Shown here: positions 1-64,000 of the stretch, piece after piece
How positions within the stretch are numbered: position 1 is the first letter of the stretch
Layout of the letters: each line of letters starts with the position of its first letter
Origin: Syntrophorhabdaceae bacterium
GTDB taxonomy: Bacteria > Desulfobacterota > Syntrophorhabdia > Syntrophorhabdales > Syntrophorhabdaceae
Length of the DNA: 64,000 nt
Assembly: GCA_026415675.1 (NCBI GenBank)
Contig: JAOAGQ010000041.1
Coordinates: 1 to 64,000, forward strand
Direction: 5' to 3'
The notes under the pieces: generated by a model
Seen by the model: the letters and a program-made list of their open reading frames with translations, nothing else
Told to the model about the DNA's origin: nothing
Database searches by the model: none
Position numbers and translations under genes: made by a program

Positions 1-157
1 ACGCTACTGCATAAATAGAGAAATTAGGGGCTAAATTACCAAACCCTGTATCTAAGGTAACAGCCCCTGCTAATTGTGGCAGTAGCAACATGCAAATACC
101 CAAAAGGATACTTACAAATCCCGCCTTCCTAAACAGATTAATCGGTTTAAATCTCAT
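1..157 (-). CDS. Secreted protein, 5' end only (cut by window edge)
   Basis: An open frame reads leftward from ATG at 157 to the window edge, giving 52 codons without a stop. The start has a good ribosome site (GGAAGG, six bases before ATG). The first 33 residues form a classic signal peptide: basic n-region MRFKPINLFRK, hydrophobic core FVSILLGICMLLL, and a likely cleavage after LAGA. The mature part begins VTLDTGFGNLAPNF. The product is therefore exported, but too little is visible to name a family. Confidence 0.6.
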   Translation of the reverse strand, partial: MRFKPINLFRKAGFVSILLGICMLLLPQLAGAVTLDTGFGNLAPNFSIYAVA

Positions 158-288
158 GGTATACCTTCCGTATTAATTTTCTAAATTTGAAGATCTTTTC
201 AGGTCTTTTAAGACAGCTCCTGCTTTCTTTAAGTGGTTTGTCCCTCATATACTGCACCGCAATATTAGGTATTGTTTCATATTAGGCC

Positions 289-471
289 TCAAACAGTGCC
301 TTCTCGTTTTAAGAGTTTATCAAAATAGTAAAACATCGCTCCAGCACCTACATCATCAAACTACTCACGCCCATCTTTCCCGTCTTTAATAAAGAGATAA
401 AAAGCAGGCCCTTCATCGAAGAGGGTTAGAAGGATTAGTATATGTTGTGCAAAAACAATGCCAATAATAGT
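289..471 (-). pseudogene. Possible decayed gene fragment
   Basis: Read on the minus strand, this stretch translates into protein-like text broken by one TAG at 363-361. Before the stop it reads LFDEGPAFYLFIKDGKDGRE, and after it FDDVGAGAMFYYFDKLLKR, ending at TGA (291-289). The amino-acid mix and continuity across the stop suggest a coding remnant. There is no start codon with a ribosome site, and I recognise no family. It could be chance, so confidence is low. Confidence 0.28.
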
Positions 472-735
472 TTAAAAAAAGTAGTAAAAAAGGCAAATAC
501 TTAAAACCAATAAAATCTATATGTCATATTTTTGACGTCTTTAGATATAAATCAAAAAAAATTATGTCTATAATTTGACATTACCTTTCTGCAAGATTTT
601 TGTTTTTAACCGAATGTGTGACGATAGGGACAGGGTTGACAAAAAGGTAAAGAATTTCAGAAGGAAAGGCATGGCTTTGAACAGTTCCAATCCCCTCTAT
701 AGCCTGGCAAGTTATACTTAAAGATTATTTAATGG

Positions 736-765
736 TTGCACTTTACCGTAGATATGTATTCTAAT
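736..765 (+). promoter_or_regulatory. Possible cobO promoter, near-leaderless
   Basis: TTGCAC (736-741), an 18-base spacer and TCTAAT (760-765) resemble a sigma-70 promoter with a poor -35. The ATG of cobO follows only seven bases after the -10, and there is no Shine-Dalgarno sequence, so the transcript would start at or next to the ATG. Confidence 0.3.
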
Positions 766-772
766 TAACTAG

Positions 773-1306
773 ATGAAAACAAAGGGTAAAAACAGGGTCA
801 TAATATTCACCGGTGACGGGAAAGGAAAGACCACCGCTGCCCTTGGGCTTGCCTTACGGGCCCTGGGCCACAACAAAAAGGTCGTCATCCTCCAGTTTAT
901 AAAGGCAGATAAACATTCTGGGGAACTCTCTGCCATCTCATCCATGAAGGGTATCGATATTATACAGGTAGGGCTTGGTTTTGTCCCAAAAAAAGGTTCT
1001 CCTGAATTCGATGCACATAAAAAGGCTGCAGAGCATGGGCTCTTAAACGTAAAGAGGTTATTCCATGAGGGGCGATATAACGTCTATATCCTCGATGAAA
1101 TCTGCAATGCCATCGTCTACGGGCTCATAAAGGAGGAGGATGTGATAAATGTGATAAAAGAGGCCCCCGATGGCTCGGTATTGGTACTCACCGGAAGGGG
1201 GGCAACAAAAGGGCTTGTCGATTTGGCGGATACGGTAACGGAGATGGTATCTATAAAACACGGTTATCAAACCGGTATCAAGGCCCAGGAAGGGGTGGAG
1301 TGGTGA
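773..1306 (+). CDS. cobO: Cob(I)alamin adenosyltransferase, CobO/BtuR type
   Basis: The enzyme transfers the adenosyl group of ATP to the cobalt of a corrinoid, making coenzyme B12 forms in the cytoplasm. The 177-residue length is normal for the CobO family. The family P-loop GDGKGKTT is at residues 14-21, and the acidic YILDE segment is near 105-109. The gene stands alone, convergent with nuoN, six bases away, with no terminator seen. No other cobalamin gene is in the window, so it may serve salvage or a pathway encoded elsewhere. There is no ribosome site before the ATG; see the promoter entry. Confidence 0.93.
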   Translation: MKTKGKNRVIIFTGDGKGKTTAALGLALRALGHNKKVVILQFIKADKHSGELSAISSMKGIDIIQVGLGFVPKKGSPEFDAHKKAAEHGLLNVKRLFHEGRYNVYILDEICNAIVYGLIKEEDVINVIKEAPDGSVLVLTGRGATKGLVDLADTVTEMVSIKHGYQTGIKAQEGVEW

Positions 1307-1311
1307 TGTCC

Positions 1312-2709
1312 TTAAGGGATGGAGAATTTAAATATCTCAAGGATACCGAAAGGCATGACCCCCATAAAAAGAATGAGGAATATCAAAATATAGCACAGAC
1401 CCTTTTCGTGTCCTGAAAGGGTAAGGGGCATAAGTACCGAGGACTCTTTTGAATAGCTCATCCTCACGAGGTTCAGGTAATAGAAGATGGATATCACCGT
1501 ATTTACCGCCCCTATAATCACTATATTCAGATGGCCTGCCTTGAAAGCGCTTGTCAAAAGGAACAGTTTCCCTGTAAAACCTCCTGTGGGAGGGATGCCT
1601 GCCAAGGAAAAGGCGGATACGGCGAGCAAAAGGGCAAGAAGGGGTGATCTCCTCGATAGGCCCACAAGATCATTCAAGGTGATGTTCTCCCCTGTCCTTG
1701 AGAGTAGGATCAATACGTAGAAGCAGGCGAGGTTCATAAACAGGTAAATGGTGATGTAAAAGATCACAGAGGCCGCTCCCTCTCTGTTGAGGGCAATGAT
1801 CCCCAATAGTAAATATCCCGCATGGGCAATGCCGGAATAAGCGAGAAGCCTCTTTATATCCTTCTGGACGAGACCGACGAAATTACCGAAGGTCATGGAT
1901 AGGGCGGAAAGGACAATTAAAATGTTTATAAGTTGTTGATTCCCCGGGGATGCAAGGAGGGTGATTCTCAAAAGAAGGGCCGCCGCCCCGAGTTTAGGTA
2001 GGGTCCCTATAAATGTGGTTGTGGTATTTGATGCCCCTTCATAGATATCGGGAGACCAGAAATGGAAGGGGAAGAGGGAGAGTTTGAAAAAAAATCCTGT
2101 CAGGGTAAAGATAAGGGCGATAAGCCCAACAGGTGTTTCCAGTATTCCGGGGAAGATCCTTATTATATCCACAAGGAATGTGGAACGGGAGAGTCCGTAT
2201 AGGTAGCCCATACCGAAGAGCATGATCCCCGTTGAGACTGCTCCAAAGAACAGGTATTTTACACTACCTTCAACCTGTATCCTCGTCTGCCCCTTACGTA
2301 GCGGTAGGATCACATAGAGGCTATAGGAGGATATCTCGAGGGATATGACGATCGAGATAAGCTCAACAGAACTTACAAGCATCATGAGCCCAAGGGCTGA
2401 AAATCCGAGGAACATAAAATATTCTGAGAGATACTCCCTTTCCACCTCATCCTTCTCCCCGTACATCAGGATAACGATGGAGAATCCAAGGGCTATTAAT
2501 GTTTTGAATATCTGGGAGAAGAGGTCAACCCTTATTGCCCCGTAGAACATCTCCCCTTTTGCCCCGATACTAAATACGGTGAGGAGTAAAACGACAAGAG
2601 AGAGGGCCTTTGCAAGTTTAAGTATCAAACCATCCCTTATTCTGCCTATCGAGCTAAACAAAAAGAAGATGGAAAAAAAGCATATCGATAACTCCGGGAG
2701 CATCACCAT
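1312..2709 (-). CDS. nuoN: NADH-quinone oxidoreductase subunit N
   Basis: Membrane antiporter-like subunit of complex I, last gene of the nuo operon, 465 residues with about 14 predicted helices. The ion-path residues expected in this family are present: Glu125 in TM5 (SLEISSYS), Lys209 in TM7 (KLSLFPFHFW), Lys239 in TM8 (LPKLGA) and Lys381 in TM12 (GGFTGK). The start has GAGGG eight bases upstream, and the frame begins ten bases after the nuoM stop. It is expected to form one proton half-channel pair between NuoM and NuoK/J. Confidence 0.95.
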   Translation of the reverse strand: MVMLPELSICFFSIFFLFSSIGRIRDGLILKLAKALSLVVLLLTVFSIGAKGEMFYGAIRVDLFSQIFKTLIALGFSIVILMYGEKDEVEREYLSEYFMFLGFSALGLMMLVSSVELISIVISLEISSYSLYVILPLRKGQTRIQVEGSVKYLFFGAVSTGIMLFGMGYLYGLSRSTFLVDIIRIFPGILETPVGLIALIFTLTGFFFKLSLFPFHFWSPDIYEGASNTTTTFIGTLPKLGAAALLLRITLLASPGNQQLINILIVLSALSMTFGNFVGLVQKDIKRLLAYSGIAHAGYLLLGIIALNREGAASVIFYITIYLFMNLACFYVLILLSRTGENITLNDLVGLSRRSPLLALLLAVSAFSLAGIPPTGGFTGKLFLLTSAFKAGHLNIVIIGAVNTVISIFYYLNLVRMSYSKESSVLMPLTLSGHEKGLCYILIFLILFMGVMPFGILEIFKFSIP

Positions 2710-2719
2710 ATATAATCCC

Positions 2720-4204
2720 TCAATTATAATAAGTTCTCACGTATGTCAAAAGGTGGGAGAGTGATTTTTCCATAACTGTGACAAAAGGTTTCGGGAAAAA
2801 GCCGACCCATAAGACAAAAAGAACAAGGGGGATTAGATAAATTACCTCCCTTGGGGTCATGTCCTTGATCACCCTTCTGTCCTCCCTGCCCCAGACTATC
2901 TGTTTTAATAACCTCAACATATACGCCGCTGCGATTACCGCCCCTGCCACAGCAAAAAAGCCTGCTGTCTTATGTTTTATAAAAGTGCCGATAAGGACGT
3001 ATATCTCTCCGACAAAGTTGTTTGTCCCTGGAAAGGCAAAGGCGGAGATCGAAAAAAACCCGAAAAAGCCCACGTATATGGGCATGATTTTACCGAGTCC
3101 TGCATTATCGTAAATCTCCCTGCTATGGGTTCTCTCGTAGATAATACCTACACAAAGAAAGAGGGCGCCTGTTGTCACCCCGTGGTTCAGCATCTGGAGC
3201 ATGGCCCCTTCGAATCCAAAAAGGGTGAAGGAGAATATGCCGAGGGTGACAAAACCCATGTGGGCGACACTCGAATAGGCTATCAACTTCTTCATGTCCG
3301 TCTGGGCGAGACAGACAAAACCGCCGTATACGATACCGATTACAGAGAGGGTGATCATCAAAGGGGCAAAATATACACTCGCCGACGGGGTTATGGAGAG
3401 ACAGAACCTTATGAAGCCGTAGGTACCCATCTTAAGGAGCACACTGGCGAGGAAGACGCTTCCGACGGTAGGGGCCTCTGTATGGGCTGCAGGTAACCAT
3501 GTATGGAAGGGGAACATGGGCACTTTGATCGCAAAGGCGATGGCAAAGGCAAGAAATACCCACATCTGAAAGCTAAAGGGGTAACTCCTGTACATGGCGG
3601 CGAGTATGCTGAATGTTCCGTTTGTGAGATATATGGCGATGATCGCCACAAGGAGGAAGACACTTCCAAAGAGGGTGTATATGAAAAACTTTATCGAGGC
3701 GTAATCTTTTCTCGGTCCCCCCCATATCGCTATAAGAAGGTACATGGGTATCAGCATGGCCTCCCAGAAGAGGTAGAAGAGGATAAAATCGAGGGAACAG
3801 AATACCCCGATCATCGCGGTCTCCATGAGGAGTATGCAGAACATGAACTCTTTCACCCTTTCCTTGATCGCCTCCCAGGAGGAGAGGACACATATCGGGG
3901 ATAAGACGGTTGTAAGTAGGATGAGAAAGATCGTGATGCCGTCTACACCCAGGGTATAGTTTATCTCATAGGCAGGTATCCAGGGGAGATGTTCCCCCAA
4001 CTGGAAATGGTGTGTTCCAGGGTTAAAATTCCCATAGGCGACAAGGGAGATGAAAAATGTGATCAAGGTGGTGATAAATGCGGTGATCCTTATGATACTG
4101 TCGTTCTTCAAAAGAAGTATCAGTATCCCTCCCACAAGGGGCAGGAATATAGTGGTGGATAGGACCGGAAAATCGAGCATATTCATTATGAGATACTGTT
4201 GCAT
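2720..4204 (-). CDS. nuoM: NADH-quinone oxidoreductase subunit M
   Basis: Antiporter-like proton-pumping subunit of complex I, 494 residues from the chosen start. Key residues are Glu148 (FWEAMLIPMY), Lys227 (KVPMFPFHTWLP), Lys258 (LLKMGTYG) and, as is typical of NuoM, Glu400 in place of the TM12 lysine (NNFVGE). An upstream in-frame ATG at 4228 adds eight residues but lies inside the preceding gene and has no ribosome site. The ATG at 4204 has AAAGG nine bases upstream, so I prefer it. It is co-transcribed with its neighbours. Confidence 0.94.
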   Translation of the reverse strand: MQQYLIMNMLDFPVLSTTIFLPLVGGILILLLKNDSIIRITAFITTLITFFISLVAYGNFNPGTHHFQLGEHLPWIPAYEINYTLGVDGITIFLILLTTVLSPICVLSSWEAIKERVKEFMFCILLMETAMIGVFCSLDFILFYLFWEAMLIPMYLLIAIWGGPRKDYASIKFFIYTLFGSVFLLVAIIAIYLTNGTFSILAAMYRSYPFSFQMWVFLAFAIAFAIKVPMFPFHTWLPAAHTEAPTVGSVFLASVLLKMGTYGFIRFCLSITPSASVYFAPLMITLSVIGIVYGGFVCLAQTDMKKLIAYSSVAHMGFVTLGIFSFTLFGFEGAMLQMLNHGVTTGALFLCVGIIYERTHSREIYDNAGLGKIMPIYVGFFGFFSISAFAFPGTNNFVGEIYVLIGTFIKHKTAGFFAVAGAVIAAAYMLRLLKQIVWGREDRRVIKDMTPREVIYLIPLVLFVLWVGFFPKPFVTVMEKSLSHLLTYVRTYYN

Positions 4205-4217
4205 ATCGGCAAACCTT

Positions 4218-5984
4218 TCACAGACCATATATCAAAAACCAGACCACAAAAACGAATATGAGAAGGGAAAGGCCTATATAAGCCTGAACCCTCCCTGTCT
4301 GCAACCTCTTTACAAATCCCCCAAGGCCTCTCGCTGCCTCGGCGCTTCCGTCTACAATCCCGTCTATCACAAGCCTGTCAAAACCATAAGAAAAATCCGC
4401 CTTCTTAAAGAGTAGCCTAAGGCCTAGCAACTTGTATAATTCCCCCCAGAAGGCGTCTATCACCGCTATTACCTTTTCATCGAGTCTCAAGAAGAGCCAT
4501 CCCCCTTTTCTGTAGAAATAATCGAGGTCGAGGTTTATCTTCTCTTCAGGGGTTAGCTTATGGACGAGGAGGAAGAAGACAAGCCCTGTAAAGGAGAGTA
4601 TCTGGAGTACCTCTGACAGATGGGAGAGGGTATAGGGGTGGTATTCTGCCCCATAGGGGAGGAGCACATACAGCATCTTTGGGTATACCCCTATGGCAAA
4701 ACATAAGAACGAGGTGAGACCCATAGACCAGAGCATATTCTTCGGGGGTTCTTTTGCCTTAATCGGCGCCTCTTCTTTTGAGAAGAAGGCAAAATATGTG
4801 ACCTTCAATCCTACAGAAAGGAAGGTCCCTATCCCTGCGAGGTTCATAAGGGACATGAGCATAATCCTTCCCTTCTCATGGGCAGAGGCTACTATCATGG
4901 ATTTACTGACAAAACCGCTGAAGAGGGGGAAGCCCGAGATGGAAATGGCCCCGACCACATAGAAGACCATGGTAAGGGGCATGTATCTATAGAGACCTCC
5001 GAGTTTTGAGAGCTTTGCGGTACCAGCCATATAGAGTACAGCCCCTGCCCCCATAAAGAGGAGGGCCTTATATAGGATATGGGCAAAGGCATGGGCACAG
5101 GCGCCGTTTAAGGAAAGCTCCGTTCCTATCCCCACCCCTGCCACCATGTAACCCACCTGGCTTATGATGTGATAGGCGAGGACACGGCGCATGTCGTTCT
5201 CGATCACTGCATAGAACACCCCGTATACGGTCATAGCCGTACCGAGGATGGCGAGGACCTCAAAGCCCGGAAAACCCCTTGCGAGGACATAGACCGCGGT
5301 CTTTGTGGTGAATGCACACATAAATACCGCTCCCTCTACCGTTGCCTCGGGGTACGCATCGGGGAGCCATGCATGGAGGGGCAGCACTGCGGCATTTAAG
5401 GAAAAACCGGCGAGAATCAGGTATTCCGCAAGCCCTGCCCTGTCGGGGAGTATTCTGTCAAAGGCGAGGCTCCCTGTCTTATAGTAATAGAGCATCATGC
5501 CGGCAAAAAAGAGGAGCCCCCCGAACACATGGACCAAAAGGTACCTGTAGCCTGCCTCTATGGAGCGCCTCTCCTTTCTGTACCATACGAGGAAGACGGA
5601 GGAGAAGGCCATGATCTCCCAGAAGATGAATACGGTGAGATAGTCTCCGCCGAATATGGCACCCAACGAACTCCCCACATAAAAGTTGGCGGCAATATGG
5701 TGTCCGTCCTCTTTCACATGGAGGGCATAGAGGGCCCCGAGAAATGCCATGATCACAAAGACCCAGGCAAAGACAAGGCTTAATTTATCCACCCTGCCAA
5801 AGGTTAAGGTCGTGCCGAGAAAATTGTACACACCGTATACACCCTCCCCCATCAATGCCACATCCACGATCGAAAGGGCCGGGATGAGGAGGATGAGGAA
5901 CTTCTTTGCCTTTTCCCCCTTTACAAAAGGGAGGATAAGGCTGCCGAGAAAGAAGAATATCGCAGGATGGAGCCATCTATCCAT
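4218..5984 (-). CDS. NuoL/MrpD-like antiporter subunit of complex I
   Basis: A proton-conducting transporter protein of 588 residues. It has the antiporter core plus a long C-terminal part ending in an amphipathic stretch (RGLGGFVKRLQTGRVQ) and a final helix, as in NuoL. TM5 Glu123 (FWEIMAF), TM8 Lys228 (TTKTAVYV) and TM12 Lys361 (GFVSKS) are present. In TM7 the usual lysine is asparagine: Asn197 in LNAAVLPLHAWLP. Annotation pipelines often call such proteins Na+/H+ antiporter subunit D. ATG at 5984 has GAGG six bases before it and is preferred to ATG 5996. It sits where nuoL normally lies, between the MrpD-like subunit and nuoM. Confidence 0.85.
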   Translation of the reverse strand: MDRWLHPAIFFFLGSLILPFVKGEKAKKFLILLIPALSIVDVALMGEGVYGVYNFLGTTLTFGRVDKLSLVFAWVFVIMAFLGALYALHVKEDGHHIAANFYVGSSLGAIFGGDYLTVFIFWEIMAFSSVFLVWYRKERRSIEAGYRYLLVHVFGGLLFFAGMMLYYYKTGSLAFDRILPDRAGLAEYLILAGFSLNAAVLPLHAWLPDAYPEATVEGAVFMCAFTTKTAVYVLARGFPGFEVLAILGTAMTVYGVFYAVIENDMRRVLAYHIISQVGYMVAGVGIGTELSLNGACAHAFAHILYKALLFMGAGAVLYMAGTAKLSKLGGLYRYMPLTMVFYVVGAISISGFPLFSGFVSKSMIVASAHEKGRIMLMSLMNLAGIGTFLSVGLKVTYFAFFSKEEAPIKAKEPPKNMLWSMGLTSFLCFAIGVYPKMLYVLLPYGAEYHPYTLSHLSEVLQILSFTGLVFFLLVHKLTPEEKINLDLDYFYRKGGWLFLRLDEKVIAVIDAFWGELYKLLGLRLLFKKADFSYGFDRLVIDGIVDGSAEAARGLGGFVKRLQTGRVQAYIGLSLLIFVFVVWFLIYGL

Positions 5985-6192
5985 AGTAATCCTCATCCTT
6001 TGAGAGAAAGGTATGGGCTATGCCCTTTGCCACCTTGATGAGGAGAAAACAGCCCGCAATGGAGAAGAAGGTCCAATATGCCCAGACCTTATCCACAAAG
6101 TAATGGGCATGGGCCTCATCCCTCGGGAGGAGAACATCGAACAGGACAAGGGCCACAAGGTAGGCGATGAGCACCTTCTTCAAGGTTTTCAT
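5977..6192 (-). CDS. Small two-helix membrane protein inside the nuo operon
   Basis: A 71-residue protein if translation starts at ATG 6192, which has AAGGA five bases upstream. An earlier ATG at 6246 would add 18 residues but has a poorer ribosome site. Two hydrophobic segments are visible (about IAYLVALVLFDVLLP and AYWTFFSIAGCFLLI), joined by a charged loop with HAH, and the tail is acidic (SKDEDYYG). Its stop overlaps the next gene's start, so it is translated with the complex I subunits. I do not recognise a named family. An accessory or spacer subunit of this complex is the natural guess. Confidence 0.7.
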   Translation of the reverse strand: MKTLKKVLIAYLVALVLFDVLLPRDEAHAHYFVDKVWAYWTFFSIAGCFLLIKVAKGIAHTFLSKDEDYYG

Positions 6193-6261
6193 GTTATTCC
6201 TTAATATCTCGATATATTTCACGATCTCCATTTTATCGAACCCCATATAAACATTTAATCC

Positions 6262-7734
6262 TCAACGGAGAAACCTCCCTATGATCTCCATAAAGAACTG
6301 AGGGAAGATACCTATCGCCACAGAGATAAGGGAGGCAAGGGCAAGGGGGATGACCATCGTCATTGGTGCCTCCCTGATACCGTCTCGACTCCATCCTGGG
6401 CTTCTCCCTTGAAAAAACGCCTTTATGGTGATGGGGGCAAAGTACCCGGCATTCAATATCGTGCTTGCCATAAGCACTACCACGATGGGCATGTTCTTTA
6501 TCTCCAAGGCCCCGTTTAGGAGATACCATTTACTGACAAAGCCTGCCACAGGAGGCACCCCTATCATGCTCAAAGAGGCGATGGCAAAGGCCCCCATTGT
6601 GACCGGCATCGCATAACCGATCCCTTCCATATCGCTTATCTTCTTCTTGTGGGTGGCCACATATATGGCCCCTGCACAGAAGAAAAGGGTGATCTTGCTG
6701 AAACCGTGGTTTGCTATATGGATAATCCCCCCTGTAATCCCAGCAGGGTCGAGGAGGGCGACACCGAGAACAACATAGGAGAGCTGGCTTACCGTAGAAT
6801 AGGCGAGCCTCGCCTTTAAGTCGTCCTTTGTGAGGGCGATCACAGAGGCGGTGATTATCGTAAAGGAAGCGACATATGCAGTCCATATCCCGAGGTTTAA
6901 GTTCTGGAGAAGGCCGATACCGAAAGTGGATAAGAGTACCCGGCATATACAGAAGACCCCGGCCTTCACAACGGCAACGGCGTGCAGAAGGGCGCTCACA
7001 GGAGTCGGGGCCACCATAGCGGAGGGGAGCCAGTTATGGAAAGGCATGATCGCGGCCTTGGCAAAACCGAAGAGAAAGAGCCAGTATGTAACCGTAACCC
7101 ATAGGGCATTTACATCTCTGGGGAAGACACCGTTTATAATATCCCTTGAAAAATCGAGGGTCCCCGTCAGTACGTATGTGAGTACGGTGGCAGGCAATAA
7201 TAGCCCCTTCGATGTCCCCATAAGGTAGACGAGGTACTTTTTACCCCCTGCGTATCCCTCCTCGTCCTGGTGATGGGCAACGAGAGGATAGGTAAAGATG
7301 GTGATGATCTCGTAGAATAGATATAGGGAGAAGAGACTCCCCGAAAAGGAGACGCCCTGTGCCCCGAGTATCGCAACGGCAAAACAGGCGTAATACCTCG
7401 TCTGGGCATGCTCTTTTAAGGACCTCATATAACCTATGTTGTAGAAGGTGGCGAAGATCCAGAGGAAGGAGGAGATAATACCGAAGACAAGGGAGAGTCC
7501 ATCGACCCTGAGGCTAAAGGATATGCCCGGGGCAATCGTCGAAATGGTATATGTGTATATATGACCCCCGAGGATTGCGGGGACCATGGATACTACAGAG
7601 AGAAACGTAAGGACAGAGCCTGCCACAGACCAGGCCTCCCTTAAGTTCTCCCGTCTTTTCGTTAACATGATGAGGATCGTCGTTACAAAGACGATGATAA
7701 TAGGTACAAGGGGTTTTATACTCTCTATGGCCAT
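6262..7734 (-). CDS. MrpD-like antiporter subunit in the nuo operon
   Basis: A 490-residue proton-conducting transporter protein of the NuoM/MrpD group. All four ion-path residues are present: Glu142 (LFYEIITIF), Lys226 (FAKAAIMPFHNWLP), Lys257 (AVVKAGVF) and Lys402 (GFVSKW). It lacks the long C-terminal extension of NuoL. It lies directly after nuoK, three bases apart, and the start has AAGGATTAAGGC before ATG. With the next large subunit, NuoM and NuoN, this makes four antiporter-like proteins in one operon where standard complex I has three. Confidence 0.88.
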   Translation of the reverse strand: MAIESIKPLVPIIIVFVTTILIMLTKRRENLREAWSVAGSVLTFLSVVSMVPAILGGHIYTYTISTIAPGISFSLRVDGLSLVFGIISSFLWIFATFYNIGYMRSLKEHAQTRYYACFAVAILGAQGVSFSGSLFSLYLFYEIITIFTYPLVAHHQDEEGYAGGKKYLVYLMGTSKGLLLPATVLTYVLTGTLDFSRDIINGVFPRDVNALWVTVTYWLFLFGFAKAAIMPFHNWLPSAMVAPTPVSALLHAVAVVKAGVFCICRVLLSTFGIGLLQNLNLGIWTAYVASFTIITASVIALTKDDLKARLAYSTVSQLSYVVLGVALLDPAGITGGIIHIANHGFSKITLFFCAGAIYVATHKKKISDMEGIGYAMPVTMGAFAIASLSMIGVPPVAGFVSKWYLLNGALEIKNMPIVVVLMASTILNAGYFAPITIKAFFQGRSPGWSRDGIREAPMTMVIPLALASLISVAIGIFPQFFMEIIGRFLR

Positions 7735-7737
7735 GCC

Positions 7738-8064
7738 TTAATCCTTCATCTCCTTTAGTTTTTCCCCCTCTATGTGTCTATACTTTCTAAACACAAGGAT
7801 GATGATACCCAGGGCTATCGCCGTCTCGCTGGCGGCAATACCCATTATAAACAGGGTGAAGACCACACCGTATCCGTCCTCCGGGGAGACAAACCTGTTT
7901 AAGGCAACGAGGTTGAGCCCCGCACCGTTTAAGATAAGCTCTAAGGATATGAGCATACCGATCAGGGTCTTTCTGAAGAGGACACCGAGTATGCCTGTGC
8001 ATAAGAGAAAGAGGGCGAGAAAAAGATAGATGTAGAGGTTGTTGAATAGGTATCCCCCTGTCAT
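7738..8064 (-). CDS. nuoK: NADH-quinone oxidoreductase subunit K
   Basis: Small membrane subunit of complex I with three predicted helices, 108 residues, close to the usual 100. It keeps the family pattern with two buried glutamates: ISLELILNGAGLNLVAL in helix 2 is typical, as is the third-helix segment GIAASETAIALGIII. These acidic residues belong to the central ion path between quinone site and antiporter subunits. Its start overlaps the nuoJ stop (ATGA type), which implies coupled translation. Confidence 0.95.
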   Translation of the reverse strand: MTGGYLFNNLYIYLFLALFLLCTGILGVLFRKTLIGMLISLELILNGAGLNLVALNRFVSPEDGYGVVFTLFIMGIAASETAIALGIIILVFRKYRHIEGEKLKEMKD

Positions 8065-8567
8065 CCCTGCCTCCTTGAAAAAAGGGCGAGCATGATGGCC
8101 CCTATGATGGCGATCACGATGAGGAGGGAGATGATCTCAAAGGGAAAGGCGAGTCTGTCCAGAAAAATGCGCCCCAAGTCTTTTGTCGTTACGTTAAAGT
8201 TCTTGATTTTCCCCTGGACCCAGGGGGTTTGCATGATGGCCCTGAAGACAAGCACAAAAGAGACAACGGAGACAACGATGGAACCTATAAATTTCGTTAC
8301 CGTAGTCCATTCTTTTGGCTTCATGGTAAAAGGCCCGGCGAGCATGATCGCAAAGGCGATCAGAATGGAGACAGCCCCCACATAAATGAGTATCTGCATC
8401 ATGGCGAGGAAGGGGGCGTTTAGGTATATATAAAGACCGGCAACCCCGAAAAGGGTCGAAATCAACCCCATCATCGCATATATCAGGGATCCCGATAGAA
8501 CGGTCATTAACGCACCGATCATAGTGAAAAGGGCAATTATGATGAATATTATCTCAGCGGCACCCAT
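8061..8567 (-). CDS. nuoJ: NADH-quinone oxidoreductase subunit J
   Basis: Membrane subunit of complex I, 168 residues with five predicted helices, a normal length. The conserved helix-3 pattern FLAMMQILIYVGAVSILIAFAI, including the tyrosine of IYVGA, is clearly present (residues about 53-74). It forms part of the E-channel linking the quinone cavity to the pumps. The start codon touches the nuoI stop and the gene overlaps nuoK, so it is within one tightly packed operon. Confidence 0.95.
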   Translation of the reverse strand: MGAAEIIFIIIALFTMIGALMTVLSGSLIYAMMGLISTLFGVAGLYIYLNAPFLAMMQILIYVGAVSILIAFAIMLAGPFTMKPKEWTTVTKFIGSIVVSVVSFVLVFRAIMQTPWVQGKIKNFNVTTKDLGRIFLDRLAFPFEIISLLIVIAIIGAIMLALFSRRQG

Positions 8568-9016
8568 TATACCTTCTTCCTCTTTTCGTATTCCTTTACA
8601 AGGTCATAGAGAAAATCTTCCCTTGAGTAACCGGCGGGGTTATAATCCGCAGAAAAGGCAAGGGCATCGAAGGGACAGGACTCAACGCAGATACCACACT
8701 GACTGCATGTGGTAAAATCGAGGATATAGGTTGTAGCCGTCTTCTTCTTCTCCCCCTCCTTCTTCTCCCCCTCCACCTTCTTTATGGAGCGGGAGGGACA
8801 ATTCTTTGCACATATCCCGCAGGCCACACATTTTGTCCGCTCTGGCATCTCCTCGTCCCCGAGGAGCTTTGTATGCCCCCTGAATCGGGGGGTGATATCT
8901 ATGGTCTGCCTCGGGTATTGGACGGTCACAACAGGGCTGAAAAAGGCCTTTATCGTCACACCCATGCCGATGATAAGGGAGGCAGCCCCCTTTATGATTT
9001 CGGTAACCTTTGTCAT
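8567..9016 (-). CDS. nuoI: NADH-quinone oxidoreductase subunit I (two 4Fe-4S clusters)
   Basis: Iron-sulfur subunit that passes electrons to clusters near the quinone site, 149 residues. Two complete 4Fe-4S motifs are visible: Cys63, 66, 69, 73 ([11 protein letters not shown]) and Cys104, 107, 110, 114 ([11 protein letters not shown]). Between them lies a lysine/glutamate-rich insert at about 81-94 ([11 protein letters not shown]), a small in-frame repeat, longer than I expect for this linker. Because nuoE, nuoF and nuoG are not in the operon, this subunit may be the entry point for an outside donor such as ferredoxin (inference). Confidence 0.95.
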
Positions 9017-9996
9017 AATTTAAGTATGCCTCCTGTCACGATGAGGTTGATGAAGGAGACAGGTATCAGGATCTTCCACGAGAAATTGAGTAACTGGTCG
9101 AACCTCACCCTGGGAAAAGTCCAGCGGAACCACAGGATCACAAAGACGAGGAAATACGTCTTTATAAGAAACCAGACGATACCCGGAAGATATGGCCCCA
9201 AGTAGCCCCCGAGGAAGAAAGTGGTGGCAACGGCACTTATGATCATGATGTTTGTGTATTCTGCAAGGAAAAAGATGGCGAACCTCATGCCGGAATACTC
9301 GGTATGGAAACCGGCGACAAGCTCGCTCTCCGCCTCCGGGAGGTCAAAGGGTGTCCTGTTCGTCTCGGCAACCCCTGCGATAAAGTATATAAGAAAGGCG
9401 ATGGGCTGATAGAGGATAAACCACATGCCTTTCTGGGCCTCAACGATGTCTTTAAGAGAGAGGGAGCCTACCATAATCACCACGATAAGCAGGGATAGAA
9501 GCAGGGGCACCTCATAGGCGATGTTCTGGGCCACACTTCTTGCGGCACCTATAAGGGAGTATTTGTTGTTCGATCCCCACCCTGCTATAAATATGGAGAG
9601 CACCGACAGGGAGGAGAAGGCGAGGATCACAAGGATCCCCACGTTTATGTCCCTGACCTGGAGTCCCTCACCAAAGGGGATCACCACAAAGGAAACAAGG
9701 ACAGGAATAAAACAGATCACAGGGGCAAGGAAATAGAGTACCCTATCGACCTTCATGGGGGTTATCAGTTCTTTCCCCAGGAGCTTTAAGCTATCTGCGA
9801 TGGGCTGGATGAGACCGAAGGGCCCCACCTCTTTTGCCGCAATCCTTCTCTGCATGTGGCCGGCGACCTTCCTCTCCGCCCACGTGAGCATGAGGGCGTT
9901 TATCACAACGAGGATCAAAACCCCTATGAGACCCAGGATCACCCTTAGGGTATCCTGTCCTATCGCTTCCACCGCTATTTTCAGGACATCAGTCAT
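9013..9996 (-). CDS. nuoH: NADH-quinone oxidoreductase subunit H
   Basis: Membrane subunit of complex I that forms much of the quinone chamber, 327 residues with about eight predicted helices, normal for the family. Recognisable family stretches are [13 protein letters not shown] near residue 40, [20 protein letters not shown] in the quinone-loop region, and [14 protein letters not shown] near the C-terminus. The GGWG-type patch reads [19 protein letters not shown]. It overlaps nuoI by four bases and follows nuoCD by 27 bases. Confidence 0.96.
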
Positions 9997-10023
9997 CAGT
10001 ATCGATTCCCTCGAAGAGTAATC

Positions 10024-11592
10024 TCATCTATCGATCTCCGGCACCACGATATCATAGCTACCGAGGATCGCTATGGCATCCGCAATCAGACAACCCCTTG
10101 CAAGCTCAGGAAACGTCATCAGGTTTGAGTAAGACGGTACCCTCCACCTCATCCTATAGGGTATCTCCGTCTCGTCACTTACTATATACACCCCGAGTTC
10201 CCCCCTTGGTGACTCAACGGTACTTAAGAGATCGCCCTTAGGGGGTTTTAGTTTCTTCGGTAGTTTTTCTGCCCTGTACGGACCGTCGGGAAGCCTGTTT
10301 ATCGCCTCCTCAATGATGTTTAGGCTTATCTCCATCTCCTTTAGCCTAATCATATAACGGTCCATGTTGTCGCCATTTACCCCTGTGGGTATCTCAAAAT
10401 CTATGTCTCTGTAAGCCGCATAAGGCTCTTTTTTTCTTATGTCGTACGGGAGGCCCGTACTTCTTATCACAGGACCTGAAGAGCCGTATCTTCTGATTAG
10501 AGCCTCATCCATTATGCCTACACCCTTTACCCTGTTTATGAAGATCACGTTCCCCGTGATCAACCTGTTGTACATATCGAAACGGCCCCTTAGCCTTTCT
10601 ATAAACCTCTTCGTCTTTTCGATAAATTCACCGTCCACATCGTTATAGAGCCCCCCAAAACGGAAATAGGAGTATGTGAGCCTTGAGCCCGTAACCGCCT
10701 CCAGTATATCGAGGACCTGCTCCCTGTCATCGAAGACGTAGAGAAAGGGTGTGAGTCCCCCTAAGTCTGCAAGAAAGGCCCCGAGCCACAAAAGGTGACT
10801 CCCTATCCTGTTCAGTTCGCAGGTGATCGTCCTTACATACTCTGCCCTTTCGGGTACCTCAATGCCACAGAGCTTCTCAACGGCCTTCACATGGGCGAGG
10901 TTGAAATTTAAGGCCCCCATGTAGTCCATCCTTCCGGGGTTTGGGAGGAACTGCTGGTATGTCCTGTTCTCCGCCATCTTCTCGTGCATCCTGTGGAGGT
11001 ATCCGAGAACAGGTTCGGCCCAGAGGATGTATTCCCCGTCCATCTTCAATATCACCCTCAATACACCGTGGGTACTTGGGTGTTGTGGCCCGAGGTTGAT
11101 AAAAAATGTGTCCTCCTCTTCGCCCGGGGGTTTGGGCATCAGCCTCTTTTTGTCCTCTTCTGAGACCTTGACCTGTTTCTTCCTTAAGGGGTAGAAATCG
11201 ATCCCCTCATGGAGAAAAAGGTATGTGAGGTTTGGGTGGCCCTCAAAGAAAACACCGAAAAACTCGTGGATTTCCCTCTCGTACCAGTGGGCGATCGTAA
11301 AAATACGGGAAATGGAAGGGGCTGTGGGTTGTTCGGGGTCGAGCTTTGTCGTTACCTTTATACGGTAGGGGGCACTATGGTTATTAAAGAAATAGACGAG
11401 TTCGAGAAAATCGAGATAGTCCACACAGAAGAGGTCGAAAAGGTAACACCCTTTTTTTGCAAAGGTATCCGCCACATCGGGAATATCGCCCTTTTCTACT
11501 GCTATGGATAGATGGTAACCCCTCTCTTCATATGGTATCTCTGCAATCTCTGCCCTTGGGAATAGTCTTTTCAGTTCCTCTATCTCTACCAT
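10024..11592 (-). CDS. nuoCD: Fused NADH-quinone oxidoreductase subunits C and D
   Basis: One 522-residue protein joins the NuoC domain (about 1-140, with [17 protein letters not shown] at 104-120) to the NuoD 49-kDa domain (from about 165, with GPQHPSTHG at 168-176, to the end). NuoD shapes the quinone site. The NiFe-binding cysteines of related hydrogenases are absent, as expected for complex I. The C-terminus [12 protein letters not shown] is family-typical. The linker [14 protein letters not shown] is natural rather than a sequencing artefact, since C-D fusions are common in bacteria. It overlaps nuoB by seven bases. Confidence 0.96.
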
Positions 11593-11996
11593 CTCTTATC
11601 CGGTACGGGGAATCTCCTCTTTCCTGTGATCTTCTCCTCTATTTTCATAAGCCCCTCGAGGAGACCTTCAGGTCTCGGGGGGCATCCTGGTACATAGACA
11701 TCGACGGGGATCAGTAGATCAACCCCTTCGACAAGGTTATACTGACCTTCAAAGACAAAGGGACCTCCTGATATGGCACAGTTACCGAGGGCTATAACCC
11801 ATTTTGGGGAGGGCATCTGCTCATAGAGGGTGACAACCGTAGGGGCCATCTTCTTGGTCACCGTTCCTGCCACTATCATCAGGTCCGATTGTCTCGGTGT
11901 TGCCCTGAATATCCCTGCGCCGAATCGGTCTATGTCGAATCTCGCCATAGCGGTGGCCATCATCTCTATGGCACAGCAGGCGAGTCCGAATGTCAT
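11586..11996 (-). CDS. nuoB: NADH-quinone oxidoreductase subunit B (N-terminus uncertain)
   Basis: Carries cluster N2, which reduces quinone. The cluster ligands are visible: the Cys-Cys pair at residues 7-8 ([11 protein letters not shown]), Cys73 ([10 protein letters not shown]) and Cys105 (PGCPPRPE). The given ATG is the only ordinary start, but it leaves the protein about 20 residues short. The same frame continues upstream with family-like sequence ([16 protein letters not shown]) reaching back into the end of nuoA, yet contains no ATG, GTG or TTG. The real start is probably ATA near 12056-12059 (behind GGAAGGA) or CTG at 12041. Confidence 0.93.
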
Positions 11997-12055
11997 GGGC
12001 CATAAGGAGTTTGCCCTTGCAAGGTTAAGTACCTTCTCCAGTATCCCGAATCTTA

Positions 12056-12433
12056 TTATTGGTCCTTCCGTTTCCAGTTGAAGACCCCTTTCCCCCAGGC
12101 ATAAACCAGGGCTAATCCGAGGAGCAGTATAAACACCAAAAGGGTGTAAAATTCATAGGTATTTCCCTTTTTTGTGTAAGCCGTGGCAACAGGAAATAGA
12201 TAGAGCACATCCACATCAAAGGCGATAAAGATCAGGGCATAGATGTAGTAGAGTATGCTGTATCTGATCCATGCCCCCCCAAAGGGTTCTATCCCGCATT
12301 CATAGGTCACATAGGTCTTCTTTCCCTTTGTTCTCGGTGCGATGAGGTAAGAGATAACGACAGGGGCGATGGTAAAAATTACCGCCACGATTGCAAAAAC
12401 CAAGACTGGGTAAAAGTCGGCTATGGTATCCAC
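12056..12433 (-). CDS. nuoA: NADH-quinone oxidoreductase subunit A
   Basis: First gene of the complex I operon: a 125-residue, three-helix membrane subunit lining the quinone cavity. The family segment [12 protein letters not shown] is at about residues 44-55, followed by [27 protein letters not shown]. The start is GTG at 12433, with no ribosome site. A -10 box ends only eight bases upstream, so a leaderless message is possible. The tail (NWKRKDQ) overlaps the probable true start of nuoB. Confidence 0.95.
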
Positions 12434-12441
12434 GGGACTAC

Positions 12442-12472
12442 ATTATATTTTAAAATGCATATGGTTTGTCAA
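12442..12472 (-). promoter_or_regulatory. Probable promoter of the nuo operon
   Basis: On the minus strand, TTGACA (12472-12467) and TATAAT (12447-12442) are both perfect hexamers, separated by 19 bases, which is two more than ideal. It lies between tRNA-Ser and nuoA. The GTG of nuoA is eight bases downstream of the -10, so transcription would begin about two bases before the start codon. Confidence 0.5.
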
Positions 12473-12480
12473 TAGAAAAC

Positions 12481-12573
12481 TGGCGGAGAGGCAGGGATTT
12501 GAACCCTGGGTACGGTTTTAGCCGTACACTCGCTTAGCAGGCGAGCACCTTCGGCCTACTCGGTCACCTCTCC
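12481..12573 (-). tRNA. tRNA-Ser (anticodon GCT)
   Basis: A complete class II tRNA on the minus strand. The acceptor arm GGAGAGG pairs with CCTCTCC. The anticodon arm is TCGCCT-GCT-AAGCGAG, giving anticodon GCT for serine codons AGC and AGT. The long variable arm GTACGG-CTAAAA-CCGTAC is typical of tRNA-Ser. The T-arm is CAGGG-TTCAAAT-CCCTG. The 3' CCA is encoded (12483-12481). Confidence 0.97.
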
Positions 12574-12585
12574 TAATTTTGCGAG

Positions 12586-12614
12586 ATTATACCCTTTTGA
12601 TATGGGAAAATCAA
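12586..12614 (-). promoter_or_regulatory. Promoter of tRNA-Ser
   Basis: On the minus strand, TTGATT (12614-12609), a 17-base spacer and a perfect TATAAT (12591-12586) lie just before the tRNA. The predicted start is about six bases upstream of the mature 5' end. Confidence 0.6.
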
Positions 12615-12638
12615 GAAAAGGGGTTGAAAAATTAAACC

Positions 12639-13559
12639 CTATGATGGAATAAGGGATATTTTATACTTCTCAACAAAATGATGGGGGTGGTATGAGAGTT
12701 TTGCCTCCCTGAGGCCTGGTAAACCTAAGTCCTGTTCCCTGTTTATAAACCTTACCCCTTCCCATGCCTTCTCGCAGAACATAAGGTTGATCGCCTGATA
12801 AAGGCCTGGAATTTGGGGATCCGCCTTCTCTATGTGGACAACGGCGGTGTCCTCGTTTAACATCTCCCCGATGGTAAATGCCATCACCTTATTTTCTATC
12901 TCTATCACGCCCCCCTTTACCTCGAGTTCCTCGTAGTGTTCTAAGATTTCGCTTACGGCACCCCATTCACTCAAAAGGTTCAGGTCGTCTTCACACCTCT
13001 TTAAAAAACACCACCTTTCCTGGAGTTGAATACAATCATTTAGGTGTTCTCGCTTAAGCTCCGAGTATTCTAATCTGTATGACCTTATGAGTTGATTTAT
13101 GTGGTTTCTCTTTGAGCGGTATCTGTTGCCCGCGAGGTTTACGAGGTCTTCCCTGAGATAGATATAATCGAAATGCTCCCTCATGGGTGTAACCTCGATA
13201 CCCTTCTCTCCAGAAAATTCTGCGGCAAAATCCTTTCCTGCCCTTTCAATAGATGGTTCCTTGATTTTTTTCTCATCAAAGAGCCACTGAAGCACATAAA
13301 GGCCCACCTCTTTTTTTGGAGTAGGCCCCTGGGGTTCCATGGCATAGATATGTCCTTCCACATCGGACGCTAAAACAATGAGCCAGTCTTTATACAAAGA
13401 CCAGATAAAACCGTGGAGCTTTCGCCAGATAAAAAGGTTGGTGAATGTCCATTCCGAGATAACCGGTTTCAACTCGTGTAAAAGATCTATAAAAAAAGGT
13501 CTATCCTCTATCCCTATCGTTTTAAAGGTGGGGAATTGCGGTAGTTTCGACATACTCAT
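12639..13559 (-). CDS. DUF2156 (GNAT-like) protein
   Basis: About 306 residues of the DUF2156 family, whose fold is related to the C-terminal acyltransferase domain of phosphatidylglycerol lysyltransferase. Typical stretches are DLVNLAGNRYRSKRNHIN in the middle and FINREQDLGLPGLREAKLSY followed by HPHHFVEKY near the C-terminus. The substrate is unknown. I start it at ATG 13559, behind ACAGG, where it overlaps the fixX stop; an upstream start at 13604 would run inside fixX and adds unlikely residues. It is the last gene of the ETF operon, which may be only positional. Confidence 0.8.
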   Translation of the reverse strand: MSMSKLPQFPTFKTIGIEDRPFFIDLLHELKPVISEWTFTNLFIWRKLHGFIWSLYKDWLIVLASDVEGHIYAMEPQGPTPKKEVGLYVLQWLFDEKKIKEPSIERAGKDFAAEFSGEKGIEVTPMREHFDYIYLREDLVNLAGNRYRSKRNHINQLIRSYRLEYSELKREHLNDCIQLQERWCFLKRCEDDLNLLSEWGAVSEILEHYEELEVKGGVIEIENKVMAFTIGEMLNEDTAVVHIEKADPQIPGLYQAINLMFCEKAWEGVRFINREQDLGLPGLREAKLSYHPHHFVEKYKISLIPS

Positions 13560-13834
13560 CCATACCTGTACTGGACACCAAACTCCCCTTTCGGGTATGA
13601 CCATTCGATGGCGCCTTCCCTACAGGCGATCATACACGTTCCGCATTCGAGACAGCCGGCGAATTCTACGGATATCTCTGCCCTGTCTTCATCGTATGAG
13701 TAAAGATGCCCCGGACACACATAGAGGCAGTACCTTGTTTTGCATGCCTTTCGACATATCTCCTGGTTGATCTTTATATGGCTTTCTCTGTCCGTCTTGA
13801 AGGCATTTAGGGCAAGTTTCTCTTCTATCTTCAT
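13556..13834 (-). CDS. fixX: FixX-type ferredoxin partner of FixC
   Basis: A 92-residue ferredoxin-like protein. Eight cysteines stand as Cys27, 31, 36, 40 and Cys61, 64, 67, 71. The second group (CLECGTCMIAC) is a full 4Fe-4S motif, and the first (CRKACKTRYCLYVC) is the degenerate FixX form. The protein docks on FixC and relays electrons from ETF flavin toward quinone. AAGGAG lies ahead of ATG. Gene order etfB-etfA-fixC-fixX is the standard Fix arrangement. Confidence 0.93.
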   Translation of the reverse strand: MKIEEKLALNAFKTDRESHIKINQEICRKACKTRYCLYVCPGHLYSYDEDRAEISVEFAGCLECGTCMIACREGAIEWSYPKGEFGVQYRYG

Positions 13835-13855
13835 CTAATCTCCTTATAAGTCGCT

Positions 13856-15145
13856 CTATACCTTTTTTAGGCCCAAAAGGAGTTTTAATGTATTGAGTCC
13901 CATCAACCCCGATCCCTTCGCGGCCTTCCACAGTGTGGCCCCGATCCGCTCTTTTGGCCCCTCATCAAACCACACCACCTTTTCTATCATATCAGGGATG
14001 CTTCTCGGGTAAAGGGAAAAGACCTCGTCCCTGTCCAGGAAATCCCCCATCTCCCTGAAATTGTACAGATCCTTAATAACAAAGGAACTCTTCAGCATTT
14101 CCCCGTACTGGGAGAGGGTATTAACAGAATAATCCCCTGTGGAGTGGGCCTTTAAGATCGTCTCTCCGGCCATTATCCCCGAGGCGATGGCGAATTCCAT
14201 ACCCCGCACGGTAATACCCATGTTCAGGGCAAAACCTGCGGCATCCCCTGTGATTATAAGGCCGTCATGGTATAGTTTTGATATGCCCTTATAGCCCATC
14301 TCGGGAATGATGTGGGCTCCGTACTCCACGGTCCTACCCCCCTTTATAAAACCCTCTATCTCGTAACGGGCCTTGAACGTATCGAGGAGGGTATGGAGTT
14401 CTATAGGGGGTTTTGCCTCCATCATAGCCTTTATCCCCACCACAACACCGAGGGAGACGGTATTTCTGTTTGTATATAGAAATCCCCCGCCAAACCTGCC
14501 TTTTGTCACATCCCCTATAAAGAGATGGGCAACCCCTTCCTCTTTGCCCACATTAAAACGCTCGTTGATCCTATCCTCTGAAAGCTCTATCACCTCTTTT
14601 ATGCCTATGGCATACCCCTTTGGGGTCATCCTCGGCTTAAGCCCTGCCTTTTCGGCCATAAACGAAAGGACTCCATCGGAGGCAACGACCACGTTTGCAT
14701 ATATCTCTTCCCCCCCGGCCTTTATGCCCACCACCTTTCCTTCTTCCTGTAAAAGCCCGTCGACCCTGTATCGGGGTATCACAAAGACCCCTTTCTCCAT
14801 CACCCTTTCGGAGAGCCATCTATCGAATGTTGACCGTAGAACGGTAAAGCTATGGCGATTTTCTTTTAAGTTCTCCCCTGTAAAGTCCACGGTAACAGAG
14901 TTTTTTTCTCCCATCAAGGTCCATCTCTCCCTGACCACCTTCCTCTCAAAAGGGGCCCCATCGAGCATATCCCCTACGATCCCTTCAATGGGTTTGATAT
15001 ATAGCCTTCCCCCTGTTACATTCTTGCTCCCTGGAAAATCACCCCGCTCAACGACAATTACCTGGAGGTCTTTCTCCGCCAGCCTATAGGCACAGGAGAG
15101 GCCTGATAAACCCCCTCCCACGATCACCACATCTACCTTTTCCAT
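13856..15145 (-). CDS. fixC: ETF:quinone oxidoreductase-like flavoprotein FixC
   Basis: A 429-residue FAD enzyme that takes electrons from ETF and, with FixX, delivers them to quinone at the membrane. The N-terminal dinucleotide fold has GGGLSG (10-15) and ends its second strand in VVERGDFPG. The middle carries GDAAGFALNMGITVRGMEFA, the second FAD-contact region. It is shorter than mitochondrial ETF-QO because the iron-sulfur part is the separate fixX. GAGGTGAT precedes the ATG. It lies 14 bases after etfA. Confidence 0.93.
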   Translation of the reverse strand: MEKVDVVIVGGGLSGLSCAYRLAEKDLQVIVVERGDFPGSKNVTGGRLYIKPIEGIVGDMLDGAPFERKVVRERWTLMGEKNSVTVDFTGENLKENRHSFTVLRSTFDRWLSERVMEKGVFVIPRYRVDGLLQEEGKVVGIKAGGEEIYANVVVASDGVLSFMAEKAGLKPRMTPKGYAIGIKEVIELSEDRINERFNVGKEEGVAHLFIGDVTKGRFGGGFLYTNRNTVSLGVVVGIKAMMEAKPPIELHTLLDTFKARYEIEGFIKGGRTVEYGAHIIPEMGYKGISKLYHDGLIITGDAAGFALNMGITVRGMEFAIASGIMAGETILKAHSTGDYSVNTLSQYGEMLKSSFVIKDLYNFREMGDFLDRDEVFSLYPRSIPDMIEKVVWFDEGPKERIGATLWKAAKGSGLMGLNTLKLLLGLKKV

Positions 15146-15159
15146 ATCACCTCTTGCCC

Positions 15160-16149
15160 TTATCCTGCCTGTTCTTTCAGCTTTTTCAACTCTTCCTTTA
15201 ATGCGGGGAGTACGTCGAAGAGGTCATCGACGATACCGTAATCGGCATACTGGAAGATCGGGGCGTTCGGGTCTTTGTTTATTGCAACTATAACCTTCGA
15301 GGTGTCCATCCCCATGGTGTGGTGGAGGGCCCCCGAAACACCGCAACCTATATACAATTTAGGGGAGACGGTCTTACCGCTCTTCCCTATCTGATCCTCA
15401 TAGTCCCGCCATTTCGCATCGACAACAGCCCTCGATGCCCCAACCCTGCCTTCCATAAGAGAGGCGATCTCCTCTATAATGCCGAATTGTTCAGGGCCTT
15501 TCATCCCCCTTCCGCCGCATATTATGAAGTCTGCCTCCTGGAGGTCAACCTTCTTCTCCATCGTCTTTTTTGTCTCGAGGACCGTTATGGCCTCCTCGGA
15601 CTTACCATCCCCCATCTCTTCTATGACCTCCGCCATGCCTGAGGGTCTATCGATAGAGAAACTGTTCGGTCTGAACGTAACAAGGGCGCAATCTTTCTCG
15701 TTTATGCCCATCCAGGATATGATCTTTCCTCCAAACATCGCCTTTTTCACCAATGCCTCTTCTCCTTCGAACTCGATACCTGTTGCATCCGATATATAGG
15801 CCGCCCCAAGACGGGCAGCGAGCCGGGGAAAAAGGTCTTTTCCCGTTATCGTCGACGGTCCCAGGAAGAGAAAGGGTCTATAGGTCTTAATGAGTCTCTC
15901 AAGGATAGGTGTATACGTATCCCAGCGATATTCATCGAGACCATCCCCCCTCACAACGATGAGCTTATCGGGATAGGGCCTTACCGTATCTACCATCTCT
16001 TCTGACTTTGGCCCTATTAAAATTCCATATGTGGTCGAGTTATGGTTCTTTGTGATACCTTTTGCCTTGGACAGGAGTTCGATTGAGCTTTTTCGTACCC
16101 CTTCGTCCTTGCCTTCTATAAAAACAAATATATCCTTTGCCATATCCAT
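15160..16149 (-). CDS. etfA: Electron transfer flavoprotein alpha subunit (FixB)
   Basis: A 329-residue ETF alpha chain. Its C-terminal FAD domain contains GGRGMKGPEQF, VGASRAVVDAKW, the IGKSGKTVSPKLYI segment, and SGALHHTMGM. With EtfB it forms a soluble electron carrier that accepts electrons from acyl-CoA dehydrogenase or NADH. Two near-by ATGs (16149 and 16143) both sit behind AAGGAG. In Fix-type systems the pair can bifurcate NADH electrons between ferredoxin and quinone. Whether this one does cannot be decided here. Confidence 0.94.
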   Translation of the reverse strand: MDMAKDIFVFIEGKDEGVRKSSIELLSKAKGITKNHNSTTYGILIGPKSEEMVDTVRPYPDKLIVVRGDGLDEYRWDTYTPILERLIKTYRPFLFLGPSTITGKDLFPRLAARLGAAYISDATGIEFEGEEALVKKAMFGGKIISWMGINEKDCALVTFRPNSFSIDRPSGMAEVIEEMGDGKSEEAITVLETKKTMEKKVDLQEADFIICGGRGMKGPEQFGIIEEIASLMEGRVGASRAVVDAKWRDYEDQIGKSGKTVSPKLYIGCGVSGALHHTMGMDTSKVIVAINKDPNAPIFQYADYGIVDDLFDVLPALKEELKKLKEQAG

Positions 16150-16155
16150 CTCTCC

Positions 16156-16947
16156 TTACAGTACTCTTGCTTCTTCTTTTAATACCTTTATCAGCCTTTT
16201 CGCCTTCTCTTCCGCGGTCGCCCCTTCTATGAACTTAACAGGGGGTCTACCCCCAGGAGATTCGTAACGGACCACTTTTACTTTGGCCTCCTCCTTTGTG
16301 CAGGAGTTTACGTCAATCCCATAGGTGGCAGGGTCTAAAACAGGTATGTTTGCCTTCATCGCCTTCATCACCCCTGTGATCAAAGGTACCCTCGGCTCGT
16401 TTATGCCTTTCTGAACGATCAAAAGACAGGGGAGTTTCACCTTAACCGTCTGTCTTCCCCCCTCTATGTCCCTGTCTACCCTTACCTCTCCCCCCTCTGG
16501 TGTCTCTATCTTCGTTACAAGACCTACGTGGGGTATGTGGAGCATCTCTGCGACCATCGGGCCAATTGTGGCGTTTTCATCATCTATCGCCTGTTTGCCG
16601 CAGAGTATCATATCAAAACCATCGCCCTTTGCAAAACCTGACAGTATCTTGGCCGTAATCAGAGGGTCATCTGTATCGAGGTCTTTACTGTCGATAAGTA
16701 CCGCCCTGTCCGCGCCCATCGCTATGGCAGTCCTTAGGGCCTCTATGGATCTCTTGGGTCCATAGGAACAGACGACAACCTCCACATCCTTTAATCTCTC
16801 CTTGATCCTCAATGCCTCTTCAATGGCAAATTCGTCAAAAAAATTCAAGGCGTATTTATTTTCTACCTCGAGGGATCTGCCATTGTTTGTAATTGTAATC
16901 CTTGCCTCTGTATCCGCTACCTGTTTGACAAATACAAGAATCTTCAT
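16156..16947 (-). CDS. etfB: Electron transfer flavoprotein beta subunit (FixA)
   Basis: A 263-residue ETF beta chain. Recognisable parts are the N-terminal KILVFVKQVADTEARI, the nucleotide-binding CGKQAIDDENATIGPMVAE segment (about 128-146), and VDRDIEGGRQTVKVKLPCLL. It pairs with EtfA encoded six bases downstream. It is preceded by GAGGGAGGT. The gene follows an acyl-CoA dehydrogenase on the same strand, which suggests that enzyme as an electron donor. Confidence 0.94.
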   Translation of the reverse strand: MKILVFVKQVADTEARITITNNGRSLEVENKYALNFFDEFAIEEALRIKERLKDVEVVVCSYGPKRSIEALRTAIAMGADRAVLIDSKDLDTDDPLITAKILSGFAKGDGFDMILCGKQAIDDENATIGPMVAEMLHIPHVGLVTKIETPEGGEVRVDRDIEGGRQTVKVKLPCLLIVQKGINEPRVPLITGVMKAMKANIPVLDPATYGIDVNSCTKEEAKVKVVRYESPGGRPPVKFIEGATAEEKAKRLIKVLKEEARVL

Positions 16948-17080
16948 TCTAAAAACTACCTCCCTCTTTTTTCTTGTCCATGTTCCTTTATCGCCCGATG
17001 TTTCCGTAAATTCTTAATTATTTAAGGTCTATCTTTGTCCCGATTAAGTTTTGCAAACAAAAGGAACTTCGGAAACGGCT

Positions 17081-18229
17081 TTAAAGTTTTCCTATTATAG
17101 TTCTTCCGATAAAATCCTTCAAGACCTCATGGGTCCCCCCTCCGTATAAAAGGAAGCGGGCATCCCGGAAAAACCTCTGGGGTTTGTACTCATGGGCAAA
17201 GGCATTGGCACCATAGATCCTTGTGAGTTCATCGACAACCTTAAGGCATACCTCTGTCGCATACATCTTCGCTTCGGCGGCGATAATCCTGCTCTCCATA
17301 TTGTTTTCGAGCATCCATGCCCCGTAGTATACCATCAAACGGGCTGCGTTCATAAGGGTATCCATCTCGGCAAACTTCTCCCTAATCAACTGGTTTACCC
17401 CTATGGGTTTCCCGAAGGCGATCCTCTTCCTCGCAAACTCCAGGGCCTCATCGTACGCTGCCCTTGCTATACCGAGGGCCATGGCCCCTGTCATCAATCT
17501 CACCTCATCGAGGACCTCCCCGAGATAGAAGACCCCCTTATCGAGTTCCTCTCCGAGCAGGTTTTCTTCTGGCACCCATACATTATCGAATATCAACTCT
17601 CCCGTTACCGTACCCCGACATCCGAGCTTGTTTATCACCTGTCCGCTCGAAAAACCGGGGGTACCCTTCTCCACAAGGAGGAAGTTTAGCCCTTTTAAGC
17701 CTTTAGTTGGGTCGGATGTTGCAAGGACCGTACAGAAATCACAGATAGGACCGTTTGTGATCCACATCTTTGTCCCGTTTATCCTCCATCCGCTGCCGTC
17801 TCTCACAAAGGTTGTCCTTGTGGCCCCGAGGTCAGAGCCTGATTGATCCTCTGTAAAACACATGGTTGCTATCTTTTCTCCCCTCATGGCAGGGAACAGG
17901 CACCGCTCTTTTATTGCGTCACTTCCGAACCTGTATAAAAAGTACGTGCCCATGAGGATGTTCATGATCACGCTCTGGGCAAAACCGACAGAACCCCTTG
18001 CGATCTCCTCATAGAAGATCATACACATAACCTTATCCGCATTCATACCCCCTATTTCTTCGGGGTAACGTAACCCAAGATAGCCGAGCCTTGAGAACTC
18101 CCTCCATAAATTCCAGGGAAATTCATCCTTCTCGTCTATCTCATCGGCCTTGGGAAGGATAAGCCTGTCTATGGTATCAGCTACGGTCTTTTTAAAGAAA
18201 TCCTGTGCCTCTGTGAGCTGGAAATCCAT
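17081..18229 (-). CDS. Acyl-CoA dehydrogenase
   Basis: A 382-residue FAD-dependent acyl-CoA dehydrogenase that would pass electrons to the ETF encoded next door. It begins MDFQLTEAQDFFKK and includes the flavin-site stretches CFTEDQSGSDLGATRT and GTKMWITNGPICDF, then RKRIAFGKPIGVNQL. ATG 18229 follows AAGGGGG; an upstream TTG/ATG extension lacks a ribosome site. The C-terminal motif, usually YEGT with the catalytic Glu, reads YGGGTHEV. The alternative helix-G position reads LDEVRL rather than LxxER. The catalytic base is therefore unclear. Confidence 0.9.
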   Translation of the reverse strand: MDFQLTEAQDFFKKTVADTIDRLILPKADEIDEKDEFPWNLWREFSRLGYLGLRYPEEIGGMNADKVMCMIFYEEIARGSVGFAQSVIMNILMGTYFLYRFGSDAIKERCLFPAMRGEKIATMCFTEDQSGSDLGATRTTFVRDGSGWRINGTKMWITNGPICDFCTVLATSDPTKGLKGLNFLLVEKGTPGFSSGQVINKLGCRGTVTGELIFDNVWVPEENLLGEELDKGVFYLGEVLDEVRLMTGAMALGIARAAYDEALEFARKRIAFGKPIGVNQLIREKFAEMDTLMNAARLMVYYGAWMLENNMESRIIAAEAKMYATEVCLKVVDELTRIYGANAFAHEYKPQRFFRDARFLLYGGGTHEVLKDFIGRTIIGKL

Positions 18230-18261
18230 AACAACCCCCTTGGTCTCAAAGTATTTTGTAT

Positions 18262-18291
18262 ACAATATCCTTTTTTGCCTTTTTCTGTCAA
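18262..18291 (-). promoter_or_regulatory. Probable promoter of the acyl-CoA dehydrogenase gene
   Basis: On the minus strand, a perfect TTGACA (18291-18286), an 18-base spacer and TATTGT (18267-18262) lie between the rpoD stop and the dehydrogenase start, leaving a leader of about 25 bases with a good ribosome site. Confidence 0.45.
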
Positions 18292-18304
18292 GGGCCCTCG
18301 GTTA

Positions 18305-19858
18305 TCATGCCTCTACAAAATATTTTAATTTTTTCGCCCTTATAGGGTGTTTCAGCTTCCTCAACGCCTTAGCCTCTATCTGCCTTATCCTCTCCCTCGT
18401 CACATCGAAATACTGGCCTACCTCTTCCAGTGTATGGTCATACTTTTCCCCCAAACCGAACCTCATCCTTACCACCTTCTCCTCCTTAGGGGTTAAGGTT
18501 GCAAGTACCTTATTAAGCTGCTCCGTCAGGTCATCGGCGATGGCCTTCTCCTGGGGTGTCTTCGTCTGCTTATCCTCTATGAAATCCGCGAGGTGGGTCT
18601 CGTCATCATCGCTTATAGGGGCCTCAAGGGAGATGGGCTCTTTTGTAATCCTCAATACCTTCCTCACCTTATCCACGGAAAAACCGACCCTTTCCGCTAT
18701 CTCCTCGGGGAAGGGCTCTCTCCCCAGCACCTGAACGAGCTCTTTTGAAACCTTTATGATCTTGTTTATCGTCTCGATCATATGGACGGGGATTCTGATC
18801 GTCCTTGCCTGGTCTGCAATTGCCCTTGTTATCGATTGCCTAATCCACCATGTGGCATAGGTACTGAACTTATATCCCCTTCGGTATTCGAACCTGTCTA
18901 TCGCCTTCATCAGGCCGATGTTTCCCTCCTGGATCAGATCCATCAAAGATAGGCCCCTGTTCATATACTTCTTCGCTATACTCACCACAAGCCTTAAGTT
19001 TGCCTTTATCAGTTCGTTCTTTGCCGCCCTTGCTTTTTTCTCCGCTTCTTCTATCCTCTCCAGGGCGCTCTTTAGCTGTTCCGAAGAAAAACCCGCTTCT
19101 TCTTCGATCCTTTTTATCCTCTCCTTAAGGATTGTCAGGTGGGGGTTTATATTTTTGGCGTTCTTTCTCTCCCATCGCTCCATCTCAGCCTCAATACGCT
19201 CTATCCTCTCCAGATATTTTTTCATCCTGTCCACGGTTCTGTCTATGATCTTCTTTGTAAGGGGTATCTCCTTGAAAATCTCCCTTGCCTTCATTATATA
19301 ATCGTCGCTTCTACAATCTTTTGTTTTATCGTACTCTTCTTTTAATTTTTGGACTTTTTCCCATAAGGTATTTATGGTGGCACCATCCCGGCCGAGGAAA
19401 CCTTCCTGCTCCTCCTCGTCTTCTTCTGAGTCATATATGGCCTCTCTCTCCTCTATCTTCCTCAATCTTGAATCAGAGAAGGCATTGATCAGTTCTTTGA
19501 TTGTCCCTGGAAAGAAGGTGAGTATCTCTTTTATCTCCTCCGTTGACTCCTCAATCTTCTGCGCGAGGTCTTTTTCCCCCTCCCTTGTCAGCAGTACGAG
19601 TTTGGCCATGTCTTTTATGTATAATCTCACAGGGTTTGTCGGCTCATCGTAGAAGACATCCTCAAGGCCCTCCTCGAGTATATCCTCTATATCTTCACTG
19701 TCGGCAAACTTAAGCTCTTCTTCATCTTCAAGGGCAAAATATTTCAGGTCATCGAAGATACTATCCTTTTCATCCCTGTCGGAGATCAAAAGTCCTTTTT
19801 CCTTATCCTCTTCCTTAACTTCACTGAAAAACAGATATTTCTTGTTTTTAATGGCCAT
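18305..19858 (-). CDS. rpoD: RNA polymerase primary sigma factor (sigma-70)
   Basis: A 517-residue group 1 sigma factor. It has an acidic N-terminal part, the [13 protein letters not shown] region 1.2, a coiled charged middle, the region 2 core [20 protein letters not shown] with [19 protein letters not shown], region 3, and region 4 ending in [21 protein letters not shown] at 19858 has GAGG five bases upstream and is preferred to GTG at 19864. It follows dnaG by 13 bases, the classic dnaG-rpoD pairing. Promoters in the window with TTGACA/TATAAT elements fit its use. Confidence 0.97.
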
Positions 19859-19871
19859 CTTCACCTCACTT

Positions 19872-21578
19872 TTATGGTTTCGCCTTCATAAAAGCCAGAA
19901 TGCGCCGCTTCTCTTCGAGCAGTTGGACGATAAGCTTCTCATCTTTCTCCTTCTCCGCCTCCATAAGTCTCTTCGTAAGCATCTTTGCCTTTTCCATTAC
20001 GGACTTTTTTTCTACGTGCCTCAGGTAGTCCGTAAGTATCTTGTCCAGTTCACCCCCTTCGTATCCCTTTGCATCAAAGATAGAATTGATGATTAGATTC
20101 CGCAGGTCCTCCCTCACAAAATTACTTATAAAACTGCTTACCTCCACATTTCCTGTTTTTTCAAAGGAATTAAAAAGCACCGTTAGTACTTCTTTCACTT
20201 CTTCCCGGGCTATGTGTTCTATCACCCCCTTCTCTTTGAATACTCGTATCATCCGGGGTCTTTCGAGCAATGCCCCTATGATCTTCTTCTCTATGATGTT
20301 GTAGGAGACCTCTTCTATCTTTTTCTCCCTCCCCATCCCCCCCTTTATCCTGTCCCAGAAGAGGTATTCCTCGATGCCTGTGAGTTCGGAGAGGCGTTTC
20401 ATATAAAGCCTTTTTTTGATCGTGTCTTTTATCTCCTCCACATGGGGTAGCACGCTCTTCAAAAAAATATTTCTCTTTTCGAGGTTATCCAGTCTGTTGT
20501 CCGCCATCACATAATCGAAGTAATAATCCATGATGGGTTTTTTTGTCTCTACAACCCTTTTTACCGCTTCGTATCCATGTTTTCTCGCAAAACTGTCAGG
20601 ATCCTCTCCTTCCGGGAGCACCACCATTGAACCGTTTATATCGAGCTGGGACATAAGGTTGATCAGCCTTAGGCTACTTTTTATCCCTGCCTCATCGCCA
20701 TCGAGCATGAGGGTGATATTCTCCGTATACGTCCTCAACTTCTGCAACTGTGCCTCTGTCACTGATGTGCCAAGGGTGGCAACGATGTTCTTTATACCTA
20801 CCCGATATAGGGAGATAAAATCAAAGTAACCCTCAACAACGATCGCTTCGTTCGCCTCGGTAATGTACTTACGGGTTTTGTCGATCCCGAACAGGGTAGT
20901 CCCCTTTGAGAATATGGATGATTCAGGAGAGTTTATATATTTGGGGAGCCCTTCTTTCTCCAGGGTCCTGCCCCCAAAACCTATCACCCTTCTATTCACA
21001 TCGAATATGGGGATCACGAGCCTCCCTATGAACATATCGTAGAACTCACCGTTTTTCATCCTAAGTATGCCTGTACTCAACAAAAGGTCGCTCGACACAC
21101 CAAGTTTTTTTACAAATACCTTAAGCCCCGTCTTCTCTTTATCACTGTAACCGAGCTTAAATTCATCGACGGTGGCACTGTCTATCCCCCTTTGCGCGAG
21201 GTATTCCATGACATGTTTTGCTTCCTTCAGGGAGTAATGGTAATAATCGGCGAGTTTTCCCAGGGCATCGAGGGAGGTAGACCTCCTCCCCTTCTCTTTT
21301 GTTATGGGGATCCCGTACTCCTGGGCGATGCTCTCCATCGCCTCTTTAAAATCCATATTCTCATACTTCATGATGAAGTTTACGACATTTCCCCCTTCGT
21401 GACACCCAAAACAGTAGAAGATCTGCTTCTCCACACTCACGGTAAAGGAAGGGGTCTTCTCGCTGTGGAAGGGGCAAAGTCCTACAAAATCCCTCCCCCT
21501 CTTCTTCAGGTTCACATACTTTGAGACCACATCGAGTATATTTACCTTCTCGAGTATAACGTCAAGGGTTGAACTCAT
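19872..21578 (-). CDS. dnaG: DNA primase
   Basis: A 568-residue primase that lays RNA primers at the replication fork. The N-terminal zinc domain has Cys35, His38, Cys56 and Cys59 ([11 protein letters not shown] and YCFGCHEGG). The Toprim core has [12 protein letters not shown] and [12 protein letters not shown] with the catalytic Glu and Asp residues. The C-terminal helicase-binding part is present and of normal size. The start overlaps the mutS2 stop by four bases. Confidence 0.97.
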
Positions 21579-23878
21579 CTTAAATTCACCACCGTCACCC
21601 CGCCTCTACTCTCTATCCTGTCCACATATCTTGCCTTCTCGAGGCGGTCTTTTACGGCACCCATAAGCCGTCCCGTGCCTATACCGTGGATCACCCGGAT
21701 CTTCTGTACCCCCTGAACTACCGCCTTGTCCACAAACCTGTCGAGTTCTTTTATCGCCTCATCCACCCTCAAACCGATTATGTTAAGTTCAGGGATGTCC
21801 CTCTCCTCTTCGAATGTTTTCTCTCCTTCTGGGGGTTTTATGTTGTACCCCGGGGTTTTATATACCTTTGGTTTGGCGGTCTTCCTTAGGTATTCCTTTT
21901 TCACCTTGATCCTCATGTTCCCCACAAGGACATCATAGGTTTGGCCGTCCTTTTCTATATCGACCACCTGCCCGTACATACCCATATTCTTTACATCCAC
22001 ATAATCGCCTATCTTTATCTCCTCCTCCTTCCCCTCCTCCTTTTTTACGTATCTCTTCTTCAGCACCTTGACCCTCTCCATGCCCTTCTTTAAAGCCTCC
22101 CTGTCCGCACTTTCCGCCTCCCTTTTTATCTCTTCAAGCTGGGCCTCGAGCTCCAATATCTTCTCGCTACACCTTAATTCAAATCTCCTTAAGTGTTCTT
22201 TTTTCATAGAGTCTATGATTTCGAGCCTTCTTTTTATCTCCTTTTTCTTCTCCTCTATGTCTTTTAGTTCCTCCTCCACCTTTCGTTTCGCCGACTCAAG
22301 GGAGGCGACGAGTTCGTTTAGCATGAGCTCCTGCTTGTCCAGGTAGGTGTAACTCTTCTCTATGATACCCTCGGGCATGGCAATACCTTTTGCCACATGG
22401 ATGGCGTTACTGTATCCTGCCATACCGTAGGTGAGTCTGTAGAGGGGTCTTTTCGTCTCCGTATCGAACGCTGTGGCCACATTTATGGCAAAGGGGTTTT
22501 TGTAACCGTATGCCTTGAGGAGATTCAAATGGGTGGTAACCACGATCCTGCAGCCCTTCTCAACAAAGGCATCTATGATGGCCATGGATATCGCCGATGC
22601 CTCCTGGGGTTCTGTCCCCCCTCCTATCTCATCGACGAGGATGAGGTCCCCGCCTTCGGCCTTTTCATATATATCCTTTATCGCCATCATATGGGCGGTA
22701 AAACTCGAAAGGTCTGTGGATATGTCCTGTTCATCACCGATTAAGGCGAATACATGTTTATATATCGGCACCCTTGGTATACCCGATGCGGGGATGAAAA
22801 GGCCTGTCTTTGCCATAAGGGATATAAGTCCTATGGTCTTTAGGGCAGCGGTCTTTCCCCCTGCGTTTGGTCCGCTTATGATCATCGCCTTCTTTTCTTC
22901 ATCCATCTCTATGTCTATGGGCACTGCCTGTTCCCTTTTCGAAATCAGAATAAAAGGGTTGTACGCCTTTCTGATATATATGGCCCCTCCCTCGGTGACT
23001 TTAGGTCTCACACAGGAGAAGTCGATGCTGAATAGGGCAAATGCATGGTATAGGTCGATCTCTTTCACCAAGAGAAGCTGTCTTTCGATCTCTTGGGTAT
23101 GGGTCCTGATAAAATCCGTAAGTTCTGTTAAAAGCCTCCTCTCCTCCTCCCTCTCCTCTTCCTGGAGCATATTTATGCTGTTATTCATCTCCACCGATTC
23201 AAGAGGTTCAACAAACGAGGTTTTAAGGGTGTGGGAGTAATCATGGACGATTCCCTTTAGAAACTGGTTAAAGTTCGGCTTAAGGGGTATCACGTATCTG
23301 CCGTTTCTTATGGCTATGTACGTGTCCTGGACCACCTGGTTTACGCTCTCCCTCGCCATGATCTTCTCGAGTTGCCTTTTAATCCGTTCCCTTAACAGGA
23401 AGAGGTCGGATCTGATCCTGGAGAGTTCGTAAGATGCGGTATCCTCTATGAGTCCTTCCCCGTTTATCGTCCTTGTAACCCTTGTAGATATCTGCGGTAT
23501 GGGCTTTAACCCATCGATAATAGAGTCCCCATACCCCGATTTTGCATGGGCCCTTCTCAAAAAACCCCCTATCCCTTCGGTAGCCCTCAAAAAGTCAGAG
23601 AGCATCAAAAGTTCCCCTGCCTCAAGACACATGTTTTTCACAGAGAGCTTCTTCAATATATCCCTTATATCCGGGATACCCGACAGGGGGAGGGGACCAT
23701 CCCACCTTATCACATCCATCAACGCCTCTATTTTTCCCTGTCTTTCCTCTATCTCTCTGATATCATATAGGGGTTTGATGTCAGGTAAGGCATCGTCGAT
23801 GTAGGGTGTATTTGAGTATCCTTTTATGAGTTCTATAAGCTTGAAATAGTCGAGATATGTTAGGGTCTTGTCCTTCAT
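21575..23878 (-). CDS. mutS2: Endonuclease MutS2
   Basis: A 767-residue MutS2. It has a MutS core and ATPase with Walker A GPNAGGKTAALKT (near 338-350) and Walker B ILVDEIGGGTEP, a long charged coiled coil (about 510-620), a KOW-like stretch, and a C-terminal Smr domain with LNIIGLRVDEA and VIHGIGTGRL. MutS2 acts on branched DNA and on collided ribosomes rather than in mismatch repair. There is no ribosome site at normal distance (GAGG is about 17 bases away). It lies 18 bases after yqeY. Confidence 0.95.
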   Translation of the reverse strand: MKDKTLTYLDYFKLIELIKGYSNTPYIDDALPDIKPLYDIREIEERQGKIEALMDVIRWDGPLPLSGIPDIRDILKKLSVKNMCLEAGELLMLSDFLRATEGIGGFLRRAHAKSGYGDSIIDGLKPIPQISTRVTRTINGEGLIEDTASYELSRIRSDLFLLRERIKRQLEKIMARESVNQVVQDTYIAIRNGRYVIPLKPNFNQFLKGIVHDYSHTLKTSFVEPLESVEMNNSINMLQEEEREEERRLLTELTDFIRTHTQEIERQLLLVKEIDLYHAFALFSIDFSCVRPKVTEGGAIYIRKAYNPFILISKREQAVPIDIEMDEEKKAMIISGPNAGGKTAALKTIGLISLMAKTGLFIPASGIPRVPIYKHVFALIGDEQDISTDLSSFTAHMMAIKDIYEKAEGGDLILVDEIGGGTEPQEASAISMAIIDAFVEKGCRIVVTTHLNLLKAYGYKNPFAINVATAFDTETKRPLYRLTYGMAGYSNAIHVAKGIAMPEGIIEKSYTYLDKQELMLNELVASLESAKRKVEEELKDIEEKKKEIKRRLEIIDSMKKEHLRRFELRCSEKILELEAQLEEIKREAESADREALKKGMERVKVLKKRYVKKEEGKEEEIKIGDYVDVKNMGMYGQVVDIEKDGQTYDVLVGNMRIKVKKEYLRKTAKPKVYKTPGYNIKPPEGEKTFEEERDIPELNIIGLRVDEAIKELDRFVDKAVVQGVQKIRVIHGIGTGRLMGAVKDRLEKARYVDRIESRGGVTVVNLR

Positions 23879-23896
23879 CGAAGGGAATTGACTACC

Positions 23897-24346
23897 TCAG
23901 TTAGAAGATAGCCTTTTCTGTACCATCCCACTTAACACTTTCCCGTCAATCCTTCCAGGATACTTTTCCATCAGGTATTTTATCACCCTTCCCATATCCT
24001 TCTGGTTTTTTGCTTCCAGTGTAAGTATCGCTCCCTCGATTTCCCTTTTTATTTCTTCTTCTGAAAGTTGGGCAGGCAGAAACCCTTTCAAGATCTCAAG
24101 CTCGGCCTGTTCTTTTTCAACAAGGTCCTGCCTGTTTCCCTTCTTGAATCCTTCTATGGACTCCATACGCTGTTTTATGGAGGTTTTTACTATCCCGTAA
24201 AACTCATCCTCGGTGAGGGCCCTTATCTTCTCTACCTCTTTATTCTTTATAGAGGAGAGGAGCATCCTGAGGACCGATACCCTCACCCCATCCTTCTGTT
24301 TGATAGCCTCTTTTAGTTCTTGTTCTATCCGGGCTTTGTATTCCAC
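23897..24346 (-). CDS. yqeY: GatB/YqeY-domain protein
   Basis: A 149-residue protein made of the YqeY domain shared with the tail of GatB. Typical sequence includes LKEAIKQKDGVRVSVLRML near the start and GRVIKYLMEKYPGRIDGKVLS near the end. The precise role is not known; association with tRNA or amidotransferases is assumed from the domain. It lies between rpsU and mutS2, two bases after rpsU, a conserved setting in Desulfobacterota and other bacteria. Confidence 0.92.
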   Translation of the reverse strand: MEYKARIEQELKEAIKQKDGVRVSVLRMLLSSIKNKEVEKIRALTEDEFYGIVKTSIKQRMESIEGFKKGNRQDLVEKEQAELEILKGFLPAQLSEEEIKREIEGAILTLEAKNQKDMGRVIKYLMEKYPGRIDGKVLSGMVQKRLSSN

Positions 24347-24348
24347 GA

Positions 24349-24558
24349 TCAGTATAATCCTCTGTCCATTACCCTTTTCATCTTTTTCATCGCCCGTTTT
24401 TTGGCGGCAAGCATCTTCTTTTTCTTCTTTACACTGGGCTTCTCGTAGTGTTCCCTCTTTTTTATCTCAGATAAGATGCCTGTCTTTTCGCATAGCTTTT
24501 TAAACCTTTTAAGGGCGCTTTCGAAAGACTCTCCATCTCTTACGATTACTGCCGGCAT
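24349..24558 (-). CDS. rpsU: Ribosomal protein S21
   Basis: A 69-residue S21 of the small ribosomal subunit: [19 protein letters not shown] followed by a very basic tail ([19 protein letters not shown]). The ATG at 24558 has AGGGAGGG eight bases upstream; a longer frame from 24600 adds residues with no family match. It is the first gene of the rpsU-yqeY-mutS2-dnaG-rpoD cluster, which resembles the E. coli rpsU-dnaG-rpoD macromolecular synthesis operon with two inserted genes. Confidence 0.96.
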
Positions 24559-24647
24559 GCATATTTCCCTCCCTCCATTAAAAAATAAAAAAATCCCCAC
24601 CCTTCTCTATCGAGTAAAATAACGGATGGTTTTCCATGAATTGCGTT

Positions 24648-24677
24648 ATTAAAACCTAAACAACAAGGCAAAGTCAA
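24648..24677 (-). promoter_or_regulatory. Possible rpsU promoter
   Basis: On the minus strand, TTGACT (24677-24672), an 18-base spacer and TTTAAT (24653-24648) lie about 90 bases before the rpsU start. No ilvC terminator hairpin is visible in the same gap, so read-through is possible. Confidence 0.42.
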
Positions 24678-24719
24678 TAAATTTCAAATATCTCTATAAT
24701 TAAATTTTTTAGGCAACCC

Positions 24720-25817
24720 CTATGCATCCCTCCCGGTGACCCCTTTTGTATCCTTCGTTATGGTCTTCGCCTTCTCCTTGGGACGGAGGGCCCTGACCGC
24801 GGCACCTGCCTGCCACATCTCCGAATTCCTCATCTCCGCCAGTTCTTTTGCAAGCTGTTCCTGATAGTTCTCCCCGCTCAAGCTCTCGATCACCCTCTCC
24901 GCCTCTTTCCCTGAGGCAACGGATCTATAAAGGGCCTTAAACACAGGGGCCACCGCCTTCTTGAATTTTGGTTTCCAGTCAAGGGCCCCCCTCTGGGCTG
25001 TAGATGAACAGTTTGAATACATCCAGTCCATACCGTTTTCGTCTACAAGGCGTATCAGGCTCTGGGTCAACTCTTCCACCGTTTCGTTGAATGCCTCACT
25101 TGGAGAATGGCCGTGCCGCCTTAGTTCTTCGTATTGCGCCTCCATGACCCCGGCAAGGCAACCCATTAGCACCCCCCTTTCACCGAAGAGGTCGCTATTT
25201 GTTTCGTGGGCGAATGTTGTGGGGAAGAGATATCCCGAACCGATCGCTATACCAACGGCGAGGCACCTCTCCTCGGCACGGCCTGTCGCATCCTGCCAGA
25301 CCGCATAGCTCGAGTTTATACCTGCCCCGGAGAGGAAATTACGGCGGACATTAAGTCCCGAACCTTTAGGGGCAACCATGATCACATCCACGTACTTAGG
25401 GGGTACAACGCCGGTCTTTTTGTTGTAAGTGATAGAGAAACCGTGGGAGAAATAGAGGGCATCCCCTTTATTCAAGCAGGCCTTGATGGTGGGCCAGATC
25501 GCCCTCTGGGCAGCATCGGATACGAGCATCTGTACTATCGTACCCCTCTTTGCGGCCTCCTCGATGTCGAACAACGTCTCTCCCGGAACCCATCCATCCG
25601 CCACTGCCCTGTCCCAGTCTTTTTTGAATTCCGGTGACTGTCCCACTATCACATTAAAACCGTTGTCCTTCATGTTAAGGGCCTGGGCAGGACCCTGAAC
25701 ACCGTATCCTATCACGGCAATCACCTCGTTTTTCAATACCTTCCTCGCCTTAGACAGGGGGAATTCCTTCCTTGTCACCACCGTCTCTTTAACACCACCA
25801 AAATCGATAATCGCCAT
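24720..25817 (-). CDS. ilvC: Ketol-acid reductoisomerase, fungal-like type
   Basis: Catalyses the NAD(P)H-dependent isomeroreduction in valine and isoleucine synthesis. The 365-residue protein resembles yeast Ilv5 more than the usual bacterial enzyme. From memory of yeast Ilv5, it shares the NFGG.VETV-like start (DFGGVKETVVTR), IGYGVQGPAQALNMKDNGFN, DAAQRAIWPTIK, GRGINSSYAVW-like text (GAGINSSYAVWQD), SDLFGERG, GHSPSEAFNETVEE, and a C-terminus ending in EMWQAGAAVRALRP. It stands alone, without other ilv or leu genes nearby. AAAGGAGA precedes the ATG. Confidence 0.94.
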   Translation of the reverse strand: MAIIDFGGVKETVVTRKEFPLSKARKVLKNEVIAVIGYGVQGPAQALNMKDNGFNVIVGQSPEFKKDWDRAVADGWVPGETLFDIEEAAKRGTIVQMLVSDAAQRAIWPTIKACLNKGDALYFSHGFSITYNKKTGVVPPKYVDVIMVAPKGSGLNVRRNFLSGAGINSSYAVWQDATGRAEERCLAVGIAIGSGYLFPTTFAHETNSDLFGERGVLMGCLAGVMEAQYEELRRHGHSPSEAFNETVEELTQSLIRLVDENGMDWMYSNCSSTAQRGALDWKPKFKKAVAPVFKALYRSVASGKEAERVIESLSGENYQEQLAKELAEMRNSEMWQAGAAVRALRPKEKAKTITKDTKGVTGRDA

Positions 25818-25882
25818 ATCCGTCTCCTTTCTTTATGTCGGTCATCCCTTGCGATGAACAACCTTAATCATTTAGATAGAAT

Positions 25883-25911
25883 AGCATACGATAAGCGGAT
25901 ATTTTTCTCAA
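25883..25911 (-). promoter_or_regulatory. Possible ilvC promoter
   Basis: On the minus strand, TTGAGA (25911-25906), a 17-base spacer and TATGCT (25888-25883) precede ilvC by about 65 bases. I see no T-box or leader peptide in that leader. Confidence 0.42.
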
Positions 25912-25985
25912 GAGTTCATATGTTATTTTACGCTATTTTTAATGGCAAAAATGGAGATCTTATGTTATAAAGATGGACGTTTACC

Positions 25986-26870
25986 ATGTACTTCCAGGAT
26001 CTCATATTTGCCCTTGAGCGTTTCTGGGCAGAGAAGGGCTGCGTTATCTCTCAACCCTATGACATGGAGGTGGGGGCAGGAACCTTCCATCCCGCCACTT
26101 TTCTTAGGTCATTAGGCCCCGAACCCTGGAACGCCGCCTATGTTCAGCCCTCGAGGAGGCCAACGGACGGCCGCTACGGAGAAAACCCTAACAGGCTCCA
26201 GCATTACTATCAGTTTCAGGTGGTGATGAAGCCTTCCCCCAAGGACATACAGGACATCTATATAGAGAGCTTAAAGAGCTTCGGTATCGATACAGCCTAT
26301 CACGATATTAGGTTTGTAGAGGATGACTGGGAGTCTCCCACCCTGGGGGCATGGGGACTTGGATGGGAGGTATGGCTCGATGGCATGGAGATCACCCAGT
26401 TTACGTATTTCCAGCAGTGTGGCGGCATAAACCTCTCCCCCGTGACGGTTGAGATCACATACGGGATCGAGCGAATCGCCATGTACCTCCAGGACATAGA
26501 CAACCTCTTCGACATAAAGTGGAATGACCAGATAAGATACGGCGATATATTCTTAGAACCTGAAAGGGAGTACTCGATCTTCAACTTTGAAGAGGCGGAT
26601 CCCGTTTTTCTTAGGGGTTTTTTTGATGCCTGCGAGAAAGAATCATTAAGGCTTATAAAGGAAAGGGGTATCGTCTATCCTGCCTATGATTACTGCCTGA
26701 AATGTTCCCACACGTTCAACCTCCTCGATGCAAGGGGGGCCATAAGCGTGGCAGAGCGGGCAAACTATATAGGTCGGGTGAGGAACCTCGCAAAGATGTG
26801 TGCAGAACTATATTTGAAAAAGAGGGGTGAGATGGGTTTCCCCCTGTTAAAGAAGGATGACAATGGGTGA
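25986..26870 (+). CDS. glyQ: Glycyl-tRNA synthetase alpha subunit
   Basis: The catalytic alpha chain of the bacterial heterotetrameric glycyl-tRNA synthetase, 294 residues. Family text is strong: [20 protein letters not shown], then [20 protein letters not shown] and [19 protein letters not shown]. There is no clear ribosome site; TATAAA at 25966-25971 could be a -10 box 14 bases before the ATG, but its -35 is poor. It overlaps glyS and heads a glyQ-glyS-ppdK run. Confidence 0.97.
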
Positions 26871-28935
26871 ATTTCTCCTTGAAATAGGGACCGAAGAGAT
26901 ACCTGCCCGTTTTATAACCCCTGCAAAAGAGGGCCTTGAAAACCTCCTTAAGGAGGTGCTTAAGGCATCAAGGATAGGCTTTTCCGGTATTACAACCTAT
27001 GCCACCCCGAGGAGGATGGCCGCCTTTATCCACAATCTCGAGGGGAAACAGGAAGAGGGGCTCACGATAAAATATGGCCCTCCTGCGAACAGGGCCTTTG
27101 ATCAACAAAATCGACCTACGGCGGCAGCTACAGGTTTTGCTAAATCTCAGGGTGTGGCCGTAGAAGACCTAAAAAGGGTGGTAAAAAATGGTGTTGAATT
27201 TATAGCAGTTGAAAAGAGGGAGCCCGGAAGGGATACAAAGGATGTCTTAAGAGAAGTCCTTCCGGATGTGATCTCCCGGATCCCGTTCCAGAAGAAGATG
27301 AGATGGGGTGCGGAATTTTTCGAATACGCCCGTCCTATCCAGTGGATCCTCGCCATTATCGATGGCGATGTAATAGATTTTAAGGTGGCGGATGTCAAAA
27401 GTGGTACAGTCACCTACGGCCATCGTTTTCTCTCCCCAGGGCCAATAGAGATAAAAGACCCAAAGAGATATATAGAAATTTTAAGGGAAAAACATATCAT
27501 CCTCTCCGAGGCAGAGAGGATGAAGATGATAGATGAAGGGATTGCCACACTGGAAAAAGAGGCCGGGGGCACAGCGATTAGGGACGAAGGCCTTATAAAG
27601 GAGATACTATACATTACAGAATACCCCTATCCGCTGAAGGGTAGTTTTGACAGGAAATTCCTCCTCCTCCCAAAAGAGGTGCTTATAAATGTGATGAAGA
27701 CCCACCAAAGGTACATACCCATCGGGGATGAAAAGGGGGAGCTTTTGCCCTATTTTATCTTCTTTGCCAACACCATACCCCTTGATGCCAAGAATGTGAT
27801 AAGGGGAAACGAAAAGGTCTTAAGGGCAAGGCTTGCCGATGGCCAGTTCTTCTTTGAAGAGGACAAAAGGATTGGTCTTACAAACCTCTATGAACGCCTC
27901 TCCTCCATAGTCTTCCATGTGAGGCTGGGAAGCATAAAGGATAAGGTGGAGAGGGTCCTCGGGATCGCCGATTACCTTGCAACCGTTGTAGGGTACGGGG
28001 AAAAAGAAAAGGTGGAGAGGGCAGTGAGACTTATGAAGGCCGACCTTCTAACCCATATGGTCGGAGAATTTCCAGAACTTCAAGGGGTTATGGGGAGGAT
28101 ATACGCCCTTCTAATGGGGGAAGATAGTGATGTGGCCCAGGCCATAGAGGAGCAGTACATGCCCTCGGGGAGCGATGGAGAGATACCGAAGACACCCTTG
28201 GGGACGATCGTAAGCCTTGCGGACAAGATAGATTCCCTCACCTCCTTCTTCTCTGTGGGTATCACCCCTACAGGTAACATGGACCCCTACGCCTTGAGGA
28301 GACAGGCCATAGGTATCATAAGGATCATCATCGATAAAGCCCTTACAATCTCCGTAGATAGACTGATCGAGGTGGCATACAACTATGCCTCCGGTATAAA
28401 AAAGAGGCGTCCTTTAGAGGAAACGAAAAAGGCATTGATGGAATTTATATCCACGAGGTTTAGGTTTGCCATGGTGGATGCATCTTACAGCCCCGAGTTT
28501 GTCGAGGCCATCCTGCCTTACGCCTCTTTCGATATATATGATGGCTACAGAAGGCTTCTCACCCTTGAGCATGAGCGTTCTTCAGAGGATTTTAATAAAC
28601 TCGTGATAGGGTTTAAAAGGGCGTATAACATCACAAAAGATATCAAAGAGGACCTGCCCGTAGATACCTCCCTTTTCGTTGAGCCTGAGGAAGGGGCCCT
28701 CTATAATCTATACATCTCAGAAAAGGACAGATTTTTTCAGCTCATGGAAAAAAAGGCATACGAAGAGGCCCTATCCCTCCTTGTTGGTTTTAAAGGGACG
28801 ATCGATAACTACTTTGACAGGGTCTTTGTCATGGATAAGGAAGAGAGGATAAAAAATAATAGACTCGGTCTATTGAAGAAGATAAAGGATATGTTTCTCA
28901 CCTTCGGTGATTTTTCTAAAATCCACATCGATTAG
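26863..28935 (+). CDS. glyS: Glycyl-tRNA synthetase beta subunit
   Basis: The beta chain binds tRNA and supports catalysis, 690 residues. It begins [17 protein letters not shown], typical of GlyS, and includes [35 protein letters not shown] and [18 protein letters not shown], the latter in the HD-like middle domain. Two close ATGs exist at 26857 and 26863. The second matches the family start and has AAGGA five bases upstream. It overlaps glyQ by eight bases. Confidence 0.97.
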
Positions 28936-28944
28936 GGGGCTTCC

Positions 28945-31713
28945 ATGAAAAAATACGTCTATTTTTTCGGAGGGAATAAGGCTGAGGCCGGGGAAAAGCT
29001 GAGGAATCTTGTTGGTGGAAAAGGGGCCGGCCTTGCCGAGATGGTGAACCTGGGCATACCCGTACCTCCTGGCTTTACCATCACTACCGAGGCCTGTGTA
29101 TACTTCTATCAGAATAACATGACATTCCCGGAGGGCCTAAAAGAAGAGGTCATGGAACACATGAAAAAGGTCGAAGGGATCATGGGGATGAAATTCGGTG
29201 ATTCCCGGAAACCCCTTCTCTTCTCCGTCCGCTCAGGGGCAAGGGTGAGTATGCCGGGGATGATGGACACGGTCCTCAATCTGGGCTTAAACGAAAAGAC
29301 CGTCAAGGGCCTCGCAAAGATGACGGGGAATGAGCGTTTTGCCTACGATTGCTATAGACGTTTCGTACAGATGTACGGCGATGTGGTCCTTGGTCTAAAA
29401 CCCGAGGCAAAGGACGAACATGACCCCTTCGAGGAGATCATAGACGAAAAGAAGAGGGAAAAGAAGGTGAGACTCGACACGGAACTCACCGCAGAGGACT
29501 TAAAAGACCTCGTCTTACGGTTTAAGGCCCTGATCAAGAAGAGGCTCAAGAAAGATTTCCCGGAAGACCCCTGGGAACAACTCTGGGGGGCAATAGCCGC
29601 TGTCTTCAGATCATGGAACACCCCGAGGGCCATAGCATACAGGGAGTTAAATAATATCCCCGATACCTGGGGTACTGCCGTTAACGTACAGTGCATGGTT
29701 TTCGGGAATATGGGGGAGAACTCAGGTACAGGTGTTGCCTTTACGAGAAACCCCGCTACAGGAGAGAATGAGTTTTACGGGGAATACCTTTTGAACGCCC
29801 AGGGGGAGGATGTGGTAGCAGGGATCAGAACCCCCCTGCCCATCAACAAAAAGGACAAGAGGGACCCTTCCGTTAAATCCCTTGAAGAGGTGATGCCCGA
29901 CATATACAAAGAGCTTCTCTCCATAAGAAAGAAGCTCGAAACCCATTACAAGGAGATGCAGGATATAGAGTTTACTATCCAGAACGGTAAACTCTGGATG
30001 CTCCAGACGAGAAACGGCAAAAGGACGGCCTTTGCAGAATTTAAAATTGCGGTAGATATGGTTAGAGAAGGCTTGATAAAGAAGGAAGAGGCCTTAATGA
30101 GGGTAAAGCCCGAGCAACTCGACCAGCTTATGAGGCCGATCTTCGACCCGAACGATAAGGAGAGGGCATTAAAGGCCGGCGCCCTTGTAGCTAAGGGGTT
30201 GAATGCAGGGCCCGGGGCTGCGACAGGCAAGGCTGTGTTCAACGCCGAGGATGCCCAGGTATGGGCAGAAAAGGGTGAAAAGGTGATACTCGTCAGGATA
30301 GAGACATCCCCGGAAGACCTAAGGGGCATGAATGCCGCTCAGGGTATCCTAACCTCAACCGGTGGTGTCTCAAGCCACGCCGCCCTCGTTGCAAGGCAGA
30401 TGGGGAAGGTCTGCGTGGCAGGATGCGGGGCCTTAAATATCGACTACAAGAAAAAGTTGATGACCGTCAAGGGCATAACCATAAAGGAGGGGGATTATAT
30501 CTCTATCGACGGAACAACAGGGGAGGTCTTTACAGGGGAGATAAAGACCATTCCTTCCGAGATTATAAGGGTCCTCGTGGACAAGACGATGAAGCCCGAG
30601 GATTCCCAGGTATATAAAGATTTTGAGCTTCTCATGAAGTGGGCCGATAGTGTAAGAAGGCTCGGGATAAGGACAAATGCGGATAAACCCGACCAAGCGG
30701 CAATTGCGGTGGCCTTTGGTGCAGAGGGTATAGGTCTATGTCGGACAGAGCATATGTTCTTTGAAGGGGACCGGATAGATGCGGTGAGGGAGATGATCGT
30801 TGCCGAGGACCAGAAGGGGCGGGTTAAGGCCTTAAAAAAGATACTCCCCATGCAGAAGAAGGATTTCATGGGCATTTTTAAGGTGATGAACGGTCTGCCC
30901 GTAACGATAAGGACCCTGGATCCCCCCCTCCATGAATTTCTACCCCACACAGAGAAGGAGATAGAGAAACTTGCGGCAAAGATGGGTATCGATGCCGGCA
31001 CATTATCAGCAAAGATACAGAGTCTCCATGAGGCAAACCCCATGCTCGGCCACAGGGGATGCAGGCTTGGTATCGCCTATCCCGAGATCACGGAGATGCA
31101 GGCGAGGGCGATTTTCGAGGCCGCCTGTGAGGTGAAGAAGAAGGGCATAAACGTGATACCCGAGGTGATGATACCCCTTGTGGGTCATGTGAATGAGCTC
31201 ATCGCCCAGAAAAACGTTGTGGATAAGGTTGCGAAGGAGGTAATGGCGAAATATAAGATGGAGATCCCCTACAGTGTGGGCACCATGATAGAGGTCCCCA
31301 GGGCAGCGATAACGGCCCGAGAGATTGCCACCGTTGCCGAATTCTTCTCCTTCGGCACAAACGACCTCACCCAGACAGTGATGGGTATGAGCAGGGATGA
31401 TGCGGTAAAGTTTTTAAGGCACTATATCGACAACGAGATACTCCCCTATGACCCCTTCCAGAGGATAGACGAGGAAGGCGTGGGGAGGCTCATGGAGTTT
31501 GCCGTCGAAGAGGGTAGAAGATCCAGGAAGGGTTTAAAGATAGGTATATGCGGGGAACATGGCGGTGAACCCAATTCCGTAGAGTTCTGCCACAGGATAG
31601 GCCTTGACTATGTGAGTTGCTCCCCTTTTAGGGTAACGATTGCAAAACTCGCTGCGGCAAGGGCTGCGATAAAGGAAAAGATGGCAAAGAAGGGCCGCAA
31701 AGAAAAAGGTTAA
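28945..31713 (+). CDS. ppdK: Pyruvate, phosphate dikinase
   Basis: Interconverts pyruvate, ATP and phosphate with phosphoenolpyruvate, AMP and pyrophosphate, an entry to gluconeogenesis in anaerobes. At 922 residues it is slightly longer than the usual 870-890. The order is the nucleotide-grasp domain ([10 protein letters not shown] near 28-37, [17 protein letters not shown]), the phosphohistidine domain with [16 protein letters not shown], and the PEP-binding barrel with [10 protein letters not shown] near the C-terminus. It lies nine bases after glyS; the glyS-ppdK neighbourhood recurs in Desulfobacterota. Confidence 0.96.
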
Positions 31714-31728
31714 GTACAGATGAGGTAG

Positions 31729-32286
31729 ATGGGTCGTATCCTCCTCCATATATGTTGTGCCCCGTGCACGATATATCCCTTAAAGGTTTTGAGGGCAGAA
31801 GGGTATCATGTGACGGGCTACTTCTATAACCCGAATATACAGCCCTATACAGAGTTTCAAAAGAGGCTTGAGACGGTCGAGCACTATTCAAAAATCTCCC
31901 TTCTCGAGGTTATAATAGATAGAGGCTACGACATGGAAGAGTTTCTCCATAACGCACTCCCCCTCGGAAAAAACAGGTGTCTTTACTGTTACCGCTTAAG
32001 GCTCGAGAGGGCCTTTAAGAAGGGGTTGGAAGAGGATGTGGAAGGGATTTCAACTACCCTCTTATACAGTAAATACCAGAGACACAAAGAGATAACATCT
32101 ATAGGCTACGAACTCGCCGAAAAGTACGGTGTGCCATTCATATACAGGGATTTCAGGGAGGGCTGGAAAGAGGGGGTTGAGACCTCAAAAAGGCTCAATA
32201 TATACAGACAGAACTACTGCGGGTGTATCTTCAGTGAGAAAGAAAGGTATCTTAAAGAGGGCAAAAAGGAGGTTACAGGGGTATGA
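31729..32286 (+). CDS. queH: Epoxyqueuosine reductase QueH
   Basis: A 185-residue QueH (former DUF208), which reduces epoxyqueuosine to queuosine in tRNA and replaces the unrelated QueG. The metal-site cysteines are visible: LHICCAPCT (Cys9, 10, 13), RCLYCYRLR (about Cys83, 86) and the late YCGCIFSE pair. GAGGTAG precedes the ATG. The last codons overlap the next gene by four bases. No other queuosine gene is in the window. Confidence 0.92.
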   Translation: MGRILLHICCAPCTIYPLKVLRAEGYHVTGYFYNPNIQPYTEFQKRLETVEHYSKISLLEVIIDRGYDMEEFLHNALPLGKNRCLYCYRLRLERAFKKGLEEDVEGISTTLLYSKYQRHKEITSIGYELAEKYGVPFIYRDFREGWKEGVETSKRLNIYRQNYCGCIFSEKERYLKEGKKEVTGV

Positions 32287-32498
32287 TACCAGGCATCGGT
32301 AAGCTCTTTGTTTTGCTCGGGGTGATCCTTATTTTGATCGGCCTTGCCTTTATGTTCGGGGATAAAATCCCCTATATAGGAAGGCTTCCTGGCGATATTA
32401 TGATAAAAAAGGAGAGGTTCAGCTTCTATTTCCCAATCACGACGAGCATCATCATAAGCATCATCCTCACCCTTCTCTTCTCTATTTTTAAGAAATAG
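32283..32498 (+). CDS. DUF2905 small membrane protein
   Basis: A 71-residue two-helix membrane protein of the DUF2905 family. Helix 1 is GKLFVLLGVILILIGLAFMF and helix 2 is ITTSIIISIILTLLFSIF. Between them is the family signature PYIGRLPGDIMIKKERFSFYFP. The function is unknown. It is translationally coupled to queH through the ATGATA overlap and is convergent with the GntR regulator, with only six bases between stops. Confidence 0.85.
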   Translation: MIPGIGKLFVLLGVILILIGLAFMFGDKIPYIGRLPGDIMIKKERFSFYFPITTSIIISIILTLLFSIFKK

Positions 32499-32504
32499 AC
32501 AGGA

Positions 32505-33242
32505 TTAGCTGCTCAACGAGGTGATCTTCTTCTGATAATAGGCCTTCTCGAGTTTTATAAGGTTCTCCCCGAACTCCTTTACGTGTTTTTTCATCGCCTC
32601 GTACGCCGCTTCTCCATCTCCTGTGAGGATTGCTTCAACAACAGGCCTGTGCATCCCTGCGGGGTGGATAAACTTGTTCTCCGCCCTCACCTCTTCTATT
32701 ACCCTCCTCGTCAAGGCGATCAAAGATCTCACAAGGGCCTCGAAAAAATAGTTGCGACTCATCTCGGCAAGGATAAAGTGTACCGCGGTCTTTCTATCGT
32801 TATCTTCATAGAAATCCTGTACGGGGAGGTCTTCCTGTTCTAAGGCCTCAAGAAGCCTCTTTTTATAACCTTCGTTCAAATTGTTTGCGGCAAGACGGGC
32901 CACCTCAGGCTCAACGACAAGACGTACCTGATAAAGGTCGGGGATCGATATCTTCTCCGCGAGGAAGAGATCCATATAGGCGTTTACGAGATGCTCGGAG
33001 GTGAGGTCCGTTACATAGGCCCCACCGTTTACACCCTGCCTTGTCACTATGAAGCCCGATTTTTCGAGAGACCTTAAGGCTTCTCTTATAGCCATCCTGC
33101 TCACCTGGAACTCCTCTGTCAGGTCCCTCTCCGAGGGTAACCTGTCCCCGGCCCGGAACGTGCCCTGGAGGATCGATTTTTTTATCTGTTCCGCCACTTC
33201 TTCTGAAACCCTGAACTGTTTTACAGGTTTAAACCTCGCCAT
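32505..33242 (-). CDS. FadR/GntR-family transcription regulator
   Basis: A 245-residue regulator with an N-terminal winged helix (about 10-77, with GDRLPSERDLTEEFQVSRMA and IREALRSLEKSGFI) and a C-terminal FCD ligand domain (EPEVARLAANNLNEGY and the final HVKEFGENLIKLE). FCD proteins usually sense acyl-CoA or organic acids. It is transcribed away from an AMP-forming acyl-CoA synthetase, an arrangement that suggests local control of that gene. A GTAAAAC palindrome lies between them. Confidence 0.9.
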   Translation of the reverse strand: MARFKPVKQFRVSEEVAEQIKKSILQGTFRAGDRLPSERDLTEEFQVSRMAIREALRSLEKSGFIVTRQGVNGGAYVTDLTSEHLVNAYMDLFLAEKISIPDLYQVRLVVEPEVARLAANNLNEGYKKRLLEALEQEDLPVQDFYEDNDRKTAVHFILAEMSRNYFFEALVRSLIALTRRVIEEVRAENKFIHPAGMHRPVVEAILTGDGEAAYEAMKKHVKEFGENLIKLEKAYYQKKITSLSS

Positions 33243-33352
33243 AGGCTCATCTCCCCTTTTAATATTTTACCCCCTCTTAAATGAAGGCAAATCCTTATAA
33301 CCATATCATATATCAAATAATTTTCGGCTTCAAGTTTTTTTAATTTTGCTTA

Positions 33353-33382
33353 TTGACAAATTATTTAATTTATGTAAAACAT
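33353..33382 (+). promoter_or_regulatory. Candidate promoter and FadR-type operator before the acyl-CoA synthetase
   Basis: TTGACA (33353-33358) is followed after 16 bases by TAAAAC (33375-33380), a weak -10. The 11-base palindrome ATGT-AAA-ACAT (33372-33382) covers the -10. Its GT-N3-AC core agrees with the operator core of FadR-type GntR regulators. A minus-strand TATAAT (33386-33381) overlaps the same spot, so one bound regulator could govern both directions. Confidence 0.35.
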
Positions 33383-33490
33383 TATACCATTAATCTGATA
33401 AAATGATCCGCAAACACCCATCCATGACATCAACAAAGATAAAATATGCCACAATATCTCTATACACAATCCCAAAGGAGGAGGTCATCG

Positions 33491-34993
33491 ATGAATCTTG
33501 CCAGAAACCTTGAAAGTTCCGCATTCTTTTTTCCTGAACGGCCTGCTATAAGCGAGGGCGAAAGGGAGATCACATACAGAGAGTTCAACGAAAAGGCTAA
33601 CCGTATAGCCACCGCCTTGATCTCTATGGGGATAAGACCCGGGGATTTCATAGGTCTTTGCACACCAAACTCAACGGAGTGGCTTATCTTCTATTTTGGC
33701 GTGATAAAGGCAGGGGCAGTGGCCGTAACATTTTCAAGCCTTCTCTCCCCTGAGGAGTTTAGACTCCTGATAGACCACTCAAAACCCCGATTCCTTCTTA
33801 CCACAGACTCAAGACTCGATGATATAAAGGGACAGAGGGGGGAGGCGGGAATCGAGAAGGTGATATCCCCTCAGGGAGATGTCTCTTTTGAAGGGCTCCT
33901 CGATAAAGGGGTTACTACTTTCAAGGCCGTTGAACGGAATAGAAACGATACCGCCGCCATACTGTACACAGGGGGCACAACGGGGATCCCAAAGGGGGTA
34001 ATGCTTACCCATGAGAACATAAACACCTCATCCCATAACGTCTCCTTCAGTGAAAGATCAACGGAAAAGGATAGGGCATTATGTTTTTTGCCCTTTAACC
34101 ATGTCTTCGGGCAGATCCACATCATGAACGCAACCGTCATGAGCGGGGGCTGCCTTGAACTTTTGCCCTCTTTCGATATGGAAAGGGTTCTGTGGCTTAT
34201 AAAAACGGGGAGGGTGACAAAACTCTTTGCGGTGCCAACGGTATATGCCCGCTTTTTGACCCTTAAAAACCTTGAGGAACTGATGGTAAATGTCCGCTAC
34301 TGCTTCTCCGCAGCGGCAAGCCTTCCTGTAGAGATAGTGAGACAGTGGAAGGAGAGAACGGGGATCAACATCTGTGAGGGGTACGGGCTTACAGAATCCG
34401 CCTCTGCGGTCACTTACAACCATTATTACAGGCATGTGGTGGGGTCCATAGGGGGTACGGTCCCGGGGGTGGAGGTGCAGATAAGGGATCTCTCGGGCAA
34501 CCCCGTTGAGGACGGTAAGGAAGGGGAGATCTGTATTCTCGGCCACAATATCATGAAGGGTTATCTGAATAATCCCGGGGCTACGAAAGAGGCGTTCTGG
34601 GAAGACGGCTGGTTCCGATCCGGAGACATAGGATACTTCGACAGAGACGGGTATTTATATATTGTTGACAGACTAAAAGACCTGATCATCACAGGTGGGG
34701 AGAACGTATACCCAAGAGAGGTGGAGGAGGCCATATACACGAAGCAAGAAGTGGAGGAATGTGCGGTGATAGGTCTCCCCGATAAAGAGTGGGGGGAAAG
34801 GGTTGTGGCGATCATCCTCCTTAAACCTCATACCCAGCTCACAGGGGAAGAGATGAAGGCCTATCTAAAAACCCGGCTCTCCCCCTTTAAGGTACCGAAG
34901 GAGTACCATTTTGTAAAGGAGATGCCCAAGAGCCCTGCGGGCAAAATTCTAAAAAGGGAGCTTAAAAAGGGACTCACCCAGACAAAAAATTAA
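33491..34993 (+). CDS. AMP-forming acyl-CoA synthetase
   Basis: Activates a carboxylic acid to its CoA ester using ATP, 500 residues. The ANL motifs are complete: the P-loop YTGGTTGIPKGVMLTHENI (about 158-176), GYGLTESAS near 300, GWFRSGDIGYFDRDGYLYI in the hinge region, and the C-terminal catalytic Lys in SPAGKILKREL. ATG 33491 lies behind AGGAGGAGG, while an upstream start at 33446 has no ribosome site. The chain length of the substrate cannot be told. The divergent FadR-like gene suggests a fatty or aromatic acid. Confidence 0.92.
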   Translation: MNLARNLESSAFFFPERPAISEGEREITYREFNEKANRIATALISMGIRPGDFIGLCTPNSTEWLIFYFGVIKAGAVAVTFSSLLSPEEFRLLIDHSKPRFLLTTDSRLDDIKGQRGEAGIEKVISPQGDVSFEGLLDKGVTTFKAVERNRNDTAAILYTGGTTGIPKGVMLTHENINTSSHNVSFSERSTEKDRALCFLPFNHVFGQIHIMNATVMSGGCLELLPSFDMERVLWLIKTGRVTKLFAVPTVYARFLTLKNLEELMVNVRYCFSAAASLPVEIVRQWKERTGINICEGYGLTESASAVTYNHYYRHVVGSIGGTVPGVEVQIRDLSGNPVEDGKEGEICILGHNIMKGYLNNPGATKEAFWEDGWFRSGDIGYFDRDGYLYIVDRLKDLIITGGENVYPREVEEAIYTKQEVEECAVIGLPDKEWGERVVAIILLKPHTQLTGEEMKAYLKTRLSPFKVPKEYHFVKEMPKSPAGKILKRELKKGLTQTKN

Positions 34994-35029
34994 AAGTACC
35001 TCCATATTAAACAGACATCCTATTCGCCG

Positions 35030-35058
35030 TTGAAAAAAAGGTACTGTTACTGTATGAT
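35030..35058 (+). promoter_or_regulatory. Probable thrC promoter, near-leaderless
   Basis: TTGAAA (35030-35035), an exact 17-base spacer and TATGAT (35053-35058) form a good sigma-70 promoter. The thrC ATG follows after eight bases, so the transcript should start about two bases before it. No ribosome site is present. Confidence 0.5.
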
Positions 35059-35066
35059 TAAGCACG

Positions 35067-36521
35067 ATGGGTAAAATGTTATATTACAGTACGAACGACC
35101 ATCTGGAGAGGGTGGACTTTGAAACGGCCTTACTTAAAGGGATGGCCCCTAATTACGGTCTCTATATGATACCAAGGGATGAGATACCCCGCATCCCTAT
35201 AGAGCAAATAGAGGCCATGCGCAACAAGACCTACGGGGAGATCGCCTTTGATGTCCTCTCCCCTTACCTTTTATCGGAAGTACCTGCCTCTGACCTTAAG
35301 AGGCTCCTCGATGACGCATACCATCCTGAGAAGATACCCACCCCTGTTGACCATGTTACAGGAAAGACTTATATCATGTGGTTGACAAAGGGTCCCACCT
35401 ATTCTTTTAAGGATTATGCGGCCCGCTTTTTTGGCAGAATCCTCGACTACTTCTTGAAGAAAAGGGGAGTAAACCGCGTCGTTATTGTGGCTACAAGCGG
35501 TGATACGGGGGGTGCTGTGGCGGACGCCCTCTATGGCCTTGAATCCATTAAAAATGTGGTCTTCTTCCCGAAAGGATCGATAAGCGAGGGGCAGAGAAGG
35601 CAGATGACCACCCTCGGGGGTAATGTATACGCCTTTCAGGTGAACGGCGATTTCGATGTGTGTCAGGCCCTGGCCAAGCAGATCTTGGGGGATAAGGCTT
35701 ATGCGGAAAGGGTCTTCGGGGATCCCGAAAGATTTACCTCGGCAAACTCCATCAGTCTCGGAAGGCTATTGCCCCAGGCGGTATACCCCTTCTATGCGTA
35801 CACCCGGGTGGAATACGCCCCGGAAGGTCTCGTCTGTAGCATCCCCTCCGGGAACTTCGGCGATATGATGGGAACGGTGATCGCAAAACAGATGGGTTTA
35901 CCCATAAAAAAGATCATCTGCGGGGTAAATGAAAACACAGAGTTTCCCGATTTTCTGGAAACAGGGGTCTATACGGTAAGACCTTCCAGGAAATCACCCT
36001 CTTCTGCTATGATAGTCTCCCATCCGAGTAACCTTGCAAGGCTTATTGACTTCTACGGAGGTCATATGTACGATAGGCGCGACGAAAAAACCGGTCAGGT
36101 GGTGGAGCCAGGTATTATAGATATCATGCCCGATATGGATGAGATGAGAAGGGATATCTTTTCCGTTGGTATTACAAACCCCGAGCATTATGAAACCATA
36201 AGGGATGTGTATGAGAGATACGGGGTGATCCTTGACCCCCATGGGGCTGTGGGCTGGAAGGCCCTTGAGATATTTTTGAGAGGTAGACACGATACCCCCT
36301 CGGTTGTATATGAAACGGCGGATCCTGCAAAATTCCCGGAAGACGTTAAAAAGGCGATAGGGATTACCCCCCCTATCACAGAGGGGATGAAGAGGCAGGC
36401 ATCTATGAAAGAGCGGATATTTACGATAGACGGGGAACCCGATGTAAACCGCAAGGGGATGTTTTTGAGTGAGAGGCAGATTAGAGAGGCGAAAGATAAG
36501 CTCGGGGAGATCCTTCGATAA
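35067..36521 (+). CDS. thrC: Threonine synthase
   Basis: Converts O-phosphohomoserine to threonine using PLP, 484 residues. It begins MLYYSTNDHLERVDFE after a three-residue lead and has the PLP lysine at 115 in TYSFKDYAARFF, the phosphate-binding VATSGDTGGAVADAL, and IPSGNFGDMMG. Length and motifs match the long, yeast/E. coli-like class. There are no other threonine genes beside it, and it appears to have its own promoter. ATG 35076 (MLYYST) is an alternative start. Confidence 0.95.
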   Translation: MGKMLYYSTNDHLERVDFETALLKGMAPNYGLYMIPRDEIPRIPIEQIEAMRNKTYGEIAFDVLSPYLLSEVPASDLKRLLDDAYHPEKIPTPVDHVTGKTYIMWLTKGPTYSFKDYAARFFGRILDYFLKKRGVNRVVIVATSGDTGGAVADALYGLESIKNVVFFPKGSISEGQRRQMTTLGGNVYAFQVNGDFDVCQALAKQILGDKAYAERVFGDPERFTSANSISLGRLLPQAVYPFYAYTRVEYAPEGLVCSIPSGNFGDMMGTVIAKQMGLPIKKIICGVNENTEFPDFLETGVYTVRPSRKSPSSAMIVSHPSNLARLIDFYGGHMYDRRDEKTGQVVEPGIIDIMPDMDEMRRDIFSVGITNPEHYETIRDVYERYGVILDPHGAVGWKALEIFLRGRHDTPSVVYETADPAKFPEDVKKAIGITPPITEGMKRQASMKERIFTIDGEPDVNRKGMFLSERQIREAKDKLGEILR

Positions 36522-36536
36522 CACGAAAGAGGCGTT

Positions 36537-37499
36537 ATGCGCTCTATCTTTTTAGGGTTCAAACATTTGGTTTCCTTTTTTTTGATCCTCCTCATAAATA
36601 TCTCGCTTTTATCCTGTATCACTATGCTTTTTGTATCCTGTGGAAGCAAAAAGGATAAGGCATACACAGAGAAGATCATCATCGTAACCACCCTCTTCCC
36701 CCTTTATGATTTTGCGCGCCACATTGGTCAGGATAGGGTGGAGGTGATTTTACTTCTCCCCCCGGGGGTTGAACCCCACGGATTTGAACCGAAGCCTGGG
36801 GATATCGCAAAGATAAAGAAGTCAAGGCTTTTTATATATACCGGCGATGTGATGGAGCCGTGGGTTAGAACGATCTTGAAATCAATCGACAAAGAAGGGC
36901 CTTTTATCCTTGTGGCAAGTGAGGGGATAAAGATGGCCCCCGATGAGGCAGGTCATGGCCACAGGGAAAACCTTGACCCCCATATATGGCTCGATTTTAC
37001 AAATGCAACCATCATGCTCGATAATATTCTAAACGGTATGGTTACGGTGGACGGACAAAATAAGGGTTACTACACCGAGAACTGGAGGAGATACAGGGAA
37101 AAACTGGAAGGCCTCGACAAGAGATTCAAAGAAGAGCTCACCCCGTGCAAGAAAAGGGTCTTTATTCACAGCGGCCATGCCGCTTATGGTTACCTCGCAA
37201 AGCGGTATAACCTTACATATATATCGGGGTATGGAGGTGCCCCCGATGGGGAACCCACACCAAAGACTTTGATAACATTGAAGAATCTATTGAAACAGCA
37301 CGGGTTGAAGACTATCTTTTACGAAGAGTTTTTGACCCCAAGGGTAGCCTCTATCATTTCAGAGGAAACAGGGGCGGAGATATTAAAATTACACCCCTGC
37401 GGGAATATCACAAAGGACGAGATGGATAGGGGCATAACATTTTTGGAGCTCATGGAAGAGAATTTGAAAAACTTAAAAAAAGGACTACAATGCGGGTAG
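36537..37499 (+). CDS. znuA: Zinc-type metal ABC transporter, substrate-binding lipoprotein
   Basis: A 320-residue cluster A-I binding protein. The N-terminus has a hydrophobic stretch ending in a lipobox LFVSC with Cys35 as lipid anchor, after a longer-than-usual lead. Metal ligands visible are His81 (VEPHGFEP), His149 (DPHIWLD) and His211 or 214 (FIHSGHAAYGYL). A third histidine rather than glutamate favours zinc over manganese. The HGH loop before His149 is short. It overlaps the ATPase gene by ten bases. GAGG is five bases before ATG. Confidence 0.9.
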   Translation: MRSIFLGFKHLVSFFLILLINISLLSCITMLFVSCGSKKDKAYTEKIIIVTTLFPLYDFARHIGQDRVEVILLLPPGVEPHGFEPKPGDIAKIKKSRLFIYTGDVMEPWVRTILKSIDKEGPFILVASEGIKMAPDEAGHGHRENLDPHIWLDFTNATIMLDNILNGMVTVDGQNKGYYTENWRRYREKLEGLDKRFKEELTPCKKRVFIHSGHAAYGYLAKRYNLTYISGYGGAPDGEPTPKTLITLKNLLKQHGLKTIFYEEFLTPRVASIISEETGAEILKLHPCGNITKDEMDRGITFLELMEENLKNLKKGLQCG

Positions 37500-38266
37500 A
37501 TGTCGTCTCTTCTGAAAACCTCTCCTTTCAGTATAACCATTCGGAGGTCCTCTCCGACATCACCTTTCGTATATCAGAAGGGGATTATGTCGCTATTGCG
37601 GGGCCAAACGGTTCGGGAAAGACCACCCTGATCAAGGTTGTCCTCGGCTTTTATAGACCAAGTAAAGGGGGCATCTTTCTTTTTGGGGAAAGGCCCCATC
37701 TGTTTAAAGACTGGCAGAAAATAGGCTACCTCCCACAGAAATCTTCCACTTTAAACCCCCACTTCCCCGTAACCGTATGGGAGGTTGTATCGATGGGGCT
37801 TTTGTCTCGAAAAAAAGGGGGGGATATCTCAAGGGCAGATGAGAACGAAGCCATTGAAAAGGCCCTCGAATATATGGATATCAAGGATTTAAAAAAGAGG
37901 CTTTTAGGGGAGCTATCAGGGGGTCAGCAACAGAGGGTCCTCATCGCAAGGGCTATCGTTGGAGAGCCCGAACTCCTCATCCTCGATGAGCCCACAACCG
38001 CATTGGACCCTGACACAAGGGACAGGTTCTTCAACGTATTATCAGAGATGAATAGCAAAAAAACAACGGTGATTATCGTAACCCACGATGTTGGTACCAT
38101 TGGAAAATACGCCTCCAAACTCTTCTATCTGGACAAAAAGATGGTCTTCTACGGCAGCTTTGAGGCGTTCTGTGTATCAAGGGAGATGGCGGATTATTTT
38201 GGAGAGTATTCTCAGCACGTGATCTGTCACAGGCATGATACGGCAAAACCCTCCTTTACTTTATAG
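37490..38266 (+). CDS. znuC: Zinc-type metal ABC transporter, ATPase
   Basis: A 258-residue ABC ATPase. Walker A GPNGSGKTT is at 38-46, the Q-loop is GYLPQKSS, the signature is LSGGQQQRVLIARAI, and Walker B is LLILDEPTTALDP followed by the switch histidine in IIVTHD. It powers uptake by the ZnuA/ZnuB pair encoded on either side. The frame overlaps znuA, pointing to coupled translation. I see no Zur-like palindrome ahead of the cluster. Confidence 0.92.
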   Translation: MRVDVVSSENLSFQYNHSEVLSDITFRISEGDYVAIAGPNGSGKTTLIKVVLGFYRPSKGGIFLFGERPHLFKDWQKIGYLPQKSSTLNPHFPVTVWEVVSMGLLSRKKGGDISRADENEAIEKALEYMDIKDLKKRLLGELSGGQQQRVLIARAIVGEPELLILDEPTTALDPDTRDRFFNVLSEMNSKKTTVIIVTHDVGTIGKYASKLFYLDKKMVFYGSFEAFCVSREMADYFGEYSQHVICHRHDTAKPSFTL

Positions 38267-38268
38267 CC

Positions 38269-39084
38269 ATGGAGATTTTCGAGCCTTTAAACCACGCATT
38301 TATCCAGAGGGCGATCATCGCCGGCTCTTTTATAGCGATTCTCTGCTCGACCCTCGGGGTCTTTCTTGTTTTAAGGAGGCTATCCCTGATAGGGGATGGC
38401 CTAAGCCATGTGGCCTTCGGGGCCGTCTCTTTCGGTCTTCTTTTAAAGGTCTATCCCTTCTATGTCGCCCTTCCTATAGTGATGCTCGGTGCCTTGGGCA
38501 TATTAAAACTCATTGACCGTGCAAGGGTTTATGGGGATGCCGCCATAGGGATCGTCTCTTCTATGGGGATTGCCACAGGGGTGATCGTAGCGAGTAAGAG
38601 CAGGGGTTTTAATGTGGATCTCTTCAATTTTCTCTTCGGGAATATCCTCTCTATCAGCAAAACGGAGGTCTTCACCTCCCTTCTGTTTTCCGCCATCTTG
38701 ATCGGTTTCATCGTCTTCTTTTACAACGAACTCCTTTCCATCACCTTCGACGAGGAGACGGCAAGGGCATCGGGGATAAAAATAGCCCGTATAAACGCGA
38801 TACTCTTCATAATGACAGGCCTTACCGTTGTCCTCGCGATGAGAATGGTGGGTATTATGCTCGTCTCCGCCCTCCTTATCATCCCCTCTGTTACCTCCCT
38901 TCAGTTCGGTCTGGGCTTCAAATGGACCCTGATCCTCTCCTCTTTTACAGGGGTGTTATCTGTAGTTGCCGGGATATTCATCTCCTTTCATGCGGATCTC
39001 CCTTCCGGGGCAACGATAGTACTCCTTAATTTCTTCTTTTTTGCCGGGGGTTATGCTTACAAGATATTGAAAATAAAATCCTGA
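38269..39084 (+). CDS. znuB: Zinc-type metal ABC transporter, permease
   Basis: A 271-residue ABC-3 family permease with about eight predicted helices. Recognisable are LRRLSLIGDGLSHVAFGAVS near residues 40-59 (the ATPase-contact region), FDEETARASGIK, and the segment MVGIMLVSALLIIPSVTSLQ. It completes the znuA-znuC-znuB uptake system, two bases after the ATPase gene. The next gene, dnaK, has its own promoter. Confidence 0.92.
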   Translation: MEIFEPLNHAFIQRAIIAGSFIAILCSTLGVFLVLRRLSLIGDGLSHVAFGAVSFGLLLKVYPFYVALPIVMLGALGILKLIDRARVYGDAAIGIVSSMGIATGVIVASKSRGFNVDLFNFLFGNILSISKTEVFTSLLFSAILIGFIVFFYNELLSITFDEETARASGIKIARINAILFIMTGLTVVLAMRMVGIMLVSALLIIPSVTSLQFGLGFKWTLILSSFTGVLSVVAGIFISFHADLPSGATIVLLNFFFFAGGYAYKILKIKS

Positions 39085-39101
39085 TCTTTAATCCACGATT
39101 G

Positions 39102-39130
39102 TTGACAATAACCTATACGGGAATTATATT
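39102..39130 (+). promoter_or_regulatory. dnaK promoter (sigma-70)
   Basis: TTGACA (39102-39107), a 17-base spacer and TATATT (39125-39130) make a strong vegetative promoter, with a leader of about 25 bases carrying AGGAGGA before the ATG. No CIRCE inverted repeat and no sigma-32 type sequence are visible, so the heat control of dnaK is not obvious here. Confidence 0.72.
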
Positions 39131-39162
39131 TAGGTAAAATTTAAACTCAGGAGGATACGCCA

Positions 39163-41076
39163 ATGGCTAAAAAAGTAATTGGGATCGACCTTGGGACCAC
39201 AAACTCCGTAGTGGCAATTATGGAAGGAGGGGACCCAAAGGTTATAATAAACGAGGAAGGGAGCAGATTAACACCGAGTGTTGTAGCATTTACAAAAGAC
39301 GGGGAGATACTTGTGGGCCAGACCGCAAAAAGGCAGGCCATCACAAACCCCGAGAATACCATATTCTCCATAAAACGTTTCATGGGAAGGAGATTCAGCG
39401 AGGTTCAGGATGAAATAAAGACCGTTCCCTATAAAGTCGTTGCCGATAAAGAGGGGAATGCGAGGGTTGAGGTAAGGGGTAAGCAGTATACCCCCCAGGA
39501 GATCTCCGCTTTCATCCTCCAGAAACTAAAAAAATCTGCGGAGGCATACCTCGGTCAGCCCGTAGAGGATGCGGTGATAACCGTTCCTGCCTATTTTAAC
39601 GATTCCCAGAGGCAGGCAACAAAAGATGCGGGCAGGATAGCAGGTTTGAATGTGTTAAGGATCATCAACGAACCTACAGCATCTGCCCTTGCATACGGGT
39701 TGGATAAGAAAAAAGATGAGACGATAGCGGTATACGACTTCGGCGGTGGCACTTTCGACATCTCCATTCTTGAGGTCGGTGACAACGTGGTTGAGGTAAA
39801 ATCGACCAACGGAGACACCCATCTGGGCGGGGACGATATTGACCAGAGGATCATAAACTGGATCGTCTCCGAGTTCCTAAAAGACCAGGGTATAGATCTC
39901 TCAAAGGACAGGATGGCATTACAGAGGTTAAAGGAGGCGGCAGAGAGGGCAAAGATTGAGCTTTCGACCGCCCTGGAGACGGAGATAAACCTCCCCTTCA
40001 TCACCGCGGATAGCTCAGGCCCAAAACACCTCAATATGAAGCTTAGAAGGTCAGAACTGGAGAAGCTTGCCGATGATATCATCCAAAAGACCATAGAGCC
40101 CTGCAGGAGGGCTATGGAAGATGCAAAGCTTACCGCGAACAAAATAGACGAGGTGGTCCTTGTAGGGGGTTCAACGAGGATACCGAAGGTCCAGGAAGTC
40201 GTAAGGGCCTTCTTCGGCAAAGAACCCCACAGAGGGGTCAACCCCGATGAGGTGGTCGCCCTGGGCGCGGCCGTTCAGGCAGGGGTACTCGCAGGGGAGG
40301 TAAAGGATGTGCTCCTCCTCGACGTTACACCTCTCTCGCTGGGTATCGAGACATTAGGAGGGGTGATGACAAGGATCATCGAGAGAAACACGACCATACC
40401 CACAAAGAAAAGCCAGATTTTTACCACCGCTGAGGACAACCAGACGAGCGTGGAGATACATGTGCTCCAGGGGGAAAGGGAGCTTGCCAGGGATAACAGA
40501 ACCTTAGGGAGGTTCCAGCTCATAGGGATACCCCCAGCACCGAGGGGTATACCCCAGATAGAGGTGACCTTTGACATAGATGCGAACGGCATACTCCACG
40601 TCACCGCAAAAGACATGGCTACAGGGAAAGAACAGAACATAAGGATAACGGCATCCACAGGTTTAAGCGAGGAAGAGATCAAGAAGATGGTAAGGGATGC
40701 GGAACTCCATGCGGAAGAGGACAGAAAGCGAAAAGAAGAGATAGAGGCAAAAAATCGCCTTGACAACCTCATATATCAGACGGAAAAGACCTTAAACGAG
40801 AACAGGGATAAACTCTCGGGAGAGGATACAAAACCCCTTGAAGATGTTTTATCCTCTGCAAAGGATAGTCTAAAGAGCGGGGATGCAGACCGTATTAAAC
40901 GGGCAACGGACGAACTAACCCGGGCATCCCATAAGCTGGCGGAGATGCTCTATAAAAAGACAGCGGAGGCGGGCTCTCAACAGTCAAGGTCTTCCGAGGG
41001 AGATATGTCGGGTCAGAAAGGCGGTAAAAGAGATGATGACATCCTCGATGCGGAGTTCGAGGATGTAAAGAGATAG
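39163..41076 (+). CDS. dnaK: Chaperone DnaK (Hsp70)
   Basis: A 637-residue ATP-driven chaperone. The N-terminal actin-like ATPase has [17 protein letters not shown] (6-22), [31 protein letters not shown] and [11 protein letters not shown]. The substrate domain has [14 protein letters not shown] and the lid runs to a C-terminus ending in [14 protein letters not shown]. Neither grpE nor dnaJ is next to it, which is unusual but not rare. It is followed nine bases later by lon. Confidence 0.97.
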
Positions 41077-41084
41077 AGGGGGCT

Positions 41085-43436
41085 ATGGTGATAGGATTTA
41101 GAAATGACAAAAGTATAAAGGAGAGGATCTTCTATCCGACGGAGATACCTATACTCCCCTTAAGGGGAACCGTTGCCTATCCTGACCTCATCATGCCCCT
41201 TATCGTCGGCAGAGAGAAGTCCGTAAAACTCGTCGACGAAGCGATGAACAGGGACAAGATGATAGGGATACTCACCCAGAAGAACCCGGACATAGAAGAT
41301 CCCGACGTCGATGATCTCTATACCGTCGGTACCATCGCAACGATCATGAAGATGGTAAAGATGGTCGACGGTAGTCAGAGGATCGTTGTCCAGGGTTTGT
41401 GCAGGTTTAAGCTCATCGAGTTTGTAGAAAAAGAGCCCCATCTGAAGGCAAGGATACTGCCCATATTTGAAGAGTACCAGAAGGACATAGAGATCGATGC
41501 GATGTATCTCAATTTGAAAAATCTCTTTAAAAAGGCCGTGGATATGGCCCCCTATCTGTCGGCAGAGCTTGCCCAGATTGCATCGAAGATAGATAACCCG
41601 GGTAACATGGCGGATCTCATCGCATCTACGATCAATATAAGTGTGAGCGAAAAGCAGGAGATCCTCGAAAAGATAGACTTAAAGGAGAGACTCAAAAAGA
41701 TCACGATCTTTCTAAACAGGGAGATCGAGACCTTGGAATTGAGCAGCCGTATCCAGACCCATGTGAAGGAAGGGATAGACAAGACCCAGAGGGAATACTA
41801 TCTCAGAGAACAGCTAAAGGCCATCCAGAAAGAGCTGGGCGAGACAGAAGACAGGATGTCCGAGATAGAGGAGTTAAGGAAAAAGATCATCGAGGCCAAG
41901 ATGCCCCAGGACGTCCAGAAGGTGGCAGAAAAGGAACTCGATAGGCTCTCCAAGATGAGCACCATGTCGGCGGAATACACAGTCTCTCGAACGTATCTCG
42001 ACTGGCTCATTGAACTACCGTGGTCTAAACAAACAGAGGATAACCTCGATATAGAGGGGGCCCACGGGATATTAAACGAAGACCATTATGACCTGGAAAA
42101 GGTGAAAAAGAGGATACTTGAATACCTTGCGGTAAGAAAGTTAAAGTCGGACATGAAGGGGCCTATCCTCTGCTTTGTCGGCCCTCCAGGGGTGGGAAAG
42201 ACATCCCTGGGCAGGTCTATAGCCCGTGCCCTGGGTAGAAAGTTTGTGAGGATTTCCCTCGGGGGAATAAGGGATGAGGCAGAGATCAGGGGGCATAGAC
42301 GAACATATGTGGGGGCCCTCCCGGGAAGAATAGTCCAGGGCATTAAAAAGGCAGGCTCGAACAACCCTGTCTTCATGCTCGATGAGGTGGATAAGATAGG
42401 GACTGACTTCAGAGGGGACCCGTCAAGTGCACTCCTTGAGGTGCTGGACCCCGAGCAGAACTTTTCTTTCAGCGACCATTATCTCGAGGTGCCCTTTGAT
42501 CTATCGAAGGTGATGTTTATCGCAACCGCTAATATGCTCGACCCGATACCACCTGCATTGAAAGACAGGATGGAAGTGCTCGAACTCCCCGGCTATACTG
42601 AGGAAGAGAAACTGATGATAGCGAGACAGTTCCTTATCCCAAAGGAAAGGGAGGAACATGGTTTAACTGAGGATCTGATCGATTTTGAAGACGATGCCCT
42701 CCGCATCATCATAAGGTCATATACAAAGGAGTCAGGTGTCCGAAACCTCGAAAGGGAGATCGCAACGATATGCAGGGCTGTGGCAAAAGGCGTTGCCGAA
42801 GGGGATAGGGAAAAGAAGATTATAACGAAAGAGAGTATCCACAGCTATTTAGGCCCCATAAAATTCTTCTCAGAGGTTGCGGAGAGGACAAAGTATTCCG
42901 GTGTTGCAACGGGCCTTGCCTGGACCCCAACAGGGGGTGATATCCTCTTCATCGAGTCCACAAAGATGAGGGGGAAGGGCAATCTCTCCCTCACAGGACA
43001 GTTAGGGGATGTGATGAAAGAATCGGCACAGGCCGCCTTGAGCTATATAAGGAGTAAAGCAGCGGAATATAACATACCGGAAGACTTTTTCGAGAAAAAC
43101 GACATCCACATACACGTACCTCAGGGGGCAATCCCCAAGGATGGGCCTTCGGCAGGGATAACGATGCTCGTATCCCTCGTATCCCTCCTTACAGACAGGC
43201 CTGTGAGGAACGATGTGGCAATGACAGGGGAGATAACATTAAGGGGGCTTGTCCTCCCCGTAGGGGGCATCAAGCAGAAGGTGCTTGCCGCGAAGAGGGC
43301 AGGGATACAGCGTGTGATACTCCCCAAGATGAACGAGAAGGACCTCGAGGAGGTCCCCGAGAGCATAAAGGAAAACATGGATTTTATGTTCATAGAAAAG
43401 ATGGACGAGGCTATAGAGATTAGTCTCGCCCAATAA
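41085..43436 (+). CDS. lon: ATP-dependent protease Lon
   Basis: A 783-residue LonA protease that degrades damaged and regulatory proteins. The N-terminal substrate domain begins near IPILPLRGTVAYPDLIMPL. The AAA+ module has Walker A GPPGVGKTS and Walker B VFMLDEVDKIG. The C-terminal protease domain has the Ser of KDGPSAGITM and the Lys of KVLAAKRAGI. It stands directly behind dnaK and shares its transcript, joining chaperone and protease. Confidence 0.97.
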   Translation: MVIGFRNDKSIKERIFYPTEIPILPLRGTVAYPDLIMPLIVGREKSVKLVDEAMNRDKMIGILTQKNPDIEDPDVDDLYTVGTIATIMKMVKMVDGSQRIVVQGLCRFKLIEFVEKEPHLKARILPIFEEYQKDIEIDAMYLNLKNLFKKAVDMAPYLSAELAQIASKIDNPGNMADLIASTINISVSEKQEILEKIDLKERLKKITIFLNREIETLELSSRIQTHVKEGIDKTQREYYLREQLKAIQKELGETEDRMSEIEELRKKIIEAKMPQDVQKVAEKELDRLSKMSTMSAEYTVSRTYLDWLIELPWSKQTEDNLDIEGAHGILNEDHYDLEKVKKRILEYLAVRKLKSDMKGPILCFVGPPGVGKTSLGRSIARALGRKFVRISLGGIRDEAEIRGHRRTYVGALPGRIVQGIKKAGSNNPVFMLDEVDKIGTDFRGDPSSALLEVLDPEQNFSFSDHYLEVPFDLSKVMFIATANMLDPIPPALKDRMEVLELPGYTEEEKLMIARQFLIPKEREEHGLTEDLIDFEDDALRIIIRSYTKESGVRNLEREIATICRAVAKGVAEGDREKKIITKESIHSYLGPIKFFSEVAERTKYSGVATGLAWTPTGGDILFIESTKMRGKGNLSLTGQLGDVMKESAQAALSYIRSKAAEYNIPEDFFEKNDIHIHVPQGAIPKDGPSAGITMLVSLVSLLTDRPVRNDVAMTGEITLRGLVLPVGGIKQKVLAAKRAGIQRVILPKMNEKDLEEVPESIKENMDFMFIEKMDEAIEISLAQ

Positions 43437-43462
43437 TAGGTAAGTCTCAAAGAAAGACAGGG

Positions 43463-44068
43463 TTAGACGATAAACTCCCCCTTACCCCTCCTTAAAAGCT
43501 CTACCCTGTCTTCTACGAGGCTAATGACCGTTGATGGTTCCCCTATCAATAATCCTCCGTCGATTACGATATCCACAGCCCCTTTAAGCCTCTTTTCTAT
43601 CTCTTTTGGGTCATAGAGCACATCCTTTTCCCCTGGTAGTTTTACACTTGTATTTATCAATGGTTTATCTATGAGGTTTGCAATACCTAAAGGAACGGGG
43701 TGGTCCGGTATTCTGATACCCACCTCCTTCTTCTCTGTCATGAGGAGCTTTGGTATGATCTTCTTTGCCTTAAGGACAAACGTGTATGGCCCCGGGATAT
43801 GGCGTCTCATGATCGAAAAAGCGAAGTCGCTCATATGGGCGTAGTTGCTTATATCCTTAAAATCCCTGCATATGATACTCAAGGCCCTTTTTTCAGGGAG
43901 CCTTTTTATCTGGTACAGCTTTCTTATGGCCTTTATATTGAAAAGGTCGCACCCCATACCGTATAGGGTATCCGTCGGATAGACGACAATACCCCCTTGA
44001 AGGAGGGTCTCTTTTAGAAGTTCCGTCAGCTTCTTTTTAGGTCTATCAGGCTTCCATTCTATGATCAT
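43463..44068 (-). CDS. YrdC-domain protein, YciO-like
   Basis: A 201-residue Sua5/YciO/YrdC family protein. TsaC-type members make threonylcarbamoyl-AMP for the t6A modification of tRNA. The nucleotide-binding VVYPTDTLYGMGCD is near residues 28-41. The remainder, with IPGPYTFVLKA and INTSVKLPG, looks closer to E. coli YciO than to TsaC, and the TsaC basic motif reads KRLPEKRALS. It could supply t6A or have the less clear YciO role. It overlaps the methyltransferase gene by four bases. Confidence 0.85.
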   Translation of the reverse strand: MIIEWKPDRPKKKLTELLKETLLQGGIVVYPTDTLYGMGCDLFNIKAIRKLYQIKRLPEKRALSIICRDFKDISNYAHMSDFAFSIMRRHIPGPYTFVLKAKKIIPKLLMTEKKEVGIRIPDHPVPLGIANLIDKPLINTSVKLPGEKDVLYDPKEIEKRLKGAVDIVIDGGLLIGEPSTVISLVEDRVELLRRGKGEFIV

Positions 44069-44622
44069 ACCTTCCTCCCTATAAACCTTGCCGTTGCCCT
44101 CTTCCTTTTGTCGGAGGTAACGATGGTCTCTTCGTAGAATATAAGCTCAAGCTCCTGGAACATGGTGAGCAGTTCGCCGTCGTTTAATAGATATGCCGGG
44201 TTCCTTTTTCTGTCTATCTCGTTTTGTCTTTTAAGGAATGTCTCGTATATCAGGATCCCCCCTTTCTTAAGAAGGGAGAGGATATGATCCCTTATATCCC
44301 TTATCAGAAAATAAAAGACTATAACTCCATCCATAGAGGAAGGTTTTATCGGTAGGTTCTCCGCCTTTGCCTTTACGATATGGATACTCCTTCCGTATGT
44401 TCTCTGGGCGATCTTGATCGCCTCTTCTGAACTCTCCACCCCGAAAACCGAATAGCCCCTATCCGAAAGGAAGGCCCCATCCCTTCCGTTTCCCATAGCG
44501 ATATCGAGGACCCTCCCATTCTCGGGTATGAGACTATAGAATCTCTTCAACAATTCGTGAGGCTCTGTGGCATTTTCATAGAAGCCTTCCCTATATTTCT
44601 TATCCCATTTATTCTCTTCCAT
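44065..44622 (-). CDS. Class I SAM-dependent methyltransferase
   Basis: A 185-residue methyltransferase of the TehB-like kind. Motif I is VLDIAMGNGRDGAFLSDRG (about 38-56), followed by the acidic end of strand 2 in VFGVESSEEA. Later motifs include GVIVFYFLIRDI and LKKGGILIYETF. The substrate is unknown; TehB relatives detoxify small oxyanions or methylate metabolites. It is coupled to its neighbours by overlaps on both sides (amidohydrolase, then methyltransferase, then YrdC). Confidence 0.85.
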   Translation of the reverse strand: MEENKWDKKYREGFYENATEPHELLKRFYSLIPENGRVLDIAMGNGRDGAFLSDRGYSVFGVESSEEAIKIAQRTYGRSIHIVKAKAENLPIKPSSMDGVIVFYFLIRDIRDHILSLLKKGGILIYETFLKRQNEIDRKRNPAYLLNDGELLTMFQELELIFYEETIVTSDKRKRATARFIGRKV

Positions 44623-45442
44623 ATAGCGCCTCTGCGTTTTTATAAAGTAACCTCTCCCTGTGCCTCTTTTTCATTATGGATATCCCCTTATTATATCGAC
44701 CCAATCCCAAAAGGGGGAAGTCAGAACCAAAGAGAACCTTATCGAATAAAAAACCATCGATAAATCTGTATATGTCTTCACCATACAAAAAGGGCAGGGC
44801 CGCTGTATCATAGTACACCCTTTTAAATATGTTTTTTATCTCCGGCATAAACTCATAGAAACAGACCCCTCCCCCAAGATGGGCAAGGATGATGTCTGTA
44901 TCCTGGTGTCTCTCTATAAATTTCACAAGTTCAATAAAGTCGACAGAGGTCTTACCTTTATAAATATGCCCTATCTGCTCGTTTATATGGAGCATCAATA
45001 TCCCTTTATATCTTTTTATAACGGGGATGACATCATCGAGTATACAGAAAGTCTCCTTTTGTAATCCCTTATCGTAAAATGCCACCTCTCCTATCCCCTT
45101 TGCACCTGCCTCCATATAACCATCGAGTTCGTAGAAGGGAAGGTTCTTTATATCATGGGGAAATGAGACAAGGGGTATGAGCCGTCTATTTTTTCTTCCC
45201 GCCTCTATAATATAGTCGTTCTGGAGTTTAAGTATATCCCTGTCTAAAAAAGGGAAAGAGCAGATAACGGAGCGGTCTATGCCTTCTCTATCCATATAGC
45301 GGACTAGATGATGAACATCCACCATCTCTGCCCTTAAATCACCGTATATCACATTAAAGTTTTTATCCCTTTTTGCAATCCGGGCCCTGTCCTTTATAAT
45401 TTCAGGGGGGAATATATGGGTATGGGAATCGATGACCTTCAT
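44609..45442 (-). CDS. Amidohydrolase-2 family metal-dependent hydrolase
   Basis: A 277-residue TIM-barrel hydrolase. The metal-binding text is VIDSHTHIFPPE at the start, LHINEQIGH in the middle, ILAHLGGGV, and FGSDFPLLG near the end with the catalytic Asp. The family includes decarboxylases such as ACMSD as well as hydrolases, so the reaction is open. ATG 45442 gives the usual N-terminus; TTG 45472 adds ten atypical residues. TATAAT ends seven bases before the ATG and no ribosome site is present. Confidence 0.85.
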   Translation of the reverse strand: MKVIDSHTHIFPPEIIKDRARIAKRDKNFNVIYGDLRAEMVDVHHLVRYMDREGIDRSVICSFPFLDRDILKLQNDYIIEAGRKNRRLIPLVSFPHDIKNLPFYELDGYMEAGAKGIGEVAFYDKGLQKETFCILDDVIPVIKRYKGILMLHINEQIGHIYKGKTSVDFIELVKFIERHQDTDIILAHLGGGVCFYEFMPEIKNIFKRVYYDTAALPFLYGEDIYRFIDGFLFDKVLFGSDFPLLGLGRYNKGISIMKKRHRERLLYKNAEALYGRE

Positions 45443-45449
45443 ACATATT

Positions 45450-45509
45450 ATTATAGTCCATGGATACCACAATTATAAAGGATAGATTTTTTCATCTTTT
45501 TGTGATAAT
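45450..45509. promoter_or_regulatory. Possible divergent, near-leaderless promoters
   Basis: On the minus strand TATAAT (45455-45450) lies seven bases before the amidohydrolase ATG. On the plus strand an extended -10, TGTGATAAT (45501-45509), lies nine bases before the GTG of the HAD gene. Neither has a clear -35 box, so both calls rest on the -10 alone. Confidence 0.3.
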
Positions 45510-45518
45510 AAAGGTTTT

Positions 45519-46163
45519 GTGGCCATAAAGGTAGTTTTTCTTGACTGCGATGGGACATTGACCACAATAAAGAGTAGCTGGGAGTTCATCCACAGGGAGC
45601 TCGGTATCTGGGATAACAATGCCGAGGAATACCAGAGAATGTTCCGCTCCGGGGAGATAGACTACGATGAATTCTGTAGAAGGGATGCGGCCCTGTGGAG
45701 GGGCTTGCCCTTATCTTCTGTAATGGAAATAGTCGCAAAAATACCATACCAGAGAGGTGCGGAAAAATTGGTCCGTTTTTTTAAGGAAAGGGGTATCTTT
45801 ACCGTTGTGTTATCGACCGGTCTCTCTTTTTTGGTAGATAGGGTAAAGCAGGAATTGGGGATAGATATGGCCGTTTCAAACGAGCTTATAGTACAGGATG
45901 GTATATTAACGGGGGATACAAGGATCAACGTAACTTATGGAAAAAAGGGTGAATGGGTAAAAAAGATACTCAATATGCTATCTATCAACAGACAAAACGC
46001 CTGTGCCGTAGGGGATGGTGAAGGGGATGTGGAGATGTTTAAGGCCGTTTCCCTTTCTATAGGTTTTGATCACCATGATACGCTCGCCCCTTATATCGAT
46101 TATTCGATAAAAAGCGGTAACCTATTAGAGGTTATTGATATTATAGAGGGTTATAATGTTTAA
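45519..46163 (+). CDS. HAD-family phosphatase, phosphoserine-phosphatase-like
   Basis: A 214-residue HAD IB-subclass hydrolase. Motif I is FLDCDGTLTTIKSSWEFIH (8-26), with the nucleophile Asp and partner Asp. Motif II is VVLSTGLSFLV, and motifs III/IV are GKKGEWV and AVGDGEGDVEMF. It resembles SerB-like enzymes that act on phosphoserine or related phosphate esters, but the substrate is not certain. It starts with GTG, with AAAGG four bases before. It overlaps the NlpC/P60 gene by eight bases. Confidence 0.88.
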   Translation: MAIKVVFLDCDGTLTTIKSSWEFIHRELGIWDNNAEEYQRMFRSGEIDYDEFCRRDAALWRGLPLSSVMEIVAKIPYQRGAEKLVRFFKERGIFTVVLSTGLSFLVDRVKQELGIDMAVSNELIVQDGILTGDTRINVTYGKKGEWVKKILNMLSINRQNACAVGDGEGDVEMFKAVSLSIGFDHHDTLAPYIDYSIKSGNLLEVIDIIEGYNV

Positions 46164-46626
46164 GGGTCTCATATATAAAACCTTTATTTTTTTCTTTTTG
46201 CTTTTATTTATGTTTATTTTTCCGGGGTGTGCCCCTAAAAAGATAAAGGTCTATGATGTAGATTACCCAATCAGAAATGAGGTGATACAGCATGCCTTTT
46301 CCTTAATAGGTAAGCCTTATAAAAACGGCGGTAAAGGCCCCGACTATTTTGATTGCAGTGGTTTTATCCAGTACGTGTTCGCTAAAGTTAATATAGCCTT
46401 ACCACCTATGACTGAAGGGCAGATAAAGATAGGGGTTGAGGTAAAAAGGGAGGATGTGTTACCGGGGGATCTCGTCTTCTTCCGCATAAAAAAGGAACTA
46501 CACGCAGGGATCATGTTAAACAGAAACGATTTTATCCATGCCTCTAAAACAAAGGGGATAACGGTGGATCATATAGATTTTAATTACTGGAAGAGGAGTT
46601 TACTCGGTTTTAGAAGTATCCTATAG
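46156..46626 (+). CDS. NlpC/P60 cell-wall peptidase lipoprotein
   Basis: A 156-residue secreted lipoprotein. It has a hydrophobic signal (FIFFFLLLFMFIF) ending at lipobox FPGC, and a NlpC/P60 cysteine-peptidase domain. The catalytic cysteine is in YFDCSGFIQYVF, with histidines in ELHAGIML and FIHASKTKGI. Such enzymes cut peptide stems of peptidoglycan, here probably at the inner face of the outer membrane. The gene ends three bases from the convergent thioredoxin-like gene. Confidence 0.9.
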   Translation: MFKGLIYKTFIFFFLLLFMFIFPGCAPKKIKVYDVDYPIRNEVIQHAFSLIGKPYKNGGKGPDYFDCSGFIQYVFAKVNIALPPMTEGQIKIGVEVKREDVLPGDLVFFRIKKELHAGIMLNRNDFIHASKTKGITVDHIDFNYWKRSLLGFRSIL

Positions 46627-46629
46627 TAT

Positions 46630-47076
46630 CTATATCTGTCCCATAAAATCGATAAAGCTCATAATTTTATAGTGTTTCCCTTTTAAATAGAGGATGATCT
46701 TTTTAAAATCCCTCTTTGAGATATATCCCGGCACGCTCGTTATCTTTTTTCCACTCGGTTCAACAAGGGATACTGTCGGGTAACCCCTTACGTTATATTT
46801 TTTTACAATATCTCTCATAACATCGCCATCTATCTTTAAAAATACCACATCTTTTTTCAGCATATCCTTAATCTCACTGTTTAAAAGGACCTCCTTTTCC
46901 ATCATATCACAGTATGAGCAGTATCTACTGTAAAAGTAGAGGATGAGACCTTTATCCTCGTTCTTTGCCCTTCGCAAAGCATCGTTTAACATAATATCAT
47001 TTTTGGGAAATACATTTTGAAGAGAGAATAAATAGACGATTATAAAAAATAACGTTATAAAAAAATTTCTTTTCAT
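46630..47076 (-). CDS. Exported thioredoxin-like protein
   Basis: A 148-residue protein with an N-terminal signal (MKRNFFITLFFIIVYLFSL) and a thioredoxin-7 type domain. The redox motif CSYC is in SRYCSYCDMMEKEVL, and the cis-proline loop is NVRGYPTVSLVEPSGKK. It should act in the periplasm as a thiol reductant or disulfide exchanger; the client is unknown. It lies on the far side of the dnaA upstream region, transcribed away from dnaA. Confidence 0.86.
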   Translation of the reverse strand: MKRNFFITLFFIIVYLFSLQNVFPKNDIMLNDALRRAKNEDKGLILYFYSRYCSYCDMMEKEVLLNSEIKDMLKKDVVFLKIDGDVMRDIVKKYNVRGYPTVSLVEPSGKKITSVPGYISKRDFKKIILYLKGKHYKIMSFIDFMGQI

Positions 47077-47258
47077 TACGAGATTCTATCAAAAAGGTGG
47101 TTGCCTTTCAATATAAAACTTGTCAACTTTATTTCGATAGCTATAAAACAAAAAAAGGTTGAATTTTTTTTCAGAGTATATTACTATTTCTCTATAGTCA
47201 TTCAAAGCACTTAAGTTTTCCACATATGTTGAAAAAATGTTGAAAAAAAATATGTAAT
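47077..47258. other. Probable oriC: dnaA upstream region with DnaA-box-like repeats
   Basis: This 182-base AT-rich gap ahead of dnaA holds TTTTCCACA (47216-47224, plus), one mismatch from the standard TTATCCACA box, and two minus-strand TTTTCAACA copies (47235-47227 and 47246-47238) spaced 11 bases, one helical turn. A further TTTTCAACA lies after dnaA at 48655. Together with dnaA-dnaN-gyrB gene order this points to the chromosome origin. There is no experimental support here. Confidence 0.6.
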
Positions 47259-48581
47259 ATGTCTGATATATTATCCCAAATAAAGCCCAAGATTGCTGGT
47301 ATAATTAACGAAGATAGCTATAAAACATGGATAGAACCTATAAAATATATAGATTATAAAGACTCGAAATGCTATGTACTTGTTCCAAATACGTTTTTCC
47401 GGGATTGGGTGATTGAAAATTTTGAACCTATCATGGTTGCCCTTTTAAAGGATCTAACAAAGGAAAATGTAAAGATAGAATATATCTTAAGCAAGGAAGA
47501 GAAGGTAGAGGAAAAAGAGAAAAAGGTTGTATCTTTAAAAAAGACCAACCATTATAATGCGTTTAACAGTAAATATACCTTTGAGAACTTTGTTGTGGGC
47601 TCCTGTAATCAGTTTGCAAACGCGGCCTGTCTTGCTGTGGCCTCTAATCCTGGAAAGACGTATAACCCTCTTTTCATATACGGTGGGGTGGGCCTCGGGA
47701 AGACCCATCTTTTAAATGCGATAGGTAATTTTTTAATAACCCACGGCAAGAGGAATATAGAAAAGATATGTTATATGAGTGCCGAAGTTTTTATGAATGA
47801 ACTCATAAACGCATTGAGATACGAAAAAATGGAAGAATTCCGTAACAGGTTTAGAAGGATGGATGTCCTTTTGATTGATGATATACAGTTTATAGCAGGT
47901 AAAGAGAGGACCCAGGCAGAATTTTTTCATACCTTTAATGCCCTTTATGACAACATGAAGCAGATTGTTGTGACGAGTGATAAATTTCCAAAGGATATAG
48001 AAAATTTTGAAGAAAGATTAAGGTCCCGTTTTGAGTGGGGTCTTATAGCGGATATACAACCTCCCGATATAGAAACAAAAGTGGCTATCCTTAATAAAAA
48101 GGCGGAAAATGAAAATATAGATTTACCAAACGATGTCGCCTTTTTTATAGCAACAAATACGGAAGATAGTGTAAGGGCACTGGAGGGTTCTCTAATCAGG
48201 ATAGGGGCCTTTGCTTCTTTGAAGGGTTCTAAAATTACATTAGAACTCGCAAAAGAAGTTATGGGACATATCATCAAGGAAAAGAAAAAAGAGATCAATA
48301 TTGATATGATTATAAAAGAGGTATCCAATTTTTTTTCCGTAAAGATATCGGATATAAAATCGGAAAAGAGGATAAAATCCGTTATGCTCCCCCGTCAGAT
48401 AGCTATTTATCTTTCCCGTAAGCTAACGGATAATTCTCTTGTGGGGATTGGTGAAAAATTTGGCGGTAAAGACCATGCAACCGTTATCCATTCGATTAAA
48501 AAGATCGAAGAGGAGATGCGTGTTAAAAAGGAGTTTAAAGAGATTGTTGATAAGATTGAATCTAAGATTAAATCAACATAA
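47259..48581 (+). CDS. dnaA: Replication initiator DnaA
   Basis: A 440-residue initiator. Domain I is the N-terminal 80 residues (IINEDSYKTWIEPI), then a short charged linker. The AAA+ domain has Walker A GGVGLGKTH (142-150), Walker B VLLIDDIQFIAGK and the arginine-finger region, and domain IV carries the box-binding GGKDHATVIHSIKKI near the C-terminus. It starts after an AT-rich region without a clear ribosome site. Codons here are more AT-rich than in the neighbouring metabolic genes. Confidence 0.97.
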   Translation: MSDILSQIKPKIAGIINEDSYKTWIEPIKYIDYKDSKCYVLVPNTFFRDWVIENFEPIMVALLKDLTKENVKIEYILSKEEKVEEKEKKVVSLKKTNHYNAFNSKYTFENFVVGSCNQFANAACLAVASNPGKTYNPLFIYGGVGLGKTHLLNAIGNFLITHGKRNIEKICYMSAEVFMNELINALRYEKMEEFRNRFRRMDVLLIDDIQFIAGKERTQAEFFHTFNALYDNMKQIVVTSDKFPKDIENFEERLRSRFEWGLIADIQPPDIETKVAILNKKAENENIDLPNDVAFFIATNTEDSVRALEGSLIRIGAFASLKGSKITLELAKEVMGHIIKEKKKEINIDMIIKEVSNFFSVKISDIKSEKRIKSVMLPRQIAIYLSRKLTDNSLVGIGEKFGGKDHATVIHSIKKIEEEMRVKKEFKEIVDKIESKIKST

Positions 48582-48654
48582 AACCACAAATTTTAAACAA
48601 ATATATGACGTATTTTGAGTATATAGTTGTCTGTTATTGTTAAATTTTTTGCTC

Positions 48655-48663
48655 TTTTCAACA
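48655..48663 (+). other. DnaA-box-like site between dnaA and dnaN
   Basis: TTTTCAACA repeats exactly the pair of sites found before dnaA. It lies in the 120-base AT-rich gap between dnaA and dnaN, a common second position for origin elements. Confidence 0.45.
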
Positions 48664-48701
48664 TTTAAACAGGCATATATTATTACTTAAGGAGTATATA
48701 T

Positions 48702-49787
48702 ATGAATATAGTATTAGATAAGAACATAATGTTTCCAACCATAACAAAACTCGTAGGTATCACGGAAAAGAAAACCCTGATGCCTATACTATCAAATCTA
48801 CTTATCGAATTTACTCCCCAAATAACAAAGATATATGCAACGGATCTGGAGTTAAGTGGAGTGGGAAGGATAGATTTAAGATCACCAAAAGAGAGAAAGA
48901 TCATGATCCACGGTAAGAAATTCCAGGATATCTTAAAAGAGATGGATAATGGGGATATAGAATTTAATATAGAGGAAAATATACTCACCATAAAGCAGAG
49001 ATACTCTGAGTTTACGTTCGGTTTACAGGATCCGGAAGAGTTCCCGGAGATAAAAGAGTTGGATGAGGGAGAACATTTCCATATAAGCGGTAAAATCTTT
49101 CTCGATATGATAAATAGGGTGGGTTTTGCCATATCGAACGATGAGACGAGATTCATACTGACAGGGATGTTTTTAAAGTCAAAAAATGGAAAGATAGTGA
49201 TGGTCGGTACAGATGGTTACAGAATGGCACTCTGTGAGAAGGATGTGGAAGGATTGAAGGATATAGGTGGTGTGATAATACCGAAAAAATCAGTGGCAGA
49301 GATAGAAAGGATATTTGAGGAAGAGGATATGATAAAGGTTACCATTGGGGATAAAAATATACAGTTCAGTAATGATCATATTACATTGATTTCAAGAACC
49401 CTCGAGGGTAATTATCCCGATTATGAGAATGTGATTCCTGAAGGAAATACGAATATCGCCCATGTAAATAAGGAAGAATTTTTTAAAGGTTTAAAAAAGG
49501 TTTCAACGATCTTGGGAAGATCAGAACCCATAAAGATCAATTTACTGAAGAAAAAGATGGAAATTGAAGCAGAATCCGATATCGGAAAGGCAAAAGAGGT
49601 CCTCGATGTGGATTATAATGGAGCAGACATGGCTTTAAATTTTAATTTTAGGTTTGTTTTAGATGTCGTCTCCCATATAGAAAGTAATGTGATCACGATA
49701 AAGGCACCAACAACATACGGTGCCATCCTCTTTGAAGGAGAGGAGATGTTGACATATAAAAATATTATTATGCCCATAAGGATGTAA
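48702..49787 (+). CDS. dnaN: DNA polymerase III beta sliding clamp
   Basis: The 361-residue clamp that tethers the replicative polymerase. It shows the three-fold repeated clamp domains, with IYATDLELSGVGRI in domain 1, FILTGMFLKSKNGKIVMVGTDGYRMAL in domain 2 (here quoted in part by its end, VGTDGYRMAL), and the C-terminal MPIRM hydrophobic-pocket end. AAGGAG precedes the ATG by seven bases. It is followed four bases later by gyrB. Confidence 0.96.
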   Translation: MNIVLDKNIMFPTITKLVGITEKKTLMPILSNLLIEFTPQITKIYATDLELSGVGRIDLRSPKERKIMIHGKKFQDILKEMDNGDIEFNIEENILTIKQRYSEFTFGLQDPEEFPEIKELDEGEHFHISGKIFLDMINRVGFAISNDETRFILTGMFLKSKNGKIVMVGTDGYRMALCEKDVEGLKDIGGVIIPKKSVAEIERIFEEEDMIKVTIGDKNIQFSNDHITLISRTLEGNYPDYENVIPEGNTNIAHVNKEEFFKGLKKVSTILGRSEPIKINLLKKKMEIEAESDIGKAKEVLDVDYNGADMALNFNFRFVLDVVSHIESNVITIKAPTTYGAILFEGEEMLTYKNIIMPIRM

Positions 49788-49790
49788 AAG

Positions 49791-52145
49791 ATGAGTGAAT
49801 ATGGAGCATCGAATATAAAAATATTAGGGGGACTCGAACCTGTCAGAAAAGTCCCTTCCATGTATATCGGAAATACAGGTATTGAAGGGCTCCACCACCT
49901 GGTCTATGAACTTGTAGATAACAGTGTAGATGAAGCCCTCGAAGGATTCTGTAACAGGATAGTCGTTACGATCCACAGAGATAACAGTGTGACCTGCGAG
50001 GACAACGGAAGGGGTATACCTGTTGAGATACATGAGGAAGAGAATGTACCGGCCCTTGAGGTAGTCCTTACAAAACTCCATGCCGGGGGAAAATTTGACA
50101 AAGATACATATAAACACTCCGCAGGATTACACGGTGTAGGTTTATCTGTTGTGAATGCCCTTTCCGAGTATCTCGAGGTAGAGGTGAGGAGGGATGGTAA
50201 GGTCTATTATCAAAAATACGGCAGGGGTATAAAAAAGACAGAGCTCACAGTGATAGGGGATACGGATAAGAGAGGCACGAAGATAAGATTTAAACCTGAT
50301 AGAGAGATATTTGAAACCATCGAATTCAGCTATGAGATACTTGCCCACAGGATGAGGGAGATATCTTTTTTAAATAACGGCATCCATATTGTTCTTATAG
50401 ATGAAAGAAAAGGAAAAAGACAGGAATTCAAACACGAGGGAGGGATTAAATCCTTTGTAAAATTTTTAAATGTAAATAAGAATGTCCTCTTTGAGGAGCC
50501 GATCTATATATCGAGTTCAAAGAGTACCCTCGATGCCCTTGAGGTTGGCATACAGTATAACGACGGCTATAATGAGAATATATATAGCTTTGTAAACAAC
50601 GTAAATACCCAGGAAGGGGGAACCCATGTAGCAGGTTTTAGAAGTGCCCTAACCCGTTCTATAAATAATTTTATACAATCAACAGGAACACAGAAGATAA
50701 AGGAGACCATAACAGGGGATGATGTTAAGGAAGGCCTCGTTGCTGTTATTAGTATAAAAATACAGAACCCCCAATTTGAAGGTCAGACAAAGGCAAAGCT
50801 CGGAAATAGTGAGGTAAAAGGCCTCGTCGAGTCTATTTTAAACGAAAAACTATCGGAGTACTTAGAGCTAAATCCAGAAATAGGAAAGATAATAGTCAAT
50901 AAAGCGATAGAGGCAAAAAGGGCGAGAGAGGCGGCCAAAAAAGCGAAAGAACTCGTAAAGAGTAAAAGCCTTATTGAAAACGGGATTCTTCCAGGAAAGC
51001 TCGCAGACTGTCAGGAGAGTAACCCCGATATATGTGAACTTTTTATCGTTGAGGGGGATTCTGCAGGGGGTTCGGCAAAGCAGGGCAGAAACAGAAAAAC
51101 CCAGGCAATACTACCCCTGAAAGGGAAAATATTGAATGTTGAAAAGTCGAGACATGAAAAGGTCCTTACAAACCAAGAGATAAAATCGGTATACCTTGCC
51201 CTCGGAATAAACTCAAACGGTATAGAGAGATTGAGATACAAAAAGATCATAATAATGACCGATGCCGATGTGGATGGCTCCCATATTAGAACACTCCTTC
51301 TTACCCTTTTCTACAGAAAGATGCCGGAGATTATCACCAACGGCTATCTCTATATAGCGCAGCCCCCGTTGTACAAGGTGAAGTTCGGTTCAAAGGAGTT
51401 GTATATCAAAGATGATGAGGAGTTTGATAGGTTTATCATCCAAAGGGGCATAGAGAAGAGTACATGTTTGATAGATGGTGTGGAGATAGGGGCAGGAGAG
51501 TTCATAGACGGTATCGAACAGATAAGAAACATAGAAAAATTTTTACGGGATATGGAGAAGGCAGGATTCGATAGGGGGATCATGCTCGCCCTTTTTAAGG
51601 CATATATAAAAGATAGGGAAGATTTTACAACCCGGGACAAGATAGAAAAGGCCGTTTCCTTAATCAATAAACAAAATTACACAGCGGAAATCGTAAAGGA
51701 CAGGGAACATAACCTTTTTGAGATCCATATAAGGAAACAGGATGAGACGGAAACAGTGTTGAACTATGAGATATGTGAACAGGCCGATTACGGAGAGATG
51801 TTCGAGAGATATAGGAAGGGTGAGGCATTTTATGAGAAAAAGGTCTCCTTGAAAAGTGGGGGAAAAATAGAGACCCCCGAGGATATTGAAGGGATATTGA
51901 GATTTATAAACGAGAAAGGGAAAGAAGGATTAACCATTCAGAGATATAAAGGCTTAGGAGAGATGAATCCGGAGCAACTATGGGAGACAACGATGGATCC
52001 CGAGAAGAGGAGTCTCTTGAAGGTATCTATAGAGGATGCCATAGAAGCAGACCAGATGTTTACGGTACTTATGGGAAACAACATAGAAACAAGAAGGGCC
52101 TTTATCGAAAAGAATGCGATGAACGTTAAAAACCTGGATATATGA
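49791..52145 (+). CDS. gyrB: DNA gyrase subunit B
   Basis: The 784-residue ATPase subunit of gyrase, which introduces negative supercoils. The GHKL ATPase has LVYELVDNSVDEAL and CEDNGRGIPVEIH, the Toprim domain has EGDSAGGSAKQGRN and DADVDGSHIRTLLL, and the C-terminus has RYKGLGEMNPEQLWETTMDP. Its length shows the insert of about 150 residues in the Toprim part that is typical of proteobacterial-type GyrB and absent from the 640-residue form. gyrA is not in the window. Confidence 0.97.
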   Translation: MSEYGASNIKILGGLEPVRKVPSMYIGNTGIEGLHHLVYELVDNSVDEALEGFCNRIVVTIHRDNSVTCEDNGRGIPVEIHEEENVPALEVVLTKLHAGGKFDKDTYKHSAGLHGVGLSVVNALSEYLEVEVRRDGKVYYQKYGRGIKKTELTVIGDTDKRGTKIRFKPDREIFETIEFSYEILAHRMREISFLNNGIHIVLIDERKGKRQEFKHEGGIKSFVKFLNVNKNVLFEEPIYISSSKSTLDALEVGIQYNDGYNENIYSFVNNVNTQEGGTHVAGFRSALTRSINNFIQSTGTQKIKETITGDDVKEGLVAVISIKIQNPQFEGQTKAKLGNSEVKGLVESILNEKLSEYLELNPEIGKIIVNKAIEAKRAREAAKKAKELVKSKSLIENGILPGKLADCQESNPDICELFIVEGDSAGGSAKQGRNRKTQAILPLKGKILNVEKSRHEKVLTNQEIKSVYLALGINSNGIERLRYKKIIIMTDADVDGSHIRTLLLTLFYRKMPEIITNGYLYIAQPPLYKVKFGSKELYIKDDEEFDRFIIQRGIEKSTCLIDGVEIGAGEFIDGIEQIRNIEKFLRDMEKAGFDRGIMLALFKAYIKDREDFTTRDKIEKAVSLINKQNYTAEIVKDREHNLFEIHIRKQDETETVLNYEICEQADYGEMFERYRKGEAFYEKKVSLKSGGKIETPEDIEGILRFINEKGKEGLTIQRYKGLGEMNPEQLWETTMDPEKRSLLKVSIEDAIEADQMFTVLMGNNIETRRAFIEKNAMNVKNLDI

Positions 52146-52750
52146 TAATAATCGGGATTACAGGCATCATAGGGAGTGGAAAGACTACGGTATCAAATAT
52201 GCTCGCAAGAGAGGGGTACAAGATAATAGATCTGGATAGGGTTGCAAAGGAGTGTCTTAAGAAGAAAGAGACAAAAGAGAAGATAGGTCGGGTATTTGGT
52301 AAAGAAGTCATCAAAGAAGGGAGCGTGGATACAGAGAGGCTAAAAGATATTGTTTTTAAAGACAAGGAGAATATCAAAAGACTCGAGGAGATCGTACATC
52401 CCGAAATAAAGGAAGAGACAAAAAGAAGGATAGAACATTACAGGAAATTGGGGGAAAGGGCTGTGATCATCGATGGGCCCCTGCTGGTAGAAAAGGGGAT
52501 GTACAAAGAGATGGATAAATTGGTCGTTGTCTCTACCAAAAAAGAGGCACTATACAATAGGCTAAAAAAAAGGGGGATGGATGAAAGAGATATAGAAAGA
52601 AGGATGGGTCTCCAGATACCCCTTGAGGAAAAGGAGAAGATAGCGGATTACATAGTAAAAAATGATGGGGACAAAGAAGAGCTTATGGGAGAAGTAAAAA
52701 AACTGGTTGAATGTATAAAAAGATGGGAAGGAGAAGTATATGCATCTTAA
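52142..52750 (+). CDS. coaE: Dephospho-CoA kinase
   Basis: The last step of CoA synthesis: phosphorylation of dephospho-CoA, 202 residues. Walker A is [14 protein letters not shown] (8-21), followed by the family text [10 protein letters not shown] and, further on, [10 protein letters not shown] and [17 protein letters not shown]. It overlaps gyrB by four bases and rho by eleven, so it is tied into the run from dnaN onward. Confidence 0.93.
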
Positions 52751-53993
52751 TGAATTGAAGAGGAAAAGGATAGGCGATCTAACACATCTTGCGAAAGAGC
52801 TTAATATAGAGAATGCTTCAGGACTCAGGAAACAGGAGCTTATCTTTTCGATTTTACAGGCCTTTGTGGATAAAAATGAATCTGTATACGGTGAAGGGGT
52901 ACTCGAAATATTGCCCGAAGGATTCGGTTTCCTCCGGTCAACGGACTCCAATTATCTCCCCGGCCCCGATGATATCTATATATCCCCATCGCAGATAAAG
53001 AGGTTCGGTTTAAGGACAGGGGATACCATTTCAGGGCAGATAAGACCACCAAAAGATAACGAAAAATACTTTGCCCTTTTGAAGGTGGAGACGATAAACT
53101 TTGATGACCCGAGCGTTGCGAAGGATAAAATTATATTTGATAACCTGACCCCAATATACCCGAACGAAAGGATAAGGCTCGAGATAGACGGGGATAATAT
53201 GTCTACAAGGGTCATGGACCTTTTTACACCCATTGGGAAGGGACAGAGGGGTTTGATCGTCGCCCCTCCAAGAACGGGGAAGACGATGCTACTCCAGCAT
53301 ATAGCAAACAGTATCACAACAAACCATAAAGAGATCACCCTGATTGTACTACTCATCGATGAAAGACCCGAAGAGGTAACGGATATGATGAGGTCCGTAA
53401 AGGGGGAGGTGATAAGTTCCACCTTTGACGAGCCTGCAACGAGACATGTCCAGGTGGCGGAGATCGTGATAGAAAAGGCAAAAAGGCTTGTGGAGCACAA
53501 AAGGGATGTGGTGATCCTCCTCGATAGCATAACAAGGCTTGCAAGGGCTTATAACACGGTGGTACCCTCAAGCGGAAAGATCCTGTCAGGAGGAATAGAT
53601 GCCTCGGCGATGCAAAAACCGAGGAGATTCTTCGGTGCCGCTAAAAACATAGAAGAAGGGGGGAGCCTCACGATTGTGGCAACCGCACTGATAGACACGG
53701 GAAGCAGGATGGACGAGGTGATCTTCGAAGAGTTCAAAGGTACAGGCAATATGGAGATATACCTCGACAGGAAGCTGGCAGAGAAGAGGGTCTTTCCTGC
53801 TATAGACATCAACAAATCGGGCACGAGGAAAGAGGAGCTACTGATCGATAACGGTGACCTCTCGAGGATATGGCTTTTGAGAAAGGTTTTACAACCTATG
53901 AACCCCGTCGATGCAATGGAGTTTCTCCTTGAGAAACTCTCCGATACAAGATCCAATAAAGAGTTTTTAGATTCTATGAGCAAAGGAGCTTAA
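52740..53993 (+). CDS. rho: Transcription termination factor Rho
   Basis: A 417-residue hexameric RNA helicase. The N-terminal RNA-binding part has [16 protein letters not shown] and [19 protein letters not shown]. The motor has Walker [14 protein letters not shown] and Walker [18 protein letters not shown], with the Q-loop and R-loop in [15 protein letters not shown]. Rho-dependent termination could explain why hairpin terminators are scarce in this window. AAGGAG lies six bases before the ATG. Confidence 0.97.
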
Positions 53994-53995
53994 AC

Positions 53996-54202
53996 ATGAA
54001 AAAAGGAATACACCCAAACCTGAAAAAGGCGACAGTAAAGTGTGCCTGCGGCAATACCTTTGAGACACTCTCCATCAAAGAAAAGATCAACGTTGAAATA
54101 TGTGCTAAATGTCACCCCATCTTTACGGGAAAAGAAAAGAGGATAGACTCTGCCGGTCAAGTAGAGAAATTTGAGAAGAGATACGGCAAAAAAGGCGCAT
54201 GA
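53996..54202 (+). CDS. rpmE: Ribosomal protein L31
   Basis: A 68-residue L31 of the large subunit. It keeps the zinc-type cysteines: [11 protein letters not shown] (Cys16, Cys18) and [15 protein letters not shown] (Cys36, Cys39). It is thus the C-plus form used when zinc is sufficient. It lies two bases after rho and overlaps prfA by four bases, as in many Desulfobacterota. Confidence 0.96.
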
Positions 54203-55266
54203 TATTTGATAAGTTAGAAGAGATAGAGGAGAGGCTCGGAGAGATAGAAAAGGACCTCGCAAAACCCGAGACAATCCTCAATTTAGAAGAGTATAAGAGG
54301 CTCTCAAAGGAGTATACGGAAAAAAAAGAGATCGTAGACCTGTACAGGGAATGGAAGAGGCTTACCGAGGAAGAAGAGAAGACGGAGGAGATGTTAAAAC
54401 ATGAACCCGACGAGGAGATGAGGGCCCTGATAAGGGAAGAGGCCCTATCCCTGTCCGAAAAAAGGGCCCATATCGAATCGACGTTGAGAGAGATGCTCCT
54501 TAAGGGTCATGATAAACAGGTCCAGAGTATGTTCCTCGAGATAAGGGCCGGAACAGGCGGTGAGGAGGCGGCCCTTTTTGCCCGAGAACTCTTTTCTATG
54601 TATATGAAGTTTGCCGAGAAGATGAAATGGAAGACAGAACTCATGGAGATGAGCATGTCTGACCTTGGAGGGATAAAAGAGGCGATACTTTTGATAGAAA
54701 ATAAAGACGCCTACAGGATGCTCCGTTACGAAAGTGGTGTCCACAGGGTTCAAAGGGTACCGGTAACAGAGGCCCAGGGGAGGATACACACATCCGCTGT
54801 AACCGTTGCCGTCCTCCCCGAGCCGGAAGAGATGGAGATAAATATAAACCCCGAGGAGTTGCGTATAGATGTTTTCAGGGCAAGTGGACCCGGGGGACAG
54901 CATGTGAATAAGACCGAATCGGCGGTAAGGGTGACCCATCTGCCCACAGGCATAGTCGTTACCTGCCAGGACGAAAAGTCCCAGCATAAAAACAAGGCAA
55001 AGGCCATAAGGGTACTCAGGGCAAGGATAAAGGAAAAGCTGGAGATGGAAAAAGAAGAGGAGATATCGGAGGAGAGAAAAAAACAGGTAGGTACCGGAGA
55101 CAGGAGCGAGCGGATAAGAACGTACAATTTTCCCCAGGGAAGGGTTACGGACCACAGGATTGGCCTTACATTGTATAAGCTACAGGATGTTTTGAGCGGA
55201 AACCTCGAAGAGATATTAAACCCTTTAATTACACACTTCCAGACCGAGGCCATAGCAAGAGGATAG
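54199..55266 (+). CDS. prfA: Peptide chain release factor 1
   Basis: Recognises UAA and UAG stop codons and releases the peptide, 355 residues. The stop-recognition motif PxT is visible in [14 protein letters not shown], and the peptidyl-transferase GGQ motif in [20 protein letters not shown] (about 230-249). The length is normal. It is encoded directly before prmC, the methyltransferase that modifies its GGQ glutamine. Confidence 0.97.
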
Positions 55267-55267
55267 A

Positions 55268-56107
55268 GTGTTGCCTTGCTCTATAGGAGATATATTCAAG
55301 CTCACAAGGGACATATCTTTTTTTGATATCATGTCCATCGCCTCCCACGTCCTTAAAATGAGGACGGAGGAGGTGATAGCCAACCATAATAGGATATTAC
55401 GGGAAGAGGAAGAAAAGGGGATATTTCAATTAATCGACGAGAGAAGGAAAGGCAAACCCATCCCTTATATCACCTGTAAAAGAGAATTCTTTTCCGAAGA
55501 GTTCTTTGTCGATGAGCGGGTCCTCATCCCGAGACCCGAGACAGAGCTGATAATAGAAGAGGCAAGGGAGATCATAAAAAAGATGAAAGGCCCCCTCTTA
55601 ATTCTGGATATGGGATGTGGTTCAGGGGCCATAGGTATCACCCTCTCAAAAATGGGGAATTGTAAGGTCCTCATGGTCGATATATCTTACGGGGCAACAC
55701 AGGTGGCAAAGGCAAACGCATTATGCCATGCCGTTAAAGATAAGGTAGGGATCATCTGTTCGGATCTTTTTCAGGGGATAAAAGAAAAAAGCCCCTTTGA
55801 CATGGTGCTCGCCAATATGCCTTATGTAAGTAAAGAGGAGTGGCATAACCTCCCGAAAGACGTAAGGGATTTTGAACCGGAGATCGCCTTGAATGGAGGT
55901 ACGGATGGCCTTGACGTGTACAGAAGGCTAATACCGTCTCTACCTTTTTATTTGAAGAGAGATGGCGTATTTATATGTGAGATAGGAAGCAAAGACCAGG
56001 CCCTGTACATCGGGGAAGCCCTTGAAGGTATAGGCTTCGATTATATTATCAAAAAGGACCTCTCGGGGAGGGAAAGGATAGTGAAGGCGACATGGAAAAA
56101 TTCGTGA
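55268..56107 (+). CDS. prmC: Release factor glutamine methyltransferase PrmC
   Basis: Methylates the glutamine of the GGQ motif in release factors, 279 residues. The helical N-domain is followed by the SAM site LILDMGCGSGAIGI (112-124). The catalytic NPPY motif is changed to NMPY at 183-186 (LANMPYVS). The start is GTG two bases after prfA. Context with prfA makes the assignment sure despite the altered motif. Confidence 0.93.
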   Translation: MLPCSIGDIFKLTRDISFFDIMSIASHVLKMRTEEVIANHNRILREEEEKGIFQLIDERRKGKPIPYITCKREFFSEEFFVDERVLIPRPETELIIEEAREIIKKMKGPLLILDMGCGSGAIGITLSKMGNCKVLMVDISYGATQVAKANALCHAVKDKVGIICSDLFQGIKEKSPFDMVLANMPYVSKEEWHNLPKDVRDFEPEIALNGGTDGLDVYRRLIPSLPFYLKRDGVFICEIGSKDQALYIGEALEGIGFDYIIKKDLSGRERIVKATWKNS

Positions 56108-57366
56108 TAGAAGGGGGGGAGAGGCTAAAAGGGGTTGTAAATATTAGCGGCTCGAAGAACTCTGCCCTTCCCCTTATGGCAGCGACGATAATAGAAGAGG
56201 GGGTATACAGGATAGAGAATGTCCCCCATCTAAAAGACATAGATACGATGGCAAGGCTCATAACCATGCTCGGAGGTAGGGTTAAAAGAGAGGGAGGGGC
56301 GACCCTGGTTATAGATACAACGAATATCACAAGCACCGTTGCCCCGTACGAGCTTGTAAAGGAGATGAGGGCATCGATACTTGCCTTAGGGGCCCTTGTT
56401 GGTCGAACAGGGCGGGCAACCGTTTCATATCCCGGGGGGTGTGCAATAGGGGAGCGACCGATTAACCTCCACCTAAAGGGACTTTCCCAGCTTGGATGTG
56501 AGATCAAGATAAAAGATGGATATATAGACGTAAAGACAAAAAACCTTAAAGGGACGAAGATCAGCTTTGATACCGCGACCGTTGGAGGAACGGAGAATAT
56601 CCTTATGGCAGCGGTAAAGGCAAGGGGGGAGACGATAATCGAGAACGCCGCGAGGGAGCCGGAAGTTGTGGATCTCGTGAGAATGCTAAGGAAGATGGGG
56701 GCAAGGATAGAAGGCGAAGGAACCGAGGTGATAAAGGTGTCCGGGGTCGACGGACTTTCCCCCTGTGATTTCCGGGTGATCCCCGATAGAATAGAGGCAG
56801 GGACCTTTCTCGTCGCATCCGCCATTACAAGGGGCAATATCGTGATCAGGAACTGCATTCCCCAGCACCTTGTGCCGGTTATCGATAAGCTGAAGGAGAT
56901 AGGTATGGAGATAGAGGAGAGGGATAACGAGATAAAGGCCTCTATGGGGAGAAGGAGATGGTCTGCCGTTGACATAAGAACGGCCCCCTACCCCGGTTTT
57001 CCCACAGATATGCAGGCACAGTTCATGGCCTTACTCTCCATAGCAAACGGGGTAAGTGCCGTTACAGAGACGATATTTGAAAACAGGATGACCCACGCCG
57101 CAGAATTGAGGAGAATGGGTGCCGATATAAAGGTCATAGGGAATACCGCGATCGTAAGGGGGGTGAAGATGCTCAACGGAGCGAAGGTAATGGCCTCTGA
57201 TTTAAGGGCGAGCGCCTCCCTTGTCCTTGCCGGTTTGGCCGCACACGGAAGGACGGAGGTAACCCGCATATACCATATAGACAGGGGGTATGAATCCATA
57301 GAAAAAAAGTTGAGTTCCTTAGGGGCGAGAATCGAGAGGAGGATCGATGAAGATATGGACGCTTGA
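56092..57366 (+). CDS. murA: UDP-N-acetylglucosamine 1-carboxyvinyltransferase
   Basis: First committed step of peptidoglycan synthesis, 424 residues. The fosfomycin-target cysteine is Cys117 in YPGGCAIGERPI, and the substrate-binding ISGSKNSALPLMAA is at 18-31. It ends with the family MERG-type text HIDRGYESIEKKL. It overlaps prmC and hisD at its ends, so cell-wall, translation and histidine genes are joined in one transcript, as in Geobacter-like genomes (recalled, not checked). Confidence 0.97.
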   Translation: MEKFVIEGGERLKGVVNISGSKNSALPLMAATIIEEGVYRIENVPHLKDIDTMARLITMLGGRVKREGGATLVIDTTNITSTVAPYELVKEMRASILALGALVGRTGRATVSYPGGCAIGERPINLHLKGLSQLGCEIKIKDGYIDVKTKNLKGTKISFDTATVGGTENILMAAVKARGETIIENAAREPEVVDLVRMLRKMGARIEGEGTEVIKVSGVDGLSPCDFRVIPDRIEAGTFLVASAITRGNIVIRNCIPQHLVPVIDKLKEIGMEIEERDNEIKASMGRRRWSAVDIRTAPYPGFPTDMQAQFMALLSIANGVSAVTETIFENRMTHAAELRRMGADIKVIGNTAIVRGVKMLNGAKVMASDLRASASLVLAGLAAHGRTEVTRIYHIDRGYESIEKKLSSLGARIERRIDEDMDA

Positions 57367-58621
57367 GGATGAGTTTGATGACCTCATCGGGCATGTAATA
57401 AAAAATAGAGACCAGAAGAAAAGGGATATCAGGGCCTCTATAGACGAAATAAGGGAAGCCCTTTTGAAAAAAGGGGATAGGGCCCTGGTCGATTTTGGAA
57501 AAAAATGGGACAACTGGGAGAGAGAATACCCTCTGGTGGCAGACGAAGAGGAATTAAGAGACAGGGCAAAAAGGGTGGATAAAAAAGAGAGCGATGTGCT
57601 AAAAGGCATGATAGATAATGTTACCAAGTATCACAGGCATCAAGGGATAAAAAAAAGGGTGTACAGAAGAAAGGGATTATATGTGAAAGAGGAGTTTGTC
57701 CCTGTAGAGAAGGCCCTTGTTTATGTACCAGGAGGCAGGGCTACGTACCCTTCCTCATTGATTATGGGGGTTGTCCCTGCCAGGATTGCCGGGGTAAAAA
57801 AGATATATGTAACAACCCCATGCATAAACGGAGAGATAAACCCCTACGTTGCCGAAGCGGCATTACTCATGGGCATTAACTCGATCTACAGGGTTGGAGG
57901 GGCCCAGGCGGTCTATGCCTTTACATACGGTACAGAGACCATCCCGAAGGTGGACATGATAGTAGGTCCGGGAAACGCCTATGTGGATGAGGCAAAGAGG
58001 GATGTCTTTGGTCTGGTAGGGATAGATATGCTGGCAGGACCTTCCGAGCTGATCGTCTTTTTGACGGAGGAGACCGAAGCGGAACTTGTAGCATGGGACC
58101 TTATTTCTCAGGCAGAACACGATGAAATGGCGGTCGTTGGTCTATTCTCAAATTCAAAAAGACATATAGAGGAGATAAAAAAGACGATGGAGGACCTCAT
58201 AACAGGGAGTAAAAGGAGAGACATAATCAAAAAGGCGATAGATGAAAACGGCTTTTTTGTCTACTACAGGGATGAAAAGACCGCGGTCGATGCGATAAAC
58301 AGAATAGCCCCAGAACATTTGGAGCTCATCGGTAATGAAGCTGCCGCAGAGGGCATACTGTACCCAGGGATAATATATCTCGGCAAATACACCCCTGTTG
58401 CGATGGGGGACTATTATATCGGCACAAACCATGTTTTACCGACCGGAGGGGCCGGTAGATTTTTGGGAGGCCTATCTGTGGATAAGTTTATGAAAAGAAA
58501 GGTGGTTGTGAAGATAGACAAAGGTTTTATCGAAAGATACGGCAGCAATGCGGAGCAGCTATCCCGTATAGAGGGTCTATACGCCCACGGAAAATCCATA
58601 AAGGCAAGGGGGATGAGATAA
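57347..58621 (+). CDS. hisD: Histidinol dehydrogenase
   Basis: Last two oxidations of histidine synthesis, zinc- and NAD-dependent, 424 residues. Motifs include [20 protein letters not shown], the [16 protein letters not shown] segment followed by IDMLAGPSE, and the late APEHLEL with a catalytic histidine. It overlaps murA by 20 bases. It lies before hisG here. Confidence 0.96.
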
Positions 58622-58622
58622 T

Positions 58623-59492
58623 ATGAAGTTAAAGATAGGTTTACCAAAGGGGAGCTTACAGGAAACCACATTTAAACTGTTCAAAAACGCAGGCTACAAC
58701 ATTAAGCTCTACGAACGTTCCTACGTCCCCATGATAGACGACCCTGAGTTAGAGGGTCTCGTGATCAGGGCACAGGAGATGGCAAGGTATGTTGAGGATG
58801 GCATCCTCGATATGGGTATAACAGGTTACGACTGGGTGTTAGAGCAGGATGCAAAGGTTGTGGAGTTGGTGAGGTTGAGATACGGTAAGGTGGGACTAAA
58901 AGGGGTAAAATGGGTTGTGGCGGTGCCTATGGATTCTCCAATTAATACCCTTGAGGATCTGAAAGGCAAAAAAATAGCCACAGAACTCGTTGGGTTTACA
59001 AAAAGATACCTGAAGAAGAGGGGGATAGAGGCGATCGTTGAATTTTCATGGGGGGCAACAGAGGTCAAACCCCCTTTGCTTGCCGATGCGATCGTTGAGG
59101 TTACAGAGACAGGGACATCCTTGAGGGCGAATAACCTGCGGATCATAGAGACGATCCTTGAGTCAGAGACCGTGCTTATCGCAAACAGGCTTTCCTGGAA
59201 AGACGAATGGAAGAGAAGGAAGATGGAAAATTTGACGATGCTTCTGAAAGGGGCCCTCCTCGCAGAAGAGAAGGTGGGCCTGAAGATGAACGTGCCCCGA
59301 GAAAAGCTGGAGAAGGTGATAAAAGTCCTACCCTCTCTCCACACCCCGACCATCTCGAACCTTTCCGATGAAAACTGGGTTGCGGTAGAGGTGATCATCG
59401 ATGAAAAGACGGTGAGGGATATTATACCGAATCTGAAAAGGTCCGGTGCCCAGGGTATTGTAGAATACCCGTTGAACAAGGTGATACCTTAA
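58623..59492 (+). CDS. hisG: ATP phosphoribosyltransferase, long form
   Basis: Commits PRPP and ATP to histidine synthesis. At 289 residues it is the long form with its own C-terminal regulatory domain, so no HisZ partner is needed. The phosphate-binding text is [18 protein letters not shown], and the C-terminus has the HisG_C signature ending [15 protein letters not shown]. It follows hisD by one base. Feedback inhibition by histidine is expected from the long form. Confidence 0.95.
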
Positions 59493-59517
59493 AGAAGCTC
59501 TAAAAGAAGGGGGAATA

Positions 59518-60102
59518 ATGGCGAGGGAATCGAAGGTGTTCAGAAAGACAAAGGAGACGGATATAAAGGTAGAGTGGTCGCTCGATGGGGAAGGGAGATA
59601 TGGCATATCAACGGGGATACCCTTTTTTGACCATATGTTGAGCCTCTTTGCGAAACACGGGCTCTTTGACCTTGATATAAAGGCAAAAGGGGACACAGAG
59701 ATTGATAGCCACCATACCGTTGAGGATGTGGGTATAGCAATGGGGAAGGCGTTAAGGGATGCCTTAGGGGGTATGGAAGGTATAAGGCGATACGGCAGTG
59801 CAATTACCCCTATGGACGAAGCCCTGTGTTTAACCGCGATAGACATAAGTGGGAGACCCCATCTGGTATGGAGGGGAAAGATAAAGGGAACTACAGGGGG
59901 GTTCGATGCCCAGGTGGTGAAGGAGTTTTTTAAGGCCTTTGTCAATGAGGGGAAAATCACCCTCCATGTGAATCTCTTATACGGAGAAAACCTACACCAC
60001 ATCATAGAGGCCATATTCAAATCCTTTGGTATGGCCCTACGGGATGCAACGAGAAAGGAAGAGGCGATAAAAGGGGTTTTATCCACAAAAGGGGTCCTGT
60101 AG
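59518..60102 (+). CDS. hisB: Imidazoleglycerol-phosphate dehydratase
   Basis: A single-function HisB of 194 residues without the phosphatase half found in enteric bacteria. The manganese-site histidine motifs are visible: FFDHMLSLFAKH, DSHHTVEDVGIAMG and ENLHHIIEAIFK. GAAGGGGG lies before the ATG. It is 25 bases after hisG and 24 before hisH. Confidence 0.96.
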   Translation: MARESKVFRKTKETDIKVEWSLDGEGRYGISTGIPFFDHMLSLFAKHGLFDLDIKAKGDTEIDSHHTVEDVGIAMGKALRDALGGMEGIRRYGSAITPMDEALCLTAIDISGRPHLVWRGKIKGTTGGFDAQVVKEFFKAFVNEGKITLHVNLLYGENLHHIIEAIFKSFGMALRDATRKEEAIKGVLSTKGVL

Positions 60103-60126
60103 AGATATAGAGAGACAGGAGATGAT

Positions 60127-60738
60127 ATGATAGCCGTAGTCGATTATGGGATGGGTAACCTAAAGAGTGTTATAAATGGCTTCAGAAGGTTAGGGGGAGA
60201 GGTAAAAGTCACGAGTAAAAAGGGGGATTTATACGAAGCCGATGGGATAGTCCTCCCAGGGGTCGGTTCATTCGGGAAGTGTGTTAAAAATTTAGAGAAC
60301 CTTGAACTATTTGCCCCCTTAAGGGAGCTTATATTAAAAGGCAAGCCCTACCTCGGTATCTGCCTCGGGATGCAGCTTTTGTTCGAAGAGAGTGAAGAAT
60401 CGCCAGGCATTCAAGGGCTCTCCATACTCAAGGGGAAGGTGGTGAGATTTCCTTCTAACCTAAAACTTAAAGTACCGCACATGGGGTGGAATGGCATCAA
60501 GATAAAGAAAGAGCACGGGATCCTAAAAGGCATAAAGGATAACGCATATTTTTATTTTGTCCATTCCTATTACTGCATACCTGAGGAAGAAGATGTGGTC
60601 GCAACAACAACGAACTACGGTGTGGAGTTCGCCTCATCGGTACAGAAAGGTAACCTCTTTGCCTGCCAGTTTCACCCCGAGAAGAGCCAGAGAACAGGCC
60701 TTATGATGTTGAAAAATTTCATCGAGATGTGGGGATAA
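60127..60738 (+). CDS. hisH: Imidazole glycerol phosphate synthase glutaminase subunit
   Basis: The 203-residue glutaminase chain that feeds ammonia to HisF. The triad is complete: Cys79 in GICLGMQLLFE, and the His/Glu pair in QFHPEKSQ near 186-188. Its partner hisF and the usual next gene hisA are not downstream. A hairpin and an unrelated convergent gene follow, so they must lie elsewhere. GGAGAT precedes the ATG. Confidence 0.95.
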   Translation: MIAVVDYGMGNLKSVINGFRRLGGEVKVTSKKGDLYEADGIVLPGVGSFGKCVKNLENLELFAPLRELILKGKPYLGICLGMQLLFEESEESPGIQGLSILKGKVVRFPSNLKLKVPHMGWNGIKIKKEHGILKGIKDNAYFYFVHSYYCIPEEEDVVATTTNYGVEFASSVQKGNLFACQFHPEKSQRTGLMMLKNFIEMWG

Positions 60739-60740
60739 AG

Positions 60741-60768
60741 AGGCCCCCTCGTAAAAGGGGGCCTTTAG
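60741..60768. terminator. Bidirectional hairpin terminator
   Basis: AGGCCCCC (60741-60748) pairs with GGGGGCCT (60757-60764) around an eight-base loop, followed by TT. It lies in the 32 bases between the stops of the convergent hisH and Nramp-like genes. The T-runs on both sides are short. Confidence 0.75.
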
Positions 60769-60770
60769 TT

Positions 60771-62249
60771 CTAAGACTTGAATACCTTCAAGACAAGGAA
60801 TACCCCAAAGAAGAACCCAAAGAAGATAAGGTTTGCAACAAGCATGATCTCCCTGAATATGCTTCCTCTGTACTCCTTTGGCAGGAATTTTCTGTTCACT
60901 ATGATCGTCAGAATCGCAGAGAGGGCCATAGTGAAGTTGGCGATGTTTGCACTGATGGCGAGGACGATCAAAGGAACAGTGATATTCATATAAAGGATAC
61001 CCCATATAACGAAGGCGGCAAGGAGGGTGTAGTAAATCTTTTTGATGTTGTTCTTCGCAAAATTCCTTACCCCTTCAGAACCAAACCAGAGCATGTCGGT
61101 TGACTGTCTTACAACGAGGTCTACGTTGCTCAATGATGTGGAATACATGATCCAGAAACCAAAAAACAGGGCAAGGAACCAGCCAAATCTACCGAGATGC
61201 TGGATCAAGCCGCTTGCCGATGAGGCGGCGATACCCCAGGCCGGAAGCGTCTGTCCCGGAGGGAGCATGGCCACATAGAGAATACCCGGTAAGAACATAC
61301 CGAACATGGCACCTACATAAAAGACTCCCCATTGGTCTATGTTGAGGAGTTTCCACCAGCCCTTCCACCTCTCGAGGTTTTCCTTGGTCTGGGCCGGGAC
61401 CATTCCACAGGAAGAGACGTGTATCGTCTTGCCGCCGATAAGGGCCGGAATATAACCTATCTTTCCTGCCATACCGTATCCTTTATCCCGGTACCAGTTG
61501 GTAATGGCGTTGTTTCCAAACCCGCCGTATGCAGAATAGCCCACAAGGGCCCCAAGGAGAAGGACATCAACACCCTGAGGTATATAACCGAAGGAGAAGA
61601 ACCCCTTTAACCCTTCGAGCCACACCTTTCCAGGAACGAGGTACAGATCAAGAAGAAATAGACCCACCAAGACCACGAACATCATAATCCAGTTCGCCCA
61701 TTCGAGGGTTCTCTCAACACTTCTCCCTAAAGAGATCAATATGGCCCCTGAGATAAATACGATATAACCCCAGAACATTACAACGCTTTTAGCCTCTTTC
61801 CCCGGTATTACCCCGAGCTGGAAGGCGGCAATGGCAGTTGCTGTACCGAGGGCCCATCCAGGAAGACCCCTTTCACAGAAGCCTATGATTGTAAAGAGCC
61901 AACCCCAGAAGGCCTTTCCGGGTTTTAGCCTCATGAACCCAACGGTTATAGGTTCTCCTGTATATAGGGTATATCTTGCCATTTCAATGTTGAGGAAGAC
62001 CTGAAGGAGAGAAGAGATCGTTGTGACCCAGAGGAGGGCCAACCCGTATTTGACAAAGACCGCGGGGCCTATCAACCACTCACCGCCTCCTATTGTGCCC
62101 CCGAGGGCGATGACCGCAGGCCCCAGGATGGCGAAGAGCTTTCTTGCGTTTAAATCCCTTGGGGGTTCTGGAAAATCGGTCACGCTAAACTGAGGTCCAC
62201 AACCCCCGGCTACAGATTCCAAGGTTTGTTTCTTTTCTTGTTCACCCAT
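60771..62249 (-). CDS. Nramp-fold transporter lacking the DPGN metal motif
   Basis: A 492-residue, roughly 11-12-helix transporter related to the Nramp family. In true Nramp the first helix carries DPGN, whose Asp and Asn bind the metal. Here that stretch reads GPAVIALGGTIGGGEW (43-58), without either residue. I also do not find the TM6 methionine motif in its usual form. Such divergent members are often annotated as divalent metal transporters, but a different substrate is likely. It shares a strand and direction with a CitE-like lyase and a CoA-ligase subunit. AGGGGG precedes ATG 62249. Confidence 0.75.
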   Translation of the reverse strand: MGEQEKKQTLESVAGGCGPQFSVTDFPEPPRDLNARKLFAILGPAVIALGGTIGGGEWLIGPAVFVKYGLALLWVTTISSLLQVFLNIEMARYTLYTGEPITVGFMRLKPGKAFWGWLFTIIGFCERGLPGWALGTATAIAAFQLGVIPGKEAKSVVMFWGYIVFISGAILISLGRSVERTLEWANWIMMFVVLVGLFLLDLYLVPGKVWLEGLKGFFSFGYIPQGVDVLLLGALVGYSAYGGFGNNAITNWYRDKGYGMAGKIGYIPALIGGKTIHVSSCGMVPAQTKENLERWKGWWKLLNIDQWGVFYVGAMFGMFLPGILYVAMLPPGQTLPAWGIAASSASGLIQHLGRFGWFLALFFGFWIMYSTSLSNVDLVVRQSTDMLWFGSEGVRNFAKNNIKKIYYTLLAAFVIWGILYMNITVPLIVLAISANIANFTMALSAILTIIVNRKFLPKEYRGSIFREIMLVANLIFFGFFFGVFLVLKVFKS

Positions 62250-62332
62250 TTGTATCCCCCTGCTATAAAATTTTTTAAAATCTCATCAAATGCATCAAAA
62301 AACGTCCAAATAACAGAAAACAGACTTTTCAT
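62210..62332 (-). CDS. Candidate 40-residue protein upstream of the Nramp-like gene
   Basis: A short frame from ATG 62332 to TAG (62212-62210) gives 40 residues: an aromatic/hydrophobic half (SLFSVIWTFFDAFDEIL) and a basic tail (NKKRNKPWNL). The message has AAAGGAGGTGAT, a near-perfect anti-16S match, but the ATG lies only two bases past AGGAGG, closer than ideal. The last 40 bases overlap the transporter start in another frame, which would couple the two. I recognise no family. It could be a small partner of the transporter or chance. Confidence 0.4.
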   Translation of the reverse strand: MKSLFSVIWTFFDAFDEILKNFIAGGYKWVNKKRNKPWNL

Positions 62333-62410
62333 CACCTCCTTTGATCGAACTTTTATATAAAATATATCTTTATAAAAAACTCCCTTCAATAAGAGAGGCA
62401 GGATTTATAC

Positions 62411-62437
62411 AAAAAAGGGGCTTTAAGCCCCCTTTTT
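62411..62437 (-). terminator. Terminator after the CitE-like gene
   Basis: Read on the minus strand, GGGGCT-TAA-AGCCCC (62431-62417) forms a six-pair hairpin preceded by an A-run and followed by six T bases (62416-62411). It begins directly after the lyase stop, so the transporter region to the left probably has its own promoter. Confidence 0.7.
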
Positions 62438-62438
62438 G

Positions 62439-63338
62439 TTAACCGTTTTTCTTTCTTTTCTGTTCAAAAGCGTTTATCTCTTCAACGGTTTTCAGTATGG
62501 TTCTTGCATTTTCATAGACCGGGGTATCAACCATCTTTCCTTTATATGAGACCGCGGCTGCACCCTTTGCAATCCCTTCTTCCTCAAAGACCTTAACAAC
62601 ACCCTGGGCCCACTCTATGTCCTCAGGGGAAGGGGCATATATTCTGTTCGCGGGCTCTATCTGGTTTGGATGGATGAGCATCCTTCCCTCATAACCCATC
62701 TGTCTACCTTCCCTTGTACTCTTTTCAAAGGCCTCCACATCCTGAAATGCCACAAAGGGGCAGTCGATGGCGATACAACCTGCGGCCCTTGCAGCCACCG
62801 CAACGTGGCTTCTCGCATAGAACTGCTCAACCCCTTCACTTGTTAATTTTACCCTCATATCCTTTGTATAGTCAACTGCTCCGAATATGAGAGAGTTGAC
62901 CCTTTTGCTTGCAATGGCTGAGGGGTATGCATTGATCACACCCTTTGCCGTTTCGCATAGAAGCTGGACCGCAATGCTCCCTACAGGCAGACCCCGCCTC
63001 CTTTCGAGTTCCTCGAGCTTCCAGTCGAGCCTTCTCACATCATCGGGGTGGCCGCATTTGGCAAGGCAAATGCCCGAGAGACCCTCGTGTACCACCGCCT
63101 CAAGATCATCGTTTGTCATCAGTGTTTCCCAGTTGTTTACCCTCACATATACTGCAGAACCTCCGGAGCCTGCAAATTTAAGGTTTTCCCTTACCATTTC
63201 CCTTGCCTTTGCCTTCTCTGCCGGAGGAACGGAATCCTCAAGGTCAAGGGTGATGATATCTGCGGGAAGCGTAGGGGCCTTTTTTATAAAGCTCTCGTTG
63301 TTTCCCGGCACATAAAAAACAGACCTCATTACTGGCAT
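62439..63338 (-). CDS. CitE-like CoA-ester lyase (HpcH/HpaI family)
   Basis: A 299-residue TIM-barrel lyase of the citrate lyase beta / malyl-CoA lyase group. Typical text includes RSVFYVPGNNESFIKKA, the magnesium-site DIITLDLEDSVPPAEK, the late GAVDYTKDMRVKL, and GRMLIHPNQIEPANRIY. Members cleave malyl-, citramalyl- or citryl-CoA into acetyl-CoA (or pyruvate) and a keto acid. The neighbouring CoA-ligase subunit suggests that it acts on a CoA ester made by that ligase, malate being the first guess. AGGAGG lies before the ATG. Confidence 0.88.
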   Translation of the reverse strand: MPVMRSVFYVPGNNESFIKKAPTLPADIITLDLEDSVPPAEKAKAREMVRENLKFAGSGGSAVYVRVNNWETLMTNDDLEAVVHEGLSGICLAKCGHPDDVRRLDWKLEELERRRGLPVGSIAVQLLCETAKGVINAYPSAIASKRVNSLIFGAVDYTKDMRVKLTSEGVEQFYARSHVAVAARAAGCIAIDCPFVAFQDVEAFEKSTREGRQMGYEGRMLIHPNQIEPANRIYAPSPEDIEWAQGVVKVFEEEGIAKGAAAVSYKGKMVDTPVYENARTILKTVEEINAFEQKRKKNG

Positions 63339-63363
63339 AACATACCTCCTGATTATTAGTTAA

Positions 63364-64000
63364 TTAGTTAATTTCTAAAAGTTTTTTCATCGTTGGCGCT
63401 ATCTCGTCGGGCCTATCGACCACATGGGCACCCACCTCTTTTAGAAGTTCTATCTTACTCTTTGCAGAACCCCTTCCTCTTTCAATAATGGAGCTTGCAT
63501 GGGAGAACCTCATACCCTCCGGTGCCCATGCCCCTGCCACGAATATCACAAAGGGCTTTGTGAACTCCTTTCTCCTGATACATTCTGCCGCCTCTTCTTC
63601 GTGGGGCCCCCCTATCTCACCAAAGACCGCCACCCCTTTTGTGTCAGGGTCTTTCTCAAAAAGAGGGAGTATCTCCCCCATGGAGATCCCTGTGACAGGT
63701 TCTGTACCCACATGGATAACGGTGGTCATACCCATCCCTGCCCTGTTTAATGCCCAGGGGACGGTAGCAGACTGGCCTCCACTTCTTGAGATGACCCCCA
63801 CAGGCCCAGGGATAAAGACCTTTCTTGCGAATTCGGGGTTTCCCCCGAGCCAGCCCGCGGCAGCGATACCGGGGCTTATAATACCGATAGAGCCAGGCCC
63901 GAGGAGTTTTACGTCGTGTTGTTTTGTGTATGCCACCATCTCAAGGATATCATATAAAGGAACCCTTTCAACAGGGCTTACTATGAATTTTATGCCTGAG
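63364..64000 (-). CDS. Succinyl-CoA-synthetase-like ligase alpha subunit, cut by window edge
   Basis: The frame runs open to the right edge; 211 residues are visible and the N-terminus is missing. Family text: LYDILEMVAYTKQHDVKLLGP, SRSGGQSATVPWAL, and FGEIGGPHEEEAAE. The phosphohistidine is probably in RFSHASSIIERGRGSAKSK, where SucD has GHAGA. The usual GPNCPG motif reads GPGSIG, losing Asn and Cys. It could be a malate-CoA, succinyl-CoA or other NDP/ADP-forming ligase. The beta subunit should lie just outside the window. It precedes the CitE-like gene by 25 bases. Confidence 0.85.
   Translation of the reverse strand, partial: SGIKFIVSPVERVPLYDILEMVAYTKQHDVKLLGPGSIGIISPGIAAAGWLGGNPEFARKVFIPGPVGVISRSGGQSATVPWALNRAGMGMTTVIHVGTEPVTGISMGEILPLFEKDPDTKGVAVFGEIGGPHEEEAAECIRRKEFTKPFVIFVAGAWAPEGMRFSHASSIIERGRGSAKSKIELLKEVGAHVVDRPDEIAPTMKKLLEIN

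Follow-up and report, generated by a model that had tools for sequence, protein, structure and literature searches.

An Nramp-related protein of the G-motif branch lacks the canonical metal-site side chains and is predicted to import a small carboxylate

The DNA analyzed here (a 64,000-nucleotide stretch, hereafter the window) encodes an Nramp-related transporter at the end of a catabolic gene cluster. Judged from its sequence, this protein is a member of a large, well-supported, and functionally uncharacterized “G-motif” branch, and all of the metal-site side chains that we checked in it are replaced. We infer, with modest confidence, that it is a small-carboxylate importer whose substrate is likely a 2-hydroxy- or 2-oxo-acid. 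The preliminary description of this locus had raised a carboxylate or its metal chelate as a possible substrate. The carboxylate is supported by the gene neighborhoods of relatives, by TRAP and TctABC systems in sister modules of the same genome, and by the precedent of PxpT. Against it stand the absence of such neighbors around most relatives, a strong terminator-like hairpin that precedes the transporter gene, and the manganese import attributed to MumT and MntG.

The transporter open reading frame is intact, and its features and those of its surroundings are listed in Table 1. When hhalign was used to compare a profile of 16 relatives with one built from canonical MntH proteins, TM1 aligned on TM1 (probability 94.6, E 7e-8), with G54-G55-G56-E57-W58 opposite D-P-G-N-W. 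In counts of metal-site columns covering 26 relatives and 8 canonical sequences, the TM1 Asp found in 8/8 canonical proteins is replaced by Gly54 in 25/26 relatives, the TM6 Met (8/8) by Gly242 in 26/26, and the TM3 Glu (8/8) by Trp132 in 24/26. The canonical TM6 Met-Pro pair corresponds to Gly242-Gly243 in the transporter. At the canonical Asn position of TM1, the relatives carry Glu, or Asp in one subclade. Glu57 occupies this position in the transporter and is the single acid left in the former DPGN.

Table 1. Features of the transporter gene and its surroundings, in window coordinates
Feature	Position	Strand	Remarks
Nramp-related G-motif transporter	60771..62249	(-)	492 aa, ATG start, ~11 hydrophobic helices
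Codons of TM6 GGFGNN (residues 242-247)	61509..61526	(-)	replaces MPHN
Codon of Trp132	61854..61856	(-)	opposite the TM3 Glu conserved in canonical Nramps, by alignment
Codons of TM1 GGTIGGGEW (residues 50-58)	62076..62102	(-)	replaces text ending DPGNW
Promoter-like site TTGAAG-17-TATATT, upstream of transporter	62361..62389	(-)	consensus match only
Weaker second terminator-like hairpin with U-tract	62380..62397	(-)	
Strong terminator-like hairpin with U-tract, gap between CitE-like gene and transporter	62409..62439	(-)	-20.6 kcal/mol, z -4.6
CitE/HpcH-type lyase	62439..63338	(-)	299 aa; under all equivalog cut-offs
SucD-like CoA-ligase subunit	63364..64000	(-)	299 aa; continues beyond the window (L038 3365-4264)

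The replacement of DPGN by GGTIGGGEW had been noticed previously and taken to argue against classic Mn/Fe transport. Profile alignment confirms the replacement at residues 50-58, and the column counts reveal that it was even understated, as TM3 and TM6 are changed too. The argument drawn from it also gains support, and the loss proves to be a trait of the whole clade. Orthologs with 70-77% identity were found in metagenome-assembled genomes (MAGs) of Thermodesulfobacteriota, Myxococcota, Rokuibacteriota, and Methylomirabilota. Because these orthologs from other phyla carry the TM1 motif, it reflects neither chance nor sequencing error, and this conservation likewise led us to reject the idea that the gene is an isolated degenerate copy. 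An AlphaFold2 model built from only eight sequences reached a pLDDT of 41.5, and the Nramp alignment is what supports a LeuT-fold. A profile search of the PDB with the transporter gave chance hits only, and a single-sequence search of the PDB returned one Nramp as a weak match.

A Pfam search of the transporter gave no match even at E = 1, PF01566 included; the canonical MntH of the same genome, which carries FIDPGNW and MPHN and is encoded on another contig, scores 343 bits against PF01566. The NCBIfam model NF037982 (Nramp family divalent metal transporter) does match the transporter, with 148.5 bits at a cut-off of 50. This model gives canonical MntH and G-motif proteins an identical product name, and the name therefore carries no substrate information. 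As a separate observation, NF037982 is typed as an “equivalog” for divalent metal transport, yet a G-motif protein scores 487 bits against it versus 127 bits for the genome's canonical MntH; the annotation looks over-reaching.

Two established classes were considered and rejected. First, although the transporter shares an alignable TM1 and an NCBIfam name with canonical MntH/Nramp proteins, its TM1, TM3, and TM6 residues are replaced, PF01566 is unmatched, and it lies outside the canonical clade. Second, NRMT magnesium transporters resemble it in missing the canonical Asn and Met, but they keep the TM1 Asp (DxxG-TxxA/T) where the transporter has Gly54.

A maximum-likelihood tree built from 71 proteins groups the canonical ones into a single 100/100 clade with a long branch (2.58). 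The transporter falls outside this clade and inside an 8-row 100/100 clade that is nested in a 31-row 100/100 clade. DPGN is absent from all relatives outside the canonical clade, and nearly all of them have G-x-G-E/D or a comparable glycine-rich text in TM1. Sequences of this class have already been recognized as uncharacterized. According to a January 2026 preprint (PMC12873925), the “Nramp-related” and “G-motif” groups lack the metal motifs and are for the most part “entirely uncharacterized,” and Cellier terms the Slc11 outgroup “orphan” (PMC10606218). Like the transporter, these groups are Nramp-like, have a glycine-rich TM1, and lack DPGN/MPH or proton-pathway residues, but neither paper mentions the link to hydroxy-acid catabolism that we propose. 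A link to glycolate/glyoxylate-type catabolism was likewise not found in the literature searched, which also contained nothing that directly connects Nramp proteins with malyl-CoA lyase or with uptake of glycolate or carboxylates. A scan of viral contigs found no relatives of the transporter.

The preliminary description correctly placed the transporter beside a CitE-like lyase and a CoA-ligase subunit. The contig extends to 78.7 kb, and the larger cluster is organized around a divergent promoter region. Leftward from this region lie three M24/creatinase-like genes, a 2-hydroxyacid dehydrogenase, and a SucC-like subunit, followed by a small Cys-rich (Fe-S-like) protein, the SucD-like subunit, the CitE-like lyase, and, last, the transporter. 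Rightward lie a GntR/FCD regulator, a tartronate-semialdehyde reductase (TIGR01505, 363.7 bits, above the cut-off of 340.75), a molybdopterin oxidoreductase, a 4Fe-4S protein, and a SagB-type protein. The transporter is the sole many-helix membrane protein of the cluster stretch. The CoA ligase and the lyase both score under all equivalog cut-offs. Furthermore, a search for Gcl in the transporter's own genome gave no match above cut-off, and we therefore do not claim a full glycerate pathway for this organism. In one of the M24 genes (M24a, L038 7053-8246), some of the usual M24 metal ligands appear by eye to be missing, e.g. VEVNGPGGMYAEIGR at the expected Asp ligands, and its product may thus be a creatinase-type hydrolase that works without metal. 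On the same contig, beyond the window, ARAGORN and Rfam place a tRNA-Sec gene (L038 16044-16139) just 3' of the divergent molybdopterin-oxidoreductase genes.

Related modules suggest what the transporter might contribute to this cluster. In the same genome, one M24 copy belongs to an M24-2HADH-TctC-TctA/B module and another adjoins DctP-DctQ-DctM, and a different genome has the order M24-2HADH-DctP-DctQ-DctM. Both TRAP and TctABC systems import carboxylates. These sister creatinase-like modules thus have TRAP or TctABC where the cluster of the transporter has an Nramp-like gene, which is the only transporter candidate in the window's version of the M24 module. A further genome has a Liv-type ABC system after M24, and two M24 loci (L236 and L240) have no transporter adjacent. 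More generally, creatinase-like M24 genes (L038 7053-10628; L237; L238; L235; L239), several of which are accompanied by a 2-hydroxyacid dehydrogenase, are found repeatedly in modules whose transporter type varies among Nramp-like, TctABC, TRAP, and Liv ABC. Close homologs of M24b occur in 4/395 genomes of the phylum.

The three creatinase-like genes also bear on another candidate substrate, namely an amino acid, an amide, or another zwitterion, such as a creatinase-type nitrogen compound for the M24-like hydrolases, in place of a hydroxy-acid. The similarity of TM1 to that of amino-acid permeases (see below) and the fact that 5-oxoproline, the substrate linked to PxpT, is a nitrogen-containing acid would fit such a carrier. 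We nevertheless regard it as improbable, given the carboxylate systems in sister modules that contain M24 genes of this type and the glyoxylate/glycolate/lactate theme among relatives.

The adjacency of the transporter to the CitE-like gene must be interpreted with care. Spacing within the cluster is mostly 15-47 bp, whereas 189 bp precede the transporter. Because this gap holds two hairpins and a promoter-like site, it is doubtful that the transporter and the CitE-like gene share one transcript, and the adjacency argument is therefore weaker for this locus alone.

The neighborhoods of relatives provide further information. The close orthologs L004 and L006 have the order IclR-transporter-glyoxylate carboligase with a spacing of 43 bp, and the carboligase of L006 is above the PRK11269 cut-off. 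Among more distant relatives, L157 has glycolate oxidase genes in the order GlcD-GlcF-transporter on one strand. In L158, the transporter is accompanied by a tartronate-semialdehyde-reductase-like gene, a glycerate kinase above cut-off, and a GlcF-type Fe-S protein, and in L049 by GlcD above cut-off, a GlcF-type protein, and a glyoxylate-aminotransferase-like gene; L103 has an aminotransferase similar to that of L049. A malate/lactate dehydrogenase above cut-off is present in L146, and the arrangement of L147 is near-identical. Some annotated plasmid relatives have UxaA, LutABC-type, four-carbon acid kinase, PdxA, and lactate racemase genes nearby, and others have an FAD/Fe-S dehydrogenase and L-lactate permease. 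In more distant groups, the neighbors are four-carbon acid kinase, PdxA, and CitE-like genes, or a CoA transferase and thiolase. One sister group from Methylomirabilota (L090, L092, L094, and L102; ~40% identical) has conserved housekeeping surroundings (helicase, RNA methyltransferase), and a link to acid metabolism was not found in these neighborhoods.

To quantify this theme, we counted matches to ten E. coli glycolate/glyoxylate/lactate proteins within 5 kb of each relative. A match was present near 9/49 non-redundant relative clusters, and the remaining 40/49, including most close orthologs, had no reference match within this distance. The difference from canonical MntH loci (1/9) is not significant. 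Because nine canonical control clusters are too few to show enrichment, a random background was added by sliding a gene-sized probe along forty 20-kb stretches drawn at random from seven of the searched genomes. This background is 2.0% (bootstrap 0-5.9%), which gives p = 0.018 by Fisher's test against the random stretches and p = 0.002 by a binomial test against the upper bound, values to be read with the caveat that the theme was noticed before the reference set was fixed and that many contigs are short.

The main rival to carboxylate import is that the transporter still brings in a divalent metal (Mn2+ or Mg2+) for the cluster enzymes, a role that has been suggested for MumT and MntG, and binds it at a new site formed by Glu57 and backbone oxygens. 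CitE-type lyases use a divalent metal, and an acid is still present at the Asn position. It had been proposed that homologs lying mainly beside metal regulators would refute the idea of another substrate, and this is not the pattern that we observed: MntR/Fur homologs are near 0/49 relative clusters, although canonical controls are likewise at 0/9 and the test therefore has low power.

Precedents exist on both sides. MumT of Acinetobacter baumannii is, like the transporter, a divergent Nramp-like protein encoded among metabolic genes, in its case within a urea-carboxylase operon, and it raises cellular Mn in vivo (PMC5050338). PxpT of C. glutamicum, an Nramp homolog, is needed for growth on 5-oxoproline and is encoded in a GntR-controlled cluster (PMC13274462), yet its homolog YcsG (MntG) is a reported Mn importer (PMC10448178). 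PxpT and YcsG resemble the transporter in being Nramp-like proteins of GntR-controlled catabolic clusters, but a search of the transporter cluster for a 5-oxoprolinase-type gene (pxpABC) found none. A search for PxpT/YcsG-type sequences by way of a Mesobacillus homolog likewise found no pxp-linked protein in three regions. Since MumT and YcsG are both reported to import Mn, metabolic neighbors alone cannot settle the substrate. NRMTs demonstrate that a switch to Mg2+ has occurred inside the superfamily, but they keep the TM1 Asp and lose transport without it (EleNRMT, PMC8806188). Metal import by the transporter is further disfavored by the replacement of the universally conserved Asp, Met, and TM3 Glu, by the canonical MntH already present in the genome, and by the acid-metabolism genes, rather than metal regulators, that adjoin relatives. 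On balance, we consider it unlikely. Transport of a metal-carboxylate complex would join both functions and reconcile the acid-linked contexts with the Mn accumulation reported for MumT and YcsG, but we judge it very improbable.

Features of TM1 offer a possible mechanism for carboxylate import. The TM1 text is IALGGTIGGGEWL in the transporter, IALGGAIGTGLFL in AroP, and IAIGGSIGTGLFV in LysP, so that I-A-x-G-G-x-I-G-x-G is common to the transporter and these two APC amino-acid permeases. The pattern G[GSACM]x[IVLF]GxG occurs within the first 120 residues of 4/610 background ORFs versus 13/71 proteins of the alignment set. However, AroP and LysP have no significant whole-protein similarity to the transporter (hhalign probability 6.5), and because this profile similarity is negligible, the likeness may reflect convergence or chance in a glycine-rich helix. 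In APC amino-acid permeases (AdiC/ApcT-type structures), the glycine text offers backbone amides to the substrate carboxylate.

By analogy, the transporter would be a secondary carrier of the G-motif branch that has lost canonical metal binding and operates by alternating access. Its glycine-rich TM1 break would offer backbone amides to the carboxylate of a small organic-acid anion. The most probable substrates are short 2-hydroxy- or 2-oxo-carboxylates and their close derivatives. The conserved Glu57 may act in proton coupling or form the center of a new cation site. The imported anion would feed the adjoining catabolic cluster, which includes creatinase-like hydrolases, a 2-hydroxyacid dehydrogenase, a SucCD-type CoA ligase, a CitE-type lyase, and a tartronate-semialdehyde reductase.

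We tentatively extend this proposal to a large “Nramp family divalent metal transporter” branch of bacteria and archaea, whose members could perhaps import short-chain hydroxy- or oxo-carboxylates through an AroP/LysP-like carboxylate cradle in TM1. If this is true, the Nramp superfamily includes organic-acid carriers, and metal transport evolved from or alongside these. Many automatic “divalent metal transporter” annotations would then be wrong, and uptake steps missing from pathways for glycolate, lactate, and acid sugars could be supplied. Moreover, one could test how metal transport arose in the superfamily by comparing organic-acid and metal carriers that share one fold.

Two further observations concern the diversity of G-motif proteins. 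A subclade with GGFEAYH/GGFEAYQ in TM1 (L049 and L103) is found close to glyoxylate-aminotransferase-like genes in two phyla. In addition, one Planctomycetaceae MAG (G301; L008, L105-L107, L155, and L156) encodes several G-motif paralogs, an unusual expansion comprising 10 match segments, with a loop insertion in some.
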